Source: Halobellus salinus
GTDB lineage: Archaea > Halobacteriota > Halobacteria > Halobacteriales > Haloferacaceae
Length of the DNA: 64,000 nucleotides
NCBI RefSeq assembly: GCF_014646875.1
Contig: NZ_BMOC01000002.1
Location: forward strand, 124,001 to 188,000
Direction of reading: 5' to 3'
Shown: positions 1 to 64,000 of the stretch, in pieces
How the letters are laid out: every line of letters starts with the position of its first letter
How positions within the stretch are numbered: the first letter of the stretch is position 1
The notes under the pieces: model-generated
The model's input: only the letters and a program-made list of their open reading frames with translations
Databases searched by the model: none
Told to the model about the DNA's origin: nothing
Translations under genes and position numbers: made by a program

Positions 1-7297: not shown

Positions 7298-8473
7298 ATG
7301 GACCCCGGTCTCATCGCCCTCTTCGTCGGCGCGGCGCTTGCAAGCCTGTTCATGGCGTGGGTCATCGGCGCCGGGTCGAGCGGTGCGACGCCGTTCGCCC
7401 CCGCTGTCGGCGCCAACGCGCTCCCGACGATGCGCGCCGCCTTCCTTGTGGGGCTCTTCGGGTTCGTCGGCGCCGTCACCCAGGGTGGAAACGTCTCCGA
7501 AACCGTCGGCAGCGGGCTCGTCGGCGGGATAAGCCTCCCGGTGGCCGGTGTGATCCTGGTGCTGGCGCTGGGTGCTGGGCTGATGGCGGTCGGCATCTGG
7601 ACGGGGTACCCGATCGCAACCGCGTTCACCGTGACGGGTGCGGTCATCGGCGTCGGACTCGCACTCGGCGGGACGCCGGTGTGGTCGAAATACCAACAGA
7701 TCGCCGCCGTGTGGGTGTTGACGCCGGTCGTCGGCGGGGGACTCGCGTTCGGGATCGCGAGCGTGCTTCCACGCTCCGACGCCCCCGAGCGGTGTTGTAT
7801 CCCGCTGCTCGCTGGCGTCGTCGGCGCCGTCCTCGCGAACGTCGAGTTCGGCTTCCTCGGTCCGGGGCGCGCGCCGGGCACCCTCAGGGCCGTGGTACAG
7901 CGCGCACTCGGCGTCGACGGCGTCGCGTCCGCGGCCGCGATCACCGGGAGTGCAGCGATCGCCGTTGCGGCCGTCGTGTGGTGGGACGTCGACCGCGACC
8001 AACACGCCGGGTTGCGGCACGTGTTACTCGCACTCGGCTCGCTGGTGGCGTTTTCAGCGGGCGGGAGTCAGGTCGGACTCGCCGTCGGGCCGTTGCTGCC
8101 GCTGCTCGACGACGTGGGGGTCAAGTCGACGTTTGCCGTGCTCGCCGGTGGCGGCCTCGGAATGCTTGCGGGGTCGTGGACCGGCGCGCCTCGGATGATC
8201 AAGTCGCTGGCGCAGGACTACTCGTCGCTCGGGCCACGGCGCTCGATCTCGGCGCTCGTCCCGTCGTTCCTGATCGCACAACTGGCTGTGCTGCTTGGGG
8301 TCCCGGTCTCGTTCAACGAGATCGTCGTCAGCGCCATCATCGGGAGCGGCGCCGCGGTCGGCGGGCGAGCGGCCGTCGACGGTCGGAAACTCCTGGTGAC
8401 TGTGGGCGCGTGGACGGGATCGTTCGGGCTGTCGTTCGCACTCGCGTACGCTGCCGCGGCCGTTCTGCTGTGA
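7298..8473 (+). CDS. PiT-family permease, possibly for a sulfur oxyanion
   Basis: A 391-residue membrane protein of the PiT (PHO4) family. It shows the inverted-repeat family motifs: GAGSSGATPFAPAVGANAL near residue 25, FVGAVTQGGNVSETVG near 60, and a second half with GGSQVGLAVGPLLPLL and NEIVVSAIIGSGAAVGG. PiT members carry phosphate, but CysP-type members carry sulfate. The position at the end of a rhodanese/YeeE operon (8-bp gap) argues for a sulfur anion. The sequence alone does not settle this. Confidence 0.82.
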   Translation: MDPGLIALFVGAALASLFMAWVIGAGSSGATPFAPAVGANALPTMRAAFLVGLFGFVGAVTQGGNVSETVGSGLVGGISLPVAGVILVLALGAGLMAVGIWTGYPIATAFTVTGAVIGVGLALGGTPVWSKYQQIAAVWVLTPVVGGGLAFGIASVLPRSDAPERCCIPLLAGVVGAVLANVEFGFLGPGRAPGTLRAVVQRALGVDGVASAAAITGSAAIAVAAVVWWDVDRDQHAGLRHVLLALGSLVAFSAGGSQVGLAVGPLLPLLDDVGVKSTFAVLAGGGLGMLAGSWTGAPRMIKSLAQDYSSLGPRRSISALVPSFLIAQLAVLLGVPVSFNEIVVSAIIGSGAAVGGRAAVDGRKLLVTVGAWTGSFGLSFALAYAAAAVLL

Positions 8474-8791
8474 TTCTGTCGGCTGTCCGTACTGCAGACA
8501 CGCGGGAGCGATGACGGTCGTGGTTCGTGGTGTGCCGATCCGGAGCTCACTCCGGGGGGTGGCCCTCATCGCGTATCGGACCGCGAACGCAGTGCGGGAG
8601 GACTGCTGAACGTACGACCGTGACAGCGTCGCCGCGGTGTGCGACCGCCCCGACAGCACCTCCGCGTGACCGACGGCACGTCGCTCGCCCGGACCGGGTG
8701 ACGACACACCCCACTGCCCAGGCCGGGTCGGCCCCGGCACCGGGAGGCCGCGGCCGTCGGATTTAACCGATTCATTCCCCTATCTTATGAC
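8474..8791. other. intergenic region before the J-domain/ferredoxin gene
   Basis: 318 bp with no convincing gene. A 32-codon ORF at 8511-8609 (starting MTVVVRGVPIR) has no recognisable homology. A TATA-like GGATTTAACC near 8759 lies about 30 bp before the GTG at 8792, consistent with a leaderless transcript. The rest is GC-rich without repeats that I can see. Confidence 0.5.
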
Positions 8792-9520
8792 GTGGGATCG
8801 CCGTACGACGTACTGGGACTCAACGCCGACGCCGACGAGGACGCTGTCGTTCAGTCGTACCGCGAACTGGTGAAAGAGGCCCACCCCGACCACGGGGGGT
8901 CGGTCGCTGAGTTCAAACGCGTCCGGCGGGCCTACGACCACATCACCGCCGGTCGGGACCCCGCGACGTTCGAGGCCGACCGCTCCGACCCCACCGCGGA
9001 GAACGACCGGACCGGGTCGACCGAAGACCCCACCGCGGCCGGCGACAACCGGGACGGCCCCGCCGCCGCCGCCGAGGAGGGGTCCGAGTCCGAACTCGGG
9101 CCGACAGTTGAGTACCTCGATTACGCGGTGGTGGAGTCCCGCGGCTGGGATCTGGCCGACGACGACCTCTTTCAGAAGGCCGAGGCGGCCGACCTCGGCG
9201 TCGACAGCCACGGGCTGTTGGTGGTCGAACCCCGCGAAACGCTGCTTGAGGCCGCAGAGCGGTACGGGTTCTCGTGGCCTTACGCGTGCCGGGGCGGCGC
9301 GTGTGCGAACTGCGCCGTTGCGGTCGTGGAAGGCGACCTCGAGATGCCGGTGAGCACGGTGTTAGGCGACGAGTTAACCGACAGGGGAGTTAGACTCTCC
9401 TGCATCGGCGAACCTGTCACCGACGACCTGAAAATCGTGTTCAACATCGAGCACCTCCCGGGACTCGCAGAGCTGCGGCTCCCCGCCGAACAGTTCGGGA
9501 ACGCCCGCGCGGACGATTAA
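8792..9520 (+). CDS. J-domain / [2Fe-2S] ferredoxin fusion
   Basis: A 242-residue two-domain protein. Residues 3-55 are a DnaJ J-domain with the diagnostic HPD at 31-33. A roughly 45-residue acidic linker follows. Residues 104-235 form a halophilic plant-type ferredoxin with cluster ligands Cys166, Cys171, Cys174 (PYACRGGACANC) and Cys204 (LSCIGEP). It includes the acidic PTVEYLDYAVVESRGWDLAD insertion typical of haloarchaeal Fer. The J-domain implies contact with Hsp70, so the protein may couple chaperone action to electron transfer or Fe-S delivery. The GTG start sits about 30 bp after a TATA-like box, suggesting leaderless translation. Confidence 0.9.
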   Translation: MGSPYDVLGLNADADEDAVVQSYRELVKEAHPDHGGSVAEFKRVRRAYDHITAGRDPATFEADRSDPTAENDRTGSTEDPTAAGDNRDGPAAAAEEGSESELGPTVEYLDYAVVESRGWDLADDDLFQKAEAADLGVDSHGLLVVEPRETLLEAAERYGFSWPYACRGGACANCAVAVVEGDLEMPVSTVLGDELTDRGVRLSCIGEPVTDDLKIVFNIEHLPGLAELRLPAEQFGNARADD

Positions 9521-9858
9521 GCCGCGCTCGGGAGGTACACGTCGTACTCGCCGTCGTCGTTGACGCCGATCACTGCCCACTCGTAGGTGGGGTCGACGCT
9601 CCGCAGTCGGTTCCGTACATCCCCTGTCGCCGACTTCGGCGCGACGAAACACCGGAAGCGATAGCCCGTGGACGGTTCGCCGCCGTCGGCGAGCGCGCGG
9701 CGGCTGTGTAGGTCTTCACCGTTCGAGACGGCTGTGACGCGCACGGTGCGCCACTTCCGCTCGGCGACGAACTCCGGTCCGTCGCCCGAGACGCTGTAGC
9801 CCAGCCGACGGAAAATCGCCCGGGCGTCCTCCGAAGGAGGCATGCTGACAGGGGGCAT
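9517..9858 (-). CDS. small conserved-looking haloarchaeal protein, unknown function
   Basis: 113 residues with no recognised catalytic motif. The sequence alternates charged and beta-prone segments (AERKWRTVRVTAV, GYRFRCFVAPKS, YEWAVIGVNDDGEYDVYL), suggesting a small alpha/beta or all-beta domain. The stop overlaps the convergent ferredoxin-fusion stop by a few bases. A second possible start, ATG at 9843, would shorten it by five residues. Confidence 0.7.
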   Translation of the reverse strand: MPPVSMPPSEDARAIFRRLGYSVSGDGPEFVAERKWRTVRVTAVSNGEDLHSRRALADGGEPSTGYRFRCFVAPKSATGDVRNRLRSVDPTYEWAVIGVNDDGEYDVYLPSAA

Positions 9859-10053
9859 GTATCTTCGACAACAACATCCGGTGTCATAAATCTTGTTACG
9901 GGTTCACACAGCTGGCAGGGGCGCGGACGACGAGCGCCGCTTCAACCCGGCCGAACGCGAAATCGTCACTCGAACCCACCCCAGCGGAGGCAACGGCACC
10001 CCGGCGGGGGGATAAACGGGCCCGGATGCACCTTTCGCCCCGCCCGACAGCTG

Positions 10054-10386
10054 TCAGTCCTCGGCAGCGTCTGCAGCGTCGGCAGCGTCGGCGGCGCCAA
10101 CATCGTCGCCGTCATCCTCGTCTTCCGCTGCGCTCTGGAGAAGGAGGTCGGTTCCGGCCGCAGCGACCATACCCACGCCGACCGCGCGCAACTGCCTGAC
10201 GTACGCCGGCTTGGCTTCGAGCTCGGAGGCGTTATGGAAGTTCTTACCGATCGCGTTCTTGATGAACCGGACACTCACCCGTGGGAGGAGTGCGGTCACC
10301 GCTCCCTGTACGAGTACCACCACGGCGCCGAATGTACGGCTCTTCTGGGTGTCAACCACGGGCCCACTCACGTTCCGAGCGAACAT
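10054..10386 (-). CDS. small membrane-associated haloarchaeal protein with acidic tail
   Basis: A 110-residue protein. A hydrophobic segment at about 20-37 (TFGAVVVLVQGAVTALLP) and a weaker one around 68-84 flank a basic region (RFIKNAIGKNFHNA). The last 25 residues are DE/A repeats (GAADAADAADAAED). Function is unknown. The promoter-proximal AGTATTGTGG box at 10388 abuts the start codon, linking it to the sulfur-operon promoters. Confidence 0.65.
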   Translation of the reverse strand: MFARNVSGPVVDTQKSRTFGAVVVLVQGAVTALLPRVSVRFIKNAIGKNFHNASELEAKPAYVRQLRAVGVGMVAAAGTDLLLQSAAEDEDDGDDVGAADAADAADAAED

Positions 10387-10387
10387 T

Positions 10388-10397
10388 AGTATTGTGG
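10388..10397. promoter_or_regulatory. third AGTATTGTGG box
   Basis: AGTATTGTGG begins two bases beyond the start codon of the minus-strand gene ending at 10386, inside an AT-rich stretch (TTAATTCACTATTTTG follows). It is identical to the box at 5001-5010 and to the complement of 4858-4867. Its position next to the start would let a bound factor block initiation. This is inference. Confidence 0.45.
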
Positions 10398-10631
10398 TTA
10401 ATTCACTATTTTGTCCCGTGCTGATCTGCTCCGCGAACCCTCGGAACTCGTGCGGACGTCATATCGGATCCAGAGTCGGTTTTATGTAACTGCCGTGCGC
10501 GTAGGGAATCTGTCAGGCTCACCCGAACTGAGGTGTCGGCTCGTGCGGGGTCCCGGAGCGGTCACCGGGAGATTGCATAGGCGGTCTCGGCCGGGGCAAA
10601 AACAAAGGCCCGAGGTGTTGTGAGTGCCAGT

Positions 10632-12620
10632 ATGCAACACCCAGGCCCCCCGCGATTTCTCGCGGTCGGCGAGTCGGTTCAACTTGCCCCGCGGGATCCC
10701 GACCCCGACGCGGCCTACGAGTGGTGGCTCCGTAACACCCCTGTCGGCAGCGCGCTCGAACTCCCGGACCGGACGGCTGTGATCGAGTTCGAGCCCGATG
10801 CTCCGGGCACGTACGAACTCCGACTCGAAACCCCCGACAGAACCCACAGCCTCACGGTTCGAGCGTTTGCCGACACCCGCTCGCCGAATCACGCCGAGCC
10901 GAGAAGCGGGGACAGCGGGGGTGGCGCCGGCCGGAGCGGGGAGAGTGGGCCGCAACGCAGCGGCGACGCACGCGCGTCGGGCTCCGGCCGGCGGGCTGAG
11001 GCGGCTCCGGGGAACCGTCCCCGGATTCGTCTACGTGGTGCCGTTGAGGGCGACGACCTCGTCGTCCGCGCCGACCCGAGCTACCCCACCGGCGACGGCG
11101 ACGTGGCGTTCCTGCTCGACGACCGCGACGACCTCAACCGCGACGATGCCACCGTCCGGGGGCGGGAGTTCCGGCTCCCAGTCGCCGCGGCGGGCGATCG
11201 GGTCCGGATCCACGGCGTTGCGGTGGCCGACACCTACAGCGTTCCCGACACGATCGAATTCACGCGCGTTGCGCTCCCAGACGGGAGCCGCAGCGATACA
11301 GAGGGCGGGGCTAGCGTCGACGCTCCGGCCGCCGACGCGCCCCCCACCGACGCCTTTGCGGTCCGACGCCCTAACGACCCGCCGGCGTGGACGGATGACA
11401 CCACCGTCTACGAGGTGTACGTTCGCGGGTTCGCCGGCGACGCGTCCGACGAGGAGTCCGTCTTCACGGCCATCGAAGAGCGGCTCGACTACCTCGATGA
11501 CCTCGGCGTCGACTGCCTGTGGCTGACACCGGTGCTCGAGAACGACCACGCGCCGCACGGCTACAACATCACGGACTTCTTCAGCATCGCCGAGGACCTC
11601 GGGAGCCGCGAGGACTACGAGGCGTTCGTCGACGCCGCCCACGACCGCGGGATGGCGGTGCTTTTCGACCTCGTGATGAACCACTCCGCGCGCGATCACC
11701 CGTTTTTTCAGGACGCCTACGGGAACCCCGACTCGGCGTACTACGACTGGTACGACTGGCAGGACAGTGGCGAACCGGAGACGTACTTCGAGTGGGAGTA
11801 TATCGCGAACTGGAACTTCGACAACCTCGCGGTCCGGCGACACCTACTCGACGCCGTTGACGAGTGGTTCGAGGTCGCCGACGGCTTCCGGTGCGACATG
11901 GCGTGGGCGGTCCCCGACACGTTCTGGCAGGAGCTCCGCGACCGGGTGAAAGCCCGCGACCACGAGTTCCTGCTGGTCGACGAGACGATCCCGTATGTCC
12001 CGGACTTCCACAACGGGATGTTCGACGTCCACTTCGATACGACGCTGTACTTCACGCTTCGGCAGATCGGCCGCGGGCACGTCCCCGCGGAGGCGATCCT
12101 GGACGCGGTTGACGGACGCGCGGAGGTCGGGTTCCCGCCGCACGCCGGCTTCCTGCTCTATCTCGAGAACCACGATGAGACGCGGTACGTCGTCGAATGC
12201 GGCGACGACGCCGCCTTTGCCGCAGCGGGGGCGCTCTTTACTCTTCCCGGTGTGCCGATGATCTACGGCGGTCAGGAGCTCGGCCAGCGCGGCCGCCGGG
12301 ACGCGCTGGCGTGGGACGACGCCCGCGAGGAGTTCCACGACCACTACAACCGGCTGTCGGAACTCCACGACTCGGTCCCCGAACTCCGCGGCGACGCCGC
12401 GCTCACCAGGATCGACCACAAAACCGACACCGACAGCGCGGTCGCGTTCGCGAGGGAAGGCGACTCCGGGACCGTCGTCTGCGTGTTGCACTTCGGGGGC
12501 GGACCGGCGACGGTGACGGTCGACCGCGCGGTCGACCCCACCGACTTGGTCTCCGGGGAGTCGGCCGCAACCGCGGACGGCCTCGCGGTCGACGACGTTG
12601 CCGTGTTCCGGGCGGAGTAG
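10632..12620 (+). CDS. malA: alpha-amylase family glycoside hydrolase (GH13)
   Basis: About 662 residues. Residues 1-80 resemble an N-terminal beta-sandwich, followed by a Gly/Ser/Arg-rich linker near 85-130. The GH13 barrel runs from about 250 to 590, with DLVMNH (region I), FRCDMAWA with the nucleophile Asp (region II), LLVDETI with the acid/base Glu (region III) and LENHDE (region IV). A small C-terminal beta domain ends the protein. No signal peptide is visible, so it probably acts in the cytoplasm on maltodextrins or glycogen-like glucans. ATG at 10632 is preferred over the GTG at 10620. The symbol follows the haloarchaeal MalA type and is tentative. Confidence 0.85.
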   Translation: MQHPGPPRFLAVGESVQLAPRDPDPDAAYEWWLRNTPVGSALELPDRTAVIEFEPDAPGTYELRLETPDRTHSLTVRAFADTRSPNHAEPRSGDSGGGAGRSGESGPQRSGDARASGSGRRAEAAPGNRPRIRLRGAVEGDDLVVRADPSYPTGDGDVAFLLDDRDDLNRDDATVRGREFRLPVAAAGDRVRIHGVAVADTYSVPDTIEFTRVALPDGSRSDTEGGASVDAPAADAPPTDAFAVRRPNDPPAWTDDTTVYEVYVRGFAGDASDEESVFTAIEERLDYLDDLGVDCLWLTPVLENDHAPHGYNITDFFSIAEDLGSREDYEAFVDAAHDRGMAVLFDLVMNHSARDHPFFQDAYGNPDSAYYDWYDWQDSGEPETYFEWEYIANWNFDNLAVRRHLLDAVDEWFEVADGFRCDMAWAVPDTFWQELRDRVKARDHEFLLVDETIPYVPDFHNGMFDVHFDTTLYFTLRQIGRGHVPAEAILDAVDGRAEVGFPPHAGFLLYLENHDETRYVVECGDDAAFAAAGALFTLPGVPMIYGGQELGQRGRRDALAWDDAREEFHDHYNRLSELHDSVPELRGDAALTRIDHKTDTDSAVAFAREGDSGTVVCVLHFGGGPATVTVDRAVDPTDLVSGESAATADGLAVDDVAVFRAE

Positions 12621-12632
12621 CTCACTGCCCGA

Positions 12633-12683
12633 GGTTTATACAAAAGCGAGGAGAAAACCCACGAGTTTAGTCGTGAGATGAAT
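12633..12683 (+). mobile_element. solo IS200/IS605-type hairpin, degenerate
   Basis: TATACAAAAGCGAGGAGAAAA leads into the hairpin CCCACGA, loop GTTTAG, TCGTGAG, then ATGAATCC. The layout matches the hairpins at 3499, 15980 and 29650, but the terminal GTCAA is degraded. The TTTA in the loop is the same tetranucleotide into which the 141-bp MITE inserted in two sister hairpins, so this copy shows the unoccupied state. Confidence 0.55.
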
Positions 12684-12803
12684 CCGACGAATTCTTTCCA
12701 AACAATACGATAACCGACGAATTCTTTCCAAACAATACGATAACCGACGAATTCTTTCCAAACAATACGATAACCGACAAATTATTTCCAAACAGTACTA
12801 CAA
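12684..12803. repeat. 30-bp AT-rich tandem repeat, 3 exact + 1 degenerate copies
   Basis: Units of 30 bp start at 12684, 12714 and 12744 and are identical (each contains ATTCTTTCCAAACAATACG). A fourth diverged unit starts at 12774. On the minus strand the array reads VIVLFGKNSS repeatedly, because 30 is a multiple of three, but no start signal or homology supports a protein. It lies directly after the solo hairpin. AT-rich iterated units of this sort can be replication or protein-binding sites, but no such role is shown here. Confidence 0.95.
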
Positions 12804-13026
12804 CACAGGTTGTGCGTGGAGAACTGGCAGTTGACTCGGTGTTTGCCACGGTTCATAGCCAAAAGCAAAACGTAAGCCGGCCACGCCGACCGACACAAAA
12901 CAAGATACCTCGAAGCCCCACGCGGAGTGCGAGTACCGGCTTCGTGGCGGAGCCAGCGCCGTCGGTCGCAAAGCGTAGATTCCCACCCTTCAGGGCTGAC
13001 CTGCCCGGTCAACACCGGGTGGGAAG
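12804..13026. other. non-coding transposon-derived stretch
   Basis: No gene is recognised. Near its right end (12990-13026) TTCCCACCC pairs with GGGTGGGAA around a 28-base loop. Such a long hairpin is typical of IS200/IS605-type ends. The adjacent GGAAGCCCACGA starts the hairpin that hosts the MITE. The whole 12.6-14.5 kb interval appears to be layered insertion remnants. Confidence 0.5.
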
Positions 13027-13038
13027 CCCACGATTTTA

Positions 13039-13179
13039 CAGTGGTTGCTGATTTGGCGTCGTACGTCTGGACAGCCAGGCGGGATCGGGACTTAGATTGG
13101 CGTGCACCCGGTGCACGAGACGTAGGACTCGTGAGAGAAGCTCACGAATGTGTTACAACCGCTACTTCAGCAACTACTG
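13039..13179 (+). mobile_element. 141-bp MITE, copy A, flanked by TTTA duplication
   Basis: The element has imperfect terminal inverted repeats beginning CAGTGGTTGCTGA and ending CAGCAACTACTG. It is flanked by TTTA at 13035-13038 and 13180-13183. Removing it with one TTTA restores a hairpin CCCACGATTTTAGTCGTGGG. Copy B at 63207-63347 is on the opposite strand, has the same length and differs at three positions. Internal structure includes the palindrome GTGCACCCGGTGCAC and the stem GTGAG/CTCAC. No ORF of note is present. Confidence 0.88.
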
Positions 13180-13204
13180 TTTAGTCGTGGGAGTGCGTCA
13201 CACG

Positions 13205-13266
13205 GCGCAGTGTTGATATTCGGCGCCATCGTCCTCGGGTTCCTGCTCCCGCTTCTGGTGGGGTGA
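13205..13266 (+). other. possible C-terminal fragment of a membrane protein
   Basis: Between the MITE-bearing hairpin and the omega-RNA-like end, one frame reads a hydrophobic segment (VLIFGAIVLGFLLPLLVG) and a stop at 13264-13266. It looks like the last transmembrane helix of a protein whose upstream part was lost. It could be chance. No family is assigned. Confidence 0.3.
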
Positions 13267-13389
13267 ACAACCTCTCCCTACTTCGCTCGGGGGCTACTGA
13301 CCCGCTCGCTCGTTGAGGGTTCCGTCAGACGAGCTCTGACGGCGTGCAGGCGTATGGCCTGCACTAGCGCTTTCGCGTGGATTCCCGTT
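13263..13389 (-). ncRNA. omega-RNA-like right end of the tnpB element
   Basis: Downstream of the decayed tnpB on the minus strand lie the stem GTCAGAGCTCGTCTGAC, then CCCTCAACGAGCGAG, GAGCGAAGTAGGG and finally GTTCAC at 13263-13268. The same order of blocks recurs at 59634-59720 and, more degraded, at 46944 and 49799. In IS200/IS605 elements the omega-RNA overlaps the transposon right end, and the flanking DNA supplies the guide. Transcription is not shown. Confidence 0.55.
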
Positions 13390-14469
13390 CTATGCCTCAA
13401 CAGAGGCAGGAGGGTTGTACTCCCCACTCACGTTCAGCGTCCCGCGATTCAAGCGCACGTCCGCGGGTGCACGTCCACGGGTGCGCCTCCATCGTCTGCG
13501 TGTTGCCGACGTTAACGAGACGCTTCGCGTCTCGTCTGCACACCGGAAATCTTCGATTTCTGGGGACAACGGAGATACTGCAAGCCGGTGTTCTTCGAGG
13601 CATTGTAGTCGGTGTGGTTTTCGTACCCACACTTCTGGCACTCGAACGACTCCTGGTCGCGGTTCTCGTCGTGGGTAAACCCGCACGTCGAATATCGCTT
13701 CGATGTGTTGGGCGGGTCCACCTGAAGCACCTCCAGGCCGTATTCGTCTGTTTTCACTCGATGTACTGGAACAGACGTCTGAACGCCCAGCGGTGTTGCC
13801 ACGTTGCCTCGGGAATGTTCTCCCTGATGCGGGTTAGGTCCTCGAACACGATGTGCGAACAGCCGTTCTCGATGGCCTCCTGGATGAGACCGTTCGCAAT
13901 CGTGTGCAGGTGGATGCTGAAGCGTCCACCCGCCTTCCGACCAACACGCTGGATGTTCTCGTGGGCTGCTCGCGGTCCGCGCTGGCCGAGCGAACCACGC
14001 CGTTGCTCGTACTCTCGATTCCAGTGGTTGAACTCGTCCGCACTCCAGAACGTGCCCGTCGAGGCAACAGCGATACTGTTGACACCCAGATCGACACCGA
14101 GGACTGTTCTGTGCTCGGTATCGGATTCGGCGTCTTCCTCGACTTTCCGCATCGATGCGTGGAGATACCACTCCCCACCGCGGCACTGGAGGTTGCCTCA
14201 CCTTTGATGGCCTCGACACCCCGCCGAATGGCTTTCTGGACGAGGTTCGCAGTGAGCCCGGTCTCGTCGCGAAGACGGTCGTAGAGTGCGCGTTCGGCTT
14301 TGGCTTTCGAGGTGACGTGGTAGCCATCGTCGCCGTACCAGCACCACTCGCTTACGGTGTTGGCGCAGTGTTTGAACTGCTCGACAGTCTCACGAAGGAG
14401 CGAATCGGCTCCATCGGGTGTGTCGGGTTTGATAAAGAGTTTTGCCCACGGGGCCGAGAGTCCGACCAA
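13390..14469 (-). pseudogene. tnpB: tnpB (IS200/IS605-type RNA-guided nuclease), frameshifted and internally deleted
   Basis: The N-terminal part ([36 protein letters not shown]) is in one frame to about 14200. It jumps with an internal deletion to [14 protein letters not shown], followed by RuvC motif [16 protein letters not shown] and motif [14 protein letters not shown] to 13754. A one-base shift leads to [21 protein letters not shown] with the zinc-finger region and DYNASKN (motif III). Another shift leads to DVRLNRGTLNVSGEYNPP ending at 13390. The first zinc-finger cysteine is lost (KRYSTCG). It cannot make an intact nuclease. The extreme N-terminus and left end are missing where it meets the reductase gene start. 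Confidence 0.9.
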
Positions 14470-15842
14470 TGAGTACCTCTCACGAATACGACGTCGTCGT
14501 TGTCGGCGCGGGGACCGCCGGGTGTTACGCCGCGGCCACCGCGGCGGGCGAGGGCCTCAACGTTGCCGTCGTCGAACGGAAGACCGCGGAGGAAGCCGGT
14601 CACATCGCGTGTGGCGACGCGCTGAAGGGTGCGGACGCGTTCCCCGAGGTAATCCCGAAGTCACGGATCGAGGGCGCGTTCACCAACACCGGCGTCGACC
14701 ACGGCCGCTTCGAGATTCCGCAGGAGGATACCGTCCTTGACATCCCCGTCCCCGGAGAACTCGCGGTCATCGACCGACTCGAGTACGGCCGGCTCCTGAT
14801 CGAGGGCGCCGAGGAGTCGGGCGCGGAGTTCCACTACGATACGGTCGTCCAGGACGTGACCCAAGCCGACGACGGGACCGTTACCGGAATCCGCGGCAAG
14901 CGGCGGGGCGACGTCGTCGAGTACTCGGCCGACATCGTCGTCGACGGCGCGGGCGCGCTGTCGATCCTGCAGGATAAGACCGATTTTTCGGGTACCCACT
15001 TCGACACCAACGTGTCGTACTCGCAGTTCTGTTCGGCGTATCGGGAGATCATGGAGGTGCCCGACCCCGTCGAGTGGGACGACGCCCTGGTGTTCAAACC
15101 GACCGAGCGGGCGGCGGGCTACCTGTGGTATTTCCCGCGGACCGAGACCACGATCAACGCCGGGCTTGGGTTCCAGATGAACGAGGAGCCGATGCGGCTG
15201 GTCGACGACCTCAAACGCGACCTCCAAACCCGCCCCGAGTTCGAGGGCGCGACCGTGACCGACAAACTCGGCGCGGCGCTGCCGACCCGCCGACCGTACG
15301 ACTCGGCGGTCGCTCCGGGGTTCATCGCCGCGGGCGACGCCGCGGGCCACGTCAACCCCACCACCGGCGGCGGGATCGCGGGCGCTGCGTACGCCGGCAC
15401 CTACGCGGGCGAGCAGGCGGTGTACGCCGTCTCCGAGGGTGACGTGAGCGAGTCGGCGCTGTGGCGGTACAACGATCGCGTCATGAACCACTTCGGCGCG
15501 CGGTACGCCGGACTTGACGTCTACAACGTGCTCTCGACCGCGGTCGATGTCGACGACCTGATGGGACTTCTGGCGTCGCTGCCGGGGGAGAAGCTGGCTG
15601 AGGCGCTGTACTCCGGTTCGACTTCCTTCGGACCGGCGTTGCTCGCGAAGACCGTCCGCGACTCGTTCGGGTACTGGAGTCGGATCCTGGAGTTCTACCG
15701 GACCAAAAACCTCGCAGACGAACTCATGGACCACTACAGCCGGTACCCCGGCCGCCCCGAGGCGGTCGGAGTCTGGCAGTCCGAGCGCGACCGGCTCATG
15801 GAGCAGATCTACGACGTCACCGGCGCCGACGCGAAGTACTGA
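14469..15842 (+). CDS. geranylgeranyl reductase family FAD oxidoreductase
   Basis: 457 residues. The N-terminal FAD-binding VVVGAGTAGCYAA is followed by the family's HIACGDALKG segment, the mid-protein YLWYFPRTETTINAGLGF and the second FAD motif AAGDAAGHVNPTTGGGI. Family members saturate isoprenoid chains, here probably archaeal lipid or menaquinone side chains. The ATG lies at the junction with the decayed tnpB, so its promoter must lie within the remnant. TTTGATAAAG near 14428 is a candidate TATA-like box about 40 bp upstream. Confidence 0.88.
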   Translation: MSTSHEYDVVVVGAGTAGCYAAATAAGEGLNVAVVERKTAEEAGHIACGDALKGADAFPEVIPKSRIEGAFTNTGVDHGRFEIPQEDTVLDIPVPGELAVIDRLEYGRLLIEGAEESGAEFHYDTVVQDVTQADDGTVTGIRGKRRGDVVEYSADIVVDGAGALSILQDKTDFSGTHFDTNVSYSQFCSAYREIMEVPDPVEWDDALVFKPTERAAGYLWYFPRTETTINAGLGFQMNEEPMRLVDDLKRDLQTRPEFEGATVTDKLGAALPTRRPYDSAVAPGFIAAGDAAGHVNPTTGGGIAGAAYAGTYAGEQAVYAVSEGDVSESALWRYNDRVMNHFGARYAGLDVYNVLSTAVDVDDLMGLLASLPGEKLAEALYSGSTSFGPALLAKTVRDSFGYWSRILEFYRTKNLADELMDHYSRYPGRPEAVGVWQSERDRLMEQIYDVTGADAKY

Positions 15843-15979
15843 CACGGTCTGTCGAGGGGTCCGAGAGGTCGGCACGGCCGGGTGTCGAACCCGTCAGGCG
15901 AGTGGTCTGGCGGCGTCGGGTCCGTGCGCTCCCCGAAGGAGCGGTGTCGGGAAACCGGGGCGTGGTGCTCTCGAACGCG

Positions 15980-16031
15980 TGTATAAAACTCGAGGAGAAT
16001 ACCCGCTCCCTCAGGCGCGGGAGGATATCAA
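15980..16031 (+). mobile_element. solo IS200/IS605-type right-end hairpin
   Basis: TATAAAACTCGAGGAGAATA precedes a stem CCCGC(..)GCGGG, then AGGATATCAA ending at 16031. It has the same architecture and strand as the elements at 3499 and 29650. It lies in the 300-bp gap between the reductase and lctP, 45 bp before the lctP TATA box. No transposase or left end could be identified in the gap. Confidence 0.6.
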
Positions 16032-16075
16032 CGAATGTTGTTCCTGAGCGGCCTCCCCGGTGGAGTGAGGACACA

Positions 16076-16195
16076 ATATATAAGTAATTAACAATGGAAG
16101 ACCTGGCTATGCCACCGGATAGCACACCAATATCTGTGATGTATGGCGGTCAGACGGGTACGTGCGTCGACCGAGGAGTTGGGCTGGATGGTTGA
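16076..16195 (+). promoter_or_regulatory. lctP promoter and overlapping upstream ORF
   Basis: A strong TATA box, AATATATAAG at 16076-16085, predicts transcription from about 16105. An ORF from ATG 16109 ([14 protein letters not shown]...), also open from ATG 16094, ends at TGA 16193-16195. That stop overlaps the lctP start region (ATGGTTGA at 16188-16195). GAGGAG at 16173-16178 gives a Shine-Dalgarno-like site nine bases before ATG 16188. The arrangement suggests coupling of lctP translation to a short leader peptide. Confidence 0.5.
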
Positions 16196-17963
16196 CGCAG
16201 GACTCGTCGCGCTGTCGCTGGCGCCGCTCCTGGTGATCGCGCTACTGATGGTGGTGTTCATCCAGCCGGCGACAAGAACCATGCCGATCGCGTGGCTGGC
16301 CGCAGTGGGCGCCGCGTTCGTGGGGTGGGAGATGTCGCCGACGCTGATCGCAGCGGCGTCGATCAGAGGGGCCATGACCGCCACCCGGATCCTCATCATC
16401 GTCTTCGGCGCGATCCTGCTTTTGTACACGCTGAAACAGTCCGGGGCGTTCGAGGTGATCAACGCCGGGTTTTCGTCGTTGAGCGGCGACCGGCGGGTGC
16501 AGTCGATCCTGCTCGTATTTCTGATGGGATCGTTCATCGAGGGCGCGGCCGGGTTCGGGACGCCCGCTGCGATCGTCGGCCCGCTCTTGGTCGGGTTGGG
16601 GTGGCCGCCGATGGCCGCCGTCGTGGTCGCGCTGACCGGGAACATCCTGGCGATCACGTTCGGCGCCGTCGGGACGCCGCTGATCATCGGGTTGCGGGAC
16701 GTCGTCTTCGCGCAGGGGACCGACGCCGCGGCCGAGATCACCGCGTCGGGGACCGGGTTCGAGACCGTCGGTGCGTACGTCGCCCAGGTCGGCGTCTGGG
16801 CGGGGGCCATCCACGCCATCGCCGGGATCGCGATCCCCTTCATCGGGATCGCGCTGATGACGCGGTTTTTCGGCGAAGAGCAATCGATCAAACCGGCGAT
16901 CGAGATGATCCCGCTGTGTCTGTACGCGTGGGCGGCGTTCGTAATCCCGTACCTCGCGACGGCGTATTTCCTGGGCCCGACCTTCCCGGCGCTGCTGGGC
17001 GCTCTGATCGGGTTGTTCGTCGTGGCGGCCACGGTTCGGGCCGGCTACTTCGCCCCCGATTCCGACGACGAGTGGGACTTCGGGCCCCGCGACACCTGGC
17101 CCGACCACTGGGTGGGGAGTATCGAGCCCGGCGCGGGTGTCTCCGGCGAGAGCGGTGACAAGACCGTCGCGGCCGACGGTGGTACCACGTCGTTCGCGGA
17201 TATGCACGCACAGGACATGTCGTTGGGGGTCGCGTGGCTCCCGTACATCCTCGTCGCGATCGCGTTGGTCGTGACCCGCATCGTTGACCCGGTGACCGAA
17301 GCACTCCTCGCGGTGCAGCTGTCGTGGACTAACATCCTCGGCACGCCGTTCAGTGAGAGTATCGAGCTGTTGTACCTGCCCGGAACACTGTTCATCGCGA
17401 TCGCCGTCGTGACGTACGCGCTCCACGGTATGAACGGTCAAAAGATCAAAGACTCGTGGTCGGAGGCGATCCGGAATATCGCCCCCGCGGTCGTCGCGCT
17501 GTGGTTCGCCGTCGCGACGGTTATGGTCATGCAGCGCAGCAACGCGAGCATCGTGCTCGAATCCGCGAGCGCGAACGCCGGGATGCTCCAGGTGCTGTCG
17601 CAGTTGACTGTCGATGTCACCGGCGGGGCGTTCCCGTTTTTTTCGGGATTTATCGGGGCGTTCGGCGCGTTCATCGCCGGGTCGAACACCGTCAGCGACA
17701 TTCTGTTCGGCCTGTTCCAGTATGAGGCCGCACAGTCGGTCGGCGCCCCGACGCAGATCGTTGTCGGCGCACAGGCCGTCGGCGGTGCCATCGGGAACCT
17801 CATCGCGATCCACAACGTCGTCGCCGCTCTCACTGTCGTCGGACTGATCGGCGAGGAGGGGCGTGTGATACGGATCGAACTGATCCCGGTTCTCTACTAC
17901 GGGGTGGTTACCGGGCTGTTGACGTTGCTGTTCGCGTACGTCATCGCCCCCGCCGCGTTCTAG
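16188..17963 (+). CDS. lctP: L-lactate permease family transporter
   Basis: About 591 residues with a dozen or more hydrophobic segments. Family motifs include [19 protein letters not shown] near residue 125, [16 protein letters not shown], and near the end [21 protein letters not shown] and [20 protein letters not shown]. LctP proteins import lactate or glycolate. The lut/dld genes follow on the same strand, so a lactate role is well supported. The start is placed at ATG 16188 because GAGGAG precedes it and an upstream ORF ends there. A longer form from ATG 16143 would add a basic 15-residue N-terminus. Confidence 0.93.
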
Positions 17964-18019
17964 CCCGCCACCCACACTCTTCACCGTGGATCTCTTCGGT
18001 ACGGACTGTGGAGAGTGCC

Positions 18020-18129
18020 GGCACACAACGAACTGTCCGGGGGGCTCGCTCGTCGCCCGTAGATCGGTGCCGTCATCGGTCGGCCTCCGCGCGGCACACA
18101 ACGAACTGTCCGGGGGGCTCGCTCGTCGC
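18020..18129. repeat. pair of 37-bp direct repeats in the lctP-lutC gap
   Basis: Two identical 37-bp copies, starting GGCACACAACGAACTGTCCG, occupy 18020-18056 and 18093-18129 (73 bp period). They lie in the 356-bp space between lctP and lutC, which otherwise contains no gene. The repeats could be paired operator sites for the lut operon or the product of a local duplication. The sequence alone cannot tell. Confidence 0.9.
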
Positions 18130-18319
18130 TGCCGGGCCCGCCGGCGACGGAGCGAGGGCTGTGGCCGAGTGGCGCCGACCCCCGCTTTCGACGTCACGGC
18201 CGCGTGAACGACCGTCGGCCGGGAGTCGTGGCCGCGGGTCGGACTCCGGACGCGAGCACGGAGGAAACCATATGCCCGAGGCCCACACTAGCACACTTCA
18301 AGCGGGATGAACGCCCCAA

Positions 18320-18829
18320 ATGTCCAACCAACACGCAAACTCACACAACCAGTTTGCCGCGCAGGTACGTAGTTACGGCGTCGAACTGACCGAGGCGTCG
18401 CCGGGAGCGGTCGCCGACGCGATCGCGTCCGCGATCGACCCACCGGCGGTCGGCACGCCGCTCCCGTGGGACGGCGTGGAACTGCCCGACGGCGTCGAGA
18501 CGGACCCGACCCCCGCCGACATTGAGGATGCGGCCACCGGCGTGACCGCCGCGTCGCTGGCAGTCGCCGACTACGGAAGTATCGTACTCAGGATGGACGA
18601 CGCGGGCAGCGAACCCGTGAGCCTGTTCGGGGACCTGCACGTCGCCGTGCTCCGTGAGGAGGATATCGTCCCCGACATGGAGGCGGCGTTCGAGTGGTTC
18701 GGCGAGCAACTCCGCGAGACACGGGACTCCGCGGTCGTCGCGACCGGCCCCTCGGCCACCGCCGATATGGGGTCGCTCGTCCAGGGTGCACACGGCCCGA
18801 AACGCGTCGAGGTGATCGTCGTCCGATGA
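18320..18829 (+). CDS. lutC: LutC-like LUD-domain protein
   Basis: A 169-residue LUD (lactate utilisation) domain protein, with TAASLAVADYGSIVLRMDD, HVAVLREEDIVPDM and the C-terminal VATGPSATADMGSLVQGAHGP typical of the LutC/YkgG group. Its stop overlaps the start of the next gene as ATGA, so it is translationally coupled to lutBA. In bacteria LutABC together oxidise L-lactate to pyruvate. LutC has no cofactor motif of its own. Confidence 0.9.
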   Translation: MSNQHANSHNQFAAQVRSYGVELTEASPGAVADAIASAIDPPAVGTPLPWDGVELPDGVETDPTPADIEDAATGVTAASLAVADYGSIVLRMDDAGSEPVSLFGDLHVAVLREEDIVPDMEAAFEWFGEQLRETRDSAVVATGPSATADMGSLVQGAHGPKRVEVIVVR

Positions 18830-21039
18830 GCTCGGAACGCGACTCGAAAGCGGCCCACATCCGCCACATCATGGAGACGGAAGGCGACGCCGTCGGGGCC
18901 AACACTCGGGGGTTCAACGACGGCCGATACGAGTCCGTCGGAGAACTCGAAGACTACGACGCGCTCAAAGATGAGGCGCGGTCGATCAAGGAAGACGCCA
19001 TCGAGCGCCTGCCCCACCTCGTCGACGAACTCACCGAGACCGTTGAGGAGAACGGCGGCACCGTCTACCTCGCCGAGGACGCCGCCGACGCCAACGAGTA
19101 CATCGCCGAGGTGTGTACTGACAACGAGGCCGACCGCTTGGTAAAGAGCAAATCGATGACGAGCGAGGAGATCGAAATCAACGAGCACCTCGAACGCGAG
19201 GGCGTCGAGGTCGTCGAGACCGACCTGGGCGAGTGGGTGCTCCAAGTCGCCGACGAGGCGCCCAGCCACATCGTCGCCCCCGCGATCCACAAGTCCCGGG
19301 AGGGGATCGCCGACCTGTTCAACGAGCAGTTCGATCCCGAGGAAGACCTGGAAACCGCCGAAGAGCTGACCGCGTTCGCCCGCGAGCAACTCGGCGAGTT
19401 GATCCGGGGCGCCGATGTGGGGATGACGGGCGCAAACTTCATCACCGCCGACTCGGGCACGATGGCACTCGTGACAAGCGAGGGAAACGCCCGCAAGACG
19501 GTGGCGGTCCCGGAGACCCAGATCGCCGTGGCGGGCGTCGAGAAGGTCGTGCCGAGCGTCGAGGACCTCCAGCCGTTCGTCGAACTCATCGGCCGGTCGG
19601 GGACGGGACAGGACATCACCAGCTACATCTCGCTTCTGACGCCGCCGGTGAACTCGCCCACCGTCGACTTCGACGATCCCGACACGCCGGTCGCGGACGG
19701 CGACGACGACCGGGAGTTCCACCTCGTGTTGATCGACAACGGGCGGATGGCGATGCGCGAGGACGAAGAGCTCCGGGAGACGCTCTACTGCATCCGGTGT
19801 TCGGCGTGTTCGAACACGTGTGCGAACTTCCAGTCCGTCGGCGGCCACGCCTTCGGCGGCGAGACCTACTCCGGAGGGATCGCGACCGGGTGGGAGGCCG
19901 GCGTGCACGGAATGGACGCCGCCGCGGAGTTCAACGACCTCTGTACCGGCTGCTCGCGGTGTGTCGAGGCCTGTCCGGTCGGGATCGACATCCCGTGGAT
20001 CAACACGGTCGTCCGCGACCGGCTCAACACCGGGACCGACCCGGAACTCGAGTTCCTCGTCGACGGGCTGACCCCCGATACCGAGACGTCCGGGCCGGGG
20101 ATTCAAAAGCGGCTGTTCGGCAACTTCGAGTTGCTCGCGAAGGTTGGCAGCACCGTCGCACCGGTGTCGAACTGGGTGGCGAACGCCGGGCCGGTCTCGC
20201 GGGTGCTCCAAAGAGCTGCCGGCGTCGCCCACGACCGCGACCTCCCCGCGTTCCAGCGGACGACGTTCCGGGAGTGGTTCGAGGGTCGCGACCGGGTGCC
20301 GCCGATCGATCCCGACCGGCGGGTCGTCCTCTATCCCGACCTGTACACGAACTACATTCTGGTCAACCGCGGGAAGGCCGCTGTCAGGGCCCTCGAAGCC
20401 CTGGGTGTGGAGGTACTCGTCCCACCGGTCCCCGGTTCGGGGCGCGCGCCGCTCTCACAGGGGATGATCGACACCGCCCGGAGCAAGGCCGAGCGCGTCG
20501 CGGAGGCGCTCGGCCCGTACGTGGCGGACGGCTACGACGTCGTTGTCATCGAGCCGAGCGACCTCGCGATGTTCCGCGGGGACTACGAACGGCTGTTGCC
20601 CGAGGAGTCGTTCGAGTCGCTCGCAGAACACAGCTACGAGATTCTCGAGTACGTCTACGGACTGCTCACAAACGGTGCGGACACGGACGGACTGACCCTC
20701 GCGGACGGGGACGGCGAGACCGTCGCGTACCACGCCCACTGCCAGCAGCGGACGATGGGACTCGACGAGTACAGCGTCGCGGTCCTGGATGCGTGTGGCT
20801 ACGACGTGACGACGAGCGACGTGGAGTGTTGCGGGATGGCGGGGTCGTTCGGGTATAAAGAACAGTACTACGAACTCGCGATGGACGTCGGATCGACCCT
20901 CGAAGAACAACTGCGGGATGCGGACTGCGACCACGTGATCGCCAGTGGCACCTCCTGTACCGACCAGATCGGTGATCTGCTCGGCGAGGAGCCCTCGCAC
21001 GTGATCGAACTCCTCGCACCCGACGGAGAGACCACATGA
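18826..21039 (+). CDS. LutB-LutA fusion, Fe-S lactate-oxidation protein
   Basis: 737 residues. Residues 1-300 are a LutB LUD domain (GADVGMTGANFITADSGTMA). Two 4Fe-4S motifs follow: CIRCSACSNTCANF near 325 and CTGCSRCVEACPVGID near 374. The C-terminal 330 residues are a LutA-like tandem CCG region. The second CCG block is intact (HAHCQQRTMG ... VECCGMAGSFGY, SGTSC). The first has lost its cysteines (YPDLYTNYILVNRGKAAV, PGSGRAPLSQG). The start at 18826 overlaps lutC. The stop overlaps the next gene as ATGA. The fusion replaces two separate bacterial subunits. Confidence 0.92.
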   Translation: MSSERDSKAAHIRHIMETEGDAVGANTRGFNDGRYESVGELEDYDALKDEARSIKEDAIERLPHLVDELTETVEENGGTVYLAEDAADANEYIAEVCTDNEADRLVKSKSMTSEEIEINEHLEREGVEVVETDLGEWVLQVADEAPSHIVAPAIHKSREGIADLFNEQFDPEEDLETAEELTAFAREQLGELIRGADVGMTGANFITADSGTMALVTSEGNARKTVAVPETQIAVAGVEKVVPSVEDLQPFVELIGRSGTGQDITSYISLLTPPVNSPTVDFDDPDTPVADGDDDREFHLVLIDNGRMAMREDEELRETLYCIRCSACSNTCANFQSVGGHAFGGETYSGGIATGWEAGVHGMDAAAEFNDLCTGCSRCVEACPVGIDIPWINTVVRDRLNTGTDPELEFLVDGLTPDTETSGPGIQKRLFGNFELLAKVGSTVAPVSNWVANAGPVSRVLQRAAGVAHDRDLPAFQRTTFREWFEGRDRVPPIDPDRRVVLYPDLYTNYILVNRGKAAVRALEALGVEVLVPPVPGSGRAPLSQGMIDTARSKAERVAEALGPYVADGYDVVVIEPSDLAMFRGDYERLLPEESFESLAEHSYEILEYVYGLLTNGADTDGLTLADGDGETVAYHAHCQQRTMGLDEYSVAVLDACGYDVTTSDVECCGMAGSFGYKEQYYELAMDVGSTLEEQLRDADCDHVIASGTSCTDQIGDLLGEEPSHVIELLAPDGETT

Positions 21040-24000
21040 GCGACACAGCACGAACTGGAACGTCCGAACCGGCGGCCGACAGTCGAAGCAACTACGACCA
21101 CAGATCAGACGACGTCGAGCGACCGGGGCTGATGGCCGACCTCGACGCGCTCGTCGAGGGGGAGGTACGCTTCGATACGTACACCCGTAACCTCTATGCA
21201 ACCGACGCGAGCGCCTACCAGCAACTGCCGATCGGCGTGGTCGCGCCGGATTCGACCGCCGACGTGGCGGCGGTGATGGAGTACTGCGCGGACCACGGGA
21301 TCCCGGTCCTGCCCCGCGGCGGCGGGACGAGCCTCGCGGGCCAGGCGGTCAACGAGGCGGTGGTCCTCGACTTCAAAAAGCGGATGGACGCCGTTCTCGA
21401 CGTCGACCCCGAGGGGGCAACGGTGCGGGCCCAACCCGGGATCACGCTGGCGCGGCTCAACAACAACCTCAAACCCTACCGCCTGAAATACGCGCCGGAT
21501 CCGGCATGGGGGGACAAAAGCGTCCTCGGCGGGTGTATCGGCAACAACACCACCGGGGCACACTCGTTGAAATACGAGAAGGCCGACGGCTACATCGAGG
21601 CGGTCGAGGTCGTCCTCGCCGACGGGACGGTGACCACCTTCGGGTGGATGGACGCCGAAGCGCTCCACGACCGCGCGGCGGCCGTCGGCCCCGACGACCC
21701 GCTTGAAGCGCAGATCTACGCGGAGGTGTCGCGGATCCTGCGGGAGAAGGGCAGCGAGATCGAAAAGCGGTATCCCGACCTCACCCGGAACGTCTCGGGG
21801 TACAACCTGGATAAGCTCCGCGAAGACATCGAGGAGCGCGGCGAGGTCAACGTCGGCCGGCTCGTGGCCGGCAGCGAGGGGACGCTGGCGATCGTCACCG
21901 AGGCGGAAGTCTCCTTGGAGCCGGTCCCGGAGGAGACTGCGGTCGTCCTGCTCACCTACGACGACGTACTCGATGCGATGCGCGACGTCGCACCGATCCT
22001 CGAACACGACCCCTCAGCGGTGGAGGTGATGGACGACGTGCTGTTGGACCTGGCGCGGGACACTGCGGAATTCTCCGATCTGGTGGGCACACTCCCAGAG
22101 GGCGCGAACTCGGCTCTGCTGGTCGAGTTCTACGCAGAGACCCTCGCGGAGGGCCAACGCAAGGTGGCGGAGCTACTCGCCGACCGGCTGCCGGGGTACG
22201 AGCCTGAGACCGGCCTCGACGCCTCGGCGGGGGCCACGACGACCGACGATGACCCCTACGCCGTCGACGCTCTGGAGGCGTACGACGACGACCGCCAATC
22301 GCGGTTCTGGAAGATGCGCAAGGCGGGGCTCCCGATTCTCCTGTCCCGCACCGGCGACGACAAGCACTGGCCCTTTGTCGAGGACGCAGCGGTCCCGAGC
22401 GAGAACCTGCCGGAGTATGTCGCAGACATCCAGGGGCTGTTCGACGAACACGACACGTTCGCTTCCTACTACGCCCACGCCGGACCGGGCGTGTTGCACA
22501 TCCGGCCCCTCCTGAATCTGAAGAGCGAAGCGGGGATCGAAACGATGATGGAGATCTCGGAGTCGTTGACCGACCTCGTTATCGAGTACGGCGGGTCGAT
22601 CTCCGGCGAGCACGGCGACGGCCGCGCGCGGACGCAGTGGAACCGCAAACTCTACGGCGACGAGCTCTGGGAGGCGTTCAGGCGGCTCAAATCCACGTTC
22701 GATCCGGACCACCTCCTGAACCCGGGCAACATCTGCGGGGAGTTCGCGCCCGACGAGAACCTCCGGTACGACCCGGATTACGCCTTCGACTCGGGGTTCG
22801 AGCCCACAATGAACTGGGACAACGAGAACGGCTTCCAGGGGATGGTCGAACTCTGTCACGGGTGTGGCGGCTGTGCGGGCCATCAAGACACCACCGGCGG
22901 TGTTATGTGCCCGACCTACCGGGCCACCGAGCAGGAGGAGATCACCACGACCCGGGGCCGAGCGAACATGCTCCGGCGGGCGATGGGCGGCCAACTCCCC
23001 GATGATCCGACCGATGAGGAGTTCATCACCGAAGTGCTCGACCTCTGTATCGGGTGTAAGGGGTGCAAGCGCGACTGTCCGAGCGGCGTGGATCTGGCCA
23101 AACTGAAGGCCGAGGTCAAACATGAGCATCACCAACGGGAGGGCATTCCGTTCCGCGATCGGCTGTTCGCGAACGTGGAGACGCTGTACTCGCTGGGCAG
23201 TACCTTCGCGCCGCTGTCGAACCTCGCGCTCGGCGTGCCGGGGACGGATCTCCTCCTGGAGAAGGTCCTCGGTATCGCTCGGGAGCGCGACCTCCCGACG
23301 TTCAAACGCGGGACGCTGAAGAAGTGGGAGCGATCGCGGACGCCCGCGGTTTCGGCGTCGGACGCCGACCACAAGGCCCTGGTGTTGGCCGATCCGTACA
23401 CCAACTACACCCAACCCGAAATCGGCAGGGCGGCCGTCAGCGTGCTCGAAGCGGCGGGCGTCCACGCCGAGATCCCACAACACATCGGGGACAGCGGCCG
23501 ACCCGCACACTCGAAGAGTATGCTCGATCAGGCCGCCCGAACCGTCCGCGGGAACGTCGAGGCGCTCGCCCCGCGCGTCCGCGAGGGCTGGGACATCGTC
23601 AGCGTCGAGCCCTCCGACGCGGTGATGTACCAGAACGACGCCCTGGATCTCCTCTCCGGCGAGGACGTCGAGCGCGTCGCCGGAAACAGCTACGGCGTGA
23701 TGGAGTATATCGACGTGTTCGACCTCGACGACGAGATCGAGTTCGACGCGCCCGACGAGACGCTCGCGTACCACGGTCACTGCCACCAGACCGCGGTCAA
23801 GAAGGACCACCACGCCGTCGGGGTGCTCGCACGGGCGGGGTACGAGGTCGACGACCTCGACACGACATGCTGCGGGATGGCCGGGTCCTTCGGGTACGAG
23901 GCCGAACACTACTCTATGAGCAGCGCTATCGGGGCCCTCCTGTTCGAGGCCGCCGACGACTCCCCCGGCGAGGAGGTCGTCGCGCCCGGCACCTCGTGTC

Positions 24001-24083
24001 GGTCACAGTTGCTCGAATACGAGAACCAGCACGGCAAACCCCCCCACCCGATCCAGAAACTCGCCGACGTGCTTGTCGCGTAG
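21036..24083 (+). CDS. FAD-linked oxidase / Fe-S / CCG protein, D-lactate dehydrogenase type
   Basis: 1015 residues. Residues 45-560 are an FAD-binding PCMH-type oxidase (VLPRGGGTSLAGQAV, GGCIGNNTTGAHS, GSISGEHGDGRAR). Residues 600-700 bear two Fe-S motifs, CHGCGGCAGH...MCPTYR and CIGCKGCKRDCPSG. The C-terminal region is a CCG domain pair whose first half lacks cysteines and whose second half has HGHCHQTAVKK and TCCGMAGSFGY. Homologs oxidise D-lactate or glycolate and pass electrons to quinones. It overlaps lutBA by ATGA, and its tail is homologous to the LutA-like tail of that protein. Confidence 0.92.
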   Translation: MSDTARTGTSEPAADSRSNYDHRSDDVERPGLMADLDALVEGEVRFDTYTRNLYATDASAYQQLPIGVVAPDSTADVAAVMEYCADHGIPVLPRGGGTSLAGQAVNEAVVLDFKKRMDAVLDVDPEGATVRAQPGITLARLNNNLKPYRLKYAPDPAWGDKSVLGGCIGNNTTGAHSLKYEKADGYIEAVEVVLADGTVTTFGWMDAEALHDRAAAVGPDDPLEAQIYAEVSRILREKGSEIEKRYPDLTRNVSGYNLDKLREDIEERGEVNVGRLVAGSEGTLAIVTEAEVSLEPVPEETAVVLLTYDDVLDAMRDVAPILEHDPSAVEVMDDVLLDLARDTAEFSDLVGTLPEGANSALLVEFYAETLAEGQRKVAELLADRLPGYEPETGLDASAGATTTDDDPYAVDALEAYDDDRQSRFWKMRKAGLPILLSRTGDDKHWPFVEDAAVPSENLPEYVADIQGLFDEHDTFASYYAHAGPGVLHIRPLLNLKSEAGIETMMEISESLTDLVIEYGGSISGEHGDGRARTQWNRKLYGDELWEAFRRLKSTFDPDHLLNPGNICGEFAPDENLRYDPDYAFDSGFEPTMNWDNENGFQGMVELCHGCGGCAGHQDTTGGVMCPTYRATEQEEITTTRGRANMLRRAMGGQLPDDPTDEEFITEVLDLCIGCKGCKRDCPSGVDLAKLKAEVKHEHHQREGIPFRDRLFANVETLYSLGSTFAPLSNLALGVPGTDLLLEKVLGIARERDLPTFKRGTLKKWERSRTPAVSASDADHKALVLADPYTNYTQPEIGRAAVSVLEAAGVHAEIPQHIGDSGRPAHSKSMLDQAARTVRGNVEALAPRVREGWDIVSVEPSDAVMYQNDALDLLSGEDVERVAGNSYGVMEYIDVFDLDDEIEFDAPDETLAYHGHCHQTAVKKDHHAVGVLARAGYEVDDLDTTCCGMAGSFGYEAEHYSMSSAIGALLFEAADDSPGEEVVAPGTSCRSQLLEYENQHGKPPHPIQKLADVLVA

Positions 24084-24156
24084 CTTCACCCCAAGGGGGC
24101 CGGGCGCACCTCGATATCGAGGACGACTCGCGTCCGTTCAGGGGCGTCCGGGTGGC

Positions 24157-25092
24157 CTACTTCCGAAGCCGAACAACAGTCTCCTCATCGTTCCGGTCCA
24201 CGGCATCGACGAGCCCGTCGTCGGCCAAGTCCGAGACGAGGTCGCGGAGCCACGCCCGTCCGTAGCTCCCGTCGGGCGCATAGTCGACGCGGACCCGCGG
24301 GCCGAGGTCGTCCAAAGCGAGTTCGTCGTACTCCGTCAGTGCGGAGATCACCCGTCCCCGCATCTGCCGTCTGCTCCCCTCGAAGTCGGGCTGTTCGGGG
24401 ACGTCCGGCGCGGTGAAGTCGCCCGTCCGGTAGGCGTGACACCACTCGCGCCACGGGCACCCCGCCTCGTCACACCGGGGGGTCTTCCCGCAGGCGACGC
24501 CGCCGAGTTCCATGATCGCGTTGTTCCAGACGCGGGACTCCCCCTCCGGCATGAGCTCGCTCGCGGCGGCCTCAAACGCCGCGTCGTCGTCGTCGACGTC
24601 GAAGGCGCGGTACAGCACCCGCTTCACGTTGGTGTCGACTACGGCGTCGCCGTTGTCGAACGCGAACGACGCCACCGCGTTGGCGGTGTACGGACCCACA
24701 CCTTTCAGCTCCGAGAGTCCCTCGGGGTCTCGGGGCCACTCCCCGGCGTCGACGCCGTCCACCTCCCCGTCGACGATCCGGCCCGCGGCGTTGTGGAGGT
24801 ATTTCGCGCGGTTGTTGTACCCCAGCGAGAAGTCGGTCCAGAACGACACCACCGCGGCGCGGTCGGCGGCGGCGAGCGCCTCGACCGTGGGCCACCGGTC
24901 GAGGAAGCTCCGCCAGGCGTCGACCACGCGGTCGAGTTGGGTCTGCTGGCTCATAACCTCCGAGACCAGGATCTCGTAGGGGTCGGTGGTCTCTCGCCAC
25001 GGGAACGCGCGGTGATCGGCCTCGTACCACGAGGTGAGGGCGTCGCGCACGGCCGCGGCCTCCTTGAACGCCGGGGCGTCGCCGTCGGTCAT
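24157..25092 (-). CDS. mutY: A/G-specific adenine glycosylase (MutY)
   Basis: 311 residues. The HhH-GPD fold shows the catalytic Glu in YEILVSEVMSQQTQLDRVV, the helix-hairpin-helix LSELKGVGPYTANAVASFAF and the catalytic Asp in VVDTNVKRVLYR. The Fe-S loop reads C-x5-C-x4-C-x5-C (near residues 196-214), not the textbook C-x6-C-x2-C-x5-C. No NUDIX-like 8-oxoG recognition domain follows. Instead the last 90 residues look like a winged helix (ALTEYDELALDDLGPRV ... DLVDA). It removes adenine opposite 8-oxoguanine. ATG at 25092 follows a GC-rich divergent gap to the next gene. Confidence 0.92.
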   Translation of the reverse strand: MTDGDAPAFKEAAAVRDALTSWYEADHRAFPWRETTDPYEILVSEVMSQQTQLDRVVDAWRSFLDRWPTVEALAAADRAAVVSFWTDFSLGYNNRAKYLHNAAGRIVDGEVDGVDAGEWPRDPEGLSELKGVGPYTANAVASFAFDNGDAVVDTNVKRVLYRAFDVDDDDAAFEAAASELMPEGESRVWNNAIMELGGVACGKTPRCDEAGCPWREWCHAYRTGDFTAPDVPEQPDFEGSRRQMRGRVISALTEYDELALDDLGPRVRVDYAPDGSYGRAWLRDLVSDLADDGLVDAVDRNDEETVVRLRK

Positions 25093-25200
25093 CGCCCGAC
25101 GGTTGTCCCCCCCAGGGTTTGGGGGTTCTGGTCGGGGCGTCGCGGCCGGGGTCCCGCTGCGAGGCGAAACCGGTTTGACGCCGCCGGCCGATGAGGTAGT

Positions 25201-25527
25201 GTGAGTTTGGACGAACTGACCGAACAGGTCGAGTCGACGTACGCCGACATCGACGACGAGCAGTCGGTGTCTTTGGATCGGGAGACCCGCCACGAGTTGG
25301 CCATGCTGTCGGCGGCGTTCGGGACCGGCGAGACCGACGAACTCCTCCGGCGGGCGGTCCACCTGTTGTTTCAGACCACTGTCGACCGCGGGACGCTCGA
25401 TTTCCACCTCCGGCAGGAACACGACGTCACCTACGACGAGTATCTCTCGGGAATGACCTACGACGAGATGACGGGCCAAGACCAGTACCCGCAACGCGAC
25501 GACGAACGACGCTACCAGATGGACTGA
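25201..25527 (+). CDS. small acidic haloarchaeal protein, unknown function
   Basis: A 108-residue soluble protein of unknown function. The middle resembles a helical DNA-associated or antitoxin-like segment (SLDRETRHELAMLSAAFGTGETDELLRRAVHLLFQTT) followed by a Tyr- and Asp-rich C-terminus (HDVTYDEYLSGMTYDEMTG). The GTG start at 25201 is divergent from mutY. The fold guess is weak. Confidence 0.7.
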   Translation: MSLDELTEQVESTYADIDDEQSVSLDRETRHELAMLSAAFGTGETDELLRRAVHLLFQTTVDRGTLDFHLRQEHDVTYDEYLSGMTYDEMTGQDQYPQRDDERRYQMD

Positions 25528-25613
25528 TACGGATTCGGGACCACCCGAATTTGAGATCCGACCCGCTGGATCCGAGTAGCGGATTTTATTTCCCCACGTC
25601 GCCGACACCCCGT

Positions 25614-25868
25614 ATGGACACCGACGAGGTTGAACGCCGGATCGAGGCCGGAATCCACGACGCGGACGCGAGCGTCACGCTGCCGCGAGTGCCCGACGAG
25701 AACCACGAGGACGCCCACTTCGCCGCCGTTGTCGTCTCACCCGCCTTCGAGGGGAAGTCGCTCGTCGAACAGCACCAGATGGTGTACGACGCCCTCGGCG
25801 ACGCGATGACCGACGACATCCACGCGCTGGAGATGAAGACCTACACCCCCGGCGAGCGGGAGGCGTAG
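25614..25868 (+). CDS. BolA-family protein
   Basis: 84 residues matching the BolA fold: an N-terminal helix (EVERRIEAGIHDADASVTL), then HFAAVVVSPAFEGKSLVEQHQMVYDAL with the conserved F-x-G-x-S-x-x-x-x-H core, ending in the family's HALEMKTYTP. BolA proteins partner with monothiol glutaredoxins or Fe-S carriers in iron and redox homeostasis. A TATA-like GATTTTATTT at 25582 precedes the ATG by about 30 bp, so a leaderless mRNA is likely. Confidence 0.9.
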   Translation: MDTDEVERRIEAGIHDADASVTLPRVPDENHEDAHFAAVVVSPAFEGKSLVEQHQMVYDALGDAMTDDIHALEMKTYTPGEREA

Positions 25869-25961
25869 GACCCGAGCGGGCGGACCGCGCCGTCGGTCCA
25901 CACGGTCGAGTTGCGCATCGAACCGACGGGTTTTACGCGCCGCCGTGCCGTCGGATGTGGT

Positions 25962-27371
25962 ATGTCCGACGACGAGTTCCGGACCGAGCGCGACAGCCTC
26001 GGCGAGGTCGAGGTACCGAGCGACGCCTACTGGGGTGCCCAGACCCAGCGGGCGGTCGAGAACTTCCACATCTCGGGGATCGCCTTCGGCCGCCGGTTCG
26101 TCCGAGCGCTGGGGGTTGTTAAGAAGGCCGCGGCGGCCGCCAACCGCGACCTCGGTCTCCTCGGCGACGAGACCGCGGCGGCTATTATCGACGCCGCCGA
26201 CGAGGTGATTGCCGGCGACCACAACGATCAGTTCCCGGTCGACGTCTTCCAGACCGGCTCCGGTACCTCCTCGAACATGAACGCAAACGAGGTAATCGCC
26301 AACCGCGCGGCGGAGTTGCTGGGGGAGTCCGTCGGCGACCGCGCCGTCCACCCTAACGACCACGTCAACTACGGCCAGTCCTCGAACGACGTGATCCCCA
26401 CCGCGATGCACGTCTCCGCGCTGGAAGCCCTCCGAAAGGACCTCGTTCCTGCTTTGGAGACGCTGGGCGAGGAGCTCGCGGCCAAGGAAGCGGAGTTCGA
26501 CGGTGTGGTCAAGACCGGCCGCACCCACCTCCAGGACGCCACGCCGGTCCGGTTGGGACAGGAGTTCGCGGGCTACCGGACCCAAGTCGAGAAAGGGATC
26601 ACCCGCGCCGACACCGCCGGCGAGCACCTATCGGAACTCGCCCTCGGCGGGACCGCGGTTGGCACCGGCCTCAACACGCATCCCGAGTTCCCCGAGCGCG
26701 CCGCGGCGTACATCTCCGATGAGACCGGTATCGAGTTCCGGCCCGCAGACAGCCACTTCGAGGCGCAGGCCGCACACGACGCGATGAGCGAGGCCCACGG
26801 CGCGCTCCGGACAGTCGCGGGGTCGCTCAACAAGGTCGCGAACGACCTCCGGCTCCTGGCGTCGGGACCGCGGAACGGCCTCGGCGAGGTCGAACAGCCC
26901 GAAAACCAGCCCGGGAGCTCGATCATGCCCGGGAAGATCAACCCGGTGGTCGCGGAGGCGGTGAACCAGGTCCACAAGCAGGTGGTTGGCAACGACGCCG
27001 CGGTCGCGGCGGGCGCCGCGGAAGGCCAGATCGATCTCAACCTCTACAAGCCCGTCATTGCCCACAACGTGCTCCAATCGACTACGTTGCTCTCGAACGC
27101 GGCCGAAACGTTCGGCGAGCGGTTCGTCGCGAAACTCGAGGCCAACGAGGACGTCTGTGAGACACAGGTCGAGCGCTCCATGGCGCTCGCCACCGCGCTG
27201 AACCCCACGATCGGGTACGACAAGGCCAGCAAAGTCGCGAAGACGGCGCTGAAAGAGGGGAGAACGGTCCGGGACGTCGTCGTCGAGACGGGGTACCTCA
27301 GCCCCGATGAGGCCGACGAGGTCCTGGATCCCGAGTCGATGACCCACCGGGGGATCCTCGGCGAGGAGTAG
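25962..27371 (+). CDS. fumC: class II fumarate hydratase
   Basis: 469 residues of the fumarase/aspartase superfamily. Signatures are TGSGTSSNMNANEV near residue 103, GRTHLQDATPVRLGQEF near 186 and the family signature GSSIMPGKINPVV near 318. It interconverts fumarate and malate in the TCA cycle. The length matches the homotetrameric class II enzymes. A TATA-like GGGTTTTACG lies about 30 bp before the ATG. It stands as a single gene between bolA and a small zinc-finger gene. Confidence 0.95.
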   Translation: MSDDEFRTERDSLGEVEVPSDAYWGAQTQRAVENFHISGIAFGRRFVRALGVVKKAAAAANRDLGLLGDETAAAIIDAADEVIAGDHNDQFPVDVFQTGSGTSSNMNANEVIANRAAELLGESVGDRAVHPNDHVNYGQSSNDVIPTAMHVSALEALRKDLVPALETLGEELAAKEAEFDGVVKTGRTHLQDATPVRLGQEFAGYRTQVEKGITRADTAGEHLSELALGGTAVGTGLNTHPEFPERAAAYISDETGIEFRPADSHFEAQAAHDAMSEAHGALRTVAGSLNKVANDLRLLASGPRNGLGEVEQPENQPGSSIMPGKINPVVAEAVNQVHKQVVGNDAAVAAGAAEGQIDLNLYKPVIAHNVLQSTTLLSNAAETFGERFVAKLEANEDVCETQVERSMALATALNPTIGYDKASKVAKTALKEGRTVRDVVVETGYLSPDEADEVLDPESMTHRGILGEE

Positions 27372-27430
27372 GCGAGACAGACCGACCGGAAACCGGTACG
27401 TTGATACTGGTTTCGGGGGTATTCTGAGGT

Positions 27431-27595
27431 ATGCACGGAATTCAGCAGTCCCGCGAGCGCGGCCGCGACCTCCTCGAATGTCGACGCTGTGAGGCTCGGT
27501 TCCCGGAGGGGACGGCGACGACCGACGGGTGGCACTACGTCTGCCCCGAGTGCGGTGAGGGCCGAGGCATCGGCGACGGGCTGCGACGGAGTTAG
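27431..27595 (+). CDS. 54-residue zinc-ribbon microprotein
   Basis: A short ORF starting MHGIQQSRERGRDLLE carries two CxxC knuckles: ECRRCEARF at about residues 17-20 and YVCPECGEG at about 40-43. The spacing suits one zinc ribbon. It ends GDGLRRS at TAG 27593. Haloarchaea encode many such small zinc-finger proteins, several of which affect motility or biofilm. The role of this one is unknown. The codon pattern and the paired cysteines support it as a real gene. Confidence 0.75.
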   Translation: MHGIQQSRERGRDLLECRRCEARFPEGTATTDGWHYVCPECGEGRGIGDGLRRS

Positions 27596-27762
27596 GAGGT
27601 AGGTCTGGGACGGGCCGAAGTCACGCCCGTGGAGACTGCGACCGCTGTGGAAACCGACTGAGGACAGTCTTCGGCGGGTCCTGCAAGTCGCGTCGTTGAA
27701 ACGGGAAGCCCCGGGACGTGACCCCGAAGGCTATTCACGCCGGGGGTACCGACTCACCAGTA

Positions 27763-29631
27763 ATGACCGACTACGACTACGACGACCTCGGTCTCGTCGC
27801 GGGGCTGGAGATCCACCAACAGCTCGACACCGCTACGAAGCTGTTCTGCCGGTGTCCAACAACCGAGCGCGACCCCGATGACTCGACGCGGTCGTTCACG
27901 CGCTCTCTCCACCCCACCCGGAGCGAACTCGGCGAACTCGACGACGCCGCCGTTGAGGAGAGCCGGGTCGACCGGGAGTTCGAGTACCTCGCTTACGACA
28001 CCACCTGCCTCGTCGAGGAGGACGAGGAGCCACCCCACCGACTCGACACCGACGCCCGCGAGGTCGCGCTCCAGATCGCCGACCTCCTGGATATGGAGCC
28101 GGTTGATCAGGCACACGTGATGCGGAAACTCGTGATCGACGGCTCCAACACCTCGGGGTTCCAACGGACCGCGCTTGTCGCTCAGGACGGTGCCATCGAG
28201 ACCAGCGCGGGACCGGTCGGCGTCGAGGACCTGCTGTTGGAGGAGGAGTCGGCCCAGCGCGTCGAGGAGCGCGACGACGGCGTCACGTACTCGCTGGACC
28301 GACTCGGCGTTCCGCTGGTCGAGATCGGCACTCGCCCCGACATCGACTCCCCCGAACAGGCGCGGGAGGCCGCCGAAACAATCGGCATGCTCCTCAGATC
28401 CACCGGATCGGTCAAGCGCGGACTCGGGACCATCCGCCAGGACGTGAACGTCTCGATCGCGGAGGGCGCCCGCGTCGAGATCAAGGGCGTCCAGGCGCTT
28501 GACGACATCGACGACATCGTCCGCCGGGAGGTGGGCCGACAGGTCGGGCTCCTTTCGATCCGCGAGGCGTTGGCCGCCCGGGATGCCGGAGTCGGTGACA
28601 CACAGGACGTATCCGAGGTGTTCGCGGACACCGACTCGGGCGTGATCGGCGGCGCGCTCGCCGATGGCGGTTCGGTGACCGCGGTGCCGCTCTACGGGTT
28701 CGACGGCCTGGTCGGCCGGGAGATCCAGCCCGACCGCCGGCTGGGGACCGAACTCTCCGATCACGCCAAACGCAACGGCGCGGGCGGGATCTTCCACACC
28801 GACGAACTCCCGGCGTACGGCGTAACCGACGCTGAGGTCGCGGCGCTGCGTGAGGCGGTCGACGCTGGCGAGGAGGACGCGGTCGCGATTGTCGCCGCCG
28901 AGACTGAAACTGCGGAACTCGCGATCGAGGCGGCCGCAGACCGCGCCGAGACCGCCATCGAGGGCGTGCCGGAGGAGACCCGCGGTGCGAACGACGACGG
29001 CACCACCAGATACCTCCGGCCGCTGCCCGGCGCGGCGCGGATGTATCCCGAAACGGACGTCCCGCCGGTCGAACTCGACCCCTCCGACGTCGAGACGCCC
29101 GAACTCCTGACCGAAAAGGTCGACCGCTACCACTCGGAGTTCGACCTCGAGGCTGGCCTCGCCGAGCAGGTCGCGTACGGCCGCCGGATGCGGCTGTTCG
29201 AGCGTGCGGTCGGCGCGGGCATCGACGCGACGTTCGCCGCTGGCCTCCTGGAATCGACGCTGACCGAACTCCGTCGGGACGGCGTCGCGGTCGGGGAACT
29301 GGCCGACAACCACCTGCTCGGCGTGATGCGGCTGGTCGACGACGACGAGTTGGCGAAGGAGGGGGTTGAGGAGGTGCTCTCCACGATCGCGTCCGACCCG
29401 GACCTCACGCCGGCGGCCGCGGTCGAGGAGGCCGGCCTCTCGGGTGTCTCCGAATCGGATGTCCGCGACGCCGTCAGCGATGTCGTCGACCGAAACGCCG
29501 ACCAGGTCGAAAGCCAGGGGATGGGGGCGTTCTCCGCGCTGATGGGTGAGGCGATGGGCGCGCTCCGCGGGAAAGCCGACGGCGAGATCGTCAGCGACGT
29601 GTTGCGCGAGGAGATCCAAAAGCGGGCGTAG
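27763..29631 (+). CDS. gatE: Glu-tRNA(Gln) amidotransferase subunit E
   Basis: 622 residues. The GatB/GatE catalytic core starts at GLVAGLEIHQQLDTATKLFCRC, a cysteine-rich zinc-binding segment. It continues with LVIDGSNTSGFQRT, GVPLVEIGTRPDI and GLGTIRQDVNVSI. An AspRS-like GAD insertion follows near 270-400, which distinguishes archaeal GatE from GatB. The C-terminus is YqeY-like (GAFSALMGEAMGALRGKADG). With GatD it converts Glu-tRNA(Gln) to Gln-tRNA(Gln). gatD is not in this window. ATG at 27763 is the first start of the conserved region. Confidence 0.95.
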   Translation: MTDYDYDDLGLVAGLEIHQQLDTATKLFCRCPTTERDPDDSTRSFTRSLHPTRSELGELDDAAVEESRVDREFEYLAYDTTCLVEEDEEPPHRLDTDAREVALQIADLLDMEPVDQAHVMRKLVIDGSNTSGFQRTALVAQDGAIETSAGPVGVEDLLLEEESAQRVEERDDGVTYSLDRLGVPLVEIGTRPDIDSPEQAREAAETIGMLLRSTGSVKRGLGTIRQDVNVSIAEGARVEIKGVQALDDIDDIVRREVGRQVGLLSIREALAARDAGVGDTQDVSEVFADTDSGVIGGALADGGSVTAVPLYGFDGLVGREIQPDRRLGTELSDHAKRNGAGGIFHTDELPAYGVTDAEVAALREAVDAGEEDAVAIVAAETETAELAIEAAADRAETAIEGVPEETRGANDDGTTRYLRPLPGAARMYPETDVPPVELDPSDVETPELLTEKVDRYHSEFDLEAGLAEQVAYGRRMRLFERAVGAGIDATFAAGLLESTLTELRRDGVAVGELADNHLLGVMRLVDDDELAKEGVEEVLSTIASDPDLTPAAAVEEAGLSGVSESDVRDAVSDVVDRNADQVESQGMGAFSALMGEAMGALRGKADGEIVSDVLREEIQKRA

Positions 29632-29649
29632 CAGGGCCGATTCACAACA

Positions 29650-29692
29650 CTCAACGAGAATACCCGCGTCTCCAGGCGCGGGCGGATGTCAA
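29650..29692 (+). mobile_element. solo IS200/IS605-type right-end hairpin
   Basis: CAACGAGAATA precedes the stem CCCGCG, loop TCTCCAGG, CGCGGG, then CGGATGTCAA ending at 29692. It is the best-preserved of the four plus-strand copies besides that at 3499. It lies in the 86-bp convergent gap between gatE and the TrmJ-like gene and could also act as a transcription terminator for either. Confidence 0.6.
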
Positions 29693-29717
29693 GCTCGTGG
29701 CCGCCGGGTCCGGGCCG

Positions 29718-30608
29718 CTACGTCGGTGACCCGCCGTTTCGGCCGTCGGACTGGTTGGCTCCGCTGTCGGACTGGTTGGCTCCGCTGTCGGACTGGTTGG
29801 CTCCGCCGTCGCCCGATTCTCCCGTGTGGTCGCCGAACGAGCGGTCGCCCAACAGGTCGTTTGCCCGGCGAAAAATGCCGGTGAGCGTCGTTATCTCCCG
29901 CTCGGTCGGGTGCGCGCGGCCCAGCAGCCGACGCATCATCACCCGGGTCTTCTCGCGTTTGTGCTCGCGGCTCTCGACCGACCGGTGGAACGTCCCGAAG
30001 AAGTCGTAGAACCGGTCGATTGCGGCCTCGTCGGCGCGTTCACGCTCGACATCTGGAAGCTGTGTCTCCGCGACCGTCAGCGTCTGGAGTTCATAGAGCA
30101 GTATCGTCGCCGCCTGCCCCAGGTTCAGAACGGGGTACTCGGCGCTCGCGGGGATCGAACACACCTCATCAAGCCGTGCGAGTTCGTCGTTGTCGAGTCC
30201 GGTGCCCTCCCGACCGAACACCAGCGCCGTCCGCGTGTCGACCCGCTTTAGACTCTCCCGGACCTCGACCGGGGTCTTGAACGGGAACCGGACGTGACGG
30301 CGGCTGTCGTCGTTGGTGATCGCGGTGGTGCCGATCGTGTGGTGGGTGTCGACGACTTCGTCGAAAGTCACCTCCTCAGCCTCGGGGAGCACGTCCTCAC
30401 GAGCGTGGCCGGCGAACCCGTACGCCTCGCCGTCCTCGTGGAGTTCCGGCGGGTTCACCAGTTTCAGCTCTGAGAGCCCGAAGTTCTTCATCGCGCGGGC
30501 GATGGTCCCGACGTTACCCGGGGTCTTCGGGTCGACGACGACAACGATCGGATCGTGCGTGCGTCCCGCTTCAGGGCTCGAATCGGCCCCCGCGTCGTCG
30601 CCGGACAT
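29718..30608 (-). CDS. SPOUT-class RNA 2'-O-methyltransferase (TrmJ-like)
   Basis: 296 residues. The trefoil-knot methyltransferase core runs from IVVVVDPKTPGNVGTIARAMKNFG (motif 1) through ALVFGREGTGLDNDEL (motif 2) to IPASAEYPVLNLGQAATILLYEL (motif 3), as in the TrmJ/TrmH group acting on tRNA ribose. A helical C-terminal extension follows, then a three-fold ANQSDSG-type repeat encoded by a 21-bp tandem repeat at 29748-29810. The repeat tail is probably disordered. The start overlaps the upstream gene as ATGA. Confidence 0.9.
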   Translation of the reverse strand: MSGDDAGADSSPEAGRTHDPIVVVVDPKTPGNVGTIARAMKNFGLSELKLVNPPELHEDGEAYGFAGHAREDVLPEAEEVTFDEVVDTHHTIGTTAITNDDSRRHVRFPFKTPVEVRESLKRVDTRTALVFGREGTGLDNDELARLDEVCSIPASAEYPVLNLGQAATILLYELQTLTVAETQLPDVERERADEAAIDRFYDFFGTFHRSVESREHKREKTRVMMRRLLGRAHPTEREITTLTGIFRRANDLLGDRSFGDHTGESGDGGANQSDSGANQSDSGANQSDGRNGGSPT

Positions 30609-31183
30609 CACCCCGTGGGGTACTCCCGGCCCAACTCGAGGTCGACCCCATCCCCGTCGTCTTCGTCGACGGTCGTGACCTCGCCCGTCCGGAGGTCGAT
30701 CCGCTTGCGCTCGCCCTCGTAGTTCTCGTTGAGACGGCGGTTGAGTTCGGCGGGATCCGGGGGGTCCGGCAGCCCCGTGGGATCGGTGTCGACGTGGTCG
30801 ACCCCGGCGTACTCTTCCGGCGCGCGCCCGCCCGCGGCAAACCACTCGTGGAACCGGTCGCGGAAGGTCTCGCTTCCAGTGAGGTCGGCGCCGTCGGCCT
30901 CCCGGAACCAGTAGAGGAACTCCGGCTCGTGCGCCGAGCACAGAAGCACCTCCTCCATCGGTTCGCCATAGACGGTCTCGGCTTGGTTGCACCGTTTCTT
31001 GTCGGCCTCACCGTGGATCAGGTAGCAGGCGTCACACGGCTTGCCCTGGAGATAGGTCAACCGGACGAGCCGCCGCCGGGTGTCGTCGTCGAGTTCGTCC
31101 AACGGACGGAACTCGCCGTCGTCGGTGAACACCGCCGACTCGTCGAACCGCCACCCGCGGAGCCCGATACTCACTTTCGGCAT
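30608..31183 (-). CDS. haloarchaeal protein with Cys/His cluster, unknown function
   Basis: 191 residues with no recognised family. Residues 48-90 hold a metal-binding-looking set, GKPCDACYLIHGEADKKRCN and then LLCSAHEPEF. The C-terminal part is acidic (TTVDEDDGDGVDLELG). It precedes the TrmJ-like gene in an ATGA-overlapping pair, so an RNA-related role is possible but not shown. ATG at 31183 (MPKVSIGLRGW) is preferred. The longer upstream frame shows no haloarchaeal acidic bias. Confidence 0.75.
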   Translation of the reverse strand: MPKVSIGLRGWRFDESAVFTDDGEFRPLDELDDDTRRRLVRLTYLQGKPCDACYLIHGEADKKRCNQAETVYGEPMEEVLLCSAHEPEFLYWFREADGADLTGSETFRDRFHEWFAAGGRAPEEYAGVDHVDTDPTGLPDPPDPAELNRRLNENYEGERKRIDLRTGEVTTVDEDDGDGVDLELGREYPTG

Positions 31184-31302
31184 TACCGGGTCGTAGCCGG
31201 TCGTCGGATAAAAGCGACGTGACTCGACCGCCGGGGCCCGCGTGACCGGGTCGGCGGCCCTCGGAACGTGCGGCTTTTCATTCTCCCCCGAGAAAACCAC
31301 GT

Positions 31303-33411
31303 ATGGATCCGAAGCGGGAGCTCACGAGCGTCGACCTCGCGGCCCTCGTCACCGAACTAAACCGGTACGAGGGCGCGAAAGTCGACAAAGTCTACCTCTA
31401 CGGCGACGATCTGCTCCGCTTCAAGATGCGGGATTTCGACCGCGGTCGGGTGGAACTCCTCGTCGAGGTCGGCGACACGAAACGCGCCCACGCCGCCGAC
31501 CCCGACCGCGTCCCCGACGCCCCCGGACGACCTCCGAACTTCGCAAAGATGCTGCGAAACCGGCTGTCGGGCGCCGACTTCGCTGGCGTCGAACAGTTCG
31601 AGTTCGATCGCATCCTCACGTTCAGCTTCGAGCGCGGCGACGAGAACACACAGGTTGTCGCGGAACTGTTCGGGCAGGGCAACGCCGCGGTCCTCGACGA
31701 GACCGGCGAGGTCGTCCGCAGCCTCGAAACCGTCCGGCTCAAGTCCCGAACGGTCGCGCCGGGCGCGCAGTACGAGTTCCCCGCCTCCAGAGTCAACCCG
31801 CTGTCGGTGAGCTTTGAGGCGTTCGCCCGGCAGATGGACGACTCCGACACCGACGTGGTGCGGACGCTCGCAACGCAGTTGAACCTCGGCGGACTGTACG
31901 CGGAGGAGGTGTGCACCCGCGCGGGCGTCGAGAAGACCACACCGATCGAGGAGGCGGGCGACGAGGAGTACCGGGCGCTCCACGACGCGATCGACGACCT
32001 CCGGACGCGGCTCCGCGCCGGCGAGTTCGACCCACGGGTCTACGAGGACGACGGCGCAGTCGTCGACACGACGCCCTTCCCCCTGGAGGAACACGAACGA
32101 GAGGGGCTCGACAGCGAGGCCGCCGACACGTTCAACCGGGCGGTCGACGAGTACTTTCATCGGTTGGAGCGGGCCGCAGACGACGACTCCGTAGAGGAGG
32201 CGGCGAGTTCCCGACCGGATTTCGAGGCGGAGGTCGCGAAACAGAAGCGGATTATCGACCAGCAGGAAGGCGCGATCGAGGAGTTCGAAGAGCAGGCCGA
32301 GGCCGAACGCCGGCGGGCGGAACTCCTGTACGCTAACTACGACCTAGTCGACGAGGTTCTCTCGACCGTCCGTGACGCGCGTGCGAGCGACGTGGCGTGG
32401 GACGAGATCCGCGAGACGCTCGCGGCGGGCGCCGAACGGGGGATCCCCGCAGCGGCGGCCGTGATCGACGTCGACGGCGCCGAGGCGACCGTCACCATCG
32501 AACTCGACGACACCGAGGTCACAGTCGACGTCGACACCGGAGTCGAAAAGAACGCAGACCGGCTCTACACCGAGGCGAAGCGGATCGAGGGCAAAAAGGA
32601 GGGCGCGCTCGCGGCGATCAAGAACACCCGCGAGGAACTCGACGCGGTCAAGCAGCGCCGCGACGCGTGGGAGGCTGACGACGACCCCGAACCCGAGGAC
32701 GAGACCGAGGACGCCGACCGCGACTGGCTGTCGATGGAGTCGATCCCGATCCGGAGTTCTGAGGAGTGGTACGAGCGGTTCCGGTGGTTCCACACCTCCG
32801 ATGGGTTCCTGGTGATCGGCGGGCGGAACGCCGACCAGAACGAGGAGATCGTCACGAAGTACCTCGACAAACACGATCGGTTCTTCCACACCCAAGCCCA
32901 CGGCGGCCCGGTGACGGTGGTGAAAGCCTCGGGTCCCTCCGAGCCGTCCGAACCCGTCGACTTCCCCGAGACGACCTCGGAGGAGGCCGCGCAGTTCGCG
33001 GTCTCGTATTCGTCGACCTGGAAGGAGGGCCGGTACGCCGGGGAGGCGTACGCCGTCGACCCGGACCAAGTGTCGAAGACGCCGGAGTCCGGAGAGTACA
33101 TCGAAAAGGGATCGTTCGTCGTCCGCGGCGACCGGACCTACTTCCGGGATGTCGAAAGCGAGGTCGCTGTCGGGGTCCAGTGTGAGGGCGAAACGCGCGT
33201 GGTCGGCGGCCCACCGTCGGCCATCGAAGACCGGGTCGCGACCACAGTCCGGCTCCAGCCCGGACGGTACGCCCAGAACGACGCCGCGAAGATGGTCTAC
33301 CGGGAGTTCAAACAGCGATTCGCGGATCAGTCGTTCCTCCGAAAGGTCGCGAGCCCCGACCGGATCCAGGAGTTCCTGCCGGCCGGCGGTAGCCAGATCG
33401 TCGAGGAGTGA
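31303..33411 (+). CDS. rqcH: RqcH / NEMF-family ribosome quality control protein
   Basis: 702 residues. The N-terminal NFACT-N domain starts RELTSVDLAALVTELNRYEGAKVDKVYL and includes FEFDRILTFSFER and ELFGQGNAAVLDE. A coiled coil occupies about residues 310-345. NFACT-R lies at about 490-600, with RWFHTSDGFLVIGGRNADQN and KYLDKHDRFFHTQAHGG. A C-terminal beta-rich domain follows. RqcH binds obstructed 50S subunits and can recruit tRNA to add tails to stalled chains. Pelota, which splits stalled ribosomes, is encoded 1.2 kb downstream on the same strand. Confidence 0.93.
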   Translation: MDPKRELTSVDLAALVTELNRYEGAKVDKVYLYGDDLLRFKMRDFDRGRVELLVEVGDTKRAHAADPDRVPDAPGRPPNFAKMLRNRLSGADFAGVEQFEFDRILTFSFERGDENTQVVAELFGQGNAAVLDETGEVVRSLETVRLKSRTVAPGAQYEFPASRVNPLSVSFEAFARQMDDSDTDVVRTLATQLNLGGLYAEEVCTRAGVEKTTPIEEAGDEEYRALHDAIDDLRTRLRAGEFDPRVYEDDGAVVDTTPFPLEEHEREGLDSEAADTFNRAVDEYFHRLERAADDDSVEEAASSRPDFEAEVAKQKRIIDQQEGAIEEFEEQAEAERRRAELLYANYDLVDEVLSTVRDARASDVAWDEIRETLAAGAERGIPAAAAVIDVDGAEATVTIELDDTEVTVDVDTGVEKNADRLYTEAKRIEGKKEGALAAIKNTREELDAVKQRRDAWEADDDPEPEDETEDADRDWLSMESIPIRSSEEWYERFRWFHTSDGFLVIGGRNADQNEEIVTKYLDKHDRFFHTQAHGGPVTVVKASGPSEPSEPVDFPETTSEEAAQFAVSYSSTWKEGRYAGEAYAVDPDQVSKTPESGEYIEKGSFVVRGDRTYFRDVESEVAVGVQCEGETRVVGGPPSAIEDRVATTVRLQPGRYAQNDAAKMVYREFKQRFADQSFLRKVASPDRIQEFLPAGGSQIVEE

Positions 33412-33475
33412 CCCAACAGCCCGACGGCCAGGTGCCCCCCGGCGTCACCTATCGCAGCGTTTGCGACTGACTGCT

Positions 33476-33561
33476 CATACTGTCGGTTATAACTACGTGA
33501 AGATTTTCGACACCCCGGGGTGTCGAAATACGTCACGCGACTATAGCCGACAGTATCAGTA
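33476..33561. mobile_element. 86-bp near-palindromic miniature element
   Basis: The stretch folds on itself. ATACTGTCGGTTATAACTAC at the left pairs imperfectly with the complement of the right end (GACTATAGCCGACAGTAT). The centre is the 22-bp perfect palindrome TTCGACACCCC/GGGGTGTCGAA. The layout, terminal inverted repeats and no ORF, is that of a MITE. A second, diverged copy of the same core occurs at 50892-50963. It lies in the 326-bp gap downstream of rqcH. The remaining gap has no visible gene. Confidence 0.8.
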
Positions 33562-33737
33562 GACCGCACGACTGCGTGCGATCAAGTGAGTACAGACCTG
33601 CAAACGGTGTGATGCGGCCAGTCGGGCGGATCGGGGCTCTGTGGGACGCCGCTGTCCGCTACTGTGTCAGAATCCCTTCAAAAACAGCGTCGTAGTCTTG
33701 CGTAGAACTACTTGTGCCCGCCGAGTGCGTGCCAACA

Positions 33738-34433
33738 ATGCTCTCCGACGCACTCCGGTACCCACTGGAAGGCGACAGCTGGATCCGCACGATCCTCATT
33801 GGCGGCCTGCTGACCATCCTCTCGGTGTTGATCCTGCCGTGGTTCTTCCTCCAGGGGTACTATGTTCGCGTGTTACACGGCGTCACCAACGACGATCCGG
33901 CCCCACCGACGTTCACCGACTGGGTAGCCCTCCTGGTCGACGGAGTGAAACTGTTCGTGTTGAACATCCTGGTGGCGGTTGTGATCCTCGCCGTACAGAT
34001 CGCCGTCGGGATCGCGATGGGTACGGGGCCGGGGCTCACGGGAAGCCCCCCTGCGACGAATCCCGGCGCTACGGGCGGTATGCCCGGCCAAATCGGAGCC
34101 GTCGGACTGCTCGTCTTCCTCGGTGCGGTCCTCGTGATCAGCTACGTCGTGCCCGCGATGCTCGCGAACTTCGGGCGTGAGCAGTCACTCACGGCGGCGT
34201 TCGACGCGTCGACGGTGCTGTCAGGGGCGCTGTCTCGCGAGTACCTGATCGCGTGGGTGCTCGCGGTTGCGGTCGGGCTGGTTCTCGGGTTCGTCGGGGG
34301 CCTCCTGAGCCTCTTGGTCGTCGGGATATTCGGGCTGTTCTACGTCCAGCTCGTGACCTACTACCTGTTCGGTCGGGGGTTCGCGGCGGGACTCGAAGCG
34401 AACGGTGGTGACGCCGACGCGGTGACGTACTGA
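33738..34433 (+). CDS. DUF4013-type membrane protein
   Basis: 231 residues with about five hydrophobic segments. The N-terminal segment reads ALRYPLEGDSWIRTILIGGLLTILSVLILP followed by GYYVRVL. This matches the DUF4013 family, found often in haloarchaea and methanogens and functionally uncharacterised. A Gly/Pro/Thr-rich loop lies near residues 92-115 (TGSPPATNPGATGG). ATG at 33738 fits the family N-terminus better than the GTG at 33714. Confidence 0.82.
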   Translation: MLSDALRYPLEGDSWIRTILIGGLLTILSVLILPWFFLQGYYVRVLHGVTNDDPAPPTFTDWVALLVDGVKLFVLNILVAVVILAVQIAVGIAMGTGPGLTGSPPATNPGATGGMPGQIGAVGLLVFLGAVLVISYVVPAMLANFGREQSLTAAFDASTVLSGALSREYLIAWVLAVAVGLVLGFVGGLLSLLVVGIFGLFYVQLVTYYLFGRGFAAGLEANGGDADAVTY

Positions 34434-34581
34434 CCGACGTCCCACGAGCGGGACACCGGTGGCGAACGGCGCCGTCTGCTGGGTTTGTTAGTGGCGCTCG
34501 CAGCGAAGACGGCCGCGCCCCAGCGAGACCCGACGCAACGAAACGGTGGATGTTTTAGCCGCGGGTGGCGGATGCACGAGT

Positions 34582-35649
34582 ATGCGAATTTCGGACCGCG
34601 GTCGCGGCGGGGAGGGCCGCGAGCGCATCACCCTTGTCCCCGAGAACGTCGACGACCTGTGGCACCTCTCACACGTCCTCGAGGACGGCGACCGCGTCTC
34701 CGGCGACACCACCCGCCGGATCCAGCGCGACGACGAGAACCTCCGGGACAAAGGCGGGCAGCGCGAGCACCTCTTCGTCACCATCGGCGTCGACGACGTG
34801 GAGTTCGCGCGGTTCGCCAACCGGCTGCGGGTCGGCGGCGAGATCATCGGGTGTTCCCGGGAGGACCAACTCGGTCGCTTCCACACCCTGAACGTTGAGG
34901 CACACGACGAGGTGACCGTCGAAAAGCGGTTCAAGCCGGATCAGATCGACCGGATCGAGGCGGCCGAAGAGGCCGCAGAGAACGCCGAGGTGGCGATCGC
35001 CACGGTGGAAGAAGGCGAGGCACACATCCACACCGTCGCCCAGTACGGTACCGAAGAGCGGTTCTCCGCTACCGCGCCGACCGGGAAAGGCGAGTACGCC
35101 CGGCCGCGCTCGGAACTGTTCGCCGAACTCGCCGAGGCGCTCGGCCGGATGGATGTCGACGCAGTCATTCTCGCGGGGCCCGGGTTCACGAAACAGGATG
35201 CCCGCGACTACGTTGAGGAGACCCAACCCGAGGTTGCGGAGAAACTCACCGTCGTCGACACCGCGGGCGTCGGTGACCGCGGGGTCCACGAAGTGCTGAA
35301 GCGTGGCGCGGTCGACGAGGTCCAAACGCAGACCCGGATCTCCACGGAGGCGGCGCTCATCGACGAACTGATGGAACGGATCGCGACCGGCGAGAAGGTC
35401 GCGTACGGGATCAGCGAGGTCGCCGACGCCGCGGAGTTCGGCGCGGTCAAGGAGCTCCTGATCGTCGATGACCGACTCCGTCGGGAACGGCAGGGCGACG
35501 GCGACTGGGACCTCGACGTCAACGACGTGGTGGAGTCGGTCGAACAGCAGGGCGGCGATGTGACGGTGTTCTCCGGGGAGTTCGACCCGGGGCGGCAACT
35601 CCGGAACCTCGGCGGGGTCGCGGCGCTGCTGCGGTACCGGATACAGTAG
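34582..35649 (+). CDS. pelA: mRNA surveillance protein pelota
   Basis: 355 residues with the three eRF1-like domains. The Sm-like N-terminal domain has [22 protein letters not shown] and [17 protein letters not shown]. The middle domain lacks the GGQ hydrolysis motif of eRF1, as expected for pelota. The C-terminal domain includes [24 protein letters not shown]. With ABCE1 it splits stalled or empty ribosomes. ATG at 34582 (MRISDRG) matches the family start. An in-frame upstream start at 34546 lies in non-conserved sequence. Confidence 0.95.
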
Positions 35650-35683
35650 GCGGGTTGACGCCGGGCACAGATCGGACTCCCGG

Positions 35684-35765
35684 TTTTTAATATCCGGACC
35701 CGCAACCCCGGGGTATGATCACTCGACACTCGAACCTCCGCGTTACGGGGAGCCGACCGTGGTGA
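35684..35765 (+). promoter_or_regulatory. TATA box and 16-codon leader ORF ahead of the CNNM/CorC gene
   Basis: TTTTTAATATCC at 35684-35695 is a clear TATA element, predicting a start near 35715. ATG at 35715 opens MITRHSNLRVTGSRPW, whose TGA (35763-35765) overlaps the GTG start of the downstream gene at 35762 as GTGA. The mRNA would thus be leaderless for the 16-residue ORF, and the transporter would be made by coupling. Confidence 0.55.
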
Positions 35766-37108
35766 ACGTCGCCTTCTCGCTCGCTCGGGTCTTCGGTGCG
35801 CTGTTTCTGGTCGCCCTGAACGGCTTCTTTGTCGCCTCAGAGTTCGCGTTCGTTCGGGTTCGGTCGACCTCGGTCGAACAGTTGGCCGAGGAGGGTCGCG
35901 CCGGGTCCGCCGCGCTCCAGGACGTGATGGGGAACCTCGACGACTACCTCGCGGCGACGCAACTCGGCATCACGATCGCGTCGCTGGGGCTGGGATGGAT
36001 CGGCGAGCCTGCGGTGGCGGCGCTCATCGAACCGGTCTTAGAGCCGGTGCTTCCGGCGTCGGTCATCCACCTCGTGGCGTTCGCCATCGGGTTCAGTATC
36101 ATCACGTTCCTCCACGTCGTTTTCGGTGAACTCGCACCGAAGACGATCGCGATCGCCGACGCCGAGCGCGTGTCGCTGTTCCTCGCGCCGCCGATGAAGG
36201 CGTCGTACTACCTGCTGTACCCCGGGATCGTCGTGTTCAACGGCGCCGCAAACGGGGTCACCCGGATGTTGGGTGTCCCGCCGGCGTCGGAGACCGACGA
36301 GACGATGCAGGAACGCGAGATCCGGCGTGTGCTCGCGCGCTCCGGGGAGGCCGGCCACGTTGGGACCGCCGAAGTCGACATGATCGAGCGCGTGTTCGAC
36401 CTCGACGACACCGTGGTCCGCGAGGTGATGGTGCCCCGGCCCGACGTGGTGAGCGTTCCGGCGGATATGCCGCTGTCGGCACTCCGTGAGACGGTTCTCG
36501 ACGCCGGACACACGCGATATCCGGTCGTTGCGGCCGACGACGCGGACAGCGTGGCCGGGTTCGTCGACGCGAAGGATGTGCTGCGCGCGATGGACGCCGG
36601 TGCGGACTCGACGACCGCCGGCGACCTCGCGCGCGACCTCGTTGTCGTCCCGGAGACGACCGCGATCGACAACCTCCTGCTGCAGTTCCGCGACGAAAAC
36701 CGGCAGATGGCCGCTGTTATCGACGAGTGGGGCAGTTTCGAGGGGATCGCGACCGTTGAGGACGTCGTCGAAGCCGTCGTCGGTGACCTCCGCGATGGGT
36801 TCGACGCCGATGACAGGGAGCACTCGATACGGGAGCGCGAGGACGGCACCTACGACGCCGACGGGTCGGTTGCGCTGTCGGTGGTCAACGAGGCACTCGG
36901 AACCGACTTCGACGCTGATGGGTTCGAGACCGTCGGTGGCCTGGTGTTGGAGCGGCTGAGTCGGGCGCCCGAGGCGGGCGACACCGTCCGTGCGGGTGAG
37001 TTCGACATCGAGGTGCGGAGCGTCGACGGGGCGCGGATCTCGACGCTTCGGATCGAGCGTGTCGACGACGCTGCGGCGTCGGACACCTCGGACGCGACCG
37101 AGGAGTAG
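35762..37108 (+). CDS. CNNM/CorC (HlyC-CorC) family membrane protein
   Basis: 448 residues. Residues 1-190 are a DUF21/CNNM transmembrane domain (LVALNGFFVASEFAFVRVRSTSVEQL, ATQLGITIASLGLGW, VVFGELAPKTIAIADAERV). A pair of CBS domains spans about 210-330 (DTVVREVMVPRPDVV, TRYPVVAADDADSVAGFV, VIDEWGSFEGIATVEDVVE). A CorC_HlyC transporter-associated domain ends the protein. Relatives function in Mg2+ or Co2+ efflux or homeostasis. Two tandem GTG codons (35759, 35762) are possible starts. The second overlaps the leader-ORF stop. Confidence 0.9.
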   Translation: MNVAFSLARVFGALFLVALNGFFVASEFAFVRVRSTSVEQLAEEGRAGSAALQDVMGNLDDYLAATQLGITIASLGLGWIGEPAVAALIEPVLEPVLPASVIHLVAFAIGFSIITFLHVVFGELAPKTIAIADAERVSLFLAPPMKASYYLLYPGIVVFNGAANGVTRMLGVPPASETDETMQEREIRRVLARSGEAGHVGTAEVDMIERVFDLDDTVVREVMVPRPDVVSVPADMPLSALRETVLDAGHTRYPVVAADDADSVAGFVDAKDVLRAMDAGADSTTAGDLARDLVVVPETTAIDNLLLQFRDENRQMAAVIDEWGSFEGIATVEDVVEAVVGDLRDGFDADDREHSIREREDGTYDADGSVALSVVNEALGTDFDADGFETVGGLVLERLSRAPEAGDTVRAGEFDIEVRSVDGARISTLRIERVDDAAASDTSDATEE

Positions 37109-37373
37109 CCCCCGGGGGGCCGGTCAGCCCTGCCCACCGTACCGCTCCCAGCCGCGAGATCGGCTTCGGCCGTGCGCACCGGTTGGCCGGCGGCCGTGAG
37201 AAAAACCGGGTGCCTTCGGACCGAACGTGTGGCGTACGACCGTGTCTCGAACCGCGGCGCAGCGGCAACAACGCGCCAGCGGTTCTCGTTGTGGCGGAAC
37301 CACGGGCGTCGCGGGCGGATACGTGGTGTATCACGCGTGGCACGCCTCCTCCGAGCGAGCCGACAACCCCGAC

Positions 37374-38603
37374 TCAGACCGGGGTTGTGATGTCGACGTC
37401 GGTCGGACCCTGTCCGTCGAACGTACCGACCGCCTCGTCGAGTCGGGCCGGGTCGTCGGCCCCGAGCAGTGCGCGATCGGCAGTTTCACAGGGTGCAGAA
37501 CACCCAATGCGTTCGCAGACGAGATCAGCAGTGGCTTCGGCCATCCGGCGGTACGTCGTGAGTTTCCCGCCGACGATGCTCACCATGTTCGCCACGCCGT
37601 CGGCGGCGTGATCAAGACGAACAAACCCTCGAGAGATCCCCCGACCGCCGCGGGTCGCCTCGTCCGGCGCGTAGAGCGGCCGGAGCCCCCACCACGACCG
37701 CACGACCGGTGCCTCCGCAACCGGCGGCAACAGTTTCGCACACTCCTCGACCGAGGCGTCGATTTCCCACGCTGGGGTGTCGTAGTCGTTGGGGTTGTCC
37801 ACGGGGACACTCGTCGTTCCGAGAACGGCCTCCGAGGCGTGTGGGATGACGATGTCGCCGTCGGCCGGTTGCCGACACCGGTTCAGGACCGGTCCGAGGC
37901 CGTCGTACTCAACGGACACCATCACCCCTCGTGTTGGCGCCATCTCCACCGATACCCCCGCACGGTCGGCGACGCGACCGGCCCACGCACCGGCGGCGTT
38001 GACCACGAACTCCGGAGTCACAGTCGTCTCCGCAGTGCCGCCGAGCCGGACTTCGGTGACCGCTCCGTCCTGTACCGTAATCGACTCTACGGGGGCGTGT
38101 GGCCGAACCTCCGCCCCGTGAGCGCCGGCGTCGATCGCGTTCGCCGCGATCAGCCGCGAGGGGTACACCACCCCGTCCGGAACCCGCATCGCCTGCTCGA
38201 CCTCCGCCGGTAGCTCCGGAACCACCTCACGAGCCTCCGACGGCGTGAGCGTCTCGACCGGGATTCCGACCGACTGACACGCCGTTCGCTTCTCCTCGAA
38301 GTACGAGGCGTCATCGCCGGCGAGTCTGACGAACAATCCGCCGGTATCAGCGACGCACGCCCCGGCGATCCGCCTGAGAATCCGCGCTTCTTCGAGACAC
38401 TCGGCCGCGCCATCGGGGTCCGAATCCGCGTACCGGGCGCCGCTGTGTAACAGGCCGTGTGACCGACCGGAGGCGCCGCTACAGAGACCGTCGCGGTCGA
38501 CAACCAGGGGCTCAACACCGCGGAGTGCGAGGTCACGGGCTACGCCCACGCCGGTCGCACCACCACCGATCACCAAGACGTCGGGATCGCACACACACCA
38601 CAC
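37374..38603 (-). CDS. GlpA-like FAD-dependent glycerol-3-phosphate dehydrogenase, short form
   Basis: About 409 residues. DVLVIGGGATGVGVARDLALRGVEPLVVDRD is the FAD-binding Rossmann motif, followed by GLCSGASGRSHGLLHSGARYA, VVNAAGAWAGRVAD and SWWGLRPLYAPDEATRGGRG typical of the GlpA/DadA fold. Haloarchaeal GlpA proteins usually carry a further C-terminal Fe-S domain. Here the protein stops after YRRMAEATADLVCERIGC and a short tail. The glpB and glpC partners are not adjacent, so the substrate is uncertain. GTG at 38603 or 38594 is the likely start. The longer frame upstream reads as non-conserved. Confidence 0.75.
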   Translation of the reverse strand: MWCVCDPDVLVIGGGATGVGVARDLALRGVEPLVVDRDGLCSGASGRSHGLLHSGARYADSDPDGAAECLEEARILRRIAGACVADTGGLFVRLAGDDASYFEEKRTACQSVGIPVETLTPSEAREVVPELPAEVEQAMRVPDGVVYPSRLIAANAIDAGAHGAEVRPHAPVESITVQDGAVTEVRLGGTAETTVTPEFVVNAAGAWAGRVADRAGVSVEMAPTRGVMVSVEYDGLGPVLNRCRQPADGDIVIPHASEAVLGTTSVPVDNPNDYDTPAWEIDASVEECAKLLPPVAEAPVVRSWWGLRPLYAPDEATRGGRGISRGFVRLDHAADGVANMVSIVGGKLTTYRRMAEATADLVCERIGCSAPCETADRALLGADDPARLDEAVGTFDGQGPTDVDITTPV

Positions 38604-38736
38604 GCGGGAGTCGACAGTCTTGAGTCTGTCCGTCGCTACCTCGATACGTTCGCGGGGACGAGACCGGACTAGTGCCCCGGTATCGCCGGTGACGACCGCT
38701 CTCACGGCCGTTCCCGGTGTGACGGCGACCGGCTGA

Positions 38737-38997
38737 TCAGTCGAAGAGCCCTTCCTCACGGAATCCGGTCATCAGATCGCCGACGAGGTCATCGGCGGTC
38801 TCGTACGGGTAGTTCTGGTAGTCGGCGTACTCCGATCCGAGTTCCATTACGCCAACGCTCACCGCACCGGCCTCGAACGTCGTCCCGGGGCCGTTCGGGA
38901 GTGCCGGAACCAGTTCCATCGGTTCCGCAACAGGATACTCGGCGCGGCCGAAAACGTCCAACAACTCGGCTCGAAGTTGCTCAGCAGTGTCTGTCAT
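38737..38997 (-). CDS. MTH865-like small protein
   Basis: An 86-residue protein matching the MTH865 family of four-helix, EF-hand-like archaeal proteins: EQLRAELLDVFGRAEYPVAEPMELVPALPNGPGTTFEAG, then VMELGSEYADYQNYPYETADDLVGDLM. The biochemical role of the family is not known. It lies upstream of the GlpA-like gene on the same strand and may be co-transcribed with it. Confidence 0.8.
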   Translation of the reverse strand: MTDTAEQLRAELLDVFGRAEYPVAEPMELVPALPNGPGTTFEAGAVSVGVMELGSEYADYQNYPYETADDLVGDLMTGFREEGLFD

Positions 38998-39094
38998 CGT
39001 GTGTACGTCAGGGCGAAGTGGACATAAAAGCGACTCTCTCCAGTTTCCCGCGGTGACCACACACCGGGTCGGCTGTGACGTCGGCTCCGTGCAG

Positions 39095-40093
39095 TCACTT
39101 CCCAGTGAGCGCCTCGCTTCCCGACGCGATGTCGATCGGCTGTCCCAGGCTTTCCTCCTGTGCCTTCTCGTAGAGCAGGTACGCGCCCGCGACGGTCTCG
39201 ATTCCGGTGCCGCCGCTGTCGAACACCGTGATTTCCTCGTCCGACTCCCGTCCCTCGGCGTTGCCGGCGACAAGGTCACCCAGATCGGCGTGGACGTGCT
39301 CGTTGTCGATCGTCCCCTCCTCAAGGGCGTGGAGAAACGACCCGGCGTCCTGGAACGCCCGCGCTCTGAGATCCGGGACGTAGGTGGCCCGCTCGATTGT
39401 CGCGGTATCGAGTTCCCGCTTGTCGGGGTTGTACTGCCCCATTGCGGTGACGTGGGTCCCCGGTTCCAGCAGGCCGCCGTCGAAGACCGGGTCGGTCGCG
39501 TTCGTCGCGGTCACGACGATATCAGCCCCCTCGACCGCGGCCCCGGCGGAGGCGACGGCGGCGACGCTCGCGTCCAACCGCCGCCCCATCTCACCAGCGA
39601 AGTCCTCGCGGTGTGCTTTCGTCGGCGAGTAGATCCAGACGGTCTCGAGGTCCCGGACGGTCGCCAGGGCACGGAGCTGGCCGCGGGCCTGCGGGCCGCT
39701 CCCGACGATCGCCGCGGTCGAAGCGTCCGCACGGGCGAGTTCGTCGGCCCCGACGGCGCCGGTCGCGCCGGTCTTGAACGGGTTCATACTCGCGCCGTCG
39801 ATCAGTGCGAGCGGCTCACCCGACTCGGCGTCGAAAAGCGGCGTGAGGAACCACGCGTCCGCGGCCCCGAAGCCGGCGGTGTACGTGTACCCGCCCATCG
39901 CACCCGTCTCCGGCAGGATCGACGCGTAGGTCGTGAGAAACCCCGGCGGGTCGTCGTTCCGCAACGTGGTCCGGGGCTCGGCGGGCGCACCCTCGCCGTA
40001 CTGTCGGTAGCCGTCGCGGACCGCGTCGACGAACTCTCCGGGGGCCGCGAGCCCGTTGACGTCCCCACTCGTCAGGAACAGCGTCTCAGTCAT
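39095..40093 (-). CDS. ornithine cyclodeaminase / mu-crystallin family protein
   Basis: 332 residues. The NAD(P)-binding motif AAIVGSGPQARGQLRAL near 130 is followed by the family core TVWIYSPTKAHREDFAGEM, DIVVTATNATDPVFDGGLLEPGTHVTAMG and, near the end, EITVFDSGGTGIETVAGAYLLYEKA. Members include ornithine cyclodeaminase, alanine dehydrogenase (archaeal type) and ketimine reductase. The sequence does not tell which. TLRNDDPPGFLTTYASILP is the substrate-side segment. It diverges from the MFS gene across 105 bp. Confidence 0.88.
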   Translation of the reverse strand: MTETLFLTSGDVNGLAAPGEFVDAVRDGYRQYGEGAPAEPRTTLRNDDPPGFLTTYASILPETGAMGGYTYTAGFGAADAWFLTPLFDAESGEPLALIDGASMNPFKTGATGAVGADELARADASTAAIVGSGPQARGQLRALATVRDLETVWIYSPTKAHREDFAGEMGRRLDASVAAVASAGAAVEGADIVVTATNATDPVFDGGLLEPGTHVTAMGQYNPDKRELDTATIERATYVPDLRARAFQDAGSFLHALEEGTIDNEHVHADLGDLVAGNAEGRESDEEITVFDSGGTGIETVAGAYLLYEKAQEESLGQPIDIASGSEALTGK

Positions 40094-40198
40094 ACGCGGG
40101 CGTTCGACGGCCACCGACAAGAACATACGGGGGTCCGAAGCGATCACGGCCAGCCGCACACCGGAGCGTTGAACTAACCGCTCGACCCACGCCGAACC

Positions 40199-41689
40199 GT
40201 GAAGCGAAACGACCGGTCGATCGTCGCCCTCGTCGCGCTCGCCCACGCGATGGTCCACACCTATGAGCTCTCGATTCCCATTTTCGTCTCAATCTGGCTC
40301 GCCGAGTTCAACGTGCTTCCGCTCGGACTCACACAGATCGAGGTGACCGCGGCGACGCTCGGTGTGGTCGTAACTGCCGGCTACGGCCTCTTCGGGGTGG
40401 GCGCGCTCCCCGGCGGCGTGCTCGTCGACCGGGTCGGATCCGCTCGGCTCATCACGCTGTGTCTGTTCGGGATGGGCGGCTCCTTTGTGCTCCTGGGACT
40501 CGCGCCGAACCTGCTCGTGGTCGCGGTCGCGCTGCTGCTCTGGGGCGCGGCCGCGAGCGTCTACCACCCTGCAGGACTCACGCTGCTGTCGAAAGGCGTC
40601 GAAGAGCGCGGGACCGGCTTCGCGTACCACGGGATCGCGGGCAACGTCGGCACCGGACTCGGGCCGCTCGTGGCCGCGACGCTTCTCCTGTTCGTGGAGT
40701 GGACGGTTGTGGCGGTCGCGCTGGCGGTCCCCGCCCTGTTCGCCGGTGTGTACGCGATCCGGGCGGAGTTCGACGAGACCGCCGCGGTGGACGGCCACGA
40801 GGGGCCTGCAGCCGCTGCCGGCGACGGCGGCGACGACGGTCGGCCGAGTGCGACCGCCGGCGAACAGGGCGGGGACCGACCGGACGCCGGCGGGGACCGA
40901 CCGGACGCCGGCGGGGACGCACGGGCGTCCGGCGGCGGCCGACCGGATGACGGCGGGGACGCACGGGCGTCCGGCGGCGGCGTCGGATCGCTCGCCGAGT
41001 TCGGCGTCGAATCGCGCCGGCTGTTCGCCGGCGCGTTCGCCCTGGTGTTCGTGGTTGTGATGACGTCGGGGCTCTACTACCGGGGGATCCTCACGTTCCT
41101 ACCTAACGTGCTCGAACCGTTCCCCGAGTTCGCGGCGATTCCGCTGACGGCGCTTCTCCCGCCCGCCGTCACCGACGCCTTGGGCGTGGCACCGGACTCC
41201 GTCCGGTCGCTCAACCCCGAGCGGTACTTCTACTCGGGGCTCCTCATCGTCGGCGTCGTCGGGCAGTACGTCGGCGGGAAGCTGATCGATCGCGTCCCCG
41301 TCGAGTACGGACTCGCGGGCGGGTTCGGCCTCCTGGCCGTCCTCGCCGTGCTCTTTCTCCCGGCCGCCGCGGCGGGGTTGGTGCCGCTTTTGATCGTCGG
41401 CGCGGTGCTCGGAGCCGCGCTGTTTTTCGTCCAACCGTTCTACCAGGCGACGGTCGCGGAGTACTCTCCACCCGGGACTCGCGGGCTGTCGTACGGGTTC
41501 ACCTACCTCGGCGTGTTCGGCGTGGGTGCGCTCGGTGGGACAATCGCCGGGGTGATCCTGACGTACGCGACGCCGACGGCGCTTTTCGCCACGCTCGCGG
41601 GGTTCGCTGCGGTGGGATCCGGCGTTGGGATCTACCTCCTCAGGCGCCGGCAACAGAACGGTCGGGCGGGTGACGCCGGGGCAGCGTAG
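40199..41689 (+). CDS. MFS transporter with long repetitive cytoplasmic loop
   Basis: 496 residues with about twelve hydrophobic segments and MFS landmarks (GGVLVDRVGSARLITL between helices 2 and 3, GLSYGFTYLGVFGVGALGG in the second half). Between helices 6 and 7 (about residues 200-262) lies a low-complexity loop of repeated GGDRPDAGGDRPDA and GGDARASGGG units, encoded by a GC-rich direct repeat at 40870-40980. The loop probably arose by repeat slippage and is disordered. The substrate cannot be inferred. The GTG start follows the divergent gap. Confidence 0.85.
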   Translation: MKRNDRSIVALVALAHAMVHTYELSIPIFVSIWLAEFNVLPLGLTQIEVTAATLGVVVTAGYGLFGVGALPGGVLVDRVGSARLITLCLFGMGGSFVLLGLAPNLLVVAVALLLWGAAASVYHPAGLTLLSKGVEERGTGFAYHGIAGNVGTGLGPLVAATLLLFVEWTVVAVALAVPALFAGVYAIRAEFDETAAVDGHEGPAAAAGDGGDDGRPSATAGEQGGDRPDAGGDRPDAGGDARASGGGRPDDGGDARASGGGVGSLAEFGVESRRLFAGAFALVFVVVMTSGLYYRGILTFLPNVLEPFPEFAAIPLTALLPPAVTDALGVAPDSVRSLNPERYFYSGLLIVGVVGQYVGGKLIDRVPVEYGLAGGFGLLAVLAVLFLPAAAAGLVPLLIVGAVLGAALFFVQPFYQATVAEYSPPGTRGLSYGFTYLGVFGVGALGGTIAGVILTYATPTALFATLAGFAAVGSGVGIYLLRRRQQNGRAGDAGAA

Positions 41690-41704
41690 GCCGGTTGGCC
41701 GACA

Positions 41705-42127
41705 TCACCCCCGGAGTTTGAAGAAGAGCCACCGCACCGCCACGAGCGCGACGCCGCCGGCGACGAACACGACCACGCCGAAGACGAGCTCGAACCCACC
41801 GGAGAACACCGGCGACGCGCGAAGCGCGAACCCGATGGCCGCCGCCGGGATCCACGCCCGGACGCCAAGCGGGATGGCGGCTTTCGCCGACTCGGCCGCA
41901 CCAGCCGAGTACGCGCCAATGAGTGGACTCACGATCGCCCACCCGACCAGAAACGGGAGCAGTGTCAGGAGCCACCCACCCGTTGCGGTCGTGAGGTAGT
42001 CGACGCCGTTGTGCCGGACCACACCGTAGGTGAGAACCGCCGACAGCGCCAGCAGGTCGATCACGGCCAGTGGCGCCGCCGCGGCGTCGATGCGTCGTGT
42101 GAGGAACGACTCCTCGGAGGATGCCAT
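41705..42127 (-). CDS. DUF3054-type membrane protein
   Basis: A 140-residue protein with four hydrophobic segments, including LAVIDLLALSAVLTYGVVRHNG, TATGGWLLTLLPFLVGWAIV, a third around AWIPAAAIGFALR and a C-terminal one ending RWLFFKLRG. This resembles the uncharacterised DUF3054 family found in haloarchaea and actinobacteria. It converges with the MFS gene (15-bp gap). Confidence 0.75.
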   Translation of the reverse strand: MASSEESFLTRRIDAAAAPLAVIDLLALSAVLTYGVVRHNGVDYLTTATGGWLLTLLPFLVGWAIVSPLIGAYSAGAAESAKAAIPLGVRAWIPAAAIGFALRASPVFSGGFELVFGVVVFVAGGVALVAVRWLFFKLRG

Positions 42128-42192
42128 ACCCGGACGTTCGGACGCACGGTTATGGCTCTCCCGGATTCGATCGCGGGCCTACGGGGAGGCCG

Positions 42193-42789
42193 CTACGACC
42201 GCGGGACCCGGCCGACGACGACGTACTCGAATCCCTCGCGGACGATCCGGGGGTCGAACCCGGTGGCGGCGAGCCGGTCACACAACGCTGCGGGGCCCCA
42301 GAACGTCGAATCGAACCCCACGAGGCCTTCGGCGGCCGCGAGCCCCCGGCCGCGGTGGGTCTCGGGGTCGAACTCCTGGATCACGACCACACCACCGGGC
42401 CGGAGCACTCGGGACGCCTCCGCGAGCCCCGACTCCGGATCGGGGAAGTGATGCAGCGCGTCGACAATCACCACGGCGTCGACGGTGTCGTCGCGAAGGG
42501 GGAGCGTCTCGGCGTCGGCGCGAACAGTTGAGTGGCCTGCCCCGCGGGCCCTCCGGAGCATCCCAGCGGAGCGATCCACGACCACCGGGTCGAAGCCGGC
42601 GTCGGCGAGGCCGTCCGAGGCGCGTCCCGTCCCGCCGGCGAGATCCACGACGCGATCGATCCGCCGGCGGGCGAACGCGAACCCCCCGCAGAGCGGTTCG
42701 ATCCGTGCCGACGGCATTACTAGATCGTACACCTCGGCGAACCGGTCGAAGAAATCGATGTCGCCGGGGCCGAACCGGGGGGAAGACAT
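42193..42789 (-). CDS. class I SAM-dependent methyltransferase
   Basis: A 198-residue methyltransferase. VVDLAGGTGRASDGLADAG is SAM-binding motif I, PVVVDRSAGMLRRAR is post-I and VIVDALHHFPDPESGLAEASRVLRPGGVVVIQEFDPE covers motifs II-III. This pattern fits the Methyltransf_11/UbiE-like group, often acting on small hydrophobic acceptors such as quinones. The partner substrate is unknown. Confidence 0.88.
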   Translation of the reverse strand: MSSPRFGPGDIDFFDRFAEVYDLVMPSARIEPLCGGFAFARRRIDRVVDLAGGTGRASDGLADAGFDPVVVDRSAGMLRRARGAGHSTVRADAETLPLRDDTVDAVVIVDALHHFPDPESGLAEASRVLRPGGVVVIQEFDPETHRGRGLAAAEGLVGFDSTFWGPAALCDRLAATGFDPRIVREGFEYVVVGRVPRS

Positions 42790-42865
42790 ACCCCGCGTAG
42801 GAGCCCCTGAATCAAGGGGTTGACGACCGCCGGAGTCTTGTCGGCCGCGGACCTACACTGACACG

Positions 42866-43513
42866 ATGGAGTACGCCCTCTTGGGGTGGCCGCCGGACGG
42901 CCCCACGCTCCGCCTCGACCACCGCCGGTTCGCCTACGCTGGCAAGTTCGTGATGTCGACGACCGGGAAAGCCGTGGTCCGACGAACGGCGGCCAAGGGA
43001 GAGGGAAACGCAGAGGTGACGGCTGACACCCCACCGACCGCCCCCGACGGGGTGGCGTACGACACCGACGTGGTTGCAGCGGTCGCGTTCGACCCCGACC
43101 GGACCGACGGCCGGACGCTCCGGTTCCGGTATATTACCGTGCGGTCGGACCTGAAACGCGAGGGACTGGGGCCGCGGCTCGCTGCGTTCGTTGCGTCCCG
43201 GGCCGGCGAGCGGGGGTACGACCGGGTCGCCATCGCGGTCAACAATCCCTTTGCCTACGAGGCGATGTACAAGGCAGGGTTCGCGTGGACCGGCCGCGAG
43301 AGCGGGCTCGCGGAACTCGTGCTCGCTCGTCCCGCAGGGCCACTCGGGGACGCCGACCTGGATCCCGAGCGGTACCGCGCCGGACTGGACAGGTTCCGGG
43401 AACGCGACCTCGGCGACCCGGAGGCGTCCTTTCTGGCAGTCCGGACCGACGCCGACCCGCCGGCCCCGGTCGCGGGCCCCGACGGGGGCGACCCGACGGA
43501 TCCGGACGCTTAA
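42866..43513 (+). CDS. GNAT-fold acetyltransferase-like protein
   Basis: 215 residues. The acetyl-CoA-binding region reads [39 protein letters not shown] with a degenerate R/Q-x-x-G-x-G/A loop. [16 protein letters not shown] then forms the usual beta6/helix end of the GNAT fold. The N-terminal 90 residues contain a divergent insertion. The C-terminus is Pro/Asp-rich. The acceptor is unknown. The stop is 27 bp before the FEN-1 start. Confidence 0.82.
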
Positions 43514-43539
43514 TTCGGAGGGCGACCCAGATGGAGGTG

Positions 43540-44520
43540 ATGGGAAACGCGGACCTCCGGCGCCTGGCGGCCATTGAAGACATCGGGTTCGATACGTTGG
43601 GCGGAAGCGTCGTCGCGGTCGACGCCCACAACTGGCTGTACCGGTATCTCACTACAACGGTGAAGTTCACCGACGCGCGGGCGTACACAACCGCCGATGA
43701 CGAGGAGGTGGCGAACCTGATCGGCGTGGTCCAGGGGTTGCCGAAGTTCTTCGAGCACGACATCGTCCCCGTATTCGTCTTCGACGGCGGCGTCACGGAG
43801 TTGAAAGACGACGAGGTGGCCGAGCGCCGCGAGGCGCGGGAGCAGGCCGAGGAGAAACGCGCAGAGGCCGAAGACCGGGGTGACAGCGTCGCGGCCGCCC
43901 GACTCGAGGCACGAACCCAGCGGCTGACTGGCGTGATCCACGAGACCACGCGGGGGCTCCTCGAGCGTCTCGACGTCCCAATCGTGGAAGCGCCCGCGGA
44001 GGGCGAAGCCCAGGCGTCGTACATGGCTGCCCGCAACGACGTCGACTACGTTGGCAGCGAGGACTACGACACACTCCTCTTCGGCGCGCCGGAGACGCTC
44101 CGACAGCTCACATCCGCCGGCGATCCGGAGTTGATGGGGTTGGAATCCACCCTGGAACGCCACGGACTCACCCGCGAGCAGTTGGTCGACGTCGCGATCC
44201 TGTGTGGGACCGATTTCAACGAGGGGATCACGGGCGTGGGGCCGAAGACCGCGGTCGAGGCCATCACCGAACACGGCGACCTCTGGTCGGTACTCGACGA
44301 CCGCGGGGTGTACATCGAGAGCGCCGACCGGGTCCGCGACCTCTTTTTGGACCCGCCGGTGACCGACGAGTACGACGTCAGGACCGACATCTCACCCGAT
44401 ATCGACGCCGCACGGGCGTACGTCACCGGGGAGTGGGGGGTTGCCGCCGACGAGGTCGAACGCGGGTTCGAGCGGATCGAGGCCGCAACCGTCCAGACGG
44501 GCCTCGACGACTGGGCCTGA
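43540..44520 (+). CDS. fen: flap endonuclease 1
   Basis: 326 residues. The N-terminus [10 protein letters not shown] starts the XPG-N domain and the ATG at 43540 is chosen because Gly2 is required in this family. A longer ATG at 43531 would spoil that. Active-site acidic residues are visible in [37 protein letters not shown] and [13 protein letters not shown]. The helix-hairpin-helix is [20 protein letters not shown]. The C-terminus QTGLDDWA matches a PIP box for PCNA. It cuts 5' flaps in replication and repair. Confidence 0.95.
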
Positions 44521-44562
44521 CACCGACGGGGAGACACCGACGGGGAGACACCGACGAGGTGA
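44521..44562. repeat. 14-bp tandem repeat, three copies
   Basis: Immediately after the fen stop, CACCGACGGGGAGA occurs twice exactly (44521, 44535) and a third time with changes (44549). It is a short slippage-type repeat in the 3' untranslated region of fen. Confidence 0.9.
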
Positions 44563-44631
44563 CGCCGGTGACTCAAACGCGCGTTGGAGCTATCCGAACC
44601 CGTTTACCCTCGGCCGTGGTAGCGGGCATCG

Positions 44632-45150
44632 ATGCGACGTCGAGCCCTCCTCGCGCTTGTCGCCTCCCTCGCCGGGGGGTGTCTGTCGGCGGGCCGGACA
44701 CGAACCCCGACCGGGGCCTCGGAGGGGTTGCCGCCGACTGGTGACGGCGCCGCCCTGGGGTTCGACGCCGGCGACCCCTTCGCGCGACGGGCCGTCGGCA
44801 ACGCCGCAGCCGCCGACAGCCACCGGATCGCGGTCTGGAACGACGACGCCGACCGGCGACCGATCCGTGTGCGTGTGCGGGAGGTCGGCGGTCCGGAACC
44901 CGCTGTGTCGGCCACGCCAACGTTTCCAGCCTATGGGACATTCAGCGTGACGGTGTTTCGGCCGGCGGACTACGTGCTTGAGGTCCGCGCCCCCGACGGG
45001 CCGGGCCGGGAACTCGGCGTCCGCCGGGGGTTCGTTGACTGCGACGATTCCGCCACCCACGTCGCGGTCCGGCCCGACGGGAGCGTCCGCGCGCGGGTCG
45101 TCTCGACGGGGCTGGGGTGTGACGCGGAGCAGGAGCCGGAGCCGGAGTAA
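44632..45150 (+). CDS. putative lipoprotein, unknown function
   Basis: A 172-residue secreted protein. The N-terminus MRRRALLALVASLAGGC is a signal peptide with lipobox LAGGC, so Cys17 would be lipidated. The mature part is predicted beta-rich (HRIAVWNDDADRRPIRVRV, AYGTFSVTVFRPADYVLEVRAP) and has two further cysteines near the end (VDCDD, GLGCD) that could form a disulfide. No family is recognised. Confidence 0.75.
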   Translation: MRRRALLALVASLAGGCLSAGRTRTPTGASEGLPPTGDGAALGFDAGDPFARRAVGNAAAADSHRIAVWNDDADRRPIRVRVREVGGPEPAVSATPTFPAYGTFSVTVFRPADYVLEVRAPDGPGRELGVRRGFVDCDDSATHVAVRPDGSVRARVVSTGLGCDAEQEPEPE

Positions 45151-45286
45151 CAGCGCCACAGACGTCGCAGCCCCGACGACGCCACACGTCTCGGCCGACA
45201 CCGACGCCATACCCGTCCGGGCGTCGCCGCAGTCCGTCCACCGCGTGCCGCAGTAGGTTTTTGTTCCGCCGTCGTGGATCACACCT

Positions 45287-46522
45287 ATGCCTCGGCTGGG
45301 GATGGACCGATCGCGGCTCGCGTGGTGGATCCTGGGGTTCGTCCTCGCCGGTGCTCTCGTCTTCGTGCTCTACTCTTTCGTGGGCACCTTCGTTTTCGGG
45401 CTGTTTCTCTACTACGCAACCCGGCCGATCTACCGCCGGATCCGGGCCCGGATCCGTCCGCCGAGCCTCGCCGCCGCGGTCGCGCTGTTCTTGCTGGCGC
45501 TGCCCGCGCTGGTGCTGGTCGCCTACACCGGCGCCGTCGGCGTCAGCGAGCTGGTCAGGCTGACCAACGAGGGGCTGTTCGACCTCTCGCGATACCCGTT
45601 CACCGCCGACCAGCTCGCGGGGCTGACCGACTTCGAGGAACTCCTGCTGCTCGACCCAACCGCGGTGACGTTCGAACAGGTTCGCCGCGCGGTCTCGTCG
45701 CTGGGATCCGCGGGCGGCGCGGTGGCGTTCGTCGGGATCGGGCTGGTCCACCTGTTCGCTATGATCGCGCTGGCGTTCTACCTCCTCCGGGACGGCCGGG
45801 GCCTCTCACAGTGGTTCCGGGGCCGGATCGCCGACGACCGCGGTGTCATGGAGGCCTTCTTCGCGGGTGTAGACCGCGATTTTAACAACATCTTCTTTGG
45901 TAACATCCTCAACGCCGTTCTCACCGGGACGATCGGCGTCGTGGCGTACTCGCTTTTGAACCTGGTCGCGCCACCCCGGATCGCCGTTCCTGCGGCGGGG
46001 CTTGTCGGCCTGTTCGCCGGCGTCGCCAGCCTCATTCCGGTTGTCGGTATGAAGTTGGTCTACGTCCCGGTCACGGCGTATCTGGGGATCGTGTCGTACC
46101 TCGCGGACCCGAACACCCTCTGGTTCACCGCGACGTTCTTCGCAATGTCGTTTGTTGTCGTCGACACCATTCCGGATCTGGTCCTCCGGCCGTACGTCTC
46201 GGGGCGAAACCTCCACGTTGGGGCCGTTATGATCGCGTACACCCTGGGACCGCTCCTGTTCGGGTGGTACGGCATCTTCCTCGGACCGATCATCCTCGTC
46301 TTGGTCGTGAACTTTGCCCGACACGTCCTCCCGGTGTTGATCGCGCGGGAACCGCTGGTTCCGTACGCGGTTGACCCGGGCGTCATCGTCGGTGGAAACC
46401 CGGGAGCGCCCGGATCGGACACGCCCGAAGCGGCCGCGGAGGACACCGGAAGCGACGCGGGTCCCGACGACGGGTTCCAGTTCGGGTCGGGGTCGGAGCG
46501 GTCCGCAGACGGCACCGAGTAG
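45287..46522 (+). CDS. AI-2E family transporter-like permease
   Basis: 411 residues with eight or so hydrophobic segments in the AI-2E (PerM/TqsA) pattern: GTFVFGLFLYYATRPIYRRIR at the N-terminus, a mid-protein GVDRDFNNIFFGNILNAVLTGTIGV, then GLFAGVASLIPVVG and VRNLHVGAV-like SGRNLHVGAVMIAYTLGPLLFGWYGIFLGPI. The last 65 residues are an acidic, disordered tail. Members are exporters with varied substrates, so AI-2 transport should not be assumed. ATG at 45287 or 45302 is possible. Confidence 0.88.
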   Translation: MPRLGMDRSRLAWWILGFVLAGALVFVLYSFVGTFVFGLFLYYATRPIYRRIRARIRPPSLAAAVALFLLALPALVLVAYTGAVGVSELVRLTNEGLFDLSRYPFTADQLAGLTDFEELLLLDPTAVTFEQVRRAVSSLGSAGGAVAFVGIGLVHLFAMIALAFYLLRDGRGLSQWFRGRIADDRGVMEAFFAGVDRDFNNIFFGNILNAVLTGTIGVVAYSLLNLVAPPRIAVPAAGLVGLFAGVASLIPVVGMKLVYVPVTAYLGIVSYLADPNTLWFTATFFAMSFVVVDTIPDLVLRPYVSGRNLHVGAVMIAYTLGPLLFGWYGIFLGPIILVLVVNFARHVLPVLIAREPLVPYAVDPGVIVGGNPGAPGSDTPEAAAEDTGSDAGPDDGFQFGSGSERSADGTE

Positions 46523-46557
46523 GGCGCGGAGTCACCTGGCGGGAGGATGGCACGACT

Positions 46558-46841
46558 CGCCACTGTGGATCACTGACGTCGGCATTTCGATTGCGTGGGT
46601 GAGTCCTGCACACACAAGCCAGCGGTGTGCGAGACGCGGGTTCGCTCACGGACACAACTGCCGGATTTCGGACGGACAGCACGCGTTCGAGCGCCTCAAC
46701 CGTGGATACTCACCCTGTGCGGGCTACAACGCGGCGAAGGGTATCGGTCTGAACGACCGCTGCTCGGCGCAACGGTTGCCGGGCAGAATCGCCCCGCAAC
46801 GTGCGGGTGAATCGCAGGAGTGTGAAGGTGAACGGGGGTGA
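46558..46841 (+). pseudogene. tnpB C-terminal fragment (IS200/IS605-type)
   Basis: The frame reads WVSPAHTSQRCARRGFAHG and later CAGYNAAKGIGLNDRC, which matches the zinc-finger and RuvC-III region of TnpB (SPxHTSQRCxxCGF...DYNAAKNIGL). The aspartate of motif III and several cysteines are mutated. No N-terminal two-thirds is present. It is a truncated, dead fragment on the plus strand, 35 bp after the AI-2E gene stop. Confidence 0.75.
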
Positions 46842-46844
46842 CCG

Positions 46845-46944
46845 GGCTGCCGCTGGCGGCGGTCAGAACGGGAGTCCGCGCGGAAGCCTCGCGATCAGCG
46901 ACGCGAGCGGCGACGCCGTGAGCGAGTCAGGAGAGGAGGTTCAC
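46845..46944 (+). ncRNA. degenerate omega-RNA-like right end after the tnpB fragment
   Basis: The stretch ends GTGAGCGAGTCAGGAGAGGAGGTTCAC at 46944, paralleling the GAGCGAAGTGGGG...GGTTCAC blocks at 59634 and 13263. Upstream stems include GGAAGCCTCGCGATC-type GC pairs. It is the right end of the same decayed element as the tnpB fragment. Expression is unknown. Confidence 0.45.
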
Positions 46945-46986
46945 AGAATGCACGCCGCATACCCCGGGGCCTGCCGCCGAGGCGAC

Positions 46987-47283
46987 TCACGCGTCGATAC
47001 CCTCGAAGGACACATCAACGTAGGTGCTCTCCCAATCTTTCCGGGCCGCGATCTCGCGCCGGCCGCGGCGGGTGAGGGTGTAGAAGTTGGTGCGCCGGTC
47101 CCGCTGTCCCTTGTCGATCAGCCCTTTGTCGACGAGGGTGTCGAGGTTGGGGTATAGCCGACCGTGGTGGATCTCCTTTTCGTAGTACTCTTCGAGTTCG
47201 TCTTTGACCGCGAGGCCGTGTGGCTCATCGAGGCCGGCGATCACGTACAGCAGGTCACGCTGAAATCCGGTGAGGTCGTACAT
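46987..47283 (-). CDS. PadR-family transcriptional regulator
   Basis: A 98-residue winged-helix protein. FQRDLLYVIAGLDEPHGLAVKDELEEYY, then GRLYPNLDTLVDKGLIDKGQRDRRTNFYTLTRRGRREI is the PadR HTH and wing with its typical G-RLYP-L segment. It lacks the long C-terminal dimerisation helix of class 1 PadR. A TATA-like TTTATTTTGG on the minus strand lies about 30 bp upstream of the ATG at 47283, so the transcript is probably leaderless. Targets are unknown. Confidence 0.9.
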   Translation of the reverse strand: MYDLTGFQRDLLYVIAGLDEPHGLAVKDELEEYYEKEIHHGRLYPNLDTLVDKGLIDKGQRDRRTNFYTLTRRGRREIAARKDWESTYVDVSFEGIDA

Positions 47284-47729
47284 CCGTTGTATCTAGTCCC
47301 GTTTCGGTGTTATCCAAAATAAACATATCGGACTGCTGTAGGTCTCTCGAGACTCGGTTGCGACGACAGCGGTCGGAATCGAACGGCGTATCGGTTCTGA
47401 CGTGTCGGCTCGATTATACTGTCGGGTGGCAAGATATCGAGTCACAGGCGTGGCCACGGATATCCCAACACGGTCAGGTCGGGGTTTGGGTTCAATCGCT
47501 CCCGGGCCGTACCGGACCCGTGGCTCGCAAAACAGTCTGGTGCGTCCGGAAACGGGAGGCAGTCCGCGCAAAAAACGCGCGGACGACTGCCACCCTGAGT
47601 TGGTCCCCGCTGACGCTTCGGCCCTCCAGAACGAAGCGTCGTTTTCCGGTAGTTGATTACCTAATATAAATATGTCGAACTCGGGGAACGCACGACGCGT
47701 TTTTTTGGGTCCGGGCGGAATCGGCGGGT
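47284..47729. other. divergent intergenic region with hairpins
   Basis: 446 bp between the PadR gene and the zinc-ribbon gene. Visible signals are the PadR TATA at 47311-47322 (minus), GATTATACTG near 47412, the hairpin GTCCGCGC/GCGCGGAC (47562-47584) with an A-rich loop, the hairpin GACGCTTC/GAAGCGTC (47612-47640) followed by GTTTT, and the TATA-like CTAATATAAATATG at 47661 serving the plus-strand gene. A short RNA from about 47440 to 47645 ending at the second hairpin is conceivable but unproven. Confidence 0.45.
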
Positions 47730-48446
47730 ATGCGAATCCGTGGCTGCCGGCGGTGTCGGGACTGCGGGCGCGAGTGGTCGTACTTCGACACGGGGAGCGT
47801 GGCGTGCCCCGGTTGCGGGAGCCTCCGGAGCGTCGGAACGGGCGAGCGGCAGCGCCACACCGACGCGCCGGTTGACCTCGACCTCTCGGAGCACCGCGTT
47901 GCACTCGGTGATGACGCGGATGTGGGGAGCGTCGCCGACGAACTGAAAACGACCCTGCGCGACTACGTCCGCCAGCGCGGGTTCGTCCGCGGCGGCGACC
48001 TCCGGGCGGTCGACGACACGCTGCTGGCCGCTGCCGAACTCCTCCACGCGGTCGATGTCCTCGAGCGGATCCGCGGTGACCCCGACGAGGCGATTCAACT
48101 CTACGTCCTCGGCCTGCTGTCGGGGGCCGACGCCGGCGACCGCCCCGAGCCATCGGCGGTTCCGGACGCGATGGCGGACGCCCGGGGGCTCGCGTACGCC
48201 GAGGTGCTCGACCGGTTCTGCACGGACGTCGGCACGTGGCTCGATGAGTATCCCGACCCCGCTGCCGAGCGGGTCCGCAGGAGCCTCGACACCCACATCA
48301 GGCGGGTGAACGCGGTCTACGGCGACGTGCCGCCCGCGGAGTCGGAGGCGTTGGTCCGAGCGGCACGGGCGCTCGTGAGCTATCTCACGACCGACGACGA
48401 GGCGGCGCTTTCGACCGCCCGCGGGCGCCTCTCCGAGTTGGGGTGA
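47730..48446 (+). CDS. haloarchaeal zinc-ribbon protein, unknown function
   Basis: 238 residues. The N-terminal zinc ribbon has CRRCRDCGREW and VACPGCGSLR (CxxC pairs at about residues 9-12 and 26-29). The rest is helical and acidic (DELKTTLRDYVRQRGFVRGGDLRAVDDTLLAAAELLHAVDVLERI). No catalytic motif is seen. TATA-like sequence at 47661 and a T7 tract lie upstream. ATG at 47730 starts the zinc ribbon directly. An overlapping start at 47672 is out of frame. Confidence 0.75.
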   Translation: MRIRGCRRCRDCGREWSYFDTGSVACPGCGSLRSVGTGERQRHTDAPVDLDLSEHRVALGDDADVGSVADELKTTLRDYVRQRGFVRGGDLRAVDDTLLAAAELLHAVDVLERIRGDPDEAIQLYVLGLLSGADAGDRPEPSAVPDAMADARGLAYAEVLDRFCTDVGTWLDEYPDPAAERVRRSLDTHIRRVNAVYGDVPPAESEALVRAARALVSYLTTDDEAALSTARGRLSELG

Positions 48447-48502
48447 CACGAAGCGGCCGACTGACCCAACGGTTTTGCCCGCTCGGAGCCCACTCCAGCC
48501 GG

Positions 48503-48739
48503 ATGCCCGACCGATTCGACCAACACGCGGTCCGTCACCGGATGAAACTCCTGCGCGAAAACGGCGACGTGACGCTCTATGAGAACCGCGACGGCGTCCG
48601 GTGTCCGGCGTGTGGCGACCCCTTCTCCCGGGTGCTTCTCACAGAGCGGCGCGCCCACTCGTTCGACCCCAGCGGGACCGGCCGCGTTTGCGTGACCCGC
48701 GAGGACGAGCGGCTGGTGGTTTGCGCGCACGACTCCTGA
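48503..48739 (+). CDS. small CxxC protein, unknown function
   Basis: 78 residues: HRMKLLRENGDVTLYENRDGVRCPACGDPFSRVLLTERR, then a short C-terminal beta region ending RVCVTREDERLVVCAHDS. One CPACG knuckle plus the C-terminal cysteines could bind a metal. Similar small proteins are often annotated in haloarchaea near flagella or chemotaxis genes, but nothing of that sort is adjacent here. Confidence 0.7.
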   Translation: MPDRFDQHAVRHRMKLLRENGDVTLYENRDGVRCPACGDPFSRVLLTERRAHSFDPSGTGRVCVTREDERLVVCAHDS

Positions 48740-48929
48740 CGCGGGGGCCGCGTCGCACCGCTCGCCCCGATCCCGCCGCGTCGTCCTCCGGGTACCACCA
48801 CCGTCAGCGACGGACGGTGGGACAACGCACGTCGCGCGTGGAACCGAGAACTCGCTGACTTGACTGATACCACCACCCGACATCGATGTACGCGAACCCT
48901 TATTCACCCGCCGGCGACACGGGAAAGGT

Positions 48930-49805
48930 ATGGACGCTGGCGAAGGCGGGGCGGCTGCGGTCTTCCGGGGACTCTTCGAGCTCACGCGCCCCGGGAACGT
49001 GGCTGCCGCCGGGGCATTGACATTCACCGGGTCGTTCGTCGCCAGCGGGTTCGGCGCAGCCGTCGCCCCTGTCGTCGCAGCCGTGGCCGCAACCGGCTTC
49101 GCGACCGCTGCGGGCAACGCGGTCAACGACTACTTCGACCGCGCCGTCGACCGTGTGAACCGCCCCGAGCGTCCGATCCCCCGCGGCGCGGTCACCGCAC
49201 GAACCGCGCTGGTGTTCAGCGGACTGCTGTTCCTGGGGGCGGTCGTCGCTGCGGTGGCGCTCCCGCTCGCGGCCGTCGCGATCGCGGTGGCCAACCTGCT
49301 GGCGCTGCTCGCGTACACGAAACTGTTCAAGGGGCTGCCCGGTGTCGGAAACGTCGTTGTCGCGTACCTCACGGGGTCGACGTTCCTGTTCGGCGCGGCC
49401 GCAGTCGGACGCGTGGCGGATCCGGCGGCGGTCGTGTTGTTCGCGCTCGCGGCGCTCGCGACGCTCTCCCGGGAGGTCGTGAAAGATGTCGAAGACACCG
49501 AGGGCGACCGGGCTGAGGGGTTGCGGACGCTCCCGATCGTTGCGGGTGAGCGGACCGCACTGCGGGTCGGCGCTGCGGTGTTGGTGGCCGCCGTGGCGGC
49601 GAGCGCCATCCCCTACGCGATGGGAACGTTCGGCCCGGCGTACGTTGCGGTCGTCCTGCCGGCGGATCTGGTGATGCTCGACGCGATCCGGCTGTCGTTC
49701 ACCGACCCGGGGGTCGCACAGCGCCGGCTCAAACGCGGAATGTTTCTGGCGGCGGTCGCGTTCATCGTCGGTCGGGCTGTCGGGGCAGTTGGGGGGGCCG
49801 TGTAA
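48930..49805 (+). CDS. ubiA: UbiA-family prenyltransferase (DGGGP synthase type)
   Basis: 291 residues with about eight hydrophobic segments. The two Asp-rich motifs are NAVNDYFDRAVDRVNRPERPIPRG near 68 and DVEDTEGDRAEGLRTLPI near 183. This pattern fits geranylgeranylglyceryl phosphate geranylgeranyltransferase, the second ether-bond step of archaeal lipids, though menaquinone-type UbiA members look similar. The stop codon falls within a transposon-remnant end (GTGTAAC at 49799-49805), so the last residues may have been altered by that insertion. Confidence 0.85.
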   Translation: MDAGEGGAAAVFRGLFELTRPGNVAAAGALTFTGSFVASGFGAAVAPVVAAVAATGFATAAGNAVNDYFDRAVDRVNRPERPIPRGAVTARTALVFSGLLFLGAVVAAVALPLAAVAIAVANLLALLAYTKLFKGLPGVGNVVVAYLTGSTFLFGAAAVGRVADPAAVVLFALAALATLSREVVKDVEDTEGDRAEGLRTLPIVAGERTALRVGAAVLVAAVAASAIPYAMGTFGPAYVAVVLPADLVMLDAIRLSFTDPGVAQRRLKRGMFLAAVAFIVGRAVGAVGGAV

Positions 49806-50131
49806 CCGATTCCACCCCACTTCGCTCGGTCTGATAATCTCGCGCTTGAGGGAGGGGCTTTGATTCGGTCCTCGCCGTCAAGTGGCGCGACGGGGCGTTT
49901 CGTGCGCTCCGCCTCCCGAACGCACTTCGGGGTCGACGGACCCACCAGTTGGGGCCGGGCTACTGCGGCCCGTACTCCACAGCGCTTGTGGCCGCACAGC
50001 GTTACGCGGTAGCACGGACTGGGCTGTGAAAACGCCTGCGTCCAGCTTCGTAACGCGCTCCGCGCCTCCCTACGCCCTGGCTTCGCTCGGGCGTTGAGGA
50101 AGGGGGCTCCGCGCTACCGATTAGCTGACAC
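49799..50131 (-). mobile_element. degenerate IS200/IS605-type remnant with omega-RNA-like end
   Basis: On the minus strand the order is CCTCAACGCCCGAGCGAAG (50060-50100), a GC-rich stretch with stems, then CCCTCAAGCGCGAG, CCGAGCGAAGTGGGG and GGTTACAC at the end (49799). The last blocks parallel the right ends at 13263 and 59634. No tnpB reading remains. It lies between ubiA and the RecA-fold gene and supplies the ubiA stop. No other gene is seen in this 470-bp gap. Confidence 0.5.
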
Positions 50132-50166
50132 CGGTCCCGCAGCCGTTGCTGACGGGATCAAAAAGA

Positions 50167-50284
50167 ATATTATCGGTACCCGACATTGTGTAACCATCTA
50201 ATGATTTCCGGCGAGTCGCCCCACCGAACGACCGACTTTTCTCCTCCAGCCGGCAGTCCGGCACCGAGGAACCCAGATGTATGA
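50167..50284 (+). promoter_or_regulatory. TATA box and 27-codon leader ORF ahead of the RecA-fold ATPase
   Basis: ATATTATC at 50167-50174 predicts transcription near 50196. ATG at 50201 starts MISGESPHRTTDFSPPAGSP and runs 27 residues. Its TGA at 50282-50284 overlaps the main ORF start (ATGTATGA, ATG at 50277). This is the same architecture as at 35715 and 16109. Confidence 0.5.
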
Positions 50285-50888
50285 CCTCGGTCCGGACCTC
50301 AACGAAGAGGTCCAACCGGGCACAAACGTACTGGTGAGCGGCCCGCCCCTCTCGGGGAAACGCTCGCTGTGTCTCGACGTCCTCGCATCGGGCACTGAGA
50401 AGGGTGAGGGGGCGATCGTCGTCACCACAAAAGACAGCGCCGACCGAGTGCTCGGTGATTTCAAAACCCGGACACCGTACGAGGACCGCCCGGTGGCCGT
50501 CGTCGATTGCGTCACTCGCCAGCAGGGTATGGCCGACGTCCGCGACGACGACCGGATCAAATACACCTCCTCGCCCGTTGATATGACCGGGATCGGAATC
50601 AAACTCTCTGAGTTCCTCCAGACGTTCTCCCGGGGCCAGGGGATCGAGCGCAACCGCGTCATGCTTCACTCGCTGTCGACGGTTCTCATGTACGCGGACC
50701 TCCAGACCGTGTTCCGGTTCCTCCACGTGTTCACCGGCCGGATCCAGAGCGTCAACGGACTCGGGGTGTTCGCCATCGACGAGAGCGCCCACGACGAGCA
50801 GACTATGAACACGCTGAAACAGCTGTTCGACGGGATTGTGACGACGCAGGAAGATGGTCCGCCGTCGGTCCGGCTCGCGGGCGACTAA
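50277..50888 (+). CDS. RecA/KaiC-fold ATPase-like protein, haloarchaeal
   Basis: 203 residues. GTNVLVSGPPLSGKRSLCLDVL is a Walker A (GPPLSGKR, about residues 24-31). GEGAIVVTTKDSADRVL and VMLHSLSTVLMYADLQTVFRFLHVFTGRI follow the KaiC/RAD55-like core, with GLGVFAIDESAHDEQT as the Walker B-like strand (acidic residue FAIDE). Such short haloarchaeal proteins are often linked to signalling or gas-vesicle regulation. The role here is unknown. Confidence 0.8.
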   Translation: MYDLGPDLNEEVQPGTNVLVSGPPLSGKRSLCLDVLASGTEKGEGAIVVTTKDSADRVLGDFKTRTPYEDRPVAVVDCVTRQQGMADVRDDDRIKYTSSPVDMTGIGIKLSEFLQTFSRGQGIERNRVMLHSLSTVLMYADLQTVFRFLHVFTGRIQSVNGLGVFAIDESAHDEQTMNTLKQLFDGIVTTQEDGPPSVRLAGD

Positions 50889-50891
50889 AAC

Positions 50892-50963
50892 CGTCGGCTC
50901 CCACCGCACAAGGGATGTCGACACCCCCGGGTGTCGACCCCCGCTACGCCGGGACACCCACCG
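50892..50963. repeat. palindrome, diverged relative of the 33476 element
   Basis: The core GTCGACACCC-CC-GGGTGTCGAC at 50917-50938 is a 22-bp hairpin. GTCGG lies 20 bases to its left, the same spacing as in the element at 33476-33561, and several flanking bases also agree. It may be a decayed copy of that miniature element or a bidirectional terminator between the two genes. Confidence 0.6.
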
Positions 50964-51037
50964 GTACGACACGCCGGTCCGTGTGACCGACCGTCCCCTG
51001 GCGTGTGCTTTATACCGCGCCTCGACAAACGTAGAGT

Positions 51038-51568
51038 ATGCCCCAGTGCGAGATGTGCGGCAGTGAGCAGTCGTCCCTGACGACAGTCAAGGTCGAAGGG
51101 GCCGAACTCCAGCTCTGTGACGATTGCAAGGAGTTCGGGACCGAGGTCCGCACTGAGTCGAGTTCCTCCGCCTCGACCAAATATTCGACGTCGAGTTCCG
51201 GCGGCAGCGGGTCCGGGTCGGGCGGCTCCGCCGGCTCCGGCGCGGGGGGCGGCGGGTCGAGCCGCCGGCGCCGCGACATGTTCGACGATATGGACGAGAT
51301 CGTTGCCGAGTACGACCAGCGCATTCGGACGGCTCGGGAGTCCCGTGGCCTGAGCCAGGAAGACCTCGCGAAGGAACTCAACGAGAAAGCGAGTCTGATC
51401 CGGAAGCTCGAACGCGGCGACATGCTCCCTTCCGACGACGTCAGAACGAAACTGGAGACGGAACTCGAGATTTCGCTGATCGAGGGCGATGACGCCGACG
51501 ACACCGAGTGGTCAGGCGACTCGTCGACGACGACAACCCTCGGCGACGTCGTCAAGCGAAAGGACTGA
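51038..51568 (+). CDS. MBF1-like zinc-ribbon/HTH transcription factor
   Basis: 176 residues. An N-terminal zinc ribbon (CEMCGSEQ ... LCDDCKEFG) is followed by a Ser/Gly-rich linker at about 42-78. A cro/C1-type HTH spans about 90-150 (YDQRIRTARESRGLSQEDLAKELNEKASLIRKLERGDMLPSDD). This is the archaeal multiprotein bridging factor 1 layout. MBF1 bridges TBP and regulators or binds the ribosome. The ATG at 51038 is followed by the first CxxC. Confidence 0.9.
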   Translation: MPQCEMCGSEQSSLTTVKVEGAELQLCDDCKEFGTEVRTESSSSASTKYSTSSSGGSGSGSGGSAGSGAGGGGSSRRRRDMFDDMDEIVAEYDQRIRTARESRGLSQEDLAKELNEKASLIRKLERGDMLPSDDVRTKLETELEISLIEGDDADDTEWSGDSSTTTTLGDVVKRKD

Positions 51569-51646
51569 TCCCGGAACGGGGTGGCCGCACCGCCGGACCG
51601 AACCGTATGAGCAACCTATTTTATCCCGTAGCGATCATACCGGATC

Positions 51647-52291
51647 GTGTTTATCCTTGTCAATCTCAAGGCGTATCCGTGCGACCCGATCGAGGTCGCG
51701 GCCGCGGCTCGGGACGTGGCGGCGGCGTCGGGTGTCCGGATCGCCGTATCGCCGCAGGCTGCCGACATCGCCCGCGTCGCCGACACCGGCGTCGAGACCT
51801 GGGCGCAGCACGTCGGTCCCAACGGGGTCGGAAGTCACACCGGCAGCACACTCGCCGAACCCGTTGCCGACGCCGGGGCGGCCGGAACCCTGATCAACCA
51901 CTCCGAGCGCCGGCTCCGACTCGCGGACATCGACGGCGCGGTCCGTGCCGCCGAGCGCGCGGGGTTGGCGACCTGCGTCTGTGCCAACAACCCCGCACAG
52001 ATCGGCGCGGCAGCGGCGCTGGGCCCCGACAGCGTCGCGGTCGAGCCCCCGGAGTTGATCGGCGGCGACGTGTCGGTTGCGACTGCGGATCCGGGGATTG
52101 TCGAGGACGCAGTCGCCGCCGCGGCCGACGTCGACGAGTCGGTCGAGGTGTACTGTGGCGCAGGGATCTCCTCGGGCGCGGACGTCGAAACCGCCGGGGA
52201 ACTCGGCGCGTCGGGCATCCTGCTCGCATCCGGCGTCGCGAAAGCCGACGACCCGCGCGCGGCGCTGGAGGCACTGGTCGAGCCACTGTGA
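51647..52291 (+). CDS. tpiA: triosephosphate isomerase
   Basis: 214 residues, the short archaeal form. The start FILVNLKAY carries the N and K of the active site. [16 protein letters not shown] has the catalytic His and VEPPELIGG the catalytic Glu (archaeal variant of the YEP motif). [27 protein letters not shown] is the phosphate-binding end of the barrel. It interconverts DHAP and glyceraldehyde-3-phosphate. GTG at 51647 is the only start upstream of the first strand. Confidence 0.95.
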
Positions 52292-52319
52292 CCGCCACCC
52301 TCTCCAACGGAGCCACCGG

Positions 52320-53075
52320 ATGACGCTGCGACGGTTCCTTGACGACGTCGACAACCCGGATCGATCGCTGGTCGTGATCAACCGGCAGGCACCGGAGCCG
52401 GTCCAGCGCACGCTGGAGAAGATGTTCAATGGGCAGCCGGTGTCGGTCGAGGAGGTCGACATCCCGACCGAAAGCGACGACCAGGTGCTCGTGGTCGAAG
52501 ACGGGGCCGTGATCGCGCGGTCGCCGCTCCGGGAACTCCAGGACGCCATCCTCACGGTCAACTCCGACCTCTTCATCACCGGCACTCGACAACTCGAGGA
52601 GGTCGACCTCCCCGACGCGCTGCGGGAACTGGATGAGCTTCCCTTCTTCCTCCGCGGCTACCCGGAGGCCCACTCCGAGAAGCTCCTCTTGATACTCGTC
52701 TCTCGGTACATCGAACGGGTCGCGTGGGAGCACCACTCCGGGACGCTCCGGACGTCGTTCCAGTCGCTCGACCGGATCGAAGACGAGATCGGCACCAATC
52801 AGGTGTACCGCCGGCTCGATGACTCCCCTGTCGACGTGCACGTCTACGGCACACCCGGGTGGGAGCCGCCGCCGGAGTCGACGGTCACGATCCACGCGGG
52901 CTACGAGCAGGACTTCGTGGAGTCGTGGTTCGTTGTCTACATGCCCCCGGACGGCGAGGACGGCCACGTGGCGCTTCTGGCCTTAGAGGACGGCCCCAAC
53001 GAGTGGAGCGGATTCTGGACCTACCAGCCTGAGAAAGTCGAAGCGCTCGAGGACTACATCACCCGGCGGCTGTGA
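52320..53075 (+). CDS. DICT-like sensory domain protein
   Basis: 251 residues. The N-terminal half (RFLDDVDNPDRSLVVINRQAPEPVQRTLEKMFNGQPVSV ... VLVVEDGAVIARSPLRELQDAIL) resembles the DICT domain found beside diguanylate cyclases and regulators. The C-terminal half (SYSR-type LVSRYIERVAWEHHSGTLRTSFQSLDRIEDE, then beta-rich GYEQDFVESWFVVYMPPDG) is typical of haloarchaeal DICT proteins. No enzyme motif is present. It starts 28 bp after tpiA. A signalling role is inferred. Confidence 0.7.
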   Translation: MTLRRFLDDVDNPDRSLVVINRQAPEPVQRTLEKMFNGQPVSVEEVDIPTESDDQVLVVEDGAVIARSPLRELQDAILTVNSDLFITGTRQLEEVDLPDALRELDELPFFLRGYPEAHSEKLLLILVSRYIERVAWEHHSGTLRTSFQSLDRIEDEIGTNQVYRRLDDSPVDVHVYGTPGWEPPPESTVTIHAGYEQDFVESWFVVYMPPDGEDGHVALLALEDGPNEWSGFWTYQPEKVEALEDYITRRL

Positions 53076-53124
53076 ACACTCCCGGCCTCAACCGGCGTGA
53101 ACACTCACCGCCAGACGGCCACCG

Positions 53125-54948
53125 TTACTCCGAGCCGGCTTCCGCGCCCGTCGGTTCCGAGTTCGCCCCCGGCGCCGGCTCCCGGCCGGGCGGTGCCGCG
53201 GCTTGCGTGTCCGCCTCGCGTCTGGCGCCGGCGGCTACAGTGTCGCCGTCGCCGGGGGCGAACTCGGCTTCGACGGCGGCGGCCACCGCCCGCAGTTCGC
53301 CGGCCTCAAGCCGGTCGGCGAACTCCTCGCGAACCAGCCCGGGGAGGGCGTAGGCGTACCGCCCGCGACCCACGTGCTCGACGAAGCCCGCGCGTCGGAG
53401 CAGTCGGTTCTGGCTGTACGCCAGGCGTGTGTCCCCGACCTCGCCTGCGGCGACGTGGGCGTCGACGGGGTCGCACGCGTCGACTTCTCGATAGAACGCC
53501 AGCATTCGCTGTGCCGCGTCGGGTAGCGACGCCACCACGCCGCGGAGCCGGTCGATTACGTCCGCCCGTCCGGTGAGGTTGTCGGTGGCTCGGTGGGCGC
53601 GCTCGGGGGCGACGTCCGCGCTCGTTTCGGCGTCGGCCGCCTCGGTGTCGTGGCCGGGATACGCCTCGGCGGCCGCGGCGGTGACGGCCGCCTCGGCGTC
53701 GGCATCGGTCTCGGTCGCCCCGGGTCCATCCGCGGTGCCGGTGTCGGAAGTCGCCGCCTCGCTGACCGCGTCTCCGGACGCGTCCGCGTCGCCGTACTCG
53801 TCCAGCGTCGACGTGCCGGTCTGAGAGTCGTCGGAGCCCCCGACGGCCGCTGTGTCGGCGTCGACTTCGTTGCCAACGCCCCGGTACGGCGCGTTGGCCG
53901 TCCGGAACATGGCTTGGGCGAACCGGTCGGCCATGCGGGAGAGGTCCCGCGCCTCCTCGAGTTCGCGTTCGAGCTCTCTGATCGCGGCGTCCTTCTCGTC
54001 GAGTTCCCGGCGCAGATCCGCGATCTCACTTTCCCGTCGAGCCTGCGAGTCGGAGATCGTCTCGAGTTCGGACACCAGATCGCCGTCGATCGATTTCAAC
54101 TCCGGCCGCTCGAAATCCTCCAGCCCGGGGGTCGCGCCCGCGTCGAACGTCCGCTTTTTGTGGAACTGCACCCGGCGGAGCGACCCCGACCAGTCGGTGG
54201 CGAGAAACGCCTCGCCGTCACCGAGCCCCTCGACTGCGTCGGCGTACGACGACCCGAGGATCCGGCCGACAACCTTGGTGTCATTGTCCCACGTGAGTCG
54301 GTGCCACACCAGCCAGTCACACTGGGTGATGAAATCCTTTTTGACGTCAGCGGGGCGCTGGGAGATCCCCACGATCCCGAGGCCGTGTTTCCGGCCGCGC
54401 TTCCCGATCTTGATGAGCATCTGCCCCGCCTCGGTCATCCCGCCGCCCTCGGGGAGGTATTCGTGACACTCCTCGACCAACAGCAGGAAGGGCTTTTTGA
54501 GCTTTTTTTCCTTCGCAAAGAGGCTCTTTGCGACCTCGGTGAGGAGCTCTTGGGCCTCGTCGTCGTCGAGGTACCCCGACACATCCAGGATGATGGGGAC
54601 GTTCTCCTCTAAAGCGAGCGCCGCGATCTTCTCGGCGTGTTCGGGGCTGACGACGATGTCACACTCCTCGTCGGCGCCGGCGTGCAACAGCTCGAACTGC
54701 TCTTTTAATCCGTAGTACTCGCCGTCGGTGTCGACGATGAGCACCGGGAAACTCTTGTCTAAGAGGCTCTCGATCATCACCGACGCGGTGTTCGACTTCC
54801 CCGACCCCGACTTCCCGGTGATGAACCCCCGTCCGGTGAGGATGTCGACAACGGGGAGGTCGACCGGTGCCCCGGGGTCGTCTGCCCCATCGCCGCCCGG
54901 GCCGTCGCTGACGTTCGCGACGGCGATCGTCTCGGTGTCCTCTGCCAT
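53125..54948 (-). CDS. HerA-like ATPase with coiled coil and C-terminal helical domain
   Basis: 607 residues. Residues 30-310 form a HerA/VirB4-like ATPase with Walker A ITGKSGSGKSNT near 46, LIVDTDGEYYGLKEQ, Walker B-like PFLLLVEECHEYLP and the arginine finger region GIVGISQRPADVKKDFITQCDWLVWHR. Residues 320-370 are a Glu/Arg-rich coiled coil (ELRRELDEKDAAIRELERELEEA). A 120-residue acidic low-complexity linker precedes a C-terminal winged-helix-like segment. HerA-type proteins translocate DNA, usually with NurA, which is not adjacent here. ATG at 54948 is used. Confidence 0.85.
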   Translation of the reverse strand: MAEDTETIAVANVSDGPGGDGADDPGAPVDLPVVDILTGRGFITGKSGSGKSNTASVMIESLLDKSFPVLIVDTDGEYYGLKEQFELLHAGADEECDIVVSPEHAEKIAALALEENVPIILDVSGYLDDDEAQELLTEVAKSLFAKEKKLKKPFLLLVEECHEYLPEGGGMTEAGQMLIKIGKRGRKHGLGIVGISQRPADVKKDFITQCDWLVWHRLTWDNDTKVVGRILGSSYADAVEGLGDGEAFLATDWSGSLRRVQFHKKRTFDAGATPGLEDFERPELKSIDGDLVSELETISDSQARRESEIADLRRELDEKDAAIRELERELEEARDLSRMADRFAQAMFRTANAPYRGVGNEVDADTAAVGGSDDSQTGTSTLDEYGDADASGDAVSEAATSDTGTADGPGATETDADAEAAVTAAAAEAYPGHDTEAADAETSADVAPERAHRATDNLTGRADVIDRLRGVVASLPDAAQRMLAFYREVDACDPVDAHVAAGEVGDTRLAYSQNRLLRRAGFVEHVGRGRYAYALPGLVREEFADRLEAGELRAVAAAVEAEFAPGDGDTVAAGARREADTQAAAPPGREPAPGANSEPTGAEAGSE

Positions 54949-55150
54949 ACACGTGACAGGCACCCCCTTCGACATAAACCATCGGCACGCCCGACGCCGC
55001 ACACAGTGTCGAGCGGTTGGCCTCACGCGGAGCCCGAACGGTACCGGACGAATCGCGGAGAAGAGCGGTCGTTGGACGCGAAGAATCCGGGGTACTGTAT
55101 TGGTGTGTCCGAAGGCCCTATTCCTGCGGCGTTGATACGGTGATACAGGA

Positions 55151-56533
55151 ATGGTTGGAGACGATTTGGATCGGAGTCTGGGGCTCTACCCGACAATGAT
55201 GATCAGCATCGGCGCGATGATCGGCAGCGGAATCTTCGTGTTGCCGGCGTTGGGGTATAAGAAGGCCGGACCGGCAGTGATCGCCGCGTACGTGCTGGCG
55301 GCGCTTGTCGTCCTGCCGGCGGCGCTGTCGAAAGCCGAGATGGCGACGGCAATGCCGGAGTCCGGTGGTACCTACCTCTACATCGATCGCGCGCTGGGGC
55401 CGCTGTTCGGGACCATCGCTGGGATCGGCGCGTGGTTCTCGTTGGTGTTTAAGAGCTCTTTCGCCCTGGTCGGCCTCGGTGCGTACCTCCTGCTCTTCGC
55501 GCCGCTGGCGCAGGGGGCGGTTGTCCCCGTCGCGCTCGCGCTCGGCGCCTTGGTCGTGGTTCTCAACGTCTCGGGAACGAAACTCAGCGGCCAGATCCAG
55601 GCGATTATCGTAACGCTGGTGGTGATAAGCCTGGGTGTATACACCGTCAACTCCGGATTCGCGCTGGATACGGCCCGGTTTGCCCCGTTCTCGACGGACG
55701 GGCGCATCGGCGTGGTCACCGCCGCGGCGTTCGTCTTCGTTTCCTACGCGGGCGTGACCAAAGTCGCAAGCGTCGCCGAGGAGGTGAAGGATCCGGGCCG
55801 GAACCTCCCGCGGGCCATCCTGGGCTCGATGGCCATCATGACCGTCCTCTACGTCGCCGTCGTGAGCGCGGTCGTGGGGCTGAGCGACCCGGATACCCTG
55901 AAGACCGGCGGTCCCGGCGGCACCGCGTCGCTCACCCCGATGGCGGACGGCGCGGGTGCACTCCTCGGCGGGTTCGGTGTCCTATTCATCTCGGTCGTCG
56001 CAGTGGTCGCGCTGACGAGCATGGCCAACGCCGGGGTGCTGTCTTCGTCCCGGTTCCCGCTCGCGATGAGCCGCGACAACCTGTTGCCGCCGGGGCTCAG
56101 CCGGATCGACGCCCGGTTCCGGACCCCGCGGAACGCGGTGCTTCTCACCGGCGCAGTGCTGCTTCTACTCATCGCGTTTGTCCCGGTTATCGAACTTGCG
56201 AAACTGGCGAGCGCGTTCCAGATCCTGGTCTTCTCGGTGATCAACGCCGCGCTCGTGGCGTTTCGCGAGGCCGACATCCCCTCGTACACGCCCGAGTTCG
56301 AGGCGCCCGGTTACCCCTACGTCCAGGTTTTCGGCTTCCTCGCCGGGTTGGGGTTGCTCACCCAGATGGGGACGCTCCCGATCCTCGGGGCCGCCGGGAT
56401 CATCGCCGGAAGCGGGCTCATCTACGCCGTCTACGGCCGCCACCGAACGGACCGCACCGGCGCGATCGACACGATCCTCCACGGTCGCCGCGGGGAAACC
56501 GACGACGGGCTGGCGCCGACCGACCCCGAGTGA
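55151..56533 (+). CDS. APC-family amino acid permease
   Basis: 460 residues with about twelve hydrophobic segments. The APC hallmarks are visible: ISIGAMIGSGIFVLPALGYKKAGPAV at helix 1, PESGGTYLYIDRALGPLFGTIAG and AFVFVSYAGVTKVASVAEEVKDPGRNLPRAI in the family loop. The C-terminus ends soon after the last helix (YAVYGRHRTDRTG) without the USP or TrkA-C domain that related haloarchaeal permeases carry. A separate USP gene follows, on the opposite strand. The substrate is unknown. Confidence 0.9.
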   Translation: MVGDDLDRSLGLYPTMMISIGAMIGSGIFVLPALGYKKAGPAVIAAYVLAALVVLPAALSKAEMATAMPESGGTYLYIDRALGPLFGTIAGIGAWFSLVFKSSFALVGLGAYLLLFAPLAQGAVVPVALALGALVVVLNVSGTKLSGQIQAIIVTLVVISLGVYTVNSGFALDTARFAPFSTDGRIGVVTAAAFVFVSYAGVTKVASVAEEVKDPGRNLPRAILGSMAIMTVLYVAVVSAVVGLSDPDTLKTGGPGGTASLTPMADGAGALLGGFGVLFISVVAVVALTSMANAGVLSSSRFPLAMSRDNLLPPGLSRIDARFRTPRNAVLLTGAVLLLLIAFVPVIELAKLASAFQILVFSVINAALVAFREADIPSYTPEFEAPGYPYVQVFGFLAGLGLLTQMGTLPILGAAGIIAGSGLIYAVYGRHRTDRTGAIDTILHGRRGETDDGLAPTDPE

Positions 56534-56731
56534 TGCTCCGCCCGGTCGCTCTCGGAGCCCGACATCCGGACCGGGGACGGGGAACCGGTCCAAGCCGGGA
56601 TCCGAAGCCCGTACGCCTCGGTCGGCCCGGAGGACGTGTCGGTGTCCTCGCGCGCCACCGGGGTGGTGGTGGCGCTCGGTGACGGGACGAACGCCTTCGA
56701 GGTGGTGGTGGGGGCGGACGCCCGGCTACTC

Positions 56732-57448
56732 TCACGCCGCCTGGTAGTCCCGCCGAACCACGATCACCGGGTCGCCGGTCTGGTTTGCGATCCGGTCGGG
56801 GAGCGTCCCGAACAGCCGGTCTCTGATCCGCGACGCCGCGTCGTACATAACCACTGCATCGTAGTCGGCCGCGGCCTGCAGGATCTCTTCGTCGTGGTTT
56901 TGCCCCTCCACGATCCGCGTGTCGACCAGATCGGTGTCCAACCCGGCGTCGGCCAGCCCCTCGTGGGTCTCCGCGAGGATCGTCTCCCCCTCCTGGATCG
57001 ACTCCTTGCCCTCCGCGACGTGGAACAGGGTGATCTCCCGTGTAGAGGACTCGCACAACACTTCGATGAACTCCGGCAGCCGGGAGAACTCCGCCGAGGC
57101 CGGGATCGGAACCAGGATCCGATCGATCCCCTCAGTCGGGGCTGGGTCGAGTTCTGCGGCACACTCCTCTTCCAATATGACACGGTTGATCGCGTCTGCC
57201 CGGGTTTTCCCGAACACGAGCCTGGTCCTGACCGACAGGCTCCGTTCCCGGAACGGCGCCGCCACTTCAGCAAGTGCGGCCTGTGCGTCCGCCTCGAACT
57301 GGTCGCGGGCCATCTCGGTCGGCGTCTGCTCCGGCACCTGGAAATGACCCATCGCGACGATGTCGAGCGGTGCCAAACTCTCGACCAGCACGTCGGAGAT
57401 CGGCTCCGGATCCGGTAGCTCGAAGGGCACGAGGATGGTGTCGCCCAT
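56732..57448 (-). CDS. universal stress protein-like tandem domain protein
   Basis: 238 residues with two alpha/beta USP-like halves. The first starts TILVPFELPDPEPISDVLVESLAPLDIVAMGHFQVP. The second starts DRILVPIPASAEFSRLPEFIEVLCESSTREITLFHVA and ends DAVVMYDAASRIRDRLFGTLPDRIANQTGDPVIVVRR, resembling the G-x-x-G-S-V ATP-binding end of USP. It may be the detached regulatory partner of the APC permease. The convergent pair suggests that only weakly. Confidence 0.82.
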   Translation of the reverse strand: MGDTILVPFELPDPEPISDVLVESLAPLDIVAMGHFQVPEQTPTEMARDQFEADAQAALAEVAAPFRERSLSVRTRLVFGKTRADAINRVILEEECAAELDPAPTEGIDRILVPIPASAEFSRLPEFIEVLCESSTREITLFHVAEGKESIQEGETILAETHEGLADAGLDTDLVDTRIVEGQNHDEEILQAAADYDAVVMYDAASRIRDRLFGTLPDRIANQTGDPVIVVRRDYQAA

Positions 57449-57518
57449 ACTCTGACATGGTGCACCCGGCCCAAAACGGTTGCCGTCGGGACCCGACGTC
57501 GGCCGCCGTTGATCGACG

Positions 57519-58850
57519 CTACGTGTCGGTGTCGAACTGGTCGAGCGACGACTGGCCCGACGCCCCCGGACCCGACGCGTCGGCAGACCGGTCCGCGTCG
57601 GCGCCCCCGGACGCCGGGCGGTCGCCGTCGTGCTCGGCGTCGACGCCGTCGGGGCCCCCAGTGTCCCACCCGGCGAGCCGTGCCTGCTCACCCGACGCAA
57701 ACGAGAGGTTCGATACCCGGACGCCGACTTTCCGTGCGGGTTCGCCCTCGAACTCGGACAGCAGCTCCAGGGCGACCTCCTCGACCAGGTCCGGTGCGTC
57801 AACCGGGCCCGACAGCGACCGCTCGCGGGTGTTGGTGTCGTACGGCGGAACCACGACCTTGATCCCGATCGTCCGGTACATCGCGCCGCGGTTGCCGGCG
57901 CGCGCGGCGACGTCCGACGCCAGCGCCGACACGGTTTCGCGCTTGCCGTCGTCGTCGGCGGGCTCGGCGAACGCCGACTCCCGGGAGAGGCTCTTCGGGC
58001 GCCCCGTGGGTGTCACCGCCCGGTCGTCGACGCCGCGGGCCCGATCGCGGAGTTCCGGCCCCCGAGAGCCGAACGCCTCGCGAAGCGCTGCGGGGTCGGC
58101 CGCCGCGAGGTCAGCGGCGGTATCGACCCCCATATCAGCCAGCCGGTCGGCGGTCACGGGGCCGATGCCGTGGACCACCTCAACGGACAGCGGCGCCAGG
58201 AACGACGCGACCGCGCCCGGTTCGACCACCACCAGCCCGTCGGGTTTGTCGTGATCGGCGGCCACCTTCGCCGCCGACATGTTCGGCGCGACCCCCACGC
58301 TCGCGGGCACCCCGACCTCCTCGGCGATCCGGCCCTTGACGTGCCGGGCGTACCCCTCCGCGAGCGTCCGGCTGCCGTCGTTGACATACCGCCACGCGGT
58401 CCGGTCGGTCACGTCGAGGTACGCCTCGTCGATGCTCACTTTCCGGACGACGTCGGCACACTCGGTGAGGATCTCCGCGATCTCCGCGGCGACCGACTGG
58501 TAGTACTCCAGGTCGACCGGGCGGTAGTGGCCGTGCGACTCGCCCTCGGGCGGGTTGGCGTCGACCGTCGCGTCCACAGCGGAGTCGTGGTCGGCCCGCG
58601 GCAGCGCCTCCAGCGCCTGCGAGATGGGCTGGGCGCTCTCGACACCGTGATCGCGGGCCTCGTAGCTCGCGGTGGCCACTGCGCCGAAGGTTTCTCCGGG
58701 CTCATACCCCATGCCGACGATCACGGGCTCGCCGCGGAGCGCCGGCTCCCGGAGCCGTTCGCAGGACGCGTAGAAGCAGTCCATATCCACGTGGAAGACG
58801 ATCCGATCGGGATCGGGGTCGTCGATACCGGGGAGAGTTCTGCCGCTCAT
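57519..58850 (-). CDS. dinB: DNA polymerase IV (Y-family)
   Basis: 443 residues. The catalytic carboxylates are in VFHVDMDCFYASCE near 20 and KVSIDEAYLDVTDR near 145. The fingers/palm continue with GVPASVGVAPNMSAAKVAADHDKPDG and the helix-hairpin-helix VHGIGPVTADRLADMGVDTAADL. The little-finger domain ends at SFASGEQARL. The acidic C-terminal extension ends in the PCNA-binding QSSLDQF. It performs translesion synthesis. ATG at 58850. Confidence 0.95.
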   Translation of the reverse strand: MSGRTLPGIDDPDPDRIVFHVDMDCFYASCERLREPALRGEPVIVGMGYEPGETFGAVATASYEARDHGVESAQPISQALEALPRADHDSAVDATVDANPPEGESHGHYRPVDLEYYQSVAAEIAEILTECADVVRKVSIDEAYLDVTDRTAWRYVNDGSRTLAEGYARHVKGRIAEEVGVPASVGVAPNMSAAKVAADHDKPDGLVVVEPGAVASFLAPLSVEVVHGIGPVTADRLADMGVDTAADLAAADPAALREAFGSRGPELRDRARGVDDRAVTPTGRPKSLSRESAFAEPADDDGKRETVSALASDVAARAGNRGAMYRTIGIKVVVPPYDTNTRERSLSGPVDAPDLVEEVALELLSEFEGEPARKVGVRVSNLSFASGEQARLAGWDTGGPDGVDAEHDGDRPASGGADADRSADASGPGASGQSSLDQFDTDT

Positions 58851-59018
58851 ACACGTGGCGGAGACAGCGGGCGGTCGGTGTGCGGGTTCGGTGGGGTCAT
58901 CGGACGGCCGGACCGCGACGCGGCGGACGAGCCACAATATGCAGGCGACCCACTATACGCTTCGGAAACCAGGGTGGAAGTGGAGTGGCAGGGTGGAGAG
59001 CGGCTGCCGCCGACCGAA

Positions 59019-59447
59019 CTACTTCAGCCGTTCTTGGAGGAACGACGGGTGGGCGGCGGTGATCCCCTCGACCGACAGGAGAGTCTCGGAGATCACGTCG
59101 CCGAGCGCGTCGCCGTCGGCCGCGCGGACCTCGGCCATGAGCATGTGGTCGCCGGAGGAGGTGTACAGCGACTCGACCGCGGCGAGGGCTTTGAGCTCGC
59201 GTGTCGCCTCCACGTACCGCTCGGAGGCGACGTCGAGGCCGACCAACGCGATCGACGTTTCCGAGAGTTTCTTCGGGTCGACGTCGGCGGAGTACCCCAC
59301 GATGAGCCCCTCTTCTTCCATCTTCCGGATATACTTCCGTACCGTCGGTTTCGACACGTCGGCCCGGTCTGCGATCTCGGCGTACGATGCCTGGGCGTCC
59401 TCCTCCAAGATACCGAGGATCCGCCCCTCCGTCGATGTGACTTCCAT
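59019..59447 (-). CDS. Lrp/AsnC-family regulator
   Basis: A 142-residue protein with an N-terminal HTH (EGRILGILEEDAQASYAEIADRADVSKPTVRKYIRKMEEEGLIVGYSADVDP) and a RAM ligand-binding domain (IALVGLDVASERYVEATREL, VESLYTSSGDHMLMAEVRAADG). The HTH-RAM order and size match haloarchaeal Lrp proteins that respond to amino acids. Targets are not apparent. The ATG at 59447 precedes an AT-rich stretch (TCGTGTGGCGGAAAAAATACC) on the plus strand that may hold its promoter. Confidence 0.92.
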   Translation of the reverse strand: MEVTSTEGRILGILEEDAQASYAEIADRADVSKPTVRKYIRKMEEEGLIVGYSADVDPKKLSETSIALVGLDVASERYVEATRELKALAAVESLYTSSGDHMLMAEVRAADGDALGDVISETLLSVEGITAAHPSFLQERLK

Positions 59448-59633
59448 ACCCTAACTTTCGTGTGGCGGAAAAAATACCTTCCGAACCTGAAAACTGCGAT
59501 CCCGACTGCCCTGTCGGGGAGCACACCTCACACGCATATTCGTTTTGGCGTCTACAACCCCGTCTGGAGCGGCAAGAGTCACTCGCGACGCTCGCCGGCG
59601 ACTCCACCCGACCCGGAGGGGCTTCCGGGGCCC

Positions 59634-59880
59634 GTGAACCGACCTACCCCACTTCGCTCACCCCATACTGGGTTCGCTCGTTGAGGGTATCGTCAGAAGC
59701 GAAGCTTCTGACTGCTACCCAGAAATCGTGATTTCTGGTGATGGGGCTTTGGTGTAAACTCCCAGCAGTCAATCGCCAGCAATCGGCTGGTGATTCTCGC
59801 CGGTCAACGTCACCAGAACGCGACGTGTTCTGGTCGGCTCACAAGAGCGGAGCTCTCGTGAACGTCTCACCAGCTATAGT
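59634..59880 (-). ncRNA. orphan omega-RNA-like element with stacked hairpins
   Basis: On the minus strand, four consecutive hairpins are readable: the CACGAG...CTTGTG stem, CCAGAACACG-CG-TTCTGG, CAGAAATCACGATTTCTG and GTCAGAAGCTTCGCTTCTGAC. They are followed by CCCTCAACGAGCGA, GAGCGAAGTGGGG and GGTTCAC ending at 59634. The last blocks match those downstream of the tnpB pseudogene at 13263. No tnpB or TnpA reading is present between the Lrp gene and ileS. Structural preservation of the stems suggests that it may still form an RNA. The adjacent flank (GGGCCCCGGAAGCCC on the minus strand) would be the guide. Transcription is not shown. Confidence 0.55.
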
Positions 59881-59939
59881 CTGCCTGCCAATTACCGAGC
59901 GCGCGCTCGTGTGCTCCAAACCCGACGGTCCGACGCCGG

Positions 59940-62900
59940 TCACTCGATGACGGGATCGACGCCGATCGTCACCGCGACGCCTTCGACGTCCCACTCCTCG
60001 ACGAGTTCCCACTCGCCGTCCGCTGGCTTCTCGCCCGTGAACTCGCGGCTTCGGGTCTCGCTCGCGACGTACTCGCGGTGGCGGTCCACGAGTCCGGCCA
60101 CCCGGTCGTCAGCGACGTCAACGGCGGTGTCGATCTCGCTTTCGACATCGAGATCCAGGCGCTTCCGCATCTCTTGTATTCGCCGGACCACATCCCGGGC
60201 GTACCCCTCGGCCTCAATGTCCTCTGTGAGTTGGGTGTCGACGTAGACCGTGCCGCCGTCAAACTCCGACGCGGAGACGTGCGCGGGCGGTTCGGCCTCG
60301 TAGCGCACCATCTCGTCGGTCAACTCGTGGATCTCGCCGTCGACGTCGACGCCGCCGTCGCCGTCGCCGTCGAGTTCCGCGCGGGTCTTCCCCGTGACGG
60401 CGTCCATAACGCGTTGGGCGTCGGCGCCGAACTCGGGGCCGATCACGCTCATCTCCGGGACCGCGCGCTCGATCAGTTCGTCGAACTCGGAGACGACTTC
60501 GATGGATCGGGCGTTGACGCGGTCGGCGAGCAACTCCGCCAGCGACTCGACGCCGTCGGCGACGGTGCCGTCGTCGCTTGCGACCACGACCCGCTGAACC
60601 GGCCACCGGAGCTTCCGGCCGCCCTGCTGGCGGGCGTTCGCCGCGGCCTCTTCGACGTCTCTGAGGACACCCATCCGGCGTTCGAGGTCCGCGTCGCGGC
60701 GGCCGCTGTCAGGTTCGGGGTACGACAGCGCGTGAACGCTTGTCGCGTCCCCGTCGAGTATCTGGTACATCCGCTCGGTGAGATACGGAGTAAAGGGCGC
60801 CAGCAGCCTGATCGACTCGTCAAGGACGGTCGAAAGCGTGGCGTAGGCCGCGCGTTTGGCGTCGGAGTCGGCTTCCTCCCACATCCGCTCGCGGATCGCC
60901 TTGATGTAGAACCGCGAAACGTCCTCGGTGAGGAACGAAAGCACCGCGTTGAGACCATCGGAGATCCGGAACTCCTCGAGGGCGTCGTGTGCTTCGGCCT
61001 CGACCGACTGGAGTCGGGAGAGCACCCACTCGTCGACCACAGTGCGTTCGCCGTCGTCAAGAGAGGCGTCGGCGGGGTCGTAGCCGTCGAGGTCCATATA
61101 CGGCAGCGGGAACCGGAAGACGTTCCAGAATATGTTGAGCGTCGACTCCATGTCCGCGAGCCCATCCCACTCGAAGGAGAGATCGACGCCCTGCTGGTCG
61201 TGACTGAGGAGGTACGCCCGCAGGGGGTCGCGGCCGGCGCGCTCGATCGCCTCCTCGGGAGTGACGATGTTGCCGAGGGACTTCGACATCTTCCGGCCGT
61301 CCTCGTCGTTGACGAACCCGTGCATCATGACCTGTTCGTACGGTGTCTGCCCCGTGGCGGCGGTCGACATCCCCAACTGTGACCAGAACCACCCGCGGGT
61401 CTGGTCGTGGGCTTCGACGATGAAGTCCGCGGGCCAGAGGTCGTCGTAGGCGTCGGTCTCGGAGGGGTAATCGAGCGTGCCCCACGACGCCACCGAGGAG
61501 TCAATCCACACGTCGAAGACGTCCGGGACCCGCTCGTAGGTCTTCCCGTCTTCGGTGATGGTCAGCGGGTCGACGGAGGGGCGGTGAAGGTCGATCCCGT
61601 CGGGGTTGACCGCCTGGTCGGCGCGCTCGGCGAGTTCCTCACGCGTTCCGATCACGATCCACTCGCCGTCGTCGGCCTGCCAGATCGGCAGCGGGATCCC
61701 CCAGTAGCGCTGCCGGGAGATGTTCCAGTCGGGAGCGTCGGCGACGAAGTCCCTGAACCGATTATCGCGGGCCCACTGCGGGTACCACTCCGAGTCGTCG
61801 ATGTTGTCCAACAGGTCGTCTTTGATGTCGGTGACTGTAATGAACCACTGGTCGGTCGCCAGGAAGATGATGTCGGTGTCGCACCGCCAGCAGTGGCCGT
61901 AGCGGTGCTCGTGGGTCCCCGACGCGAGCAGCGCGTCTGCCGCCCGGAGATCAGCAATGATGTCGTCGTTGGCGTCGCGCACGAAGGTCCCCGCGTAGTC
62001 GCCGGCGGCGTCGGTGAACTCCCCGCGGCCGTCGACGGGCACGAAGACGTCGAGCCCGAGTTCCTGGCCGCGGGCGAAGTCCTCCTGGCCGTGGCCGGGC
62101 GCGGAGTGGACCAGTCCAGTCCGGTCGGCCTCGACGTAGTCGGCGGTGTAAACCTCGCCTGCGCCCTCGAAGTCGCCGTGTTCGGTCACCCGATCCGCGA
62201 GCGGGTGGTCGTACGCCCACCCGACGAGGTCTGCGCCCGCGTACTCGTCGACGACCTCGTAGTCCGCGTAGCGTCCCTGCTTCAGCACGTCCTCGACGCA
62301 GGGTTCGGCGATGTAGAGGAGTTCGCTCTCTCGCGGCTCCCCGCCGCTCGAACTGTCCGAGGCGCTCCCCGCCTCGCTGTCGCCATCCTTCTCCGCACGG
62401 ACAGCCTGATACGTCATCTCGCCGTCGACCGCGACGAAGGTGTTCGCGGGGATGGTCCACGGCGTGGTGGTCCAGATCACCAGGCTGCCTTCGCGACCCG
62501 ACAGCGGGAACTTCACGTAGATCGACGGCGACGTGATCTCGTCGTACTCCACCTCGTTTGCGGCGATGGCGGTCTGACACCGCGGGCAGTAATTAACCGA
62601 GCGTTTGCCCTGTTCGACCAGCCCTCGGTCGTCGACCCGCTGGAACGTCCACCACGCGGCCTCCATGTATTCGGGCGTGATGGTCTCGTAGGGGTTCTCG
62701 AAATCCATCCAGGCGCCGATTGACCGGAAGTCCGCGTCCATCGCCTCCCGGTTGCGCACCGCGAACTGCTTGCACTCGTCGATGAACGCCTCGATGCCGT
62801 ACGCCTCGATGTCGCGTTTGGTCTCGAAGCCGAGTTCCTCCTCGACTTTCACCTCGATCGGGAGGCCGTGCATGTCGTAGCCGGGCCGGTCGGTCACCCG

Positions 62901-63128
62901 GTGGCCGGTCATGCGCTTGTACCGGATGATGGCGTCTTTCAGCGTCTTGTTCCACGCCGTCCCCAGGTGCATCTGCCCGGAGGTATAGGGCGGCCCGTCG
63001 ACGAAAAAGAAGGCCGGGTCGTCGGCGTGGGCCGCCTTCGTCGCCTCGTAGGCGTCTGCGTTGTCCCAGTACGCCTCGACCGAGGGTTCGACCTCACTGG
63101 GCGCGTACTGGTCGTCGACTTCGTCCAT
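59940..63128 (-). CDS. ileS: isoleucyl-tRNA synthetase
   Basis: 1062 residues. The class I signature is FVDGPPYTSGQMHLGTAWNK near 45-62 (HIGH equivalent MHLG). A CP1 editing domain spans about 200-400. The KMSKS loop is DGRKMSKSLGNIV near 612. The zinc-site-like CWRCDTD segment lies near 414. A C-terminal anticodon-binding region follows LLAPFTPYLTERMY. A Ser/Asp/Gly-rich insertion occurs at about 245-262. It charges tRNA(Ile). A TATA-like TTCATATACG lies about 30 bp upstream of the ATG at 63128, and MITE copy B sits just beyond. Confidence 0.97.
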   Translation of the reverse strand: MDEVDDQYAPSEVEPSVEAYWDNADAYEATKAAHADDPAFFFVDGPPYTSGQMHLGTAWNKTLKDAIIRYKRMTGHRVTDRPGYDMHGLPIEVKVEEELGFETKRDIEAYGIEAFIDECKQFAVRNREAMDADFRSIGAWMDFENPYETITPEYMEAAWWTFQRVDDRGLVEQGKRSVNYCPRCQTAIAANEVEYDEITSPSIYVKFPLSGREGSLVIWTTTPWTIPANTFVAVDGEMTYQAVRAEKDGDSEAGSASDSSSGGEPRESELLYIAEPCVEDVLKQGRYADYEVVDEYAGADLVGWAYDHPLADRVTEHGDFEGAGEVYTADYVEADRTGLVHSAPGHGQEDFARGQELGLDVFVPVDGRGEFTDAAGDYAGTFVRDANDDIIADLRAADALLASGTHEHRYGHCWRCDTDIIFLATDQWFITVTDIKDDLLDNIDDSEWYPQWARDNRFRDFVADAPDWNISRQRYWGIPLPIWQADDGEWIVIGTREELAERADQAVNPDGIDLHRPSVDPLTITEDGKTYERVPDVFDVWIDSSVASWGTLDYPSETDAYDDLWPADFIVEAHDQTRGWFWSQLGMSTAATGQTPYEQVMMHGFVNDEDGRKMSKSLGNIVTPEEAIERAGRDPLRAYLLSHDQQGVDLSFEWDGLADMESTLNIFWNVFRFPLPYMDLDGYDPADASLDDGERTVVDEWVLSRLQSVEAEAHDALEEFRISDGLNAVLSFLTEDVSRFYIKAIRERMWEEADSDAKRAAYATLSTVLDESIRLLAPFTPYLTERMYQILDGDATSVHALSYPEPDSGRRDADLERRMGVLRDVEEAAANARQQGGRKLRWPVQRVVVASDDGTVADGVESLAELLADRVNARSIEVVSEFDELIERAVPEMSVIGPEFGADAQRVMDAVTGKTRAELDGDGDGGVDVDGEIHELTDEMVRYEAEPPAHVSASEFDGGTVYVDTQLTEDIEAEGYARDVVRRIQEMRKRLDLDVESEIDTAVDVADDRVAGLVDRHREYVASETRSREFTGEKPADGEWELVEEWDVEGVAVTIGVDPVIE

Positions 63129-63206
63129 ACAGGTGACCTACCGACGAACGTATATGAAATCCGTGGAACCGCGACGATACTGTGTCGGATTCCTCCCACT
63201 GCTAAA

Positions 63207-63347
63207 CAGTGGTTGCTGAAGTAGCGGTTGTAACACATTCGTGAGCTTCTCTCACGAGTCCTACGTCTCGTGCACCGGGTGCACGTCAATCTAAGTGCCG
63301 ATCCCGCCTGGCTGTCCAGACGTACGACGCCAAATCAGCAACCACTG
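63207..63347 (-). mobile_element. 141-bp MITE, copy B, flanked by TAAA duplication
   Basis: Reverse-complement copy of the element at 13039-13179, the same length and differing at three positions. It is flanked by TAAA at 63203-63206 and 63348-63351, that is TTTA on its own strand. Excising it with one tetranucleotide leaves a hairpin (CCCACGGCTTTAGCAGTGGG on the minus strand) of the same kind as at copy A. It lies in the divergent region between ileS and the 63441 gene without interrupting the presumed ileS TATA box. Confidence 0.9.
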
Positions 63348-63440
63348 TAAAGCCGTGGGCTTCCTCCTTGCATCCATATGAACGACTGTGGAGTCGACAC
63401 CGGGCGCAACCCTTTCAGGCTGCCCGCCGAACCGAGTGGT

Positions 63441-63899
63441 ATGAGCCTGGATGTGCCAGTCCCCGAACCCCCCGAACTGGAGGAGATCGACCCCAACGAG
63501 TACGAGGACGCGGAGGTTGTGGGCGACACCGACTACAAGCGCCAGGAGATCGAAGGGCTCCTCCACGACGGCGCGTGGCGGGAGGCGTTTCTGGCGTGGG
63601 CGGAGCGTACCGACCTCGACAAGGCGGACTTCGACATCATCACCGACCTCGATATGATCCAGCAGTTCGACTTCTTCTGGGACTCCTTCGCCGAGCGTGT
63701 CGGCTACCACGCGCCGGGCATCCCCGAGGACTGGAAGGAGCGGAACTACCACCCCGACCTCGACTCGTGGGGGTCGGTTTCGGGGATCAACGCCGGGTTG
63801 ACGGAGCTGGGACAGCTCGTCTGTGAACTCCTGAAAGACGACTACATCGAGTGGGAGACCGAGTACGAAGCCCCCGACGACCTCCCGGATTTCGGGTGA
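63441..63899 (+). CDS. acidic haloarchaeal protein, unknown function
   Basis: A 152-residue acidic protein. MSLDVPVPEPPELEEIDP is followed by a helical segment (YKRQEIEGLLHDGAWREAFLAWAERTDLDKADFDIITDLDM) and an aromatic-rich patch (QQFDFFWDSFAERVGYH). No family is recognised. ATG at 63441 is preferred over 63378, which lies in MITE-flanking sequence. Confidence 0.7.
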   Translation: MSLDVPVPEPPELEEIDPNEYEDAEVVGDTDYKRQEIEGLLHDGAWREAFLAWAERTDLDKADFDIITDLDMIQQFDFFWDSFAERVGYHAPGIPEDWKERNYHPDLDSWGSVSGINAGLTELGQLVCELLKDDYIEWETEYEAPDDLPDFG

Positions 63900-63927
63900 G
63901 TTGGGGAGTCAGCCCCGCAGGACCGGC

Positions 63928-64000
63928 CTACCGACCGCCGAACTCGTCGAAATCGTCGGAGTCACCCGTCGGCCCCGCCTCTCCGGGGCCGTTGTCGAGG
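63928..64000 (-). CDS. C-terminal fragment of an unknown protein (cut by window edge)
   Basis: One minus-strand frame runs in from the right edge as LDNGPGEAGPTGDSDDFDEF and stops at TAG 63928-63930 after GGR. The acidic, disordered-looking tail fits a haloarchaeal protein C-terminus. Nothing more can be said from 24 residues. Confidence 0.5.
   Translation of the reverse strand, partial: LDNGPGEAGPTGDSDDFDEFGGR

Follow-up and report, generated by a model that had tools for sequence, protein, structure and literature searches.

A probable one-ended, decaying relic of an IS1341-type tnpB element in Halobellus salinus

We analyzed a 64,000-nucleotide stretch of the Halobellus salinus genome (hereafter the window) and conclude that positions 59634 to 59880 on the minus strand are very probably a 5'-truncated, decaying, one-ended relic of an IS1341-type (IS200/IS605) transposon. 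The tail model and remnant codons described below support the preliminary description's identification of this region as the right end, with its omega-RNA region, of a tnpB element that appears to have lost its gene. Relics of this kind are already known, the nearest being the terminal remnants and PATEs of Haloquadratum. The features of the region, in the direction of the minus strand, are as follows.

59940 to 63128, minus strand: ileS, upstream of the relic on the same strand (open reading frame with IleS orthologues).
59839 to 59880, minus strand: tnpB 3' coding remnant continuing into insert 2, TIAGETFTRAPLL and stop; relatives have VRITGGTFTRAELS and stop.
59808 to 59862, minus strand: insert 2, a 55-nt twin hairpin, found at the same tnpB site in L130, L136, and L140.
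59769 to 59810, minus strand: C-terminal remnant of the original tnpB, TLTGENHQPIAGD and stop, matching the end of TnpB P0001 (...TVNGESHQPIAGD and stop).
59771 to 59795, minus strand: hairpin AATCACCAGC..GCTGGCGATT spanning the old tnpB stop codon and, by comparison with relatives, holding the sole private double compensatory change.
59743 to 59747, minus strand: 5' strand of the closing helix P1, GCCCC, pairing with 59641 to 59645; C-G to U-A covariation in relatives.
59692 to 59738, minus strand: insert 1, a twin hairpin of inverted repeats, CCAGAAATC/GATTTCTGG plus GTCAGAAGC/GCTTCTGAC (59 right ends compared).
59641 to 59645, minus strand: 3' strand of P1, AGGTC versus GGGGT in most relatives, with two of five pairs broken (helix comparison).
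59634 to 59688, minus strand: right-end tail, a hairpin with a tandem GA/GA loop and then GGTTCAC at the boundary (model R1); homologous tails lie beside TnpB genes.
59610 to 59633, minus strand: flank in the guide position, with no second genomic site except short partial matches.
59019 to 59447, minus strand: Lrp-type regulator gene (lrp), named from its sequence.

R1, a covariance model trained on the right-end tails of 28 relatives but not on the 59634 copy, matched 59634 to 59688 at 52.8 bits (E = 2.5e-14 genome-wide). The preliminary description had likened this right end to the one downstream of a dead tnpB at 13263, and indeed the two motifs that it quoted occur in order at 59647 to 59687 and 13276 to 13319 and nowhere else in the window (0 of 100 shuffles); the 13263 tail was among the R1 training rows, so its own score is not independent. 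The dead element (13263 to 14460) shares tail motifs with the relic but encodes a TnpB of another subfamily (51% identical to P0001 over the best segment) and has other hairpins; it is not the parent of the relic. Most relatives of the relic within the genus and family consist of tnpB 3' ends together with their right ends, and a plasmid collection gave partial matches only, many of them under TnpB genes. Membership among IS1341-type right ends and omega RNAs is indicated by homology to tnpB right ends, by overlap with a tnpB 3' end, and by helices that covary in the family, although P1 is partly broken in this copy. The minus-strand RNA of 59634 to 59880 is also predicted to fold better than 200 of 200 shuffled sequences (z = -4.4). 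In the nearest full elements, TnpB is ~417 amino acids long; these elements start with TTCAGCATAATTC... and end with GTTTAC.

The region is not a complete transposon, as no intact tnpB is present at 59634 to 59880 and C-terminal codons alone are left; ~400 upstream codons are gone. The initial reading that no tnpB frame exists here is thus right as to the gene but not as to its last codons, which persist in two frames (59839 to 59880 and 59769 to 59810). When the 55-nt insert lies within tnpB, as in L130, L136, and L140, it yields the end ...GGTFTRAELS and stop, the counterpart of TIAGETFTRAPLL at 59839 to 59880, and because of this match, the ancestor most likely belonged to the insert-bearing group. 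The hairpins, originally counted as four, are not all of a kind: two belong to insert 2, one spans the stop codon, two belong to insert 1, and one to the tail.

The inserts have distributions of their own. The 55-nt twin-hairpin repeat (TTCACGAGAGC..GCTCTCGTGAGCCAACCAGAACGC..GCGTTCTGGTGACG) occurs at 59808 to 59862 and at L003 to L008, L028, L039, L045, L130, L136, and L140, scattered over intergenic regions and the insides of transposase and tnpB genes. It resembles in-frame palindromic elements, and at L045 it appears, by eye, to keep a transposase reading frame open. The other twin hairpin (59692 to 59738; also L022, L145, L146, and L150) occupies one site in the right ends of several TnpB subfamilies, with other right ends lacking it; a different hairpin pair is found at that site in L035, L113, and L148. 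Several tnpB-linked right ends (L002, L026, and L027) are among those without insert 1.

Four helices were compared across 28 right ends having the first twin hairpin. The family as a whole covaries: one pair of helix H4 occurs as G-C, C-G, and A-U, a P1 pair is C-G in 36 of 56 right ends and U-A in 9 of 56, and both sides of the tail hairpin change. In the 59634 copy, 26 of the 28 pairs in the four helices hold, but P1 has lost two of its five pairs; 44 of 56 right ends have this helix fully paired. Private changes within these helices comprise one to G-U, one to G-C, and one break, with no two-sided compensation. Outside them lies a single private two-sided change, AGTC/GACT to AATC/GATT, seen in the 59634 copy alone (1 of 30). 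The tail hairpin has also lost one loop-closing pair, and one A-C mismatch is visible by eye in the insert. The compensated stems of the preliminary description are borne out at the level of the family; compensation in the 59634 copy is mostly inherited, and one private double change stands beside four broken pairs, two of them in P1.

Whether such pairing reflects use can be judged from other copies. Pairs were retained at 98% in right ends with intact tnpB, 98% in those with fragments, and 98% in those without tnpB, although these groups are blurred by "fragment" and "none" copies that end at contig ends. Because pairing is the same regardless of the state of tnpB, retained pairing does not show retained function, and with P1 damaged as well, we do not uphold the earlier proposal that the stems survive since the RNA is still used. 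Recent loss of tnpB explains the retained pairing, and perfect palindromes may be renewed by hairpin-templated repair. The P1 damage speaks for a truncated, decaying relic, and the 26 surviving pairs and the double compensatory change speak against it; most likely, the folds at 59634 were inherited and are starting to break, and the stretch is now without function.

Two left-end queries detected no left end of the element in 59401 to 60400, the best matches being 13 to 20 nt with E values of 0.03 or worse. The 5' cut of the relic falls ~60 nt past the ileS stop codon. After that stop codon, 18 nt are common to the window and its nearest relative (G008) before the sequences diverge, and lrp adjoins another gene in other genomes; on these two grounds, we regard the ileS-lrp gap as a rearrangement or deletion junction. 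The two genes are neighbors here, across 59448 to 59939, but they are not adjacent in the other members of the genus that were compared (one genome per species), so a search for the empty site by synteny failed. Terminator and promoter scans of the region, which are ill suited to archaeal promoters, returned nothing.

Copies without an intact gene are common in this genome. The tail model has 20 matches in 3.07 Mb, an approximate count that takes in weak matches (below ~25 bits), the weakest of them uncertain, and four copies that lie close to or at contig edges, and one of the 20 (C1:266778) has an intact TnpB. A right end without intact tnpB is the usual state in this genome, and the term "orphan" first applied to the relic is accurate in that an intact TnpB is lacking but does not mark it as exceptional. 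The intact TnpB (C1:266863) belongs to the same subfamily as the relic and has Cas12f1-like TNB and OrfB_IS605 domains; its cognate right end has neither insert. Other tails lie beside pseudogenes or fragments (13263, C12:102000, C3:245065, and C11:78400, the last with ~30 tnpB codons), and at C20:34652, a left end and a right end are fused. We also observed a left end fused straight to a right end at C3:158205 (L249), which leaves nothing but the termini, as in a 52-bp element described in Haloquadratum. A PATE-like sequence with left- and right-end-like parts and no tnpB lies in the window at 49802 to 50115 (minus strand), with a relative at C5:48623. Genome G140 has at least four copies of a 383-nt element without tnpB (L143, L158, L159, and L160), with 95 to 98% identity to L143 over the parts compared.

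The presence of one intact same-subfamily TnpB raises the question of whether the relic acts in trans. Because it lies downstream of ileS on the same strand, readthrough could transcribe it, and a processed transcript with mostly retained stems might guide the TnpB at C1:266863. We consider a functional RNA of this sort improbable given that P1 is damaged, that the cognate right end is without both inserts, and that pairs are kept independently of tnpB. The flank likewise offers no second target: the preliminary description had suggested looking for TAM-adjacent matches to 59633 to 59610, and a genome search found short partial matches only and no second site beside a putative TAM (TTCAG, from left-end alignments alone), including a 14-nt match at C13 with no TTCAG before it. 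This absence is weak evidence, as the natural target of the guide is the empty site. In a broader version, several tnpB-less loci, the relic with its readthrough transcript among them, would supply guides in trans to the only intact TnpB of the subfamily in this genome; this seems very unlikely, and use of the relic in trans, judged from the sequence, is possible but unsupported.

The possibility that a Y1 transposase acting in trans mobilizes the whole relic, in the manner of a PATE or MITE, is similarly remote. The genome has three Y1 transposase genes, and two-ended tnpB-less elements do exist, as in G140 and at 49802 to 50115, but the relic has no left end and departs from the definition of a PATE (both ends, no coding capacity); moreover, the whole stretch has no second copy in 170 family genomes, the best matches being partial and 81 to 84% identical. 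Least probable of all is adoption of the hairpins by the host as an ileS 3' UTR or lrp leader, which would suit their position between these genes on the same strand, but the neighboring gene order is not common to the genus and no terminator-like site was found.

For the truncated relic, we infer the following order of events. An element of the haloarchaeal tnpB subfamily whose 3' coding end carries the 55-nt twin hairpin would once have occupied this site. A deletion or rearrangement would then have removed the left end and all of tnpB except the last codons, leaving the region of the omega-RNA scaffold and the right boundary. In the intact state, the tnpB mRNA would have been processed to an RNA comprising the hairpins and the right flank as guide, with which TnpB would have cut targets beside a TAM, as established for the TnpB of ISDra2 and presumed for the family of the relic.

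Comparable remnants were described in Haloquadratum walsbyi by Dyall-Smith et al. (2011), who reported PATEs, core-deleted terminal-only elements, and C-terminal coding remnants (PMC3119063). In one PATE, HqIRS71, the C-terminal coding sequence is disrupted, and small mobile repeats insert into such elements (PMC3119063). Like these, the relic is a tnpB-less IS1341-type leftover with near-terminal palindromes; the Haloquadratum PATEs, however, are two-ended, whereas the relic has no left end, and its inserts are twin hairpins of ~50 to 55 nt rather than the ~110-nt SMR-A. In ISDra2, the omega RNA (reRNA) derives from the right end and the 3' end of tnpB, and the flank serves as its guide (PMC10097598; PMC8612924). 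The relic has the same layout, compared as layout and not as sequence, in that it spans a right end and a tnpB 3' end and has a flank in the guide position, but it has no TnpB gene in cis and is known here from sequence alone. RNAs of this type are expressed in Halobacterium (PMC12558985). The relic occupies the same position in IS1341-type elements as these haloarchaeal sotRNAs (Rfam RF02656 and RF02657; PMC12558985), yet neither it nor its relatives L255, L136, and L127 matched either model. A scan of the window against Rfam gave nothing at gathering score and, for the relic, a chance-level snoRNA match only.

By itself, the relic matters little, being one more transposon leftover. The comparison does caution that preserved hairpins in orphan right ends should not be read as function. 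If one intact TnpB did use many tnpB-less right ends, this would be a natural multi-guide system, and such a guide pool could be sought in this genome, where ~20 tail matches stand against a single intact gene of the subfamily.
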